A stretch of 36,872 nucleotides of DNA from a virus: positions 1 through 36,872 of the IMG/VR virus record IMGVR_UViG_3300044825_000150, one strand, 5' to 3'. Positions 1 to 36,872 of the stretch are shown in pieces. A program made the position numbers and the translations under genes. The notes beneath the pieces were generated by a model, which was not told the origin of the DNA, searched no databases, and saw nothing but the letters and a program-made list of their open reading frames with translations. Position 1 is the first letter of the stretch, and each line of letters begins with the position of its first letter.

Positions 1-792
1 AGTCGAGGAAACGACTGAGTTAGTTCGCATCTTCAGGACGATTGACGGTCAGGAAGAACGCTACCGCAAATCTGACTTTGAGGCTGACGAAACGCTGGAA
101 GAAACGCTCGCTGCCATCGGAACCATTGAGGTCAGGCAAAAGCGGGTCAAGCGTCGGCGGGTGCGCAAGTACATCATGAGCGGTGGCCGGGTGCTTGAGG
201 ATCTGGGCTACATCGCAGGCAAGTGCATCCCGGTCGTGCCGGTCTACGGCAAGCGTTGGTTTGTGGATAACGTTGAGCGTTGCATGGGCCACGTTCGACT
301 GGCAAAGGATGCGCAGCGCCTGCGCAACATGCAGTTGTCCAAGCTCGGAGAGATTGCTGCGCTGTCCAGCGTTGAGAAGCCTATCCTGACGCCTGAGCAG
401 GTTGCAGGGCATCAACTGATGTGGGCTGAGGACAACATCAAAGACTATCCGTATCTGCTGATCAATCCGATCATGGCAGCGGATGGCAGCACGCAAGTTG
501 CAGGCCCGGTTGCATACACCAAGAGCGCAGCCGTTCCTCCTGCTCTGGCTGGCATCATCACGGTGACAGAGCAGGACATGCGTGATGTCCTAGGCAACCA
601 AGAGCAGGCAGATAAGGTCGTCAGCAACATCTCCGGCAAGGCCGTTGAGATGATCCAGAACCGCCTGGACATGCAGACCTTCATCTATATGTCCAACTTT
701 GCCAAGGCGATGAAACGCTGCGGGGAGATTTGGCTTTCGATGGCGCAGGATGTCTACGTCGAAGAAGGCCGCACCATGAAAACGATCAATGC
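1..792 (+). repeat. Left copy of the imperfect contig-end repeat
   Basis: Matches 36081-36872 without gaps at an offset of 36080. I count about 47 mismatches in 792 positions, confined to 112-665; bases 1-111 and 666-792 are identical. Nearly all changes are silent in the portal frame (two amino-acid changes). This looks like two strain variants of one locus joined by assembly rather than a biological terminal repeat. Confidence 0.9.
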
Positions 793-1699
793 CAATGGAG
801 ATGTTGGCATGATCGAGATGATGAAGCCTGCCATCAACGAAAACGGCGAGATGTATGCCGAGAACGATCTGTCGCAGGCCAGGTTTGATGTTGATGTGGA
901 AGTCGGCCCGACCAGTCAGAGTCGGCGTGCAGCAACCGTTCGCGCACTGACTGGCATGCTTTCCATCACGCAAGACCCTGAGACGCAGCAAGTCTTGCAG
1001 GCGATGGCGATGATGAACATGGAAGGAGAGGGCATCGCTGATGTGCGCGACTTCTTCCGCAAGCGCCTGCTGAAACTTGGCGTCATCAAGCCCACCGACG
1101 AAGAAGCGCAGGAGTTGATGCTTGAGATTCAGGGCCAGCCTGCTGACCCGAATACGATCTTCTTGCAGGCAGCGGCTGAGGAGGCAGTGGCAAAGGCTGC
1201 CAAGGCTCGCGCTGATACCGTCCTGACGGTGGCAAAGGCTGAGGAAACGCAAGCCAAAACGATTGAGACGCTTGCCAAGGTGCAGGGCGAAGGCATGCCT
1301 CAAGTCAGCATTGAGGCATCGCCTGCTGCGCCTCAGCCTGTTCAGGCTCAACCAATGAAGCCAGACAACTCAGACCTCGAGCGTGCAAAACTTGAGATTG
1401 AAGTCGAGAACATGCGGGTTGAGACGGCGATGAAGCTGATCAAACTGGCAGAGGCCGACAACAAGATCAAGACGCTGCAAGAGGAAAAAGAGCAGTCCAG
1501 TCAGGTGCTGAGTGAGACGGTGAAAGATGTGCAGGAAGTGGTGCAGGGTCTGGTCGAAAGTTTTAAGAACTTTGAGGATTCTGTGAAAATGCTCTCTGAC
1601 AGCAGCAAGGAAGCGTCCGAGAAGGCTATCGAGGCAATCAAGCGTCCGAAACGGGTCATCCGTGAGAACGGCAAGATCGTCGGCATCGAAACCCAATAG
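2..1699 (+). CDS. Portal protein, C-terminal part (P22 gp1-like), 5'-truncated by the contig end
   Basis: The frame is open from base 2 and continues the portal gene that starts at 35395. Joined across the contig ends it would encode about 794 residues, against 725 for P22 gp1. The portal is the dodecameric ring at the capsid vertex through which DNA is packaged and ejected. This part covers the later core and a long Ala/Glu/Lys-rich helical C-terminus (about bases 1150-1699) with heptad-like patterning, which fits the coiled-coil barrel of P22-type portals. Position right after terminase and upstream of scaffold and coat agrees. The first 792 bases have a second, about 94% identical copy at the other end. 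Identification rests on gene order and overall sequence character; I am confident of portal, less of the exact barrel boundaries. Confidence 0.9.
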   Translation, partial: VEETTELVRIFRTIDGQEERYRKSDFEADETLEETLAAIGTIEVRQKRVKRRRVRKYIMSGGRVLEDLGYIAGKCIPVVPVYGKRWFVDNVERCMGHVRLAKDAQRLRNMQLSKLGEIAALSSVEKPILTPEQVAGHQLMWAEDNIKDYPYLLINPIMAADGSTQVAGPVAYTKSAAVPPALAGIITVTEQDMRDVLGNQEQADKVVSNISGKAVEMIQNRLDMQTFIYMSNFAKAMKRCGEIWLSMAQDVYVEEGRTMKTINANGDVGMIEMMKPAINENGEMYAENDLSQARFDVDVEVGPTSQSRRAATVRALTGMLSITQDPETQQVLQAMAMMNMEGEGIADVRDFFRKRLLKLGVIKPTDEEAQELMLEIQGQPADPNTIFLQAAAEEAVAKAAKARADTVLTVAKAEETQAKTIETLAKVQGEGMPQVSIEASPAAPQPVQAQPMKPDNSDLERAKLEIEVENMRVETAMKLIKLAEADNKIKTLQEEKEQSSQVLSETVKDVQEVVQGLVESFKNFEDSVKMLSDSSKEASEKAIEAIKRPKRVIRENGKIVGIETQ

Positions 1700-1709
1700 G
1701 TGAGTCAAC

Positions 1710-2108
1710 ATGGCAAATGCCATTTATCCCAAGTACAAGCAGGCGTTGCTCGATGCGTCAGCAGACGTTGATCTGAACGATGGCACCGTTAAGGTCGCGC
1801 TTAGTACCGCTGCGTACAACTCGGCGCATGACTTCTACGATGATGTCAGCGCATCGACGGTTGGCACGCCTCAAACGATTGCCAACACAACAGTGACTGA
1901 TGGCCTGTTTGATGGTGACAACGTGACCTACACCGCTGTGCCTAGTGGCAGCACGGTGACTGCGCTGATCATCTACATCGACACCGGCACGCCTGGCACA
2001 TCAAGGCTTGTGGCGTTTATCGACACTGGTGTGACAGGGTTCCCGTTGTCCACCAACGGCGGTGATGTGACTGTCTCCTGGAACGCCAGCGGGATCTTCC
2101 AACTGTGA
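1710..2108 (+). CDS. Conserved phage protein of unknown function, probably virion-associated
   Basis: A 132-aa protein of beta-rich, Thr/Gly/Asp-rich composition. It starts with the MANAIYPKYKQALLDAS segment and ends with a TVSWNASGIFQL-type strand. Proteins of this build (short N-terminal helix, then alternating strands with 'LIIYIDTGT' and 'NGGDVTV'-like segments) are common in tailed-phage structural regions and have no established function to my knowledge. An AGGTGAG ribosome site lies upstream of the ATG and the gene begins 10 nt after the portal stop. It overlaps the next gene by 4 nt. It is the first of four genes inserted between portal and scaffold relative to P22. A structural or decoration role is inferred from position only. 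Confidence 0.7.
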   Translation: MANAIYPKYKQALLDASADVDLNDGTVKVALSTAAYNSAHDFYDDVSASTVGTPQTIANTTVTDGLFDGDNVTYTAVPSGSTVTALIIYIDTGTPGTSRLVAFIDTGVTGFPLSTNGGDVTVSWNASGIFQL

Positions 2109-2323
2109 ACCAGATCGTTTCTGCGTCATACGTTATCGACAGCCACGAGCAACAGGACGGCTCCCGGTGGGTCAAGGAGTCTTATGTGGACTCCAATGGC
2201 GCAACACAAACGTGCCTTTACAAGTTGCCTGCTGGGCAGGGCGATGCCCAGGCTCAAGCAAACATGGATGCGCGAGTCATTGAGATCAATCGACAGATTG
2301 CGGGGCTGACCACAGATGGCTGA
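2105..2323 (+). CDS. Small hypothetical protein
   Basis: A 72-aa protein starting at a GTG that overlaps the previous stop as GTGA. The N-terminal half looks like two or three beta strands (SASYVIDSHEQQDGSRWV) and the C-terminal half is a predicted helix. Its own stop overlaps the next start by 8 nt, so it is translationally locked into the 1710-3680 cassette. The sequence resembles short tail-region proteins of other phages, but I do not recognise a named family. No signal peptide or membrane segment is visible. Confidence 0.6.
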   Translation: MNQIVSASYVIDSHEQQDGSRWVKESYVDSNGATQTCLYKLPAGQGDAQAQANMDARVIEINRQIAGLTTDG

Positions 2324-3680
2324 CATTTTCGTTGACAGCGCAGCCACGGGTACGGGCACTGGCACGAACTGGGCCAATGCGTACACCACGCTTGCTGCTG
2401 CGATTACTGCTTCAACCAACGCAGACACAATCTACGTTGCCAACACGCACAACGCCTCGCAGACAACCGCCAAAACCTTCACCTGCCCGACCTCTCCGGG
2501 CTTACGGGTTCTTGTTGTCACTCCTTCTGGGGCGTCTGGTAATAGTGGATTGGCTACGGGCGCGATTGAGGCAATTGGCGCTGGCAGTGCGACGTTTACG
2601 ATCAACGGGTTTGCCTATTTTTATGGGCTGTCAATTTACGGAGCAACAACTAATAACCCAGCATCTTTGATTTCTCTTGCTGTGGCGAATGGCGCATCTG
2701 CTGCACTGTACTTTGAAAATTGCGTTTTTCAACTGCGTACAGCATCAACAACGGCTGGTGTTGGATATAACCTCGGATCAGTTAGAGCCAGTACAAGCCA
2801 AGATAACTTGCTGGATTTCAAAGACACTTCATTCAGGTTTGGGTCCACAAGTCAGGGGTTTATTTGTGGCAATGCCAGAGTGCGAGCGCAAAACATTTCT
2901 TTTGACTCTGCTGGATCTGCGCCAACAACCCTGATTCAAAATCGTCCGGGGTCAGGCAATTTTTTTATCGAAGCGAGCGATTTGTCGGGTGAGTCTTGGT
3001 CGAATCTTGTCAGTGTCGCCTGGCTGTCGATCTATGACATTTTGCTGAGGAACTGCAAACTGCCATCCGGCACCGCGCTGACGACTGGCACTTATTCCGG
3101 CCCAGGTGGTGTTTCCATTCGGATGGAAAACTGCGACGCTGGAGATACGCAATACAACGTGGCGCTCGGTTCGTACACTGGCACGGTTGTCGATGAGACG
3201 ACTATTGTCAGGACTGGTGGAGGCGCGACTGCGCTGCGGCTGGATACGAGCGCGAACACCAAGTTTCCATATTCAACGTTGACTGTTGAGGGTGCTCGGT
3301 ACAACAGCGTTGTGGGCACATCGCAGACGCTGACGATTGAGTTTATCCACGATACAAGCACGGCAGCCGGACAAGGGTCAGGCACCAGTTTTGCCTACAC
3401 CAATGCTGAGTTGTGGGTCGAGTTGCAGTATCAGGGCACGAGCGGTTTTCCGCTGGCCTTGATCGACCTTGATGACCGCGCTGCAAACGTCCTGAGCACG
3501 CCTGCCGATCAACCATCATCATCTGCAACGTGGACGACGACCGGCATGACGACGCCTGTGAAGGGCAAGATGGAATGTACATTCACGGCGCAAGAGGCTG
3601 GGTATCTGCTATTTAAGGTCTGTTTTGCTGCACCGTCAAAGGTGGTCTATGTTGACCTTCTGGGTGTGACGGTCGCCTGA
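2316..3680 (+). CDS. Putative beta-helix-like virion protein
   Basis: A 454-aa protein, Gly/Ser/Thr/Asn-rich, with many short hydrophobic strands and turns, as in right-handed parallel beta-helix or other all-beta phage fibre proteins. The N-terminus (about residues 1-45) has the 'GTGTNWANAYTTLAAAI' pattern that often precedes beta-helical repeats in surface proteins. The last 110 residues look like a separate beta-sandwich. Bases about 2620-2960 are visibly more AT-rich than the flanks, which suggests the central part was acquired or is fast evolving. It lies between portal and scaffold, where P22 has no gene. No catalytic motif is recognised; capsid decoration or fibre is inferred. Confidence 0.6.
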   Translation: MADIFVDSAATGTGTGTNWANAYTTLAAAITASTNADTIYVANTHNASQTTAKTFTCPTSPGLRVLVVTPSGASGNSGLATGAIEAIGAGSATFTINGFAYFYGLSIYGATTNNPASLISLAVANGASAALYFENCVFQLRTASTTAGVGYNLGSVRASTSQDNLLDFKDTSFRFGSTSQGFICGNARVRAQNISFDSAGSAPTTLIQNRPGSGNFFIEASDLSGESWSNLVSVAWLSIYDILLRNCKLPSGTALTTGTYSGPGGVSIRMENCDAGDTQYNVALGSYTGTVVDETTIVRTGGGATALRLDTSANTKFPYSTLTVEGARYNSVVGTSQTLTIEFIHDTSTAAGQGSGTSFAYTNAELWVELQYQGTSGFPLALIDLDDRAANVLSTPADQPSSSATWTTTGMTTPVKGKMECTFTAQEAGYLLFKVCFAAPSKVVYVDLLGVTVA

Positions 3681-3681
3681 T

Positions 3682-4533
3682 ATGGCTACAGGCCGTCTGA
3701 TTCCCGGGTATGGGTTTGTCGTTGAGACAACGACAACCGGGCGTCTGGTTCCGGGTTACGGATTTGTCGTTGAGACAGAATCGACTGGGCAGACGCTCAC
3801 ACCAGGTCTGTACACCAACAATCAGACCTTTTACGGGCCGACTGTCACCTCAACGGTCACACTTAGCCCGTCGCTGTATACCAATACTCAGACGTTCTAC
3901 GGGCCGACCGTTACGCTCGGGCCTGCGCCTCAGACTTTATCTCCGAGTCTGTACACGAACCAGCAGACGTTTTACGGCCCGACTGTCATCAGGCAGCAGT
4001 TTCTTGAGCCTGGGCTGTACACAAATCAGCAAATCTTCTACGGCCCAATCGTCACTCAGGTTGCGCCGCAGACCGTTTTCCCGGATCTGTTCGTCAATCA
4101 GAACCAGTTCTTTGGGGTCACAATCCTCGGCGCTGGTGGTGGAGCGACAGCAAAAGGCGGCTGGGCCACAGAGCGCCGCAGGCTTGAACTGTCGATTCAG
4201 CAGCGCCAGGCTCAACAGACGCTGGCTCAGTCCAGGGACAAAGTTGCCAAGAAGATCGCAAAACGCATTGAGCGTTTTGTGGAGGCAGACTTCCAGGACG
4301 AGATTGACGAAATCGTTGCGCTGCAAAAAGAGTTTGCAAAACTCGAAGCGCGGTACAATAATTCGCAACAGTTGTCCACAGACCTTCGTGATGCCACGAA
4401 GGTGCTACAAGAATTTATCCAGGATGAGCAGGACGCAATTGACCTGTTGATGCTGGTGCAGGAATTTGACGCGAGATGCGTCATTGAGGCAACCGCCAGC
4501 CCTAATGTGGCGAGTTTGATGGGATCAGCATGA
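3682..4533 (+). CDS. Repeat protein with LYTN/FYGPTV units and a coiled-coil tail
   Basis: A 283-aa protein in three parts. Residues 3-32 hold two copies of a TGR-L-x-PGYGFVVET unit 16 residues apart. Residues 38-148 hold five copies of an 18-residue unit, best seen as TLSPSLYTNTQTFYGPTV, spaced 22-25 residues; the fifth is degenerate. Residues about 160-270 are charged and helical with heptads (ERRRLELSIQQRQAQQ), a likely coiled coil. Similar LYTN repeats occur in phage and prophage structural proteins without known function. The layout (repeated beta-hairpins plus a trimerising or anchoring coil) suggests a fibrous or decoration protein. It ends in an ATGA overlap with the scaffold gene. 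Function is inference. Confidence 0.65.
   Translation: MATGRLIPGYGFVVETTTTGRLVPGYGFVVETESTGQTLTPGLYTNNQTFYGPTVTSTVTLSPSLYTNTQTFYGPTVTLGPAPQTLSPSLYTNQQTFYGPTVIRQQFLEPGLYTNQQIFYGPIVTQVAPQTVFPDLFVNQNQFFGVTILGAGGGATAKGGWATERRRLELSIQQRQAQQTLAQSRDKVAKKIAKRIERFVEADFQDEIDEIVALQKEFAKLEARYNNSQQLSTDLRDATKVLQEFIQDEQDAIDLLMLVQEFDARCVIEATASPNVASLMGSA
3688..3777 (+). repeat. Two tandem TGRL-PGYGFVVET coding repeats
   Basis: Two 42-nt blocks (3688-3729 and 3736-3777) encode the same 14-residue unit with one Ile/Val change. They form the N-terminus of the LYTN-repeat protein. Confidence 0.85.
3793..4125 (+). repeat. Five LYTN-x-QTFYGPTV coding repeats
   Basis: Repeat units start at residues 38, 60, 85, 107 and 131. 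Units 1-3 are nearly identical, unit 4 has Ile for two Thr, and unit 5 keeps only the P-x-L-F/Y-x-N-Q pattern with FFG. The Tyr-Gly-Pro turn and alternating hydrophobics suggest a repeated beta hairpin. Confidence 0.9.
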
Positions 4534-5378
4534 GCGAAACGGCAGATATTGAGGAAATCGTCACGGAAGAACCGCAGGAGCAGCAAGAGGTTGAGCAGGT
4601 GCTTGAGCAGGATGAGCAAGAACCTGAGCAACAGCAAGATGAGCCTGATGAGTCTGAAGTGGTTGTTTCCATTGGTGAGGAGTCGCCACCTCAAGAGGAA
4701 ACGCGGGCACCTGATTGGGTGCGCGAGTTGCGGAAATCACACCGCGAGTTGCAGCGCAAGAACCGTGAGCTTGAAGCCAAACTGACAACCCAAGCGCCTG
4801 TAGTGCAGCCGCTGGGTAAGAAGCCGACGCTTGAGGATCACGACTACGACGCCGAGAAGTTTGAGACTTCGTTGGCAGAGTGGTACGAGCGCAAGCGAAA
4901 AGCGGATGAAGTGGCAGCGCAGGCCAGACTCGCTGAGGAGCAACAGCAGCGGCAATGGCAGGCAAAGCTGGATTCCTACGGCAAGGCGAAAGCCTCGCTC
5001 AAGGTGCGCGATTTTGATGATGCTGAAGAAGTCACTCAGCAAGCATTGGACATCACGCAGCAGGGAATCGTGCTTCAGGGTGCAGAAAATCCTGCCCTGT
5101 TGGTGTACGCACTTGGCAAGAACCCAAAGAAGGCCGCAGAACTCGGCTCAATCAAAGATCCTGTGAAATTCGCTTTTGCGGTAGCGAAACTGGAGAAAGA
5201 CTTGAAGGTTACGCAACGCAAAGCGGCACCGCCGCCCGAGAAAGTCGTGCAAGGTAACGCAGGCGTTTCTGGCGCGGTTGATTCAACACTCGACCGGCTG
5301 CGTGCTGAAGCTGAGAAGTCCGGTGACTACACCAAGGTCTTTAAGTACAAGCAGCAGCAGAAAGTCAAACAGAAATGA
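4530..5378 (+). CDS. Scaffolding protein (P22 gp8-like)
   Basis: A 282-aa, highly charged protein. Residues 1-55 are an acidic Glu/Gln-rich stretch, followed by long predicted helices (WVRELRKSHRELQRKNREL) typical of internal scaffolds. The C-terminus (DRLRAEAEKSGDYTKVFKYK, then a basic Gln/Lys tail) resembles the helix-turn-helix coat-binding end of P22-type scaffolds, where basic residues contact the coat protein. It lies directly upstream of the coat gene, as in P22 (303 aa there). The start overlaps the previous stop as ATGA. It would form the procapsid core and leave before or during packaging. Confidence comes from position plus composition. Confidence 0.88.
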   Translation: MSETADIEEIVTEEPQEQQEVEQVLEQDEQEPEQQQDEPDESEVVVSIGEESPPQEETRAPDWVRELRKSHRELQRKNRELEAKLTTQAPVVQPLGKKPTLEDHDYDAEKFETSLAEWYERKRKADEVAAQARLAEEQQQRQWQAKLDSYGKAKASLKVRDFDDAEEVTQQALDITQQGIVLQGAENPALLVYALGKNPKKAAELGSIKDPVKFAFAVAKLEKDLKVTQRKAAPPPEKVVQGNAGVSGAVDSTLDRLRAEAEKSGDYTKVFKYKQQQKVKQK

Positions 5379-5386
5379 GGTAAATC

Positions 5387-6661
5387 ATGGCAAACGCATT
5401 TAATAAAGAAGAACGCGTCGCGTTCGAGAACATTCTGGAAGGCTTCCAGGACGCTCTGGTGCTGTCGCGCAACGTTTCGGTGTACAACACCGACCAGACG
5501 ATGATGGAGCGCACCAACAACGTCATCTGGCGTCCGCAGCCCTACATCGCTGAGTCGATCACTGCCGCCCCTGGCACTGACATCTCCTCGTCCTACAAGG
5601 ACATGACTCAGTTGGCTGTGCCTGCGACCATTGGTTTCAGCAAGTCTGTGCCTTGGACGCTGAACGCGCTGGAACTGCGTGATGCGCTGCAAGAGGGTCG
5701 CCTGGGCGATGCCGCCAAGCAGAAGCTGGCCTCGGACATCAACGTTGCCATCATGAACGTTGCTGCCACCCAGGGCACGCTGGTTGTGAAGCGTACCGCT
5801 GCCGCCTCAGGCTTTGATGATGTCGCGCAATGCGACGCCATCATGAACGAGCAGGGCGTGCCGTCTTATGACCGCTATCTGGCTCTGAGCACCCGCGACT
5901 ACAACGGCATGGCGAACAACCTGTCGGCTCTGTCGCGTTCGTTTGGCAACCAGAAGTCGGATTCGGCCTACGAGCGTGCCTATGTCGGCATGGTCGCTTC
6001 GTTCGACACCTTCAAGCTGGACTACGCCAACCGCAAGGCCGCCGCTGCTGGCTCGGGCATCACCATTGATACCCGTACCGCTGCGAACAACTACTACCAG
6101 CCCAAAGCGACCAGCACCGCGGTCGGTGGTCAGATCAACGTTGACAACCGCTATCAGACCGTGACTGTCTCCTCGACCACCAACGTGGCCGCTGGCGACT
6201 GCTTCACGATCTCTGGCGTCAACGCCTGCCACCACATCACCAAGGGTGACACTGGCGTGCTGAAAACCTTCCGGGTGATCAGCGTGACCAACTCCACCAC
6301 GATGGTGATTTCGCCTCCGATCATCTCCGATCAAGGCGCGACCGATGCTGAGGCTCAGTATCAGAACGTGATCGTTACGCCTGCTGCTACGGCTAACATC
6401 GTGTTCCTGAACACCGCCTCGGCTTACCTCAACCCGTTCTGGCAGAAAGACTCGCTTGAGATCCTGCCGGGTCGGTATGCGGTGCCTGCCGATGCTGGCG
6501 TTGCTGTGATGCGTGCTGCCACTGACCAGGGCGTTGAACTGGTGATGCAGAAGTTCTACGACATCAACACCATGAAAACCAAGTATCGTCTCGATACCTT
6601 GTTTGGTGTGGTGAACAAGCAGCCGGAAATGTCCGGTGTGATCTTGTTCTCGCAGACCTGA
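5387..6661 (+). CDS. Major capsid (coat) protein, P22 gp5-like
   Basis: A 424-aa protein, close to the 430 aa of P22 coat. It shows the P22-type order: an N-terminal helix, a 'MERTNNVIWRPQPYI' segment matching the P22 'SNTIWMP' region, a helical 'LRDALQ...AKQKLASDIN' stretch, and an inserted beta domain around residues 245-310 with 'INVDNRYQTVTVSSTTN', which parallels 'VNVDNRFATVTLSATTG' in the P22 insertion domain. It forms the HK97-fold icosahedral shell. The ATG has a GAGG site 8 nt upstream. Codon use is the most GC-biased and regular in the window, as expected for the most expressed gene, and a strong intrinsic terminator follows. Confidence 0.95.
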   Translation: MANAFNKEERVAFENILEGFQDALVLSRNVSVYNTDQTMMERTNNVIWRPQPYIAESITAAPGTDISSSYKDMTQLAVPATIGFSKSVPWTLNALELRDALQEGRLGDAAKQKLASDINVAIMNVAATQGTLVVKRTAAASGFDDVAQCDAIMNEQGVPSYDRYLALSTRDYNGMANNLSALSRSFGNQKSDSAYERAYVGMVASFDTFKLDYANRKAAAAGSGITIDTRTAANNYYQPKATSTAVGGQINVDNRYQTVTVSSTTNVAAGDCFTISGVNACHHITKGDTGVLKTFRVISVTNSTTMVISPPIISDQGATDAEAQYQNVIVTPAATANIVFLNTASAYLNPFWQKDSLEILPGRYAVPADAGVAVMRAATDQGVELVMQKFYDINTMKTKYRLDTLFGVVNKQPEMSGVILFSQT

Positions 6662-6677
6662 TCGTAGACTGACAGGG

Positions 6678-6704
6678 CAGGGGCTTCGGCCCCTGTCTTG
6701 TTTT
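6678..6704 (+). terminator. Intrinsic terminator after the coat gene
   Basis: Stem CAGGGGC / GCCCCTG closed by the very stable TTCG tetraloop, followed by TCTTGTTTT. It begins 16 nt after the coat stop. Because all downstream late genes read the same way with no other clear promoter, it probably gives partial termination and raises coat transcript relative to tail transcript. The alternative pairing GACAGG (6671) with CCTGTC (6692) is weaker. Confidence 0.88.
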
Positions 6705-6715
6705 AGGAGTGCGGT

Positions 6716-6880
6716 ATGCCGCTGAAAAAAGGTTATTCGCAGAAGTCCATTTCGTCCAACATCTCGAAAGAGATGAAGGCTGGCAAGCCGCAGAAGCAAG
6801 CGGTGGCGATTGCTCTGAGTACGGCACGCACTGCCGCCATGAAAGCAGGAAAGCCTAGCAAAGCGCCGAGGAAGAAATGA
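6716..6880 (+). CDS. Small basic protein, DUF6496-like
   Basis: A 54-aa Lys/Ala-rich protein that starts MPLKKGYSQKSISSNI and contains KPQKQAVAIALSTAR. This pattern (MPLKKG, S..I..NI, G.PQKQAVAIAL) is a widespread small phage and bacterial family that I associate with DUF6496; the DUF number is from memory. The ATG has a TAGGAG site right after the coat terminator. Its stop overlaps the next start as ATGA. It is very basic, so nucleic-acid or packaged-DNA contact is possible, but no function is established. Confidence 0.8.
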   Translation: MPLKKGYSQKSISSNISKEMKAGKPQKQAVAIALSTARTAAMKAGKPSKAPRKK

Positions 6881-7032
6881 AAGCCAAACCTCCTGGCCTC
6901 TATGCCAACATTGCCGCTAAACGCGAGCGCATCGAGGCTGGCAGTAAGGAGCGTATGCGTAAGCCTGGGAGCAAAGGCGCTCCGACTGCTGCTGCGTTTC
7001 GTGCCGCTGCCAAGACTGCAAAGAAAAAATGA
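6877..7032 (+). CDS. Small basic conserved phage protein (GLYANIAAKR family)
   Basis: A 51-aa protein with the pattern PGLYANI-x-AKR-x-RI-x-AGS and MRKPGSKGAPTAAAF, ending in a Lys cluster. Proteins with this GLYANIHAK / RKPG.KGAPT signature occur next to portal, coat and connector genes in many marine and freshwater phages. Overlaps at both ends are ATGA. No function is known to me; the high positive charge (pI clearly basic) would allow DNA binding. Confidence 0.8.
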   Translation: MKAKPPGLYANIAAKRERIEAGSKERMRKPGSKGAPTAAAFRAAAKTAKKK

Positions 7033-7334
7033 CCGAATTTCCGACGCTTGTTTACCGATCCCCAGGCCCGCATCACGGCCCAGGCTCAACGACCTATGAC
7101 TATCGTGGCGTTAAGACTGAAGATGAGTTGACGCTGCGACAGATCGAGGGCTGGACGTTGAGTCTTGACGAGGCGATCAACGGTAAGCCAGTAGCGCCTG
7201 AGCCTGTGGACAACTCGCCGCCGACTCGGGCTGAGATGGAGCAGAAGGCGCGGGAACTGAAGATCAAGTTTGACGGTCGCACGACGGATCGGAAACTGTT
7301 AGGATTGATCGAGTCCGCAATGGGGTCGGTATGA
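7029..7334 (+). CDS. Hypothetical protein upstream of gp4, possible HeH-like C-terminus
   Basis: A 101-aa protein with ATGA-type overlaps on both sides. The N-terminal half is Pro/Tyr-rich and lacks clear structure. The last 35 residues (PTRAEMEQKARELKIKFDG, then TTDRKLLGLIESA) look like a helix-extended-helix (HeH/LEM-like) fold, a small module often found at the ends of phage head proteins and linked to nucleic-acid binding. That assignment is by pattern and tentative. Position between coat and gp4 suggests a head-completion or virion role. Confidence 0.65.
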   Translation: MTEFPTLVYRSPGPHHGPGSTTYDYRGVKTEDELTLRQIEGWTLSLDEAINGKPVAPEPVDNSPPTRAEMEQKARELKIKFDGRTTDRKLLGLIESAMGSV

Positions 7335-7813
7335 GTTACACAAAACGCCAGTTTGTCGAGGCCGCCTTCGAGGAAATCGGACTGGCGGCGTATGTGTTTG
7401 ATCTGTCCCCTCAGCAGATGGAGTCTGCGGTGCGCCGTCTGGATACCATGATGGCCGAGTGGAACGCCAAGGGTATCCGTCTGGCATATCCGCTGCCGTC
7501 CAGTCCGCAGGACAGTGACATTGACGCTGAAACGACGGTGCCTGACAGCGCCAACGAAGCAATCATCTGCAATCTTGGTATCAGACTGGCTCCGTCCTAT
7601 GGTAAGCAAGTGATGCCTGAGACGAAGGTGACGGCAAAGATGGCTTACAACACGCTGCTGGCGCGTGCGACAATGCCGATGGAGCAGCAATTCCCTGCTG
7701 CAATGCCTTCTGGTGCTGGCAACAAGCCTTGGCGCGTCTACGACGATCCATATCTGCGTCCGCCGTACTTCCCGGTGGACTCTGGGCCTGAAGGCCCGCT
7801 GGAGTACAACTGA
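7331..7813 (+). CDS. Head-to-tail connector / tail accessory factor, P22 gp4-like
   Basis: A 160-aa protein, close to the 166 aa of P22 gp4. It is helical with the gp4-type sequence M-x-SAVRRLDTMMAEWNAKGI, which parallels '[20 protein letters not shown]' of P22, and a later NEAIICNLGIRLAPSYG, parallel to 'VFHNLACRIAPDYA'. The C-terminus has the same MPSGAGN element as P22 'MPTGSGN'. gp4 binds under the portal ring in 12 copies and starts tail assembly, retaining packaged DNA. The gene lies before gp10, as in P22. Confidence 0.93.
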   Translation: MSYTKRQFVEAAFEEIGLAAYVFDLSPQQMESAVRRLDTMMAEWNAKGIRLAYPLPSSPQDSDIDAETTVPDSANEAIICNLGIRLAPSYGKQVMPETKVTAKMAYNTLLARATMPMEQQFPAAMPSGAGNKPWRVYDDPYLRPPYFPVDSGPEGPLEYN

Positions 7814-8265
7814 TGCCTACGATCAATCAACTGCCGACTCTGGCGACGGTTTCATCCGGCGATCAGTTGCCGGTCTACACGCCTAGCAACGGCGATGCTC
7901 GCAAGATGAGCATCGGTTCACTGCTGACGTTCTTCCAGTCATCGTTCGCCTCGCCTACGATGTCGGTGCAGTATGCGACGCCTGGGACTGGCTTCAACGT
8001 CACTGTGGCGACCAACAGCACGCAGGCATGGTTGCTGATTCAGCCTGCTGGAACGCTGGCAACTGGCACTGTGACGCTGCCGCTGAACACCAGCGTTGCT
8101 GATGGTCAGGAGGTGCTGGTGACGACGACGCAGCAGATTACATCGTTCACGCTCGGCCTGAACGGTGCTGCGGCTGCGTTTGGTGATCCGACGACGCTGG
8201 CGGCTGAGGACTTCTTCCGTATGCGTTACTACGGGCCTACAAATTCTTGGTACAGGATTGCTTGA
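7813..8265 (+). CDS. Conserved phage structural-region protein
   Basis: A 150-aa beta-rich protein beginning MPTINQLPTLATVSSGDQLP. This opening, followed by a YTPSNGDARKMSIGSLL-like helix, is common in podovirus and siphovirus structural clusters. The remaining 100 residues alternate strands and turns and end in FFRMRYYGPTNSWYRIA, like small fibre-tip or decoration domains. The start overlaps the gp4 stop as TGATG. The N-terminal element may act as an attachment module for the variable C-terminus. Function unknown. Confidence 0.65.
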   Translation: MPTINQLPTLATVSSGDQLPVYTPSNGDARKMSIGSLLTFFQSSFASPTMSVQYATPGTGFNVTVATNSTQAWLLIQPAGTLATGTVTLPLNTSVADGQEVLVTTTQQITSFTLGLNGAAAAFGDPTTLAAEDFFRMRYYGPTNSWYRIA

Positions 8266-8267
8266 TC

Positions 8268-8567
8268 ATGACCATTCGCGCACCGTTTCAGCCTCAACGT
8301 GGGGCAAACCAAGTCGTGACACCTGGCGCTGCATCGGCGTCTGCGACCATTGCTCTCGGGCCTAAGTCTGTCCGTCTGGTCAACAGCGGCGCAAACATCT
8401 GCCACGTTCGCATTGGTCAGGGCACTCAGACTGCGACGACGGCTGACATGCCGATTCGTGCAGGCAGCGAGATCATTGTGCAGCGCCAAGAGGATGAGGT
8501 GACTGTGGCTTACATCAGCGCCTCGGGCACGACGCTGCACATTCAGACCGGCGAAGGCGGCTACTGA
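8268..8567 (+). CDS. Small beta-rich hypothetical protein
   Basis: A 99-aa protein starting MTIRAPFQPQRGANQVVTPG. The frame is open further upstream to a TTG at 8247, but that would overlap the previous gene by 19 nt; the ATG at 8268 sits 2 nt after the previous stop with an AGGA site about 11 nt upstream, so I chose it. The protein is Ala/Thr/Gly-rich with regular strands and ends in HIQTGEGGY. It resembles small Ig-like or decoration-type proteins found beside connector genes in other phages, but I cannot name a family. Confidence 0.65.
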   Translation: MTIRAPFQPQRGANQVVTPGAASASATIALGPKSVRLVNSGANICHVRIGQGTQTATTADMPIRAGSEIIVQRQEDEVTVAYISASGTTLHIQTGEGGY

Positions 8568-8568
8568 G

Positions 8569-8850
8569 ATGGCGAAAGATCCTCGACTCGAAAGGGCCGG
8601 GGTCAGCGGCTACAACAAGCCCAAGCGCACGCCTGGACATCCGACCAAGAGTCATGTGGTCGTTGCCAAAACTGGCGATCAGGTCAAGACGATCCGATTC
8701 GGCCAGCAGGGTGTGTCAGGCTCACCAAAGAAAGAAGGTGAGTCAGAGTCCAGCCGCAAGCGCCGCGAGTCATTCAAGGCCAGACATGCCGAGAACATTG
8801 CCAAGGGCAAGATGAGTGCGGCATATTGGGCTGACAAAGTGAAGTGGTGA
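8569..8850 (+). CDS. Conserved phage protein (MAKDPRLERAGVSG family)
   Basis: A 93-aa basic protein with the well-conserved blocks MAKDPRLERAGVSGYNKPKR, 'KTIRFGQQGVSGSP', 'RRESFKARHA' and 'GKMSAAYWADKVKW'. The same block order is found in very many tailed phages of aquatic bacteria and is usually annotated only as a DUF (DUF5872, from memory). The final AAYWADKVKW is nearly invariant in those homologues. It starts one base after the preceding stop and ends one base before gp10. The Lys/Arg-rich sequence and location suggest a virion or DNA-contact role; no function is established. Confidence 0.8.
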   Translation: MAKDPRLERAGVSGYNKPKRTPGHPTKSHVVVAKTGDQVKTIRFGQQGVSGSPKKEGESESSRKRRESFKARHAENIAKGKMSAAYWADKVKW

Positions 8851-8851
8851 G

Positions 8852-10273
8852 ATGGCTCAAATCCCGATCATCAGCGGAATCTATACGGACAACGGCCCGG
8901 ACTTCCGGCAGTCCTATCCGGTCAACATGGAGCCTGTGCCTGTTGCCAACGGCATCAGCGGCGGCTATCTGCGTCCGTCTGATGGTCTGATCGCCCAGGG
9001 CACTGGGCCTGGCATTGATCGAGGCGGGATCAACTGGAACGGTGTGCTGTATCGAGTGATGGGCACGAAACTTGTGTCTATCAGCAGCACGAATGTCGTC
9101 ACCATTTTGGGTGATGTCGGTGGATCGACGGATCTAGTCATCATGGACTATTCGTTTGACCACCTCGGCATCGTCTCTGGCGGCAACATTTATTTCTGGA
9201 ATGGCACGACGCTGACCATTGGCAACTATCCGCTGCCAATCGTCACTGTCGGTCCAATCATTGATTTTTGTTTCATCGACGGTCGGTTCATGCTGACCGA
9301 TGGTGTGCGGCTGTACGTCACGGATGTTGGTGATCCGTTTACGATTGGCGCGTTTGCGTATCAGGAACCAGTCGCAGATCCTGACCCTGTATCATCACTG
9401 TTGCGTTTGCGCAACGAGGTGTATGCAATCAATCGCAACACTATTGAGGTGTATGAGTCGATTGGAGGATCTGCGCCGTTCCCGTTCAGCGTGATTGACG
9501 GTGCGCAGATCCAGAAGGGTGCGATTGGCGTTCAGGGTTCATGCGTTTTTTCCGAGATGATTGCCTTCATTGGCAGCGGTCGCAATGAAGCGCCTGCGGT
9601 CTATCTCGGCTCTGCGGCTGTGGCAACCAAGATCAGCACGCAAGAGATTGACGAGATTCTGGCAACGTACACTGAGCAGCAGTTGTCTCTGGTGAAACTT
9701 GAGCCTCGCAACGACAAGTCGCAGCAGTTCCTGTATCTGCATCTGCCAGACCGTACGCTGGTCTACGATGCTGCTGCGTCTGCCGCGATGGAGCAACAGG
9801 TGTGGACTGTTTTGGTCAGCACGACTGACGGTTTTGCACAGTACCGCGCACGCAACTTCGTCTGGATTTACGACAAATGGACCTGCGGTGATCCTCAGTC
9901 CAGTACCTTTGGATACATGAGCGACACCACCTCAAATCATTGGGGTCAGATTGTGCGTTGGGAGTTTGGCACCGCCATTGTGTACAACGAGAGCAAGGGT
10001 GCAATCTTCCATCAACTCGAACTGGTTGCTCTGACTGGTCGCGTGGCCTTGGGTCAGAATCCTTGGATCAGTACCAGTTACTCATACGACGGTCAGACCT
10101 GGGGTCAGGACAGAGCGATTCAGGTCGGATCTGTTGGTCAGACGCAAAAGCGCCTGGTGTGGTTCCAGCAGGGTCACATGCGCAACTGGCGTGTGCAGCG
10201 GTTCCGTGGCGACAGTCAGGCGCATCTATCGTTTGCGAGGCTTGAGGCTCAGTTAGAGCCTCTGGCGTACTGA
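8852..10273 (+). CDS. Tail accessory factor / packaged DNA stabilisation protein, P22 gp10-like
   Basis: A 473-aa protein, against 472 for P22 gp10. Matching blocks include the N-terminal YPVNMEPVP element (P22 'YLPVNMLATP'), 'FIDGRFMLTDG', the mid 'QIQKGAIGVQGSCVFSEMIAFIGS' region (P22 'VQKGIAGTYCKTPFADSYAFIS'), 'RTLVYDAAAS' (P22 'HVLVYDASSS') and the late 'SYDGQTWGQDRAIQVG' segment. gp10 forms a hexameric ring below gp4 that holds tailspikes and the tail needle. Gene order gp4, gp10, needle candidate fits. It overlaps the next gene by one base. Confidence 0.95.
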   Translation: MAQIPIISGIYTDNGPDFRQSYPVNMEPVPVANGISGGYLRPSDGLIAQGTGPGIDRGGINWNGVLYRVMGTKLVSISSTNVVTILGDVGGSTDLVIMDYSFDHLGIVSGGNIYFWNGTTLTIGNYPLPIVTVGPIIDFCFIDGRFMLTDGVRLYVTDVGDPFTIGAFAYQEPVADPDPVSSLLRLRNEVYAINRNTIEVYESIGGSAPFPFSVIDGAQIQKGAIGVQGSCVFSEMIAFIGSGRNEAPAVYLGSAAVATKISTQEIDEILATYTEQQLSLVKLEPRNDKSQQFLYLHLPDRTLVYDAAASAAMEQQVWTVLVSTTDGFAQYRARNFVWIYDKWTCGDPQSSTFGYMSDTTSNHWGQIVRWEFGTAIVYNESKGAIFHQLELVALTGRVALGQNPWISTSYSYDGQTWGQDRAIQVGSVGQTQKRLVWFQQGHMRNWRVQRFRGDSQAHLSFARLEAQLEPLAY

Positions 10274-11058
10274 TGGCAACGTCCAACAGGCTCAACCTGA
10301 CGCGAGATGAGCTTGCGTCATTCCTGAAGAATCACCATCAGATTCGTCAGTTCGAGCGCCTGTTTGCTGACGTTGAGCAACTTGAGCCTACGACGCTTGA
10401 TGATCTGGCTCTGGTTGGTGATAACGCAGCGCAGAAGGCTGTGCAGGCCATTGATGGGCTTGAGGCTCAGAAGCAGGAGCTTGAGGTTACGGTGGCTGCG
10501 CTTGAGGCCAAGGTCAATCAGGCTGTCAGCGCGTTGTCTACCATCAATGACCAGTTGTCGATGCTGATGCAGGCTCCGCCTCCTCGTGAGTTCAAGCGGT
10601 CGCGTTATGGGTCGTTCTACGACACGACGACGCAAACGGCGGCGGCGATCAACACGGCTACGGCTATCACGTTCAACACCACTGATCTGAGTCATGGCGT
10701 TAGCATTGGGACGACGACATCTCATGTGATCGTGGATACGCCTGGAATTTATAATTTCCAGACATCTATCCAGTTGGATAGCACTGTCTCTACATCAGAA
10801 CAATTCTATTTGTGGTTCCGAGTCAACGGAGTTGACGTAACCAATTCAGCGTCACAAGTCAGGATTCAGGGCAACAATGCGGAGATTTTTGTTGCTTTGA
10901 ATTTCTTTTTCGACCTGAAGGCCGACGACTACGTTGAACTGATGTATTCAGTCAGTAGCACTGCGGTGCAATTGCTGGCCTCTGGCGCGGTGGCACCGCA
11001 TCCTGGCATCCCGTCTGTCATTCTGACGGTTGCAAACAATATTCAAGGGGTTCAATAA
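10273..11058 (+). CDS. Probable tail needle (P22 gp26 position) with C1q/TNF-like knob
   Basis: A 261-aa protein. Residues about 8-35 are a helical element (LTRDELASFLKNHHQIRQFE) common in phage virion proteins. Residues about 50-100 form a heptad-rich coiled coil. Residues about 110-258 are all-beta with the spacing of a C1q/TNF jelly roll ('GIYNFQTSIQLD', 'YLWFRVNGVDV', 'DDYVELMYSVSS'). In P22 the gene after gp10 is gp26, a trimeric coiled-coil tail needle, and the Sf6 relative carries a C-terminal TNF-like knob. Position plus architecture suggest the needle that plugs the portal channel and contacts the host. The coil is shorter than in P22. An alternative is a short tail fibre. Confidence 0.62.
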   Translation: MATSNRLNLTRDELASFLKNHHQIRQFERLFADVEQLEPTTLDDLALVGDNAAQKAVQAIDGLEAQKQELEVTVAALEAKVNQAVSALSTINDQLSMLMQAPPPREFKRSRYGSFYDTTTQTAAAINTATAITFNTTDLSHGVSIGTTTSHVIVDTPGIYNFQTSIQLDSTVSTSEQFYLWFRVNGVDVTNSASQVRIQGNNAEIFVALNFFFDLKADDYVELMYSVSSTAVQLLASGAVAPHPGIPSVILTVANNIQGVQ

Positions 11059-11393
11059 TGGCAGTCATCGCAAAGGTTCTGGTCCCTCCGTTGCAGTTGG
11101 CAACGGGTGCGACCACTCAGTACACAGCCACAAACGTCAAGGCAATCATTGACAAGGCGACTGTGACCAACACTGACACGGTGAATCGTTCGTTCAACGT
11201 GCATCTTGTCACTAGCGGCGGGTCTGCCAATAACGCCAACCTTGTCATCGACACCAAGACAGTGGTGCCGAATGAGACTTATCTGTGCCCTGAGTTGGTT
11301 GGTCAGGTGCTGGATTCTGGCGACTTCATCAGCACGACGGCCAGCGCGGGCAGTGCGCTGACTCTGCGTATCTCTGGAAGGGAGATTGCATAA
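11058..11393 (+). CDS. Small beta-rich virion-region protein
   Basis: A 111-aa protein with TAATG overlaps on both sides. The pattern 'KAIIDKATVTNTDTVNRSFNVHLV' followed by 'VVPNETYLCPELVGQVLDSGDFI' is a beta-sandwich-like layout that recurs in small structural genes of many phages (a cation-independent Ig-like fold is plausible). No signal peptide, membrane segment or catalytic residues. It may decorate the tail, but only position supports that. Confidence 0.65.
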   Translation: MAVIAKVLVPPLQLATGATTQYTATNVKAIIDKATVTNTDTVNRSFNVHLVTSGGSANNANLVIDTKTVVPNETYLCPELVGQVLDSGDFISTTASAGSALTLRISGREIA

Positions 11394-11800
11394 TGGAAGG
11401 CGCAAAGATGCCGATGATGGTTCTCGGCGGGTTCAACGGCCTTGAGGTTGAAGAACCGTTCATTACAGCCGCAGAGAACAAGAAGAATACCCAGGTCGTC
11501 ATCAACAACTGGATGCTTGGGCCTGAGAAGCCGTCCAGTGAGCCTGGTGCGAATAAACCGTATTGGGTTGCTTTGGGCAAGGCGATGCAGGTTGATGAGG
11601 ATGAGGCTCGGCGTCGGCGCTGCTCGAACTGCGAGTATTACGACAACTCGACCAAGACGCAGGCCAAGATGGAGCGCATCCCACGCAACGCTTGGGACAC
11701 TGGTGCCGGGTATCGTGGCTACTGCGACAAGTTTGAATTTGTCTGCCATGACATGCGAGCGTGTCAGGCGTGGGAAGAGCGCGAGTTCGAGGAAGATTGA
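11393..11800 (+). CDS. Conserved phage protein with five-cysteine motif
   Basis: A 135-aa protein. The first 65 residues (GGFNGLEVEEPFITAAENK..., then NNWMLGPEKPSSEPGANKPYW) and the Cys region are conserved blocks I associate with homologues in other aquatic phages. Cys residues lie at 77, 80, 111, 118 and 124, giving C-x2-C-x30-C-x6-C-x5-C, followed by an acidic tail. The set could bind a metal or an Fe-S cluster; comparable phage proteins have been described as HiPIP-like only by pattern. The position between needle and ejection genes is unusual for a metal protein. Function unknown. Confidence 0.7.
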   Translation: MEGAKMPMMVLGGFNGLEVEEPFITAAENKKNTQVVINNWMLGPEKPSSEPGANKPYWVALGKAMQVDEDEARRRRCSNCEYYDNSTKTQAKMERIPRNAWDTGAGYRGYCDKFEFVCHDMRACQAWEEREFEED

Positions 11801-11881
11801 CGTATGGCGCGATTGTGCGAGAATGGCGGCACTGAGTCGCCAGCGCCCGCCAGTAGCGCATCCGTCCACTAGGATAGCGCC

Positions 11882-12331
11882 GTGACACCTGAAGATTGGC
11901 TCAGACGAAATCTCAAAGAGGTTTTCGAGTTACCCGTTGAGGCGGTCGATTGGCTGCTGATGCTTTGGGGTGCCATTCAGGTCTTTGATGATGTGGCTGA
12001 CGGGGATACTGTGACCCGTCCTGACCTTGATGCTGCGATCTGGAACACGCTGGTCGCAATGCCTCGTAATCCCTTCTTTGTTGTTCATGCGGCTACGCTT
12101 GCGCCGATTGTTGCAGCCATGATTCTGAAATGGCAGGCCAGTGATCGTGTAGAAATTGCAGGCGCACCTACGGCCATGTCCTATGCTTGGCGAGCAGGAT
12201 ATTACGATGTCGTGCTGATGGTGGTGCAGTGCTGCAAGGGTGTGGATTTTGCGACCAAGAACGCACATCATGTGATGTCACTGTACGGCGAGCAGTTTGA
12301 AGATTATTTGAAGGAATTTGAGCATGCCTAA
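11882..12331 (+). CDS. All-helical phage protein with DDxxD motif
   Basis: A 149-aa protein starting at GTG with AGGA about 9 nt upstream. It is predicted all-helical. Residues 35-42 read FDDVADGD, with D36, D37 and D40 in DDxxD spacing, in the middle of the sequence LLMLWGAIQVFDDVADGD. This is the spacing of the first Asp-rich motif of isoprenyl diphosphate synthases. Homologous phage proteins with DDLVDRD-type motifs are common and unannotated. There is no second Asp-rich motif I can see, and the protein is about half the size of those enzymes, so enzymatic function is doubtful. The 81 nt upstream are non-coding with a weak TGGCG/CGCCA hairpin (11824-11842). It overlaps the gp7-like gene by 8 nt. 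Confidence 0.72.
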   Translation: MTPEDWLRRNLKEVFELPVEAVDWLLMLWGAIQVFDDVADGDTVTRPDLDAAIWNTLVAMPRNPFFVVHAATLAPIVAAMILKWQASDRVEIAGAPTAMSYAWRAGYYDVVLMVVQCCKGVDFATKNAHHVMSLYGEQFEDYLKEFEHA

Positions 12332-13040
12332 TCCAGTCGTTGCGCTTGTTGCTGGTGGCAGCGCCATTCTCAGTTCGTCTGCACAGCGTAGTGCTGCCAA
12401 GTCTGCTGCTGGAGCGCAGACGCAAGCCGCCCAGATGGGCATTGATGAGCAGCGCCGTCAGTTTGATGTGATGCAGGAGTTGCTGTCTCCTTATGTGAGC
12501 GGCGGCACGCAGGCATTTCAGGCGCAGCAGCGTCTGCTTGGGTTGGGCACTCCTGAAGAACAGCAGCAGGCTATTTCTGCGCTGGAGCAAAGTCCGCTCT
12601 ACCAGGCTCAAGTGCGTCAGGGCGAGCAAGCCCTGATTCAGAACGCCGCTGCCACCGGGCAACTCCGGGGTGGCAACCTTGCTGCCGCACTGGCTCAGTT
12701 CCGTCCTGCCATGCTGCAACAGCAAATTCAGCAACAGTTCGCCAACCTTGGTGGACTGGCTCAGTATGGTCAGGCGTCTGCGGCTCGGGTAGGTGCTGGC
12801 GCTCAAGCCTCTGGCACAAACATCGCCAACCTGCTGGCTCAACAGGGTGCTGCGCAGGCTGGTGGCGAGTTGGCGGCAGGGCGTGCGACTTCTCAGATGC
12901 TGGGGTTGCCTGCGCAGATCGGCGGGTATGCTGCTGGCAATCCTGCGTTTGCTGCTCAACTTGGCAACTTGTTTGGTGGGACTCAACCGGCTGCCACTAC
13001 CCCTGGTTTCAGTGAAGCCATGTACGGCGGGATGCTCTAA
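12324..13040 (+). CDS. DNA ejection (pilot) protein, P22 gp7-like
   Basis: A 238-aa, Ala/Gln/Gly-rich helical protein, similar in size to P22 gp7 (229 aa). The N-terminus is hydrophobic (VVALVAGGSAILSSSAQ) followed by long Gln-rich amphipathic helices. It contains the repeated G-x-x-AL pattern 'QQEL..YVSGGTQAF' and 'LYQAQVRQGEQALIQNAAATG', shared by many podovirus ejection proteins. It would be carried inside the head and released with the DNA to build the periplasmic conduit. A TTG at 12318 extends the frame, but the ATG at 12324 has an AAGGA site at good distance, so I use it. It is followed by gp20- and gp16-like genes as in P22. Confidence 0.82.
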   Translation: MPNPVVALVAGGSAILSSSAQRSAAKSAAGAQTQAAQMGIDEQRRQFDVMQELLSPYVSGGTQAFQAQQRLLGLGTPEEQQQAISALEQSPLYQAQVRQGEQALIQNAAATGQLRGGNLAAALAQFRPAMLQQQIQQQFANLGGLAQYGQASAARVGAGAQASGTNIANLLAQQGAAQAGGELAAGRATSQMLGLPAQIGGYAAGNPAFAAQLGNLFGGTQPAATTPGFSEAMYGGML

Positions 13041-13049
13041 GGATCAATC

Positions 13050-14555
13050 ATGGTCGCACCGTTTAACTATGCCATTGATGTTGCAAGTCCGATTGAGCAG
13101 GCCGTCAGCGGTCTGAAACTTGGTGTCGGCGTTGCTGAGTTGCAGGCAAAGCAGCAAGAGATGGCGCGTGCTGCCCAGCAGCGCCAACAGGCCGCTTTGG
13201 AGCAGCAGCGATTCTTTGAGAATCCCAACCCAACGATTCAGGATGTGATGCGCTACAGCGCCTTCTTGCCTCCTGAGCAGGCGAAGGTGTTGTCTGATCA
13301 GTTTGGAACACTGGACAAAGGTCGTCAGCAGGGCATGTTGCAGTTTGGCGGTCAGGTGCTGTCATCCGTTGCTGCTGGCAAGCCTGAGATTGCAGTGCAA
13401 CTGCTGCGTGATCGTTCTGCCGCAGAGCGTGATCCTCAGCAGGCCAAAGGCTATGCAGACCTTGCGACAATGGTTGAGTCATCGCCGAGCGAGGCGCTGA
13501 AGATTCTTGGCCCGACTTTGGCAGCACTGCCAAGCGGCAAGGATCTGATTGAGAACCTTGGCAAAGTCCAAGAGCAACAGCGTCAAGAGCAGTTGTTTGG
13601 GCCTGAACTGCGCAAAGCACAGGCTGATGCAGATACTGCTGTCGCTCAGGCAACCAAAGAAGGGGTGCTGGCTGAGTTTGCTCGGCCTACCGCGCTGGCT
13701 CAATTGACCTCGGCACAGGCCAAGGCAATTAGCGATGCCAGCGACGCAAGTTTCCGAGACGCTTTGAACCAAGCCGGTCTGAACGAAAAGAACTGGAACG
13801 TCAGAAATCTTCAGTCTCAGATCACTGATCGTTCGCAAGCGCGTGGACTTGATGCGCAGCGCACTTACGCCGAGGTTCAGGAAAGGCTCGCTAACATTGC
13901 AGCTAAGGCTGTAGAGATCCCTGCTGCATCGCAAAAACTGGTCAACGATGCGGCTGTAAGCGCCGCCTCAGCCAAGCAACAAGCAGGGCAGTTCAATGCT
14001 TTGGCGACTAATCTTGAGCGTCTTGGCGGTGGTTATGGTGCGTTCAGTACCGCCAGCGAGTTTTTGAAGAAAACGACCGGCAATCAGGATTACGTCAGCC
14101 AGTTGCGGCAAGAGTACACACGCCTGCGCAATAGTGCTGCCGTGCAGTCACTTCCTCCTGGCCCTGCAACTGATCGTGATATCGCCTTGGTGCTGGAAGG
14201 CTTCCCGCCGCCTACGGCAGACGCCAGAACGATGGCAGGATTCATGCGCGGCATGGCAAAGCTTCAGGACATCACGGCCAGCGTTGAAGGTGCTAAGGTG
14301 GACTGGCTTGCTGGCAATCGAGGCAACCTAACTCGGGCAACCAACGGATTTATCGCAGGCGATTACAGAGTCAATCCAGGGGAGACCTGGGTGGACTTCA
14401 GTTCCCGAGTGGTTGGTGATGTCTCGAAACGATACGCACCGCCTACTGATCGAAGGCTTGAGCAGATCCCGACTGGTGCAGCGCCAATTCCTGCACAGGC
14501 TGCACCTGGACCTAGCATCCGTTCTCAGGCCGATGCAATCATTGGAGTTAGGTAA
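13050..14555 (+). CDS. DNA ejection protein, P22 gp20-like
   Basis: A 501-aa protein (P22 gp20 is 471 aa), almost wholly predicted helical, with Gln/Ala-rich coiled-coil stretches at about residues 27-60, 165-300 and a more compact C-terminal third. No catalytic motif is visible. The assignment comes from order between gp7- and gp16-like genes, size and composition, and the long coiled helices that fit the ejected tube or ring proteins. An AAGGA site lies 6 nt before the ATG. The stop overlaps the next start as TAATG. Confidence 0.78.
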   Translation: MVAPFNYAIDVASPIEQAVSGLKLGVGVAELQAKQQEMARAAQQRQQAALEQQRFFENPNPTIQDVMRYSAFLPPEQAKVLSDQFGTLDKGRQQGMLQFGGQVLSSVAAGKPEIAVQLLRDRSAAERDPQQAKGYADLATMVESSPSEALKILGPTLAALPSGKDLIENLGKVQEQQRQEQLFGPELRKAQADADTAVAQATKEGVLAEFARPTALAQLTSAQAKAISDASDASFRDALNQAGLNEKNWNVRNLQSQITDRSQARGLDAQRTYAEVQERLANIAAKAVEIPAASQKLVNDAAVSAASAKQQAGQFNALATNLERLGGGYGAFSTASEFLKKTTGNQDYVSQLRQEYTRLRNSAAVQSLPPGPATDRDIALVLEGFPPPTADARTMAGFMRGMAKLQDITASVEGAKVDWLAGNRGNLTRATNGFIAGDYRVNPGETWVDFSSRVVGDVSKRYAPPTDRRLEQIPTGAAPIPAQAAPGPSIRSQADAIIGVR

Positions 14556-16447
14556 TGGCTACCGCTGACGATTACGCCGCCTGGATCGTCAAGAATCAGG
14601 ACAAGCGCGGCACTCCTGATTTTGATACGGTTGCCAAGGCTTATCAGGAAGCCAAAGCCGAGGAACGCATGGCAGAGCAGCGCGTTGCTGCGCCTCCTGC
14701 TCCTCCTCCTGCGCCTGGACTACTTCAACAAGCCGCTGGCGTTGGCGAGACGGGCATTGCACTTGCCACAGGCGCGACTGGCGGTTTGCTTGGCGCATTG
14801 CTTGGCACTGGTCGAGAAATCACTCGCCAGATCCTGTCTGGTCAGTTTGGCAACGAACAATCTAATCAACTGGTCAGGGCCGCTGCTGGTGAAGGTGCCA
14901 GAGCACTGACCTTTGAGCCTCGCACGCAGGCCGGTCGTGAGATGACGCAGGCGGCAGCGCAGGGCTTGCAGCAATTGCCTGCGTTTGTTCCTGCTGTCGG
15001 CCCGATTGGTGCCATTGGTGCTGGCCTGCGTCAAGCCGCTCCTGCGGCTGAATTGGGCGTTCAGCGTGTTGGTGCTGTTGCTGGTCAGGTCGGCCAGGTT
15101 GTCACTGCGCCTGTCAGAATGGCGACAGAGGCGGTTGGCCTGCGACAGCCAACGACAACCCGCGCAGGCTCAGTCGGTGCTGCTGCGACGCCTGCTGAGA
15201 TAGAGCGTGTTGCCACGGGGGAAGGATTGGCAGTTCCCTTTGAGGGTGGCGCTGCTTTCACTCTTGGTCAGCGCACTCGTGATTACAAGCAACTTCAGTT
15301 TGAGAAAGAGACGGCCAAACTCGGTGAGGTTGGCGCTCCGTTGCGTGAGCGTGTCGAAAATCAGACAGCAGTCATGCTGCAAAACTTCGACGCAATGATA
15401 GAGCGCCCTGGCCCAATGCGCTTTGAAAAGCGTGATATTGGCAAGGGTGTGACTGAGGCAGTGCTGACCAAGGCCAATGCCGCTCGCGGCAAGATCAATG
15501 ACGCTTACACCAAGGCCAGAGAAGCAGGAGAACTGGCGCAAGAGATTGAGATGGCTCCTCTTGCGCAGCGTCTTGATGATCTGAGCAAGTACGAAGGTCT
15601 GGTTCCTACGATTCGCGCTGTGCGCAACGAAGCGACTAGGCTCGGTGCTGTTGGCGTCGATGAGGCAGGGCAGGTTGTACCTGGTCGCTTGAGCCTGAAC
15701 GATTCCGAGGTCTTGCGTCAGTTCGTCAACGATGCAACGGACTGGACGAATCGACGCGAGGCCTTGATGGGCCGCAGGCTCATTCAGGCGATTGATGACT
15801 CCACCGAGGGCCAAGGCGGCGATCTGTACAAGCGTGCGCGTGCGTTGCGCAGGCAGTACGCACAAGAGTTTGAGAACGTTGGCTTGACTGCCAAGTTGCT
15901 TGGCACCAAGCGCGGCACAGATGACCGTCAAATTGCCTTTGAAGATGTGTTTGATCGAGTCATTATCTCTGCGCCTGTCGATGAGATGAATCGTTTGCGC
16001 GGCACGCTATTGACCGCTGGCACAGAAGGCAAGCAAGCCTGGTCGGATCTCAAGGCAAAAGGCGTTGAGTACATCAAAGAGGCTGCGTTGTCTCCGTCAC
16101 AGCGCGATAGTCGAGGCCAGCCTTTGTTGTCTCCTGATAAGCTCAATCGCGTGATCAAATCGCTGGATCAGGATGGCAAATTGGTGAGCCTGTATGGTAA
16201 AAAGCAGGCACAGCAACTGCGCGATCTGGCCGAGATTGCTTCCGTCATTTACACCGCACCGCCTGGTGCAATTAACACATCCAACACGGCTAGTGCATTG
16301 CAAGTGGCGCTGGATAGTTTTGTGACATTTGGGGCAACTGGCGTGCCTGCTCCTGCTCTGACTGCGTTGCGTCAGGCAAGCAAATACGTCAAAGACAGGA
16401 AACTGAAGGCTCAGGTTGAGCAATCGCTGAAAGCACTGGAAAGGTAA
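14555..16447 (+). CDS. DNA ejection protein, P22 gp16-like
   Basis: A 630-aa protein (P22 gp16 is 609 aa). The N-terminal DDYAAWIVKNQDKRGTPDFD element followed by an AYQEAKAEE helix is common at the start of internal virion proteins that travel with the DNA. A Pro-rich linker (residues about 44-53) leads to Gly/Ala-rich hydrophobic helices (ETGIALATGATGGLLGALLG) able to enter a membrane, then a long soluble helical part to the C-terminus. In P22, gp16 helps DNA cross the inner membrane. It is the last of the three ejection genes and lies just upstream of the tailspikes. Confidence 0.8.
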   Translation: MATADDYAAWIVKNQDKRGTPDFDTVAKAYQEAKAEERMAEQRVAAPPAPPPAPGLLQQAAGVGETGIALATGATGGLLGALLGTGREITRQILSGQFGNEQSNQLVRAAAGEGARALTFEPRTQAGREMTQAAAQGLQQLPAFVPAVGPIGAIGAGLRQAAPAAELGVQRVGAVAGQVGQVVTAPVRMATEAVGLRQPTTTRAGSVGAAATPAEIERVATGEGLAVPFEGGAAFTLGQRTRDYKQLQFEKETAKLGEVGAPLRERVENQTAVMLQNFDAMIERPGPMRFEKRDIGKGVTEAVLTKANAARGKINDAYTKAREAGELAQEIEMAPLAQRLDDLSKYEGLVPTIRAVRNEATRLGAVGVDEAGQVVPGRLSLNDSEVLRQFVNDATDWTNRREALMGRRLIQAIDDSTEGQGGDLYKRARALRRQYAQEFENVGLTAKLLGTKRGTDDRQIAFEDVFDRVIISAPVDEMNRLRGTLLTAGTEGKQAWSDLKAKGVEYIKEAALSPSQRDSRGQPLLSPDKLNRVIKSLDQDGKLVSLYGKKQAQQLRDLAEIASVIYTAPPGAINTSNTASALQVALDSFVTFGATGVPAPALTALRQASKYVKDRKLKAQVEQSLKALER

Positions 16448-16451
16448 TCAA

Positions 16452-18563
16452 ATGTCCGCTCTCTCCGTCAACCCGCCTTTCCCGATCTTTCTGGACATTG
16501 ACGGCCAGCCGCTCGATGCAGGGTACATCTATCTTGGTGTGGCGAATCAGGCCACCGAGGCTAACCCGATCCAGGCGTATTGGGATGCTGCGCTCAGTGT
16601 GCCAGCGACTCAGCCGATCCTGACCAAAGCAGGATTCCCGGTCAATGCAGGCGTACCGGCTCGGGTGTATGTGAACAGTGACTACTCGATTGTGGTGAAG
16701 AACCGCAACGGGTTTCAGGTGTTCTCCTCGCCTATCGCCACTGATCGGTTCAACGATGCGGTGGTGAACATCGACTCATCCGATGTCACGTTCCTCCAAG
16801 CAGGCGCTGGCGCTGTCGCACGCACCGCGCAGGCCAAGATGCGGGATGTGGTGAGCGTCAAGGACTTTGGGGCGGTGGGCGATGGGGTGACGGATGATAC
16901 AGCAGAGATCCAAGCGGCTGTCACATACGCAATCAACAGTAATCTAAAAGCTGTCTACATTCCGTCAGGGGTGTATGTCGTCAGCGCAACCATCAATTTG
17001 GGCCGCATGTGCTTGCGCGGTGATGGTGATGGTTCGCGGATCAAGCCAACAATCAGTGACGGGTCTGCGGTATTGTCGTTTGCGGCAGGATCAAATTTCT
17101 TTTCGCTAGACTCGTTCAGGATTGATAACGACCTCAATCTTGCAAACTTCATTTCTGGCGCGATCAACGCGCAGAACTGCACAGGCGTCAAAGTCAACTC
17201 CAGTGGAGGCACTTTTTCTGCGCGGTATGTCATGCGCGATGTTGTTGTGCGAGGGTGCAAAGTCGGCTATGACATTAACGGGTTCATCGGCACTCTCGAC
17301 AATGTTTGGTCGCTCGCTTGCGAGACCGGGCTGATTGCAACAGCTTTTAATTCAGTTCGAGCGCATCTGCGATTCGAGGAGTGCCGTAAAGACTTTACTC
17401 TTACTAGCTCCGGAGGCGTTCATTTTGATCAGTTGATTTCTGAAGGCGGCACTTTGCAATCTGGTTTATTGACGTCAACCGTGGATGGTTGCAACGCCAT
17501 CACGTTTACGTCGATGTATTTGGAGCAAACCAGGAACGTCCCTTTCATTACATTTGGCGGCACTACAGAATGTAAAAACGTAGAAGTAGGAACCGTCACT
17601 GCTGGGATGGCCGACAACGCCGGGAAGAACAACGAGATTTATGCACTTGCCTTTGATCGTGTTGATGGTCTAAAGATCGGCGGCTTTTACTCCACCGGAA
17701 CGAACCAGAAGCGGTATTCGTCAACCGCAAACACAAAGAACATTGTAGACACATCAACGGCATTTAGTGCGGCAAACTGGCCCAACGACAACAGCAACAA
17801 CCTTTCTGTCGTCCGGAATTATTTTCCCAACCCAAACTTTGACCTCTGGTTTCGCGGATACCCGGCGGTTACGGTTGTTCGCGGCGTAATGACGCAAGAG
17901 ACCGCTATCACCCGCAGGGGGCCAAACGCCATCAAGTTTCAGATCAATGCCGCACAGGCCAACGGCGCGGTGCAGTTCGTTTTCAACGACTCATACTTGG
18001 GCGTGAAACTGCGTGGCAAGACAGTCACGCTGTACGCATGGGTGTGGGTGCCAAACCTGTCTGAGTTCAATCCTGCCAACCGATCAACAATGGCAGGAGT
18101 GGCGGTCGCCCTTTTCTCAGATGGCACTGGCGGAACCACGGCAGTTAGCGCCACCAATAGCGTCAACCGAAATGCGTGGAATTTGCTGAAAGTTAATTAC
18201 ACCGTCCCATCTGATGCGACAAGGATTGATACCTTTGCGTACATCTACGGTGGCAGCGGCAGTTCAACCGGCAATGAGTTCATCGTGGTGGACTCAATGT
18301 ATCTGATCGAAGGCAACGGCCAAGACGCATCGGTGCTGAATGGGTACATTGTCGATTCTGAGCTAAACCAGTGCGCTAATTTTGGTGGCCGCATGGTGAT
18401 GCGAAGCGACTCAGCGCCGACCGACCCCGACCAGACCTTTGAGGTAGGAGATCAGGTGTGGAAATTCACCGTATCTGCGGGCGGGTCCCCGGGTTGGGTT
18501 TGCACGACTGGGGGTGCTGGTGGCACCGCAGTGTTTAAGGCAATGGCTAACGTCGCAGCATGA
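16452..18563 (+). CDS. Tailspike 1: P22-type head-binding domain plus pectate-lyase-like beta-helix
   Basis: A 703-aa receptor-binding protein. Residues 1-108 are a P22 tailspike-type head-binding domain (NPPFPIFLDIDGQPLDAGYI, ANPIQAYWD, ARVYVNSDYSI). Residues 134-154 hold the VSVKDFGAVGDGVTDDT signature of pectate-lyase superfamily beta-helix proteins, with strands to about 440. Residues about 455-640 look like a carbohydrate-binding jelly roll ('NYFPNPNFDLWFRGYP', 'TLYAWVWVPN'), and a short C-terminal domain follows. Such spikes bind and often cleave O-antigen or capsule. The stretch 17050-17800 is visibly more AT-rich than the head-binding part, typical of modular exchange. It overlaps a small membrane-protein gene by 4 nt. 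Confidence 0.93.
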   Translation: MSALSVNPPFPIFLDIDGQPLDAGYIYLGVANQATEANPIQAYWDAALSVPATQPILTKAGFPVNAGVPARVYVNSDYSIVVKNRNGFQVFSSPIATDRFNDAVVNIDSSDVTFLQAGAGAVARTAQAKMRDVVSVKDFGAVGDGVTDDTAEIQAAVTYAINSNLKAVYIPSGVYVVSATINLGRMCLRGDGDGSRIKPTISDGSAVLSFAAGSNFFSLDSFRIDNDLNLANFISGAINAQNCTGVKVNSSGGTFSARYVMRDVVVRGCKVGYDINGFIGTLDNVWSLACETGLIATAFNSVRAHLRFEECRKDFTLTSSGGVHFDQLISEGGTLQSGLLTSTVDGCNAITFTSMYLEQTRNVPFITFGGTTECKNVEVGTVTAGMADNAGKNNEIYALAFDRVDGLKIGGFYSTGTNQKRYSSTANTKNIVDTSTAFSAANWPNDNSNNLSVVRNYFPNPNFDLWFRGYPAVTVVRGVMTQETAITRRGPNAIKFQINAAQANGAVQFVFNDSYLGVKLRGKTVTLYAWVWVPNLSEFNPANRSTMAGVAVALFSDGTGGTTAVSATNSVNRNAWNLLKVNYTVPSDATRIDTFAYIYGGSGSSTGNEFIVVDSMYLIEGNGQDASVLNGYIVDSELNQCANFGGRMVMRSDSAPTDPDQTFEVGDQVWKFTVSAGGSPGWVCTTGGAGGTAVFKAMANVAA

Positions 18564-18748
18564 TCTCCTCCCTCCTCCGCTCCCGCACTGTCTGGTTCGC
18601 CATCCTGCTCGCCGCGCTGTCTGTGGTGCAGGGCTACCTGGGCATCTTCAAGCTCGACCCGCAGACTGAGATGCTGGTCGGCATCGGCATCAGCGCCATC
18701 GTCACTGTGCTGCGGATCATCACGACGCAGCCCATCTCGCAGAAATGA
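18560..18748 (+). CDS. Small membrane protein between tailspikes, possible holin
   Basis: A 62-aa protein with two predicted membrane helices (about residues 9-28 and 36-54: FAILLAALSVVQGYL and MLVGIGISAIVTVLRII) and a short TTQPISQK tail. It resembles the small two-helix proteins that follow tail genes in many phages and are annotated as holins. The protein encoded at 20509-20724 shares the 'vLR..T..P...K' ending, so the two may be paralogues. The start overlaps the tailspike 1 stop. Holin, pinholin or antiholin function is inferred; other holin candidates are nearby. Confidence 0.6.
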   Translation: MISSLLRSRTVWFAILLAALSVVQGYLGIFKLDPQTEMLVGIGISAIVTVLRIITTQPISQK

Positions 18749-18760
18749 AAGGCTAAACCC

Positions 18761-20512
18761 ATGTCAGCCGTTTCGGTCAATCCTCCTTTCCCGATCTTCA
18801 CTGATACGGATGGTCAGCCTCTTGAGAACGGCTACATCTGGATCGGTACGGTCAACCTCGATCCGCAGGGCAATCCGATCACGGTTTACTGGGACTCTGC
18901 GCTGACCCAGGTTGCAGGCCAGCCGATTCGCACGATCAACGGCTACCCTGCACGCAACGGATCGCCTGCCAGGATCTATGCGAATAGCGACTACAGCATC
19001 CGGGTGCAGAATAAGAACGGATCGACTGTTTACAGTGCCAGCGCCTCCACTGATTTCATGAGTGCGGTAGATGTCTCGTTCCAGCCTGCTGGAGCAGGAG
19101 CCACCGCCCGCACAGTCCAGAGCAAGCTGCGCGACACCGTGTCGGTGAAGGACTTCGGCGCCGTGGGCGATGGGGTGACCGATGACACTGCGGCGATTAC
19201 CGCCGCGCTGGCTGCGGCGGATGATGTTTTCGTCCCGCCCGGTACTTACCTCATCTCCTCGACTATCAGCATTGCTCAATTTAAAGTCTTTCGCGGCGTT
19301 GGCTACAAGTCACGACTTTCTGCAAATTCTATCTCCGGGCCAGTCATCAGCATTACATCCGGTACAGGCCCAACTGAGGTATCGGGATTTAGAATTACTG
19401 GAACTGCGACCTCTGGAGTTTCCGTAAATAACGCGCAAACCATAGTAGTAGATAACATTAGTCTGTGGGGCCTCACCGCTACAAATGGGTTCGTGTTCGT
19501 TTCCACTTGGGGGAGCGCGTTTTCTAATTTGTGGACGAACGGTTCAACGCTGACCAATGCTGGATTCATCTGTGGGCAGGACTTCAACGCGAACGACTGT
19601 CGGAACTGGTATACCGGAAGCAGTTTCTGTACCTACAGCTTGCTCATCGACGGAACGTACAACGGCGGTTCTGGCGTGTCGCACGGATCGTCGTGGACTA
19701 TGGTTTGTCTGCAAGATGGTCAGTACGGAATTTACATTGGGTCGTATCAAGGCGCGTCTTTTAATGGCGTCTACATGGAAAACGTGGTGCACCCACTGCG
19801 ACTCGGTGTGGCGTCTACAAAGCTGGCGCGGGGCATCGCTTTCAATGGCGGGGATTTTGGCGGCCCGTATAACACTCACCCGAACTACGCTTCCAGAGAA
19901 GCTGTTATCTGGCTGGATTACGCTATTGGCTGCTCTATTGATGGTGTCGATCTTAGTGGCGCGTACAACTGCGGAAATGCTGCGCCTATTACGTTCAGCG
20001 GTGGCGGTGGGTCTGGCGCGTTCGCTATCGCTCGTGTGACCGCCGCCGGCGTCGTTCAATCAGTTGAGGTCGTCTGCGGCGGCACTGGCTACACCAGCGA
20101 TCCGACCGCAGCAGTCGGAGGCGCAGGGTCTAGCGCCAGCCTGACCGTCACGCGATCGGGTACGTCTGTGTCCACGATTGCGGTGGCGGCGGGTGGATCT
20201 GGATATGTCCCGGTCGTTTGTCCGGTGGCAGTGACTTACAACAAAGCATTTAAATGCTCGATCAACAGCGTCATGTTTAATAGTTCGTTTGGAGACACAA
20301 GCCCGCTTTACCCCTGGGTTGTTCGGCGTTCTGGCGCAACCCCTGGCGCGGGCGTGATGTTGCTCAACGACGCTTCTTGGCTTAACAGCGCGAACGGCAA
20401 CGCGGCCACCCTAATGAAAACGCGATCAAACAATTACACGCATGCGCTGATCGAATACGACAACACTGGTGCTCTCCAATCCTACGTCTACACACCGCCA
20501 CAGTACCCATGA
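18761..20512 (+). CDS. Tailspike 2: paralogous head-binding domain with different beta-helix
   Basis: A 583-aa protein. Residues 1-100 match the head-binding domain of tailspike 1 (NPPFPIFTDTDGQPLENGYI, GNPITVYWDSAL, ANSDYSIRVQNKNG), and residues 127-143 repeat the VSVKDFGAVGDGVTDDT signature. After this the sequences diverge completely: a long beta-helix to about residue 400, then a Gly-rich segment 'SFSGGGGSGAFAIARVTAAG' with 'GTGYTSDPTAAVG' and 'GGSGYVPVVCP' repeats, and a short end. It is a second receptor-binding or depolymerase spike that would compete for or share the gp10 hexamer sites. An AAAGG site precedes the ATG. Confidence 0.92.
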   Translation: MSAVSVNPPFPIFTDTDGQPLENGYIWIGTVNLDPQGNPITVYWDSALTQVAGQPIRTINGYPARNGSPARIYANSDYSIRVQNKNGSTVYSASASTDFMSAVDVSFQPAGAGATARTVQSKLRDTVSVKDFGAVGDGVTDDTAAITAALAAADDVFVPPGTYLISSTISIAQFKVFRGVGYKSRLSANSISGPVISITSGTGPTEVSGFRITGTATSGVSVNNAQTIVVDNISLWGLTATNGFVFVSTWGSAFSNLWTNGSTLTNAGFICGQDFNANDCRNWYTGSSFCTYSLLIDGTYNGGSGVSHGSSWTMVCLQDGQYGIYIGSYQGASFNGVYMENVVHPLRLGVASTKLARGIAFNGGDFGGPYNTHPNYASREAVIWLDYAIGCSIDGVDLSGAYNCGNAAPITFSGGGGSGAFAIARVTAAGVVQSVEVVCGGTGYTSDPTAAVGGAGSSASLTVTRSGTSVSTIAVAAGGSGYVPVVCPVAVTYNKAFKCSINSVMFNSSFGDTSPLYPWVVRRSGATPGAGVMLLNDASWLNSANGNAATLMKTRSNNYTHALIEYDNTGALQSYVYTPPQYP

Positions 20513-20724
20513 CCGACTTCCTCTACAAACTTCGCGGCTCCCTGTACTCAAAGACCAGCAACGCGGCGATCATCGTCGCGGTCATTGGCGTGCTTGAGCA
20601 ACTCGCACCCGGCCTGCTGGCGAGCGTTATCCCCGCTGACTACAGCGGCCTTATGATCTCAGCATTGGGCGTGCTGTTCTGGCTTCTGCGCTGGGTGACA
20701 TCGAAACCTCTTGACCTTAAATGA
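20509..20724 (+). CDS. Small membrane protein after tailspike 2, possible holin
   Basis: A 71-aa protein with two predicted membrane helices (about residues 19-41 and 46-62: AAIIVAVIGVLEQLAPGLLA and LMISALGVLFWLLRWV) ending in TSKPLDLK. The ATG overlaps the tailspike 2 stop as ATGA. Its layout and C-terminal motif resemble the 18560-18748 protein, which also follows a tailspike. It precedes an XhlA-like protein and the endolysin, so it fits a holin or antiholin role. Which of the several candidates triggers lysis cannot be told from sequence. Confidence 0.65.
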   Translation: MTDFLYKLRGSLYSKTSNAAIIVAVIGVLEQLAPGLLASVIPADYSGLMISALGVLFWLLRWVTSKPLDLK

Positions 20725-20885
20725 TCATGTCTGACATCGAGAACAGATTGTCTACACACGAAGCCGTCTGCGCCGAGCGCTACACGGGCATCAACGCCCG
20801 CCTGAAGCGCTTGGAAACCATCCTCATCGGCTCGGCCGGTGCAATCATCCTGCTGCTTCTGAGCGTGGCGCTGAAGATCAGATGA
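20721..20885 (+). CDS. XhlA-like small membrane protein of the lysis cassette
   Basis: A 54-aa protein (52 aa if the in-frame ATG at 20727 is used; the 20721 ATG overlaps the upstream stop as ATGA). Residues 1-32 are a charged helical segment (INARLKRLETI), and residues about 33-51 are a membrane helix (ILIGSAGAIILLLLSVAL) with a basic end. This N-terminal coil plus one C-terminal membrane helix is the layout of haemolysin XhlA-type proteins that aid holins. It overlaps the endolysin start by 4 nt, so translation is probably coupled. Confidence 0.7.
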   Translation: MIMSDIENRLSTHEAVCAERYTGINARLKRLETILIGSAGAIILLLLSVALKIR

Positions 20886-21361
20886 ACTTCGACCAAGCCA
20901 TCCGCGAACTGCTCCACCACGAAGGGTCGTACTCGGATCACATCGCCGACCCCGGCGGTAAGACCATGTACGGCATCACCGAAATGGTGGCACGCGAGAT
21001 CGGCTATCGAGGAGAGATGCGCGAACTGCCGCTCGATCTGGCCAAGCGCATCTACCTTGAGCGTTATTGGAAGCCCATCAGCGCCGACGATCTGCCGCCC
21101 GAGATTCGCTATGCCGTATTCGACGCGGCGGTGAATTCAGGCGTCGGCCAATCAGTCATCTGGCTCCAACGCGCCTTGGGTGTACAGATGGACGGCATCA
21201 TCGGCCCGGTGACGATCCGCGCGGCCTACGCCGCTGACCCGTACCTCTTGCGGGCCAAGATCCTCGCCACCCGGCTCAAGTTCATGTCGAACCTGACCAC
21301 CTGGCCGTCCTTCGGTCGCGGCTGGTCAAGGCGCATCGCGCACCTGATGGAGATGGCATGA
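20882..21361 (+). CDS. Endolysin, GH108-type N-acetylmuramidase
   Basis: A 159-aa enzyme that would cleave the peptidoglycan glycan strand at lysis. The N-terminal catalytic region has the family motif E-G-x-Y-S-x4-D-P-G-G-x-T-x-Y-G-I-T: E14 is the expected catalytic Glu, with D23 and the GGKTMYGIT segment after it. Residues about 95-150 (LGVQMDGIIGPVTIRAA...) match the peptidoglycan-binding domain normally paired with GH108. No signal peptide or SAR anchor is visible, so it needs a holin to reach the wall. It sits inside a tight lysis cassette with 4-nt overlaps on both sides. Confidence 0.93.
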   Translation: MNFDQAIRELLHHEGSYSDHIADPGGKTMYGITEMVAREIGYRGEMRELPLDLAKRIYLERYWKPISADDLPPEIRYAVFDAAVNSGVGQSVIWLQRALGVQMDGIIGPVTIRAAYAADPYLLRAKILATRLKFMSNLTTWPSFGRGWSRRIAHLMEMA

Positions 21362-21762
21362 ACCCGTTGATGCTGGGGACTGTGCTTGAAGTGGGCAAGA
21401 CGCTGCTAGACCGCTTCGTACCTGACCCTGCGGCCAAGCAAGCCGCAGAGATGGAACTGGTGCGGATGGCCGCCGATGGTGAACTCAAGCAAGTCATCGC
21501 GCAACTTGAGATCAATGCGCGAGAGGCGCAGCACCCGTCGATCTGGACCAGTGGGTGGCGCCCCGCATTCGGTTGGTGCGGCGCAGCAGGGTTCGTCTAT
21601 GCGACGATGGTTCAGCCCCTGCTGGCCTGGGGCGCTGCGATCAAGGGATGGCCTGAGCCTCCGTCCCTCAACCTCGATTTGTTGTGGGTTGTGATTACCG
21701 GGATGCTTGGGATTGGTGGCTTGCGGACAGTCGAAAAGATGAAGGGTGTTGCTTCTCGTTGA
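21358..21762 (+). CDS. Holin of the 3-TM (GTA-holin-like) family
   Basis: A 134-aa protein. Residues 1-70 contain a helical cytoplasmic-type region (AAKQAAEMELVRMAADGELK), then W-x-S-G-WRPAFGW, the hallmark of the 3TM gene-transfer-agent holin family, followed by membrane helices at about 74-96 and 106-125. It would form the inner-membrane lesion that releases the endolysin. It overlaps the endolysin by 4 nt and is the last gene of the rightward unit. Its final 68 bases overlap the 3' end of the opposing VRR-NUC gene, with no terminator between. Confidence 0.88.
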   Translation: MNPLMLGTVLEVGKTLLDRFVPDPAAKQAAEMELVRMAADGELKQVIAQLEINAREAQHPSIWTSGWRPAFGWCGAAGFVYATMVQPLLAWGAAIKGWPEPPSLNLDLLWVVITGMLGIGGLRTVEKMKGVASR

Positions 21763-22093
21763 TCGCCTTCATGATCTGATTGCGACCATCTTCTGCACCT
21801 AGAGCAACGATACAACCGTATCCGCAGCCTCGCAGGTACTTGATGGTCGTCTTTTGATCCTCGCTCAAGCGTCCACCTTTGGTACGCTTCATCTCAATCC
21901 AAAGTGCCCACTCAGGCACGAATAGATCAGGAATACCGGCCAGCACGCCTTCAGCCCTAAGCCTGACCGCCGTGGACTTGGTGCGAAATGATCCGTTGGG
22001 GATGGCAAGAATCTTGACATCAGGAAACAACTGACGGAACCAGCGCACGAACTCGCGCTGTTCTTCATGCTCGGTCGGGATTCTCTCTGTCAC
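21695..22093 (-). CDS. VRR-NUC domain endonuclease
   Basis: A 132-aa PD-(D/E)XK-type nuclease. Motifs in order: an N-terminal EEQREFVRWF helix, IPNG at 31-34, AGIPDL at 52-57 with the metal-binding D56, and the E-x-K pair in IEMKR (E67, K69), then a helix with Q80. This is the VRR-NUC arrangement found in many phage recombination or Holliday-junction-type nucleases. The frame is open further upstream to a TTG at 22123, but the GTG at 22093 has GGAG 9 nt before it and overlaps the helicase stop as GTGA, so I use that. It probably works with the SF2 helicase just upstream. Confidence 0.9.
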   Translation of the reverse strand: MTERIPTEHEEQREFVRWFRQLFPDVKILAIPNGSFRTKSTAVRLRAEGVLAGIPDLFVPEWALWIEMKRTKGGRLSEDQKTTIKYLRGCGYGCIVALGAEDGRNQIMKAINEKQHPSSFRLSASHQSQASR

Positions 22094-23688
22094 GCAGTCC
22101 AACTCCTGTTGATCACTCGGCAAAACTTACCGTCTTGCTTGTAAGTAATCTTGCGTGGCGGATTGCCACTGTTCATCACTTTGGCAATCTGATCCAATCC
22201 GTCAAGGTTCGCCACCTCTGGCCCGATCATGCCAAACGCATCGTGTGCCATCTTAGCAAGCAATTGCACTGACTTCTGCCCTGCATAGCCATCGTGCATG
22301 ATCGGCAGGTACTCGGTTACTGGCGGGTCACTCAAGGCTGCGTAATAGGTGACTGCCAGCATTTCTTTGCCGCTGGCCTTGCTGATGTGCTTGCGCCAGT
22401 TCCAACTGGTCACATCAAGGTCTGATCCGTCTAGGCCCATGATGTCGTTGTTGTGGAGCTTGAGTTTCTTGCGTTCAGGCTCAGGAAACGCATGACCGCA
22501 GGCAGGGCACTCGCGCACTGACAGATGGCAAAGTTCGTCGCAGTTGTCGCAGACCTTGACTGGCACCTCGCCATTGCCATCTCCTGCCTTCTTGGGCGGC
22601 TGCACTGCCGTAATCGGGCCATGCGCTGCAACAACACCGGCGAAGTCCAGAACCAAGCAGTCCGTCTTGCCTTCTGCAATTCGCATGCCTCGACCGGCCA
22701 TCTGGACGTACAGGCCAGGCGATAGCGTCGGACGCAGCATGGCAATCAGGTCTATGCCAGGGTAATCAAATCCAGTCGTCAGCACATTAGCGTTGGTCAG
22801 GGCACGAATCTTGCCAGCCTTGAACTCAGACAAGATGCGCTCTCGCTCCTTCTTTGGCGTCTCTCCTGTCACGCATGCCGCTGGAATGCCGTGGATGGTG
22901 TTCAGGATGAAAGCCACGTTCTCGGCGTGTTTGACGCCTGCGCAGAAAAACAGCCATGAACGCCTTGATTCTCCCAGGCGCACCACCTCATCGACAACGG
23001 CTAGGTTATTCTTGTCGGTATCAACTGCCGCCTGCAACTCTGACTCAATGAACTCGCCACCTCGCTTGCGCACGCCACTGGTATCAAGACGCAAGCCAGT
23101 CACTTTACTGCGCAGCGTGGCGAGATAGCCTTTGAATACCAGTTCCTCAATGCTGACAGGCTCAAGCAAGGCATCAAAGATGGCTGGTTTGTCAGTGATC
23201 AGGCCGTGACCGAGCCTGAAAGGTGTAGCAGTTAAACCTACAACACGCAGAGCAGGATTGATGGTCTTGAGGTCTGCAATCAGTTTGCGGTATCCGCCTT
23301 CATCCTTGTGCGACACGGCATGAGCCTCATCAATGATGATGAGGTCTGCATGGCCTAGTTCGCTGGCCTTATTGCGAACCGACTGGATGCCTGCGAAGGT
23401 GATTGGCTCGCCAAGTTGCTTGATGCCGACCGAGGCGCTGTAGATGCCAAGAGGCGCATCCGGCCAATGGTGCAGCATCTTTTCGGCGTTCTGTTCAATC
23501 AACTCCTTCTGATGGGTAAGCATCAGGATGCGTGTCTCAGGCCAGGTTTGCAGTGCATCCTTGCACAAGGCGGCGATGATGTGGCTTTTGCCTGAGCCTG
23601 TTGGCAAGACGAGGCAAGGGTTGCCTGCATTGTTGGCGATCCAGTCGTACAACTGGTCAATGGAGCGTTGCTGATAATCTCTGAGCAT
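22090..23688 (-). CDS. SF2 DEAD/DEAH-box helicase with C-terminal zinc ribbon
   Basis: A 532-aa ATP-dependent helicase. Walker A is LPTGSGKS (28-35), Walker B DEAH (120-123), motif III TAT (153-155), motif V 'NVLTTGFDYPGID' near 301-313, and motif VI QMAGRGMR (329-336), a complete SF2 core of the RAD25/type I restriction-like kind. A zinc ribbon follows with C380-x2-C383 and C394-x2-C397, then a roughly 130-residue C-terminal domain. Paired phage SF2 helicase and VRR-NUC genes are common and may act in replication, branch migration or DNA repair. The start is preceded by a folded non-coding segment rather than a clear ribosome site, which may control its translation. Confidence 0.93.
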   Translation of the reverse strand: MLRDYQQRSIDQLYDWIANNAGNPCLVLPTGSGKSHIIAALCKDALQTWPETRILMLTHQKELIEQNAEKMLHHWPDAPLGIYSASVGIKQLGEPITFAGIQSVRNKASELGHADLIIIDEAHAVSHKDEGGYRKLIADLKTINPALRVVGLTATPFRLGHGLITDKPAIFDALLEPVSIEELVFKGYLATLRSKVTGLRLDTSGVRKRGGEFIESELQAAVDTDKNNLAVVDEVVRLGESRRSWLFFCAGVKHAENVAFILNTIHGIPAACVTGETPKKERERILSEFKAGKIRALTNANVLTTGFDYPGIDLIAMLRPTLSPGLYVQMAGRGMRIAEGKTDCLVLDFAGVVAAHGPITAVQPPKKAGDGNGEVPVKVCDNCDELCHLSVRECPACGHAFPEPERKKLKLHNNDIMGLDGSDLDVTSWNWRKHISKASGKEMLAVTYYAALSDPPVTEYLPIMHDGYAGQKSVQLLAKMAHDAFGMIGPEVANLDGLDQIAKVMNSGNPPRKITYKQDGKFCRVINRSWTA

Positions 23689-23691
23689 AGT

Positions 23692-23806
23692 CTTTGTCTG
23701 GTGGGCCTGGGTTTAACGTCCCCAGGCTCGACGGTCAGATCAGGACAAAGGAGACGCAGCCCCTCTGACTGCCTCCGTTAGCGCACGGTGGGCTTGCGGG
23801 CCAAGC
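23692..23806 (-). other. Densely structured segment ahead of the helicase (candidate leader RNA or cis-element)
   Basis: This 115-nt stretch holds nested inverted repeats (plus-strand coordinates): 23692-23698 CTTTGTC with 23744-23750 GACAAAG, enclosing the perfect 7-bp hairpin GCCTGGG (23705-23711) / CCCAGGC (23721-23727); GTCAGA (23734-23739) with TCTGAC (23764-23769); CCGT (23775) with ACGG (23788); GCTTG (23792-23796) with CAAGC (23802-23806). No T-run follows the main hairpin, so it is not an intrinsic terminator. The outermost pairing lies 3 nt from the helicase start codon and could limit ribosome access. A 22-codon frame (23808 to 23740) begins with a TGATG overlap on the upstream gene and could be a leader peptide. 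Function is inference. Confidence 0.5.
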
Positions 23807-23807
23807 A

Positions 23808-24152
23808 TCAAAACCATGACGCTGCAATGTCCCGCCGTGCCGTTGATTTTTTTGGTTCTGGCGGCACAAAAGGACGATATTTTTCGCGCTCTTTGCGCCT
23901 TGCCTCTCGGCGTTGCGCATTGCGTTGTTCCCTAGTTTGCGTCGCAGGGCGAGGCGCGTCAACAGATCCAATGCCCCAGAGTTTTGCAGGCGTTGCACCT
24001 GTGTACTTGTAATCTGCGATGCAGACGATGCCCTCGGCCTTCATGCGAGTCAGCGCGACCATGAGCGTTGAGCGTGCAACACGCAACTCCCAGCCAAGTT
24101 CGTCTGTTGTGCGTGTTTTCTTCTTGAGCAGGCGCAGGATGCGTTCGTTCAC
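23808..24152 (-). CDS. Small winged-helix/HTH DNA-binding protein
   Basis: A 114-aa protein starting at GTG, overlapping the upstream stop as GTGA. Residues 1-60 have a helix-turn-helix layout (NERILRLLKKKTRTTDELGWE, then a second helix VARSTLMVALTRMKAEG and a short wing IVCIADYKYTG), as in MarR/ArsR-like winged helices used by small phage regulators. Residues 70-100 are very Arg/Glu-rich (REQRNAQRREARRKEREKY), likely an extended nucleic-acid-binding helix. A regulator of the early genes is plausible. The role is inferred from fold pattern only. Confidence 0.7.
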   Translation of the reverse strand: MNERILRLLKKKTRTTDELGWELRVARSTLMVALTRMKAEGIVCIADYKYTGATPAKLWGIGSVDAPRPATQTREQRNAQRREARRKEREKYRPFVPPEPKKSTARRDIAASWF

Positions 24153-24370
24153 TCCAGAACCTCCCTGCCATCCAGTCGTGCTTTGATTTCCTCGATCATT
24201 GCAGCGTCTCTCAGTTTCGATGGATTAGTCTTTGCCATGACACGCAGGGCGATGGCACAAAACGTCTCGATTTGTGCCCATTCGTCCTCCAGGTCAGGAT
24301 CAAGCCGGTCACGCACAGCAGTCAGCGCAGCCAGCAGATCCTTCTTCATGGCGTCAATGTTGGATCTCAA
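24149..24370 (-). CDS. Small helical hypothetical protein
   Basis: A 73-aa acidic, helical protein (LLAALTAVRDRLDPDLEDEW..., then KARLDGREVLE). I chose the TTG at 24370, because it overlaps the upstream stop as TTGA and has GGAG 8 nt before it; an in-frame ATG at 24349 would give 66 aa. No membrane segment or known motif is visible. It is embedded in the early leftward operon with 4-nt overlaps at both ends. Confidence 0.6.
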   Translation of the reverse strand: MRSNIDAMKKDLLAALTAVRDRLDPDLEDEWAQIETFCAIALRVMAKTNPSKLRDAAMIEEIKARLDGREVLE

Positions 24371-25044
24371 TGAACAGTCTCCGTGACAACTTTGTAGTCC
24401 TTAAAAACAACTCCCTTGCTGGCATCACCGACCTTGCAGGCTTTGACCCAGACCTTCTTTCCGGTCTTACAAGTTCGCCAGTGGCCGCGACGATCGTGCA
24501 ACCTAGGACTGGCATGGGTGCCACCTTGCGGCGCGTTCTTGGCCTGCTTGGGGCCAATCTCGACAGTGTGCCAGTCGAACAGTACCGGAGGCTTCCCTTT
24601 TGCCGCACGAGCAGCGTTCAGAAAAGACTTCTTGGGAGTCGGCAGGTATGCGGTCTGATTGGTATCCAAGCTCTGCACAAACCGAGTGATGAGGGCGATC
24701 ACAGGCAAATAATGCTCACGAGGTGGCGGCTTCCTGCCTTCACCGCCATAGATTCGCAATCCTTCGTCTGTGTTGATGTAGGAGAACGGCTCGATATTTG
24801 ACGGAAACTTGCCGGTGTCGTATCTGCCAGCGACAGATACATGATTGTCGCCAGCAATAAGTGCGACACAGAACTTGCTGCCATCCGTATCTACGCCAAC
24901 AAATGCAGTGCGCGGATATGGCATAGCAAATAGTTCGTCATCTACTCTAGCTTCTATTAGTTCAGGGATATTGCCGCAGTCAAACCATGTCCATTTTTCT
25001 GGATCTTTGGTGATCTTTGCGAACTCGCTAATCAATGGTGTCAT
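24367..25044 (-). CDS. Conserved phage protein with HASPRLHDRRGHWR element
   Basis: A 225-aa protein; ATG overlaps the upstream stop as ATGA. The frame is open further upstream, but that extension is Arg/Pro-rich read-through of the opposite frame of the preceding gene. The N-terminal 140 residues are mixed alpha/beta. The C-terminal 60 residues have the conserved block GTHASPRLHDRRGHWR, 'GKKVWVKACKVGDASKG' and 'VFKDYKV', seen with little change in many phage early genes of unknown function. His/Arg-rich with 'GHWR' and a Cys, it might bind nucleic acid. No function is established. Confidence 0.75.
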   Translation of the reverse strand: MTPLISEFAKITKDPEKWTWFDCGNIPELIEARVDDELFAMPYPRTAFVGVDTDGSKFCVALIAGDNHVSVAGRYDTGKFPSNIEPFSYINTDEGLRIYGGEGRKPPPREHYLPVIALITRFVQSLDTNQTAYLPTPKKSFLNAARAAKGKPPVLFDWHTVEIGPKQAKNAPQGGTHASPRLHDRRGHWRTCKTGKKVWVKACKVGDASKGVVFKDYKVVTETVH

Positions 25045-25232
25045 CGCAACAACATCCGTGCGAATTTGAACGGTTGCTCGCCAGACTGGTGCCAGAGGAC
25101 GGAGATGTCCTCGTCGGTCAGTTGCTCTGCCAGCGCGGCGCGGAGGGCGTCTTGGGCTTTCAGGACATAGTAGGGTTCGCTTAAACCGTCCAACGCCTCC
25201 AGCGCCATGCGGATGATGTCGTCTCTGTTCAT
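25041..25232 (-). CDS. Small hypothetical early protein
   Basis: A 63-aa protein starting MNRDDIIRMALEALDG, overlapping the upstream gene by 3 nt (ATGA type) and the downstream one by 4. It is helical with an acidic middle (AEQLTDEDISVLWHQ) and basic end. The 'MNRDDIIRMA' start is common in phage early operons of Burkholderiales-like hosts. Function unknown; no motif or membrane segment. Confidence 0.6.
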   Translation of the reverse strand: MNRDDIIRMALEALDGLSEPYYVLKAQDALRAALAEQLTDEDISVLWHQSGEQPFKFARMLLR

Positions 25233-25393
25233 TCCTCAACCTTGTGTTCTGTCACATCAACTTCGTTGATCTCAACCGTCCACCATCTAGCACCGCATGC
25301 GCACTGCCTGCGCCTGCGTAGCCAGAATCCATTTGGGTGTGGCCTGGTGTCCAGCACCTTGGAATCCTTCTCGTTGCACTCAAGGCAGTTCAT
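25229..25393 (-). CDS. NrdR-like zinc-ribbon protein
   Basis: A 54-aa protein. MNCLECNEKDSKVLDTR, then WLRRRRQCACGARWWTVE follows the bacterial NrdR zinc-ribbon consensus (C-x2-C, 'VIDSR', 'RRRR-x-C-x2-C', 'F-T-E') closely, with Cys at 3, 6, 31 and 33; the second pair is C-x-C rather than C-x2-C, so the site may be altered. It lacks the ATP-cone domain of NrdR, so only the DNA-binding part is present. Overlaps are ATGA on both sides. It may regulate early host or phage promoters; NrdR itself represses ribonucleotide reductase genes. Confidence 0.72.
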   Translation of the reverse strand: MNCLECNEKDSKVLDTRPHPNGFWLRRRRQCACGARWWTVEINEVDVTEHKVEE

Positions 25394-25707
25394 GGCGCTT
25401 TGACGAAAGTTCCATCAGGCATCAGCCAACCCTTGCGATCCTTGATCTCGTCGTAGGCTCCGGCCAGACACTTCGCCATGTCCATGTTGCGAAGGGCGCA
25501 GTAATTGATCAGGCAAACGAGGATGTCTCCAACAGCATCCTCAGATGCTTTGCGATCCTTCTTGCCCTCGGCATCACACAACTCACCCATCTCAGACACA
25601 GCCTTGAGCAACTGGCTCACAGGCGTTGCATTGGGGATGATCCTGCGCTCTTGCGACCAATAGAGCACCTTGTTTTGCAACTCCTCAAAACTCATCTTTC
25701 CGTCCAT
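25390..25707 (-). CDS. MazG-like nucleotide pyrophosphohydrolase
   Basis: A 105-aa all-alpha protein. The central motif S-E-M-G-E-L (E39, E42) followed by ASEDAVGDILVCLIN (E56, D61) is the metal-binding arrangement of phage MazG-like NTP-PPases, and the ending AYDEIKDRKGWLMPDGTFVK closely follows the conserved 'AW-x-EIKDRKG-x-M' tail. It would hydrolyse NTPs or dNTPs to the monophosphate, cleaning the nucleotide pool or affecting alarmone levels. I used the ATG at 25707 with AAGGTG upstream; the in-frame ATG at 25695 overlaps the upstream stop as ATGA and is equally plausible (101 aa). Confidence 0.88.
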   Translation of the reverse strand: MDGKMSFEELQNKVLYWSQERRIIPNATPVSQLLKAVSEMGELCDAEGKKDRKASEDAVGDILVCLINYCALRNMDMAKCLAGAYDEIKDRKGWLMPDGTFVKAP

Positions 25708-25865
25708 CTTGTCACCTTGTCTGACTCGCGTTGACGATCAAGCTCGCTCTTGTTTTCTAGGTCAATCTGGTCGATCAGCCTCTCGAACTCTCTGCACTGG
25801 CGACACTTCAAGCAGCGTGTCTCGCAGTGCCTATAAACCTTAGTGTTCAGCGGACTGGAACTCAC
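25692..25865 (-). CDS. Small Cys-rich protein
   Basis: A 57-aa protein. I chose the GTG at 25865 because a perfect GGAGG lies 5 nt upstream; the frame itself is open to 25958. It overlaps the upstream gene by 26 nt. Cys residues at 14, 18, 21 and 24 (RHCETRCLKCRQCRE) form C-x3-C-x2-C-x2-C, compatible with a small metal-binding knuckle, followed by a highly charged helix. I know no named family. Its existence is less sure than its neighbours because its start lies inside another gene. Confidence 0.5.
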   Translation of the reverse strand: MSSSPLNTKVYRHCETRCLKCRQCREFERLIDQIDLENKSELDRQRESDKVTRWTER

Positions 25866-26190
25866 CAGATCCTCCGCATGTCCTGCACCTCGAACCATCA
25901 AACATTCCCTCCCCAGATCCATTGCAGTCTCGGCAATAGCCAAGCCAATCATCTGCACTCAAAATCTCAACACCAAGCAACTCGCACAACTGATCAAGCT
26001 CAGGCTCAATGTCATCCATATCCAGCACAGGCGCACTGGCATACGTCTTGGCAATCGCCAAGGCCGTCTGACGCACCGGATCAATACGCAGCGCCTCATT
26101 GACCAGTGCCACCAACATGGCTCCGCTGATCGCATCGGCACTTAGGATGCCAACCGTTGCGGCAATCTTCTCAACTTCTTCAGCGGTCAT
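25840..26190 (-). CDS. Protein with DnaJ-type Cys-Gly repeats at its C-terminus
   Basis: A 116-aa protein; ATG overlaps the upstream stop as ATGA. The first 75 residues are helical (VEKIAATVGILSADAISGAM...). The C-terminus has two CxxCxGxG units, CRDCNGSGEG and CRTCGGSGEF, the zinc-binding pattern of DnaJ-type zinc fingers, but only two of the four units of true DnaJ. Small proteins with one pair are common in phage early regions. Zinc binding is likely; the role (possibly protein or RNA contact) is not known. Confidence 0.7.
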   Translation of the reverse strand: MTAEEVEKIAATVGILSADAISGAMLVALVNEALRIDPVRQTALAIAKTYASAPVLDMDDIEPELDQLCELLGVEILSADDWLGYCRDCNGSGEGMFDGSRCRTCGGSGEFQSAEH

Positions 26191-26363
26191 TTCACACCCC
26201 AAATCAGCAGCACAGACAAGGCCAAAGCAATCAAGATGCCTGCAATCATTTGCCGCTCGGTCAGGCGCTTGATTTGAGGCACATCCAGCGCAGCATACGG
26301 GCCAAACGCAGCCTTGAGCGTTCTCGGAAAATGGCCGTGCCGTTCATAGTAAGACTGTCTCAA
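26187..26363 (-). CDS. Small single-membrane-helix protein
   Basis: A 58-aa protein with a TTG start that overlaps the upstream stop as TTGA and has GGAGG 7 nt before it, a convincing start. Residues 1-30 are soluble with YERHGHFPRTLKAAFGPYA, a block seen in small phage early proteins, and residues about 39-56 are a membrane helix (MIAGILIALALSVLLIW). It is probably an inner-membrane protein of the early phase. Function unknown. Confidence 0.65.
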   Translation of the reverse strand: MRQSYYERHGHFPRTLKAAFGPYAALDVPQIKRLTERQMIAGILIALALSVLLIWGVK

Positions 26364-26575
26364 AACGGTGCCTCCTCGAAGTCATCGTCATTGTTAGTGT
26401 TAGGGTCAGCGATACGCCTGACATCACTGACCGGCAGGGCAAACACCACCGGAAACGGCCACCCATCCGGGCTAGGCTGGCGCAACCATGCGGTCTGTTC
26501 TTCTACTTTTTCAACATAAAGCGCAGGCTCAATGCGCTCATGCTTGACCCAATCCCCTGGCCTGATGCGTCTCAT
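26360..26575 (-). CDS. Small hypothetical early protein
   Basis: A 71-aa protein starting MRRIRPGDWVKHERIEPALY, with beta-strand pattern (DWVKHE, ALYVEKVEE, AWLRQP, VVFALPV) like a small SH3-type barrel, then an acidic tail (NTNNDDDFEEAPF). The 'RPGDWV' opening is typical of small barrel proteins that bind nucleic acid or protein. The acidic tail might mimic DNA or contact basic partners. ATGA overlap with the nuclease stop upstream. Confidence 0.6.
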   Translation of the reverse strand: MRRIRPGDWVKHERIEPALYVEKVEEQTAWLRQPSPDGWPFPVVFALPVSDVRRIADPNTNNDDDFEEAPF

Positions 26576-27606
26576 CCGACAATCTCCCCGTCAAATTCGT
26601 CGCGCAACTGGCGCACGAAATCCTCTGGATTCGCGCAAGCTGTCGGGTTGGCGACAATCTCCCGACTGCTAAAAACTGTCGCATCCGGCTCGCCGTTTGC
26701 AACCGCCTTGCCATCAATCATGAAAACCGCTGTCCACTGGTCGCGGCCTTCCTTCATTTTCCACGGAACCAGATCAGGATGCAACACATGACTCTCGCAA
26801 CCCTGTTGCTGGAACTCGACAGGTATGCCATCCGCATCGTGTCTCTCGCAGCGCCAGGTGCCATCCTCCTTGGCCGTTGAGTGCGCACAGGTGCGGCAGT
26901 TCACCTCCTTGGTCGTCTTGCCGCCAAAGCACTGGTCGTGCCCTGCGCAGAACTTGCACTGATACCAACTCGGATCAGCACTCAGTGGCTCAGGCATGCG
27001 GTCTGACAGCACGATTCGCTTGCCTCTCGCAATCGCCTTTTCAGCCGCTGCCTCATCCAGTTTGACCCGCTCGGTGTACAGGCTGTCGTCATCCTTGTTC
27101 ACGGCCACATACAAGGCTCGATTGATCTTCAGGCCAAGCATGTAGCACTGCATCTGTATCCAGTGCATCGGCTTGGACTTCTCAACACCATGCTTGACCA
27201 CATCAGCAAAAGACTTGGCGCTGTGCGTCTTGAACTCAGCGACATGCTTTGTCTTTTCTGCACCAGGCACGCCTGCATGGATCACACCATCCACAGAGCC
27301 ACCAAGATGGCAACCAAACTCCACACGACTTTGCTGGTTGCCTGTTGACCTGACATCCATCCCAATGGCACGCAGATCCGAGACAATCTGCGCCTCCTCG
27401 TTCTGGCCTCGACGGAACACCCGCAGGATGCGTCCAGGAAACTTCTCAATGACCGCCCATCTGAACGACAGCCACAGCCAACGGTCGCATGGGTGGCCTA
27501 GTTGTGAGGCTCCGAGGTGTGGACGAGGTGGGTCAACCTCACGCAGTCGCTCATGGTGTTGGTCAATCAGCGCCTGAATGCTATGCTTGGCCTCGGGTAT
27601 TTCCAT
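26572..27606 (-). CDS. Cas4/RecB-like exonuclease with Fe-S-type cysteines
   Basis: A 344-aa PD-(D/E)XK nuclease. The ATG at 27606 has AAGGAG before it. Motifs: LGASQLGHPCDRW (32-43) with C40, D106 in GGSVDGVI, E124-x-K126 in HVAEFKTH, and a QMQCYM helix (Q151, Q153). C40 plus C217-x2-C220-x5-C226 reproduces the cysteine set that binds a 4Fe-4S cluster in Cas4/AddB-type nucleases. A further set, C237-x2-C240, C253 and C270, could bind zinc. It lies next to a ssDNA-binding protein and a Sak4-like ATPase, so it probably resects DNA ends for annealing-type recombination. Confidence 0.88.
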   Translation of the reverse strand: MEIPEAKHSIQALIDQHHERLREVDPPRPHLGASQLGHPCDRWLWLSFRWAVIEKFPGRILRVFRRGQNEEAQIVSDLRAIGMDVRSTGNQQSRVEFGCHLGGSVDGVIHAGVPGAEKTKHVAEFKTHSAKSFADVVKHGVEKSKPMHWIQMQCYMLGLKINRALYVAVNKDDDSLYTERVKLDEAAAEKAIARGKRIVLSDRMPEPLSADPSWYQCKFCAGHDQCFGGKTTKEVNCRTCAHSTAKEDGTWRCERHDADGIPVEFQQQGCESHVLHPDLVPWKMKEGRDQWTAVFMIDGKAVANGEPDATVFSSREIVANPTACANPEDFVRQLRDEFDGEIVG

Positions 27607-27636
27607 GCCTCTCTCCTTGTCTGGAAAAAGCGACTT

Positions 27637-27665
27637 GCCCAGGCGCAATGCCTGGGCGTTTTTTT
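27637..27665 (+). terminator. Strong hairpin with T-run, oriented against the surrounding genes
   Basis: A perfect 8-bp stem GCCCAGGC / GCCTGGGC with loop GCAAT is followed on the plus strand by GTTTTTTT, a classic intrinsic terminator. The flanking genes read on the minus strand. In the minus direction the hairpin is followed by AAGTCGCTTTTT, so it may act weakly there as an attenuator between the ssDNA-binding and nuclease genes. Confidence 0.75.
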
Positions 27666-27670
27666 GCTGA

Positions 27671-28162
27671 TTACTTCTTAGCCCACGGCGGCGCACTGCC
27701 ACGGCCACCAGAAGCCGCTGGTGCGGTCTTGGCAGGCATCGGTGCAGCAGAAGCACCTCCGACCGCCTTGAATCCTTTGACCTCGTTCTGAGCGCCGTAC
27801 TGCTCAGTCGCAGGCCGGATGTCGAGCTTGATGGACAAGCTGCCACCAAGCAACTGGTCGGTGTCGGACACACGAGCCAGGCCCAACGCACGCATGATCT
27901 CGCCCAACTGCTGCCGCCCAATCTCCTCTGCCTTGGGCGAGGCGTTCTTGATGTTCAGATTGCCAAACACAACCCGCCCCTGGTGCGTCGGGCCAGTGAT
28001 GTCGTACCGCACCTTAATGTACTCACCCGTACCGCTGGCGGTCTGGCGAACCTCAGCCGAGGCGATGGTTGCGTTGTACCAGCCAGCAGGCAGCGGATCG
28101 TATCCACCACCAGTGGATTGCGGCAGGCTTTCTGCCTCAAAGGTTTGTCCGAGTGCTGCCAT
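27671..28162 (-). CDS. DUF669-type single-stranded DNA-binding protein
   Basis: A 163-aa protein starting at an ATG with AAGGAG upstream. Residues about 20-130 follow the DUF669 layout (GGYDPLPAGWYNATIASAEV, 'YIKVRYDITGPTHQGRVVFGNLN', 'GEIMRALGLARV'), an OB-fold-like domain. The C-terminus is a flexible Ala/Pro/Gly-rich tail ending APPWAKK. In phages this family usually accompanies Sak4-like ATPases and acts as their SSB. Role in replication or recombination is inferred from family and neighbours. Confidence 0.87.
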   Translation of the reverse strand: MAALGQTFEAESLPQSTGGGYDPLPAGWYNATIASAEVRQTASGTGEYIKVRYDITGPTHQGRVVFGNLNIKNASPKAEEIGRQQLGEIMRALGLARVSDTDQLLGGSLSIKLDIRPATEQYGAQNEVKGFKAVGGASAAPMPAKTAPAASGGRGSAPPWAKK

Positions 28163-28166
28163 GTTC

Positions 28167-28556
28167 TTACTCCTTGTCGATCAGTTTGAATGATGGACGG
28201 CCAGCCTTGGCCGTGATTGCACCGGCCAATGGCCGAGTGATTGATTCGTCTGCCTTGCTCCATGCAGACATGTTGATTTCAGGCGTCCAGCGAAAAAGCG
28301 TAGACAGATGCTCAGTCAGTCCATGCTCTGCCGCCAGTTCCTGCACCTTGTCCGAATCAACCTTGCGGTCGATCCTGCCAACAATCTTCATCACAAAGGC
28401 ATCAGCCTCGAGCGACTCTGTGCCGTCCAGATTCTCTGGGATGGATGCCAGTTTGCGGATGTCATCCTCAATGCGCCTGCGTTCTGCCTTGGCAACCTCC
28501 TCAACATCCTTGTTGACTCGCCACTCCTGACACAGCGCCAGCAACTGAGCGTTCAT
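28167..28556 (-). CDS. Recombination-cluster hypothetical protein (DUF7173-like)
   Basis: A 129-aa helical, charged protein (CQEWRVNKDVEEVAKAERR...). It sits in the conserved order Sak4-like ATPase, this protein, DUF669 SSB, seen in many phages, where the middle protein has been given the label DUF7173 (from memory). The N-terminal half is a coiled-coil-like helix and the C-terminal half is mixed, with FRWTPEINMSAW. It overlaps the Sak4 gene by 4 nt and lies 4 nt from the SSB gene. A helper role in recombination is inferred from context. Confidence 0.7.
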   Translation of the reverse strand: MNAQLLALCQEWRVNKDVEEVAKAERRRIEDDIRKLASIPENLDGTESLEADAFVMKIVGRIDRKVDSDKVQELAAEHGLTEHLSTLFRWTPEINMSAWSKADESITRPLAGAITAKAGRPSFKLIDKE

Positions 28557-29230
28557 GCAACGCCTCCGATCTTCCTGATCAGCAGACCCAAGTCAGGAGC
28601 CTCCCACTGTGCCAACCGCCCTGAGCGATCCTTGGCCGTCCACAGGCCGTCTGAATCACACATCAGGGCACGCTGACTGTTGCCATCAGCATCCTTCTCC
28701 ACACGCAGGGCGAGCACCTCATCAAAGAAATAAGGCAACTGCTGGCCGGTTTTATTGCCAGGCATGGAAGGCGCATAGAGCATCCGTCCCATTTCGTCCT
28801 GACTCTTTTCGAGCTTTGCACTCATGTAAACATTCTTGCCTGGCAGGTCACGAAACGACCTGATCAGATCTGCCATCTGCTCCTGCATCGCACCGTAGGC
28901 TTGCCGAGGATCTTTCGTCGCCTTCTTCTCTGCGTTCAGCACGACCTCAGCGATCTCACTGATCGAGTCCAGCGCAACCGACTCGAACTGTTTCGCCTCC
29001 GCAGACTCTGTAAGCCATGCGTAAGCCTCATGCAGATCGGCCATGCCAGTGATTTCGATGAATGGCAGGTCGGCGTCCTGAATCGACAGCAGGCCAGCCT
29101 CAGCAGACAGGATGACAGGTGAAGGCAAGGTCTTGATCAGGCTAGTCTTGCCTGCGCCTGCCTGACCGTAGACCAGCAAATCAATGCCGCCTCCAGTCAG
29201 ATTGCCGGTTCTTTGAAGTTTGGTTGACAC
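28553..29230 (-). CDS. Sak4-like RecA-family ATPase / single-strand annealing recombinase
   Basis: A 225-aa ATPase starting at GTG with AAGGAG 5 nt upstream. Walker A is GQAGAGKT (22-29), Walker B a hydrophobic stretch ending VALDSIS (about 83-89), and the later 'PGKNVYMSAKLEKSQDEMG' and 'FFDEVLAL' blocks match the AAA_24/Sak4 phage group. Sak4 proteins anneal or exchange complementary strands with the phage SSB. The neighbours (SSB-like protein, Cas4/RecB nuclease) make a complete recombination module. Confidence 0.9.
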   Translation of the reverse strand: MSTKLQRTGNLTGGGIDLLVYGQAGAGKTSLIKTLPSPVILSAEAGLLSIQDADLPFIEITGMADLHEAYAWLTESAEAKQFESVALDSISEIAEVVLNAEKKATKDPRQAYGAMQEQMADLIRSFRDLPGKNVYMSAKLEKSQDEMGRMLYAPSMPGNKTGQQLPYFFDEVLALRVEKDADGNSQRALMCDSDGLWTAKDRSGRLAQWEAPDLGLLIRKIGGVA

Positions 29231-29239
29231 TATTTCTCC

Positions 29240-29365
29240 TTAAATGAAGGCGGTCAGAATGAAGCCGAGTGCGCATCCGATGACGATGCACAGAATCCAC
29301 TCAAGCACAGGATGAGACTCCTCGTTGTCTTTCAGGTGCTTGAGCATGTGGTTGTCTTGGCGCAT
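29240..29365 (-). CDS. Tiny single-pass membrane protein
   Basis: A 41-aa protein with TGGAG upstream of its ATG at good distance. Residues 1-18 are polar (MRQDNHMLKHLKDNEES) and residues about 20-41 form one membrane helix (VLEWILCIVIGCALGFILTAF). It lies between the first leftward gene and the Sak4-like gene. Membrane placement is clear; function is unknown. Small early membrane proteins in phages often act in superinfection exclusion, but nothing here proves that. Confidence 0.6.
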   Translation of the reverse strand: MRQDNHMLKHLKDNEESHPVLEWILCIVIGCALGFILTAFI

Positions 29366-29381
29366 GTGAGTCTCCAGAAAT

Positions 29382-29399
29382 GCCCCGGATGACCGGGGC
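29382..29399 (-). terminator. Hairpin after the first leftward gene (attenuator-like)
   Basis: A perfect 7-bp stem GCCCCGG / CCGGGGC with loop ATGA (TCAT in the RNA), followed on the minus strand by ATTTCT. It lies 9 nt after the stop of the 59-aa gene and just before the ribosome site of the 41-aa gene. The poor T-run suggests partial termination or an RNA-processing stem. Confidence 0.5.
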
Positions 29400-29407
29400 T
29401 GTTGGTG

Positions 29408-29587
29408 TCAGATCACTTCGACCCGGAAGCCTTCTGCTTCCAATTGATCAACGAAGTCTGGCGCTGCCGACTTCATCACGTTGACAGACACGCCGCCATA
29501 AATCCGGGCTTTGGCAGCCGCCGTCATAGCCAGAATCTTGACCTCGGTAGAGGCAAAGTCGAAGGGAAGAACTTGGAAGTCAGCCAT
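29408..29587 (-). CDS. First gene of the leftward early operon, unknown function
   Basis: A 59-aa protein with a near-perfect AGGAGG 5 nt before its ATG, so it should be strongly translated. The sequence (MADFQVLPFDFASTEVKIL, 'ARIYGGVSVNVMKSAAPDF', 'FRVEVI') is mixed alpha/beta. It is transcribed first from the leftward promoter-like site, and such genes in phages are often host-takeover proteins. I do not recognise a family. Confidence 0.65.
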   Translation of the reverse strand: MADFQVLPFDFASTEVKILAMTAAAKARIYGGVSVNVMKSAAPDFVDQLEAEGFRVEVI

Positions 29588-29639
29588 TTTGGCCTCCTGG
29601 GGTTTGCGCCTTCAGACAGTCTGTTCGCGCAGTGGCTGA

Positions 29640-29669
29640 ATCTTACGCCGGTTCCGGTTAAGATGTCAA
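29640..29669 (-). promoter_or_regulatory. Leftward early promoter, sigma70-like
   Basis: On the minus strand TTGACA (29669-29664), a consensus -35, is followed after 18 nt by TAAGAT (29645-29640). Transcription would start near 29633, about 45 nt upstream of the first leftward ATG. The spacer contains tandem AACCGG repeats that also face the Cro-like gene. Confidence 0.7.
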
Positions 29670-29693
29670 CAAGTTTTTTCAAGGAAACCGGAA
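29648..29693. promoter_or_regulatory. Candidate operators of the Cro-like repressor
   Basis: Two tandem CCGGTT half-sites (29648-29653, 29654-29659) and one inverted copy AACCGG (29686-29691). TTCCGGTT (29652-29659) and AACCGGAA (29686-29693) form an 8-bp inverted repeat. The first pair lies inside the leftward promoter spacer and the last overlaps the Cro start codon, the position expected for autoregulation. No convincing rightward -35/-10 pair was found. Binding by this Cro is inferred. Confidence 0.5.
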
Positions 29694-29869
29694 TGACCAC
29701 ACAGGAAGCGATCCAGCACTACGGCGGGATCAGGAAATTGGCCGAGGAACTCAAGGTCTGGCCGCAGGTCATCTACGCTTGGGGCGACCGCCCACCGATG
29801 GGCCGTCAGTACGAACTGGAGGTCAAGACAGAAGGCGCACTCAAGGCTGACCGCGATGACGAAATCTGA
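29693..29869 (+). CDS. Cro-like repressor
   Basis: A 58-aa protein preceded by AAGGA. It follows the lambdoid/P22 Cro pattern: TQEAIQHYGGIRKLAEELKV (helix 1 and start of HTH), then WPQVIYAWGDRPPMGRQYEL, parallel to the 'QAVYQW' recognition helix and 'RQYQLE' segment of Cro family proteins, and a TEGALKADRDDEI end. The frame is open far upstream, but there is no gene-like sequence before the ATG. It probably binds the CCGGTT sites and dampens early transcription. No opposing CI gene is present. It overlaps the primase gene by 14 nt. Confidence 0.82.
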   Translation: MTTQEAIQHYGGIRKLAEELKVWPQVIYAWGDRPPMGRQYELEVKTEGALKADRDDEI

Positions 29870-31739
29870 AGCAGCATTGATGTATGCCTCATGGGGATGG
29901 CACGTTCTGCCAGTCGTCCCCAATGGCAAGGTGCCTGCCACGCAACATGGCGTCAAAGACGCAACCACCAACGCAGAACAGATCGCCAGGTGGTGGATAC
30001 AGAATCCTGACTTCAATATTGGCATCGCAGCAGGCGAACGCTCAGGCATCGTTGTCTTTGACGTTGATCCACGCAACGGAGGCGACTCCTCCTGGGCCAA
30101 ATGGATTGACATGAACGGCACCGTACCAGACGGGCCAATGCAAATGACCGCAGGCGGTGGCGAGCATCACATTGCCATGTATGACCCTGAGATCCGCTCT
30201 TGCAAACTCTCAGAAGGCGTTGATCTTCTTGCCGATGGAAGGTACTTCGTCGCCTTCCCATCGACCATCGAAGGTCGGCAATACCAGTGGGAAGCATCCT
30301 CTGATCCATTCGATGGCATCGCACCATTCCCTATCCCTGCCGATTGGATGCAGTCTTACAGGGCCATGCGCAAGCCAGAAAATCGGCAAGCCTCTACAGG
30401 CGGCGGGCTGATCCAAGGCAGTCGCAACAACGGCCTTACAGCAATCGGTGGTGCCATGCGGCGCTACGGCATGACAGAAGCTGAAATCATGGCCGCTCTG
30501 TCCATTGCCAATGAGACTCGATGCGAGATTCCTCTGCCATCTTCTGAGTTAGCTCAGATCGTCAAGTCTGTCTCACGCTACGAACCAGAGTTCGACATAG
30601 GCGCAGATGTTGCCCTTGGCAGCGATGCCGCTGAAGCGATCCTCGAGGCCACTCGCGCAGAAACACAAGATTACTTCTTCACCCGCGCAACGTCCTACCT
30701 CAGCCAACCAGCACCTCTGCGCTGGATCATCAAGGGATGGATTCCTGACAGCGGCGTGAGCATGGTCTACGGAGAATCAGGCTCAGGCAAAACCTTTATC
30801 ACCCTAGACATGGCTTGCCACATTGCAGCAGGCATGCCCTGGCACAACCACAAAACTCAGTCTGGCCTCGTCATCTACATGGCCGGTGAAGGTAACTACG
30901 GTCTGCGGCAACGGGTCGCCTCCTGGTGCAAAGTTCACAACGTCAACAGTCTTGACAACCTTCTGATCTCGAACAAAGCCATCGACATCGACAGCCCAGC
31001 CGCAGCAGCACAAATCATCAATGCCGTTCGAGAAGTCACGGCAGAAGATGCAACAGCAATCTTCATTGATACCGTCAACAATCACATGGCAGGCGACGAA
31101 AACAGCGCCAAAGACACTCGCCACATGCTCAACGCCTGCAACATCGTTGCCAGAGCATTGAACTCCAGCGTTTGCCTCAACCATCACACAGGACACTCCA
31201 TCGACGCCAAGCAACGGGCCAGAGGATCAAGCGCCTGGAAAGCATCCCTAGATTCCTCAATTTTGGTTTCCAAGAAAGACGACAGCATTGAAATCTCATG
31301 CACAAAAATGAAGGATGCAGAGCCACCACATCCTTTTTTCGGAAAACTTGAATCCGTGCCGCTGGGATGGATTGATGAAGATGGCGATGAAATAAAAGGC
31401 GCGGTCTTTATGATTGACGATAATCCGCCAGAACAAAACGACACAAAAGAATCAGACAATCAGCGCGATATTCGCAAATTCACAAACGCATGGTGGAACT
31501 CAGGCGCGGAAGATCGTCACGGCCAGCCTTATCTGTCACGCAGCGCATTGATTGATTATTTGATTTCAAACGAAGGATTGACAGAATCAACGGCCAAAAC
31601 ATACGCACAGGAAAGCAAAAAGGGAAGGCTGATTTATAACCTGCTGAACGCCGAAATCATTACCGCATCAGAGCGCGGATGGGTCGTCTCGAACGACGTC
31701 ACGGCCTCCGCAATGATGCTCAGACGTCGATCATCGTAG
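29856..31739 (+). CDS. Bifunctional primase-polymerase / RecA-fold helicase
   Basis: A 627-aa replication protein. Residues 1-165 are a Prim-Pol domain: catalytic D69 and D71 in VVFDVDPRNGG, and GGGEHH (100-105). Residues about 186-245 are a PriCT-like helical domain ('SRNNGLTAIGGAMRRYGMTE'). Residues about 285-500 form a RecA/RepA-type ATPase with Walker A GESGSGKT (306-313) and Walker B AIFIDTV (401-407). It would prime and unwind at the origin. There is no family A or B DNA polymerase in the genome, so host polymerase is needed. The C-terminal third (from about base 31250) is notably more AT-rich. It is followed by a repeat and hairpin region that may be its origin. Confidence 0.92.
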   Translation: MTKSEAALMYASWGWHVLPVVPNGKVPATQHGVKDATTNAEQIARWWIQNPDFNIGIAAGERSGIVVFDVDPRNGGDSSWAKWIDMNGTVPDGPMQMTAGGGEHHIAMYDPEIRSCKLSEGVDLLADGRYFVAFPSTIEGRQYQWEASSDPFDGIAPFPIPADWMQSYRAMRKPENRQASTGGGLIQGSRNNGLTAIGGAMRRYGMTEAEIMAALSIANETRCEIPLPSSELAQIVKSVSRYEPEFDIGADVALGSDAAEAILEATRAETQDYFFTRATSYLSQPAPLRWIIKGWIPDSGVSMVYGESGSGKTFITLDMACHIAAGMPWHNHKTQSGLVIYMAGEGNYGLRQRVASWCKVHNVNSLDNLLISNKAIDIDSPAAAAQIINAVREVTAEDATAIFIDTVNNHMAGDENSAKDTRHMLNACNIVARALNSSVCLNHHTGHSIDAKQRARGSSAWKASLDSSILVSKKDDSIEISCTKMKDAEPPHPFFGKLESVPLGWIDEDGDEIKGAVFMIDDNPPEQNDTKESDNQRDIRKFTNAWWNSGAEDRHGQPYLSRSALIDYLISNEGLTESTAKTYAQESKKGRLIYNLLNAEIITASERGWVVSNDVTASAMMLRRRSS

Positions 31740-31742
31740 GGT

Positions 31743-31855
31743 GGGACAATTGGGACAGGACAGGACAAATTGGGACAAATGTCCTGGGGCAAGACAGCAG
31801 GACAATTGGGACAGGACAGGGACACCCCCTTTAGGGAAGGGGTGTCCTGTCTGTC
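31743..31855. repeat. Iteron-like repeats and hairpin after the primase gene (candidate origin)
   Basis: The 190-nt gap from 31740 to 31929 is the longest gene-free stretch. A 21-bp direct repeat beginning GGACAATTGGGACA occurs exactly at 31744-31764 and 31800-31820, and a partial third copy (GGACAAATTGGGACA) starts at 31763. Many GGGACA hexamers lie between. At the right end is a large hairpin: GGACACCCC (31820-31828) pairs with GGGGTGTCC (31839-31847), extendable with a bulge to GACA / TGTC outward. No T-run follows. Repeats next to a Prim-Pol/helicase gene fit an origin, but a role in gene control is possible. Confidence 0.55.
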
Positions 31856-31929
31856 CCAGTACTGATGCGGGTTGCGTTCCTCGGTGTCTTGTGTTCAAAT
31901 CCCCATAGGGTTTAGAAAAAGGATAAAAC

Positions 31930-32262
31930 GTGACAAAAATCAAGACTTACGCAGGGAATCCTGACTTGTTGTTTGAGTCAGATGAGTGGAGGCACTGCGG
32001 CGCGTGGGTTGACAAGGACAATGGCAGCATTGAATGGTTTGTTTTTTTCAAGCCTCAAGCCCACAATCATGAGTGGAGGACATATAAAGTTGTTGCTAAT
32101 GGCAGAGTTCCAAACAAAGCAAATTATTGGTTTGCTAGGAATGAAAAAACAGGCCAGCTTGGTTTTGCAAGAGATTTGGCTTCAATGTCTGATCACAGAC
32201 CAAATCTTTACAAAAACACTATGCGCATCATTTCAGACACGGAAGATTGTGCTCCAACGTGA
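31930..32262 (+). CDS. Hypothetical protein
   Basis: A 110-aa protein starting at GTG with AAGGAT 6 nt upstream. Trp/Asn-rich with beta-strand pattern ('SIEWFVFFKPQAHNHEWRTYKVV', 'NYWFARNEKTGQLGFARD'). It is one of the most AT-rich genes of the window. I recognise no family, signal or membrane segment. It lies between the repeat region and the DUF3310 gene, in the early rightward unit. Confidence 0.6.
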   Translation: MTKIKTYAGNPDLLFESDEWRHCGAWVDKDNGSIEWFVFFKPQAHNHEWRTYKVVANGRVPNKANYWFARNEKTGQLGFARDLASMSDHRPNLYKNTMRIISDTEDCAPT

Positions 32263-32273
32263 TTGAGGACAAT

Positions 32274-32492
32274 ATGACCACAGCCAACACAACCCAGGTC
32301 GGCGGCAGTCACTACAAGGACAAAGGAATACAGCCTTGGGACTATATTGCTGCCAATGATCTAGGATACTTCGAAGGCAATATAGTGAAGTATGTCAGTC
32401 GTTGGAAAGACAAAGGCGGTGTCGAGGATCTGAAAAAAGCTCGGCATTATCTGGATAAACTGATCGAAATTCAGACGGATGATTTGAAATGA
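32274..32492 (+). CDS. DUF3310 protein (T7 gp1.7 domain relative)
   Basis: A 72-aa protein; I use the ATG at 32274 with GAGG 5 nt upstream, not the upstream extension. It has the DUF3310 signature: GGSHYKDKGIQPWDYI, 'YFEGNIVKYVSRWKDKGGVEDLKKARHYL' (its first half is the family core). Free-standing DUF3310 proteins are common in phages; T7 gp1.7, a nucleotide kinase, carries this domain, so a nucleotide-related role is possible. ATGA overlap with the methyltransferase gene. Confidence 0.88.
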   Translation: MTTANTTQVGGSHYKDKGIQPWDYIAANDLGYFEGNIVKYVSRWKDKGGVEDLKKARHYLDKLIEIQTDDLK

Positions 32493-33775
32493 CAAAAGGC
32501 CAAAACAAAACAAATCCAGCAGATAAGGTAGAGCAATGGCCCATTGAGAAACTGGTGCCATACGCAAAAAACTCTCGCACTCATAGCGATGCTCAAGTCG
32601 CTCAAATCGCTGCGTCAATTAAAGAATGGGGATTTACTACCGCTGTCCTGGTGGACGAATCAGGAAGCATCATTGCAGGCCACGGTCGCGTCATGGCGGC
32701 TCGCAAGCTCGGCATGACATCTCTGCCAGTCATGGTCGCTTCAGGCTGGACGGATGCACAGAAGCGCGCCTACGTCATTGCCGACAACAAGCTGGCGCTG
32801 AACGCCGGATGGGACAACGAACTGCTGTCTCTTGAACTTGGCGAGCTTGGCGATTTAGGATTCGACCTCGAGTTGACCGGATTCACGGATGAGGAAATCA
32901 AGGCGCTGATGCCGGTGGAAGTGACCGAAGGACTGACCGACCCGGACGCTGCTCCTGCCGTGCAGGAAAACCCGGTCACGGTGCCTGGTGACGTCTGGAT
33001 CATGGGCAAGCACCGGCTGATGTGCGGCGACAGCACCAGCATTTCAGCCGTCGAGATGCTGATGGCTGGCGAAAAAGCAGACATGGTGTTTACCGACCCA
33101 CCGTATGGCGTCTCGTATGAAGATTCAAAAGGCAGGAAAATCCAGAACGATGAATTGGTCGATGACAAGCTGCAGGAGTTCGTGACTGAGGCATTTTCAT
33201 GTGGAGTCGCAATCTGCAAAGATGGAGCCGCATGGTTTGTCTGGCACGCATCTCGATTCCAACGTGAATTTGAGAACGCCTTAAACAAGGCTGGCTTGAA
33301 AGTACGCCAGCAGATCATCTGGGTAAAAGGACAAGGAGTTGATGGCACTGCTCAAGTCCAAGCACCAGCCATTGGCAGAAGCCATTTCAGATGGCTGCAC
33401 GAGCCGTGTTTTTATGCCAGCAAGACTCAGCCATTCAACGCTGGAGACAGAAAGACAACGACCGTCTGGACAGTGACACGACAGACGACAGGCACAGTAC
33501 ACCCGACTCAGAAGCCAGTTGCATTGATTGAGATTGCACTTGAGAACAGCAGCAAGAGCGAGGACGTTGTGCTTGATCTGTTTGGCGGCAGCGGCAGCAC
33601 ACTGATTGCCTGCGAAAAGACAGGACGCATCAATCGCAGCATGGAACTGGACCCACGCTACTGCGACGTCATCGTCAAGCGGTGGCAGGACTTCACCGGC
33701 AAGCAGGCAATTCACGCAGAAACTGGCAAACCTTTCGCGGAGGTTAAAAATGGCAACGAAGACGTTAAAAACTGA
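32489..33775 (+). CDS. ParB-domain / DNA methyltransferase fusion
   Basis: A 428-aa protein. Residues about 15-105 are a ParB/Srx-like domain with IIAGHGRVMAARKLG (61-75) and 'YVIADNKLAL'. Residues about 165-410 are an amino-methyltransferase with motif IV DPPY (203-206) before the SAM-binding DLFGGSGST (363-371), a beta-class order for N6-adenine or N4-cytosine methylation, plus the HPTQKP element (338-343). No restriction gene is near, so it is an orphan phage methylase, probably protecting the genome from host restriction. Its last 26 bases overlap the small terminase gene. Confidence 0.93.
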   Translation: MTKGQNKTNPADKVEQWPIEKLVPYAKNSRTHSDAQVAQIAASIKEWGFTTAVLVDESGSIIAGHGRVMAARKLGMTSLPVMVASGWTDAQKRAYVIADNKLALNAGWDNELLSLELGELGDLGFDLELTGFTDEEIKALMPVEVTEGLTDPDAAPAVQENPVTVPGDVWIMGKHRLMCGDSTSISAVEMLMAGEKADMVFTDPPYGVSYEDSKGRKIQNDELVDDKLQEFVTEAFSCGVAICKDGAAWFVWHASRFQREFENALNKAGLKVRQQIIWVKGQGVDGTAQVQAPAIGRSHFRWLHEPCFYASKTQPFNAGDRKTTTVWTVTRQTTGTVHPTQKPVALIEIALENSSKSEDVVLDLFGGSGSTLIACEKTGRINRSMELDPRYCDVIVKRWQDFTGKQAIHAETGKPFAEVKNGNEDVKN

Positions 33776-34172
33776 AAAATCGGTTGTAAAAAAGGTCGGA
33801 CAGAACGGCGGCGCTCGAGAAGGCGCTGGCCGACCAGCCTTCGAACCGACCGACGCAGAGCGAAAACAGGTCGAGGCCATGTCAGGCTACGGCCTGCCGA
33901 TTGAGCAGATTGCAGTCCTGGTGCGCCACGGAATCGACACCGACACGCTGCGCAAGCATTTCGCCCAGGAACTGATTGCAGGCAAAGCCAAGGCCAACTC
34001 AGGCGTTGGCCGCACGCTGTTCCAGAAGGCGATGGGGGGCGATACCGCAGCCATGATCTGGTGGTCAAAGACGCAGATGCGCTGGAAGGAAGTCCAGCAG
34101 CATGAACTGACTGGCGTTGATGGAGCACCAATTGAGTTCGCAAAAATCGAGCGCGTGGTGATTAAGAAGTGA
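33750..34172 (+). CDS. Terminase small subunit
   Basis: A 140-aa protein. The ATG at 33750 has CGGAGG before it; the open frame reaching upstream is inside the methyltransferase gene. GAREGAGRPAFEPTDAERKQ, then a helix-turn-helix (LPIEQIAVLVRHGIDTDTLRKH) and the SGVGRTLFQKAM / MIWWSKTQMRWKE segment are typical of phage small terminases. It would recognise the packaging site and load the large subunit. Overlaps the large-subunit gene by 4 nt (GTGA). Confidence 0.88.
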   Translation: MATKTLKTEKSVVKKVGQNGGAREGAGRPAFEPTDAERKQVEAMSGYGLPIEQIAVLVRHGIDTDTLRKHFAQELIAGKAKANSGVGRTLFQKAMGGDTAAMIWWSKTQMRWKEVQQHELTGVDGAPIEFAKIERVVIKK

Positions 34173-35392
34173 AAACACTTCGCATCGAAACCCCAGAATG
34201 GGCGCTGCCGCTTCTTGAGCCTGCGCGATACAAGGGTGCTTACGGCGGGCGAGGAAGCGGCAAAAGCCATTTCTTTGCCGAGATGATGGTGGAGGCTCAC
34301 CTGATCGACCAAAAGCGCCGTAGCGTCTGCGTGCGTGAGATCCAGAAGTCTCTGAATCAGTCGGTTAAGCGCCTGCTTGAACTGAAGATCGAGCAACTGA
34401 ACGCTGGCACTTACTTCGAGGTGCAGGAAGCCGTCATCAAATGCAAGAAGGGCGACGGTCTGATCATCTTCCAAGGCATGCAGAACCACACAGCCGATTC
34501 CATCAAGTCGCTAGAAGGCTACGATTGCGCCTGGGTCGAAGAAGCTCAAAGTCTGAGCCAGCGCAGTCTTGACCTGCTGCGTCCGACCATCCGCAAGCCT
34601 GGCTCAGAACTGTGGTTCACATGGAACCCGAGTCAGGCCAGTGATCCGGTCGATCACTTGCTGCGAGGCGATGCGCAACCGCCAGGCTCGGCTGTGATTG
34701 AGGTCAACTGGAACCAGAATCCTTGGTTTCCTGACGTCTTGCGTGCTGAAATGGAGTACGACCGCAGGCGAGATCCGGACAAGTTCGCCCATGTCTGGCA
34801 AGGAGCGTACCTGCGCAACACCGAGGCGCGAGTGTTCAAAAACTGGCGAGTTGAGGAGTTTGAGGCTCCTGCGGACGCCATCCACAGGCTCGGCGCTGAC
34901 TGGGGATTTGCCACTGATCCGACCGTTCTTGTGCGCTGCCACATCATTGGCCGCACGCTGTACATCGACTATGAGGCGTACATGGTCGGCTGCGAGATTG
35001 TCAACACGCCTGATCTGTTCATGACTGTCCCTCAGTCAGAGAAATGGCCGCTGGTGGCCGACTCCTCGAGGCCAGAGACGATCAGCCACATGCGAAAGCA
35101 TGGCTTTCCAAAGATCATGGGCGCGGTCAAAGGCCCGAAATCCGTGCAGGAAGGCGTCGAGTGGCTCAAGTCCTACGACATCGTGGTGCATCCGCGCTGC
35201 CAGCACACAATTGACGAATTGACGGCCTACAGTTACAAGATCGACAGCCTGACCGGACAGGTGCTGCCGGTCTTGCAAGATGAAAAAAACCATGTTATTG
35301 ACGCTTTAAGGTATGCTTGCGAGGGTATTCGTCGGGCGGCTCCAAGAAATCCTGTGGAGTTCAAACCGATTCCGACCGTCAATCGGTGGTGA
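34169..35392 (+). CDS. Terminase large subunit
   Basis: A 407-aa packaging ATPase-nuclease of the Terminase_3 (XtmB-like) type. Walker A is GGRGSGKS (26-33), Walker B CAWVEEA (120-126), the coupling motif TWNP (151-154). The RNase H-like nuclease has acidic residues D244 (ADWGF), D298 (VADSSRPE) and D378 (KNHVIDALRYA). It starts at GTG. Short compared with P22 gp2 (499 aa), although the portal and virion genes are P22-like, so packaging and virion modules may have different histories. Headful packaging is likely from this family but not shown by the sequence. Confidence 0.95.
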   Translation: MKTLRIETPEWALPLLEPARYKGAYGGRGSGKSHFFAEMMVEAHLIDQKRRSVCVREIQKSLNQSVKRLLELKIEQLNAGTYFEVQEAVIKCKKGDGLIIFQGMQNHTADSIKSLEGYDCAWVEEAQSLSQRSLDLLRPTIRKPGSELWFTWNPSQASDPVDHLLRGDAQPPGSAVIEVNWNQNPWFPDVLRAEMEYDRRRDPDKFAHVWQGAYLRNTEARVFKNWRVEEFEAPADAIHRLGADWGFATDPTVLVRCHIIGRTLYIDYEAYMVGCEIVNTPDLFMTVPQSEKWPLVADSSRPETISHMRKHGFPKIMGAVKGPKSVQEGVEWLKSYDIVVHPRCQHTIDELTAYSYKIDSLTGQVLPVLQDEKNHVIDALRYACEGIRRAAPRNPVEFKPIPTVNRW

Positions 35393-35394
35393 CA

Positions 35395-36872
35395 ATGGCA
35401 CGAATCTCAAACGAACAGCGACTGGCTGGACTGCACGCAGAAGCACTCTCGGACTTCGACAAGATCCAGTCCGCACTGCGTGACGAACGCCTCCAGTGCC
35501 TGCAAGACCGCCGGTTCTATTCTCTGGCAGGCGCTCAATGGGAAGGACCGCTGTGGGATCAGTACGAAAACCGCCCCAAGTTTGAGGTCAACAAGATCCA
35601 CATGGCGGTCATTCGGATCATCAACGAATACCGCAACAACCGCATCTCTGTCGATTTCGTCAGCAAGGACGGCAAGACAGACGACAAGATGGCTGAGACT
35701 CTTGACGGCCTGTATCGTGCTGATGAGCAGGATTCTGTTGCGTCAGAGGCTTACGACAACGCCTTCGAGGAGGCGGTCGGCGGTGGATTTGGTGCTTGGC
35801 GTCTGCGCACTGAATACGAGGACGACGAGGACGACGAGAACGAAAAGCAGCGCATCCGCATTGAGCCAATCTTTGATGCCGATTCGTCCGTTTACTTCGA
35901 CTTGCAGTCCAAGCGCCAGGACAAGTCTGACTCGCGGTATTGCTTCGTTGTGACGGCCATGACGCGAGACGCCTACAAGGAAACGTATGGCGATGACCCG
36001 ACGACCTGGCCGAAAGTCGTGCATCAGTACGAGTTCGACTGGTGTACGCCTGACGTTGTTTTTGTGGCCGAATACTACAAAGTCGAGGAAACGACTGAGT
36101 TAGTTCGCATCTTCAGGACGATTGACGGTCAGGAAGAACGCTACCGCAAATCTGACTTTGAGGCTGACGAAACGCTGGAAGAAACGCTCGCCGCGATTGG
36201 CACCATCGAGGTCAGGCAAAAGCGGGTCAAGCGGCGGCGCGTGCGTAAGTACATCATGTCTGGCGGGCGGGTGTTGGAGGATCTGGGCTACATCGCAGGT
36301 AAGTGCATCCCGGTCGTGCCGGTCTACGGCAAGCGTTGGTTTGTGGATAACGTTGAGCGTTGCATGGGTCACGTTCGACTGGCTAAGGATGCGCAGCGCC
36401 TGCGCAACATGCAACTTTCCAAGCTCGGCGAGATTGCTGCGCTGTCCAGCGTTGAAAAGCCCATCCTGACGCCTGAGCAGGTTGCAGGGCATCAACTGAT
36501 GTGGGCTGAGGACAACATCAAAGACTATCCGTACCTGCTGATCAATCCGATCATGGCAGCGGACGGCAGCACGCAGGTAGCAGGCCCGGTTGCGTACACC
36601 AAGAGTGCGGCAGTGCCTCCTGCACTGGCAGGCATCATTCAGGTGACAGAGCAGGACATGCGCGATGTCTTGGGCAACCAAGAGCAGGCAGATAAGGTCG
36701 TCAGCAACATCTCAGGCAAGGCTGTGGAGATGATCCAGCAGCGCTTGGACATGCAGACCTTCATCTATATGTCCAACTTTGCCAAGGCGATGAAACGCTG
36801 CGGGGAGATTTGGCTTTCGATGGCGCAGGATGTCTACGTCGAAGAAGGCCGCACCATGAAAACGATCAATGC
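35395..36872 (+). CDS. Portal protein, N-terminal part (P22 gp1-like), 3'-truncated by the contig end
   Basis: Starts 2 nt after the terminase stop at ATG (MARISNEQRLAGLHAEALSD) and is open to the contig end (492 complete codons). The N-terminal 'CLQDRRFYSLAGAQWEG' and 'NRPKFEVNKIHMAVIRIINEY' segments fit P22-type portals, in which an early helix and conserved Trp/Asn region form the wing and clip area. Codon 230 onward is also present, with silent variation, at bases 2-792. Terminase-portal order supports the call. It has an acidic stretch of Asp/Glu at about residues 141-149, likely a surface loop. Confidence 0.92.
   Translation, partial: MARISNEQRLAGLHAEALSDFDKIQSALRDERLQCLQDRRFYSLAGAQWEGPLWDQYENRPKFEVNKIHMAVIRIINEYRNNRISVDFVSKDGKTDDKMAETLDGLYRADEQDSVASEAYDNAFEEAVGGGFGAWRLRTEYEDDEDDENEKQRIRIEPIFDADSSVYFDLQSKRQDKSDSRYCFVVTAMTRDAYKETYGDDPTTWPKVVHQYEFDWCTPDVVFVAEYYKVEETTELVRIFRTIDGQEERYRKSDFEADETLEETLAAIGTIEVRQKRVKRRRVRKYIMSGGRVLEDLGYIAGKCIPVVPVYGKRWFVDNVERCMGHVRLAKDAQRLRNMQLSKLGEIAALSSVEKPILTPEQVAGHQLMWAEDNIKDYPYLLINPIMAADGSTQVAGPVAYTKSAAVPPALAGIIQVTEQDMRDVLGNQEQADKVVSNISGKAVEMIQQRLDMQTFIYMSNFAKAMKRCGEIWLSMAQDVYVEEGRTMKTIN
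36081..36872 (+). repeat. Right copy of the imperfect contig-end repeat
   Basis: Counterpart of bases 1-792. The final 127 bases (36746-36872) are identical to 666-792, and the first 111 to 1-111. The 127-nt identical end equals a common assembler k-mer length, which supports an assembly bubble between two strain haplotypes of a circular or permuted genome. Confidence 0.85.

Follow-up and report, generated by a model that had tools for sequence, protein, structure and literature searches.

The window analysed here, the whole 36,872-nucleotide stretch of virus record IMGVR_UViG_3300044825_000150, almost certainly encodes a conserved structured RNA of ~90 nt on the minus strand at positions 23793-23705. 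The predicted element consists of three consecutive hairpins in the order P1-A-P2-CG-P3 and precedes an SF2 helicase gene (Table 1). We assign it with high confidence to a previously undescribed structured RNA family, and hold moderate confidence in the function that we infer for it. The element is very likely absent from Rfam. At gathering cut-offs none of the 4227 models of Rfam 15 matched the window or the 12 member loci, and relaxed E-values gave chance-level matches only; the segment, for which an initial annotation had proposed such a scan, had no convincing match. The Rfam covariance models of known self-cleaving ribozymes and riboswitches had no match either, and nothing relevant was found in the literature as a described counterpart.

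Table 1. The predicted RNA element and the surrounding features of the window
Feature	Position	Strand	Basis
Upstream gene: 114-aa small protein, probably helix-turn-helix (HTH), C-terminus RRDIAASWF	23808..24152	-	homologues found
22-codon frame, proposed leader peptide, not conserved	23740..23808	-	frames compared in eight relatives
Predicted P1 hairpin: GCC-CA-CCGU-[GCGCUA]-ACGG-A-GGC	23771..23793	-	RNAalifold consensus, 8 group-A members
Predicted P2 hairpin: GUCAGA/UCUGAC, G-U wobble, 2-nt GA bulge, inner stem GGGC/GUCC	23734..23769	-	covariation, groups A-D
Predicted P3 hairpin: GCCUGGG-[GACGUUAAA]-CCCAGGC, loop consensus RCGYNA	23705..23727	-	stem covariation
A/C-rich stretch without Shine-Dalgarno (SD) sequence, between P3 and helicase AUG	23689..23704	-	anti-SD energy -2.0
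Downstream gene: SF2 (DEAD/ResIII) phage helicase	22090..23688	-	Pfam ResIII/Helicase_C, PHROG 16 DNA helicase

The initial annotation had proposed a candidate structured leader RNA from inverted repeats in the segment 23692-23806. These repeats lie on the minus strand where it placed them: GCCTGGG/CCCAGGC (23705-23711 with 23721-23727), GTCAGA/TCTGAC (23764-23769 with 23734-23739), CCGT/ACGG (23785-23788 with 23775-23778), and CTTTGTC (23692-23698), which pairs with 23744-23750 and ends, as described, 3 nt from the helicase start (ATG at 23688). As a single sequence, the 115 nt have no excess fold stability (MFE z -0.18; 85 of 200 dinucleotide shuffles are at least as stable). Inverted-repeat arms of at least 6 nt number three against 1.55 expected (p 0.20), and those of at least 7 nt two against 0.39 (p 0.04), so that the repeat count alone is near chance, only marginally above it. 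We judge the segment to be beyond chance because of its conservation and covariation in relatives.

Searches of viral contigs with the helicase and the upstream protein yielded L001 and L002, close relatives in which the gene junction is the same. Among the other helicase homologues the same upstream motif was present in only L008, L018 and L019, and pattern scans added L091, L095, L126 and L146. These members constitute the clade of the window, hereafter group A. Its consensus is P1 GCC-CA-CCGU-[loop]-ACGG-A-GGC, a linker A, P2 GUCRGAG-stem-loop-stem-UGA-UCYGAY, CG, a short linker, and P3 with an RCGYNA loop. In P1, which is followed by the single linker A (23770), CCGU/ACGG is invariant throughout the group, and the one compensatory change turns the outer C-G pair into U-A in L001 and L126. 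In P2, the GA bulge (23741-23740) is conserved, the inner 4-bp stem GGGC/GUCC is variable, and the apical loop includes UCUCC. P2 and P3 are separated by CG (23733-23732) and a linker of 3-4 nt. The P3 stem covaries (T-A to G-C, G-C to T-A, G-C to C-G) around an unchanged loop.

Applied to group A, RNAalifold recovers P1, P2 and P3 unprompted, with compensatory change in five pairs, one of them in P1. In group A alone, 97.9% of alignment cells are paired and 5 of the 18 pairs show two-sided changes, with a covariation score of 0.306 against at most 0.067 for slid-partner controls. The combined alignment of 15 sequences has 97.3% of cells paired, two-sided changes in 11 of the 18 pairs (P2 and P3) and a score of 0.589 against at most 0.128 for the controls; it is hand-made, P3 having been placed manually around its loop to fit the structure. 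The search pattern already contained the invariant letters of the P2 outer stem. Both points bias the covariation evidence. G-U pairs are used repeatedly in P2 and P3, and the element therefore fits RNA better than DNA. Covariation, the test proposed in the initial annotation, thus supports a structured leader RNA. We also looked for close relatives that keep the gene pair and have lost the repeats: L001 and L002, the contigs that keep the HTH-helicase junction, both retain the element. Where helicase homologues lack it, another sequence lies upstream and the SD is normal.

A wider scan used the P2 letters only, with both middle positions free, and found 35 places against about 26 chance matches estimated for this pattern. 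Three further groups are distinguished: nine contigs of integrase-carrying phages (group B), three contigs of a DNA-polymerase phage (group C) and two contigs (group D). In groups B-D the two free pattern positions (N) are always complementary, although this was not required. The inner P2 stem (groups B and C) and the P3 hairpin with the RCGYNA loop (groups B-D) were likewise outside the pattern. Trained solely on group A, the covariance model R2 gives 40-46 bits for group B, 29-35 for group C and 22 for group D, against 11-18 bits for control places that matched the pattern and fall in no group. Groups B and C, clearly above these matched controls, are treated as members of the family; group D, the weakest and marginal at 22 bits, is a probable member. 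Covariation in P2 extends across groups A-D and comprises an outer pair (A-U, G-C or U-A) and inner-stem pairs. The P1 hairpins that can be drawn in groups B and D are no more stable than shuffles, and those in group C only slightly more stable; hence we do not claim P1 for groups B-D. Directly after P3, group C (L163 1850-1870, L161) has TTTTAT, unlike the other groups, and its P3 looks like a weak intrinsic terminator.

The element was found in metagenomic phage contigs only, group A included. Neither the INPHARED phages nor the PLSDB plasmids contained a true member in BLAST searches with the element. A scan of 84,980 species genomes with the group-A pattern gave 29 matches, all of them chance by inspection; a model search of 300 Burkholderiales genomes gave chance matches only, and family-pattern scans of about 1,150 genomes of Gammaproteobacteria, Planctomycetota and Alphaproteobacteria gave two chance matches. 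The element was not found in the about 1,450 bacterial genomes sampled. Since the INPHARED, PLSDB and bacterial-genome searches gave no true member, the element looks phage-specific and rare. A match in RcXuper was rejected as chance. Xanthomonas phage f20-Xaj (KU595432, a Pradovirus) has a 22-nt exact match to the P3 of group C (CCGACTGGCCCACGTTACGGGC) at L174 3000-3022, intergenic before ORF_19; in this non-coding gap it is preceded by a small hairpin and CG. Without P2 it was rejected as a true member, and it is possibly a minimal relative or a chance match.

The element is maintained independently of its gene context. Between the window and L126 it is 97% identical, while the sequence downstream is 28-39% identical and the downstream genes are unrelated. 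The corresponding values are 93% and about 40% for L002 and L091, and 90% and about 40-53% for L018 and L146, a pair that also differs in upstream genes. The element persists while either neighbour gene is swapped and is thus an autonomous unit. The downstream genes of group A are of three unrelated types, encoding an SF2 helicase, a Prim-Pol/DUF3987 primase-helicase and an SNF2-type helicase. Positions 1957-2083 of L126 and 23808-23688 of the window are near-identical through the last base of P3 and then unrelated; this sharp mosaic boundary suggests that recombination may use the RNA element as a shared linker. Each phage record searched has one strong copy. The second-best model match in the window (20111-20181, plus strand, 17.9 bits) was rejected as a second copy, as it lies within coding sequence and scores like the controls.

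Downstream of the element, the helicase start codons appear to be right, since the N-terminus MLRDYQ is common to homologues. On the upstream side, the best Pfam match of the small protein is PF05584, a plasmid regulatory protein, just under the cut-off. A C-terminal tail RRD[IPV]AA[SA]WF is shared by otherwise diverged small HTH-like phage proteins (window 23808-24152 on the minus strand, L008, L081-L086, L091, L095 and L126). It stands at the very end of the protein, is also present where the RNA element is absent, and is reminiscent of an SSB-type or clamp-binding tail peptide.

In line with the initial annotation, which saw no clear ribosome site there, no SD is visible before the helicase ATG: the preceding 20 nt give a duplex energy with the anti-SD of -2.0 kcal/mol, whereas many genes of the same genome reach about -6 to -12. 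The start codons of group A lie 9-22 nt past P3, and an SD is absent in 9/9 (+0.4 to -2.7 kcal/mol; eight distinct regions, as the L001 start region is identical to that of the window). Helicase homologues without the element (74, with 51 distinct start regions) have an SD in 51/51, at -3.8 to -12.2 kcal/mol with a median of -6.7. The element-less SNF2 homologue L202 has one at -6.9, and the element-less Prim-Pol/DUF3987 homologues at -7.1 (L203) and -5.8 (L129). The association with SD loss is striking but comprises few events, because the nine starts represent three independent downstream-gene lineages. The RNA is retained in groups B and C, whose downstream genes carry an SD (22 and about 55 nt beyond P3), and the group D copy is in a 3' UTR, facing a convergent gene. 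SD replacement is therefore not a universal role of the family, unless group D is a false member and groups B and C have changed roles.

The repeat set of the initial annotation held only in part: the unit 23793-23705 is conserved, and the ATG-adjacent repeat 23692-23698 lies outside the conserved structure, to which its pairing is an alternative. In the window, GACAAAG (23698-23692) of the pre-AUG stretch could pair with CUUUGUC (23750-23744) of P2 (-9.9 kcal/mol, p 0.006), as is also possible in L001. In L091 and L126, GAGACG before the AUG can pair with CGUCUC of the P2 loop, and pairing between the pre-AUG stretch and P2 is absent in L002, L008, L018, L095 and L146. The ATG-adjacent pairing was rejected as part of the conserved structure, being strong in the window, L126 and L091 only. 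A switch by alternative pairing is a lead only, because other group-A members are without it. Kissing-loop and tRNA-like readings, judged by eye, were dropped because the complementary letters are not kept.

We consider the chances about even that this undescribed family of phage structured RNAs replaces the SD in group A and controls translation of replication genes. Taken by itself, control of translation initiation by the element, the likeliest mechanism in group A, is plausible, though tentative. The three-hairpin RNA would act in cis within early or replication transcripts. In group A it stands directly upstream of the replication gene, instead of an SD, and once folded would offer an unstructured, A/C-rich start region for SD-independent landing of the 30S subunit. 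Alternatively, alternative pairing with P2 could hide the start region until a factor binds. Either behaviour might require a protein, from the host or the phage, that binds the invariant P2 bulge and P3 loop. The leader of T4 gene 32 is an example of the autogenous or translational mRNA operators of phage replication genes. Like them, the element is a structured RNA that immediately precedes a replication gene and likely exerts its control at the level of the ribosome. Unlike them, it stays unchanged when an unrelated gene takes the downstream position, so that simple autoregulation by the downstream product is unlikely.

Several other readings concern the start region or the hairpins themselves. 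In phage T4 gene 25, the ribosome-binding site is split: a hairpin separates the AUG from an SD-like sequence further upstream. A hairpin has the same location here, and GGAGG in the 3' strand of P1 could serve as the SD, brought to the AUG by folding out of P2 and P3 and masked by P1 pairing or by UCUCC of the P2 loop. GGAGG (-9.5 kcal/mol) is present in P1 of most group-A members and absent from the SD-bearing groups B and C, and UCUCC is kept in every group-A member. However, there are two large hairpins here, and the residual spacing is longer than in gene 25, 12 to about 25 nt in addition to the two helices, where an effective spacing near 5-12 nt would be expected. Moreover, some members lose the SD-like sequence yet keep the pairing: P1 of L001 and L126 reads GGAAG (-3.5 kcal/mol) but stays paired through a compensatory change, which argues for conservation of P1 pairing and not of SD strength. 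We regard a split site as quite improbable, and a self-cleaving or nuclease-processed RNA, which would trim the mRNA near the AUG and make an SD unnecessary in the resulting leaderless or short-leader message, as unlikely but slightly less so. Processing would account for the SD-less starts, and the varied contexts and the invariant unpaired nucleotides (linker A, GA bulge, CG, loop RCGYNA) are compatible with it, but no Rfam ribozyme class matches and the spacing between P3 and the AUG is variable (9 to 22 nt). The hairpins might also act as DNA, in an origin, a single-strand initiation site or a recombination junction, as the element stands at the boundary of swapped replication modules and all group-A downstream genes are of replication type. 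Many of the pairs that covary are of the G-U type, which suits DNA poorly, the orientation always follows transcription of the upstream gene, and no recognisable replication gene directly follows the element in groups B-D; a DNA-level role is very unlikely. Least probable is a leader-peptide attenuator. The initial annotation had suggested that translation of a leader peptide could open or close the structure, and the 22-codon frame with its TGATG overlap on the upstream stop codon does exist in the window and is kept in L126. The idea fails because the frame is not conserved: in L091 an 8-codon frame ends inside P1, L146 starts in a different frame, and in L002 and L018 the only start codon is TTG, an ATG being absent. 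No terminator-like T run follows P3 in groups A and B, TTTT being present in group C only. Variation tracks the RNA and not codons, as the AHR-A-x-TEAVR stretch is almost invariant at third codon positions and one residue varies freely (L/I/S) where its codon falls in the P1 hairpin loop.

A larger, still minor, share of probability goes to a factor-independent antitermination or anti-pausing RNA, in which the nascent hairpins would bind RNA polymerase and sustain elongation across the later section of the early operon; the lack of an adjacent SD would then be incidental. A defining trait of HK022 put is antitermination by way of the zinc-binding domain of RNA polymerase beta'. This put RNA is about 70 nt long, folds into a pair of stem-loops and targets the host polymerase in cis (PMC9378689). 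The element resembles putL and putR as a cis-acting RNA of tailed phages with consecutive stem-loops and an early-operon location (PMC9378689); P1 and P2 are adjacent, one nucleotide apart, and span about 65 nt in the early or replication operon. Its independence of both neighbours and its occurrence before SD-bearing genes and in a 3' UTR also fit this reading. In contrast to put, it has a third hairpin P3 with the RCGYNA loop and is linked to SD-less starts, which antitermination does not predict; its position in the window is several kb into the operon, not promoter-proximal, and it is present in a single strong copy per phage record rather than two. HK022 put was rejected as a homologue, its region L131 being unmatched by the models R1 and R2 or by sequence. 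The activity common to the family may nevertheless differ from translational control and involve, for example, RNA polymerase binding like that of put, with SD loss special to group A, because groups B and C have ordinary SDs and group D is in a 3' UTR.

To our knowledge, structured RNAs that are specific to phages and covary strongly are few. The present element is modular and has been kept through exchange of both neighbour genes. It could conceivably, though improbably, be a phage counterpart of internal ribosome entry, a three-hairpin module placed before unrelated genes that starts or switches SD-less translation. If RNA polymerase is its binding partner instead, the element would join put as a factor-independent antiterminator. 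Whether bacterial translation initiation can use a dedicated folded RNA module is a general question, which the SD loss in group A makes testable.
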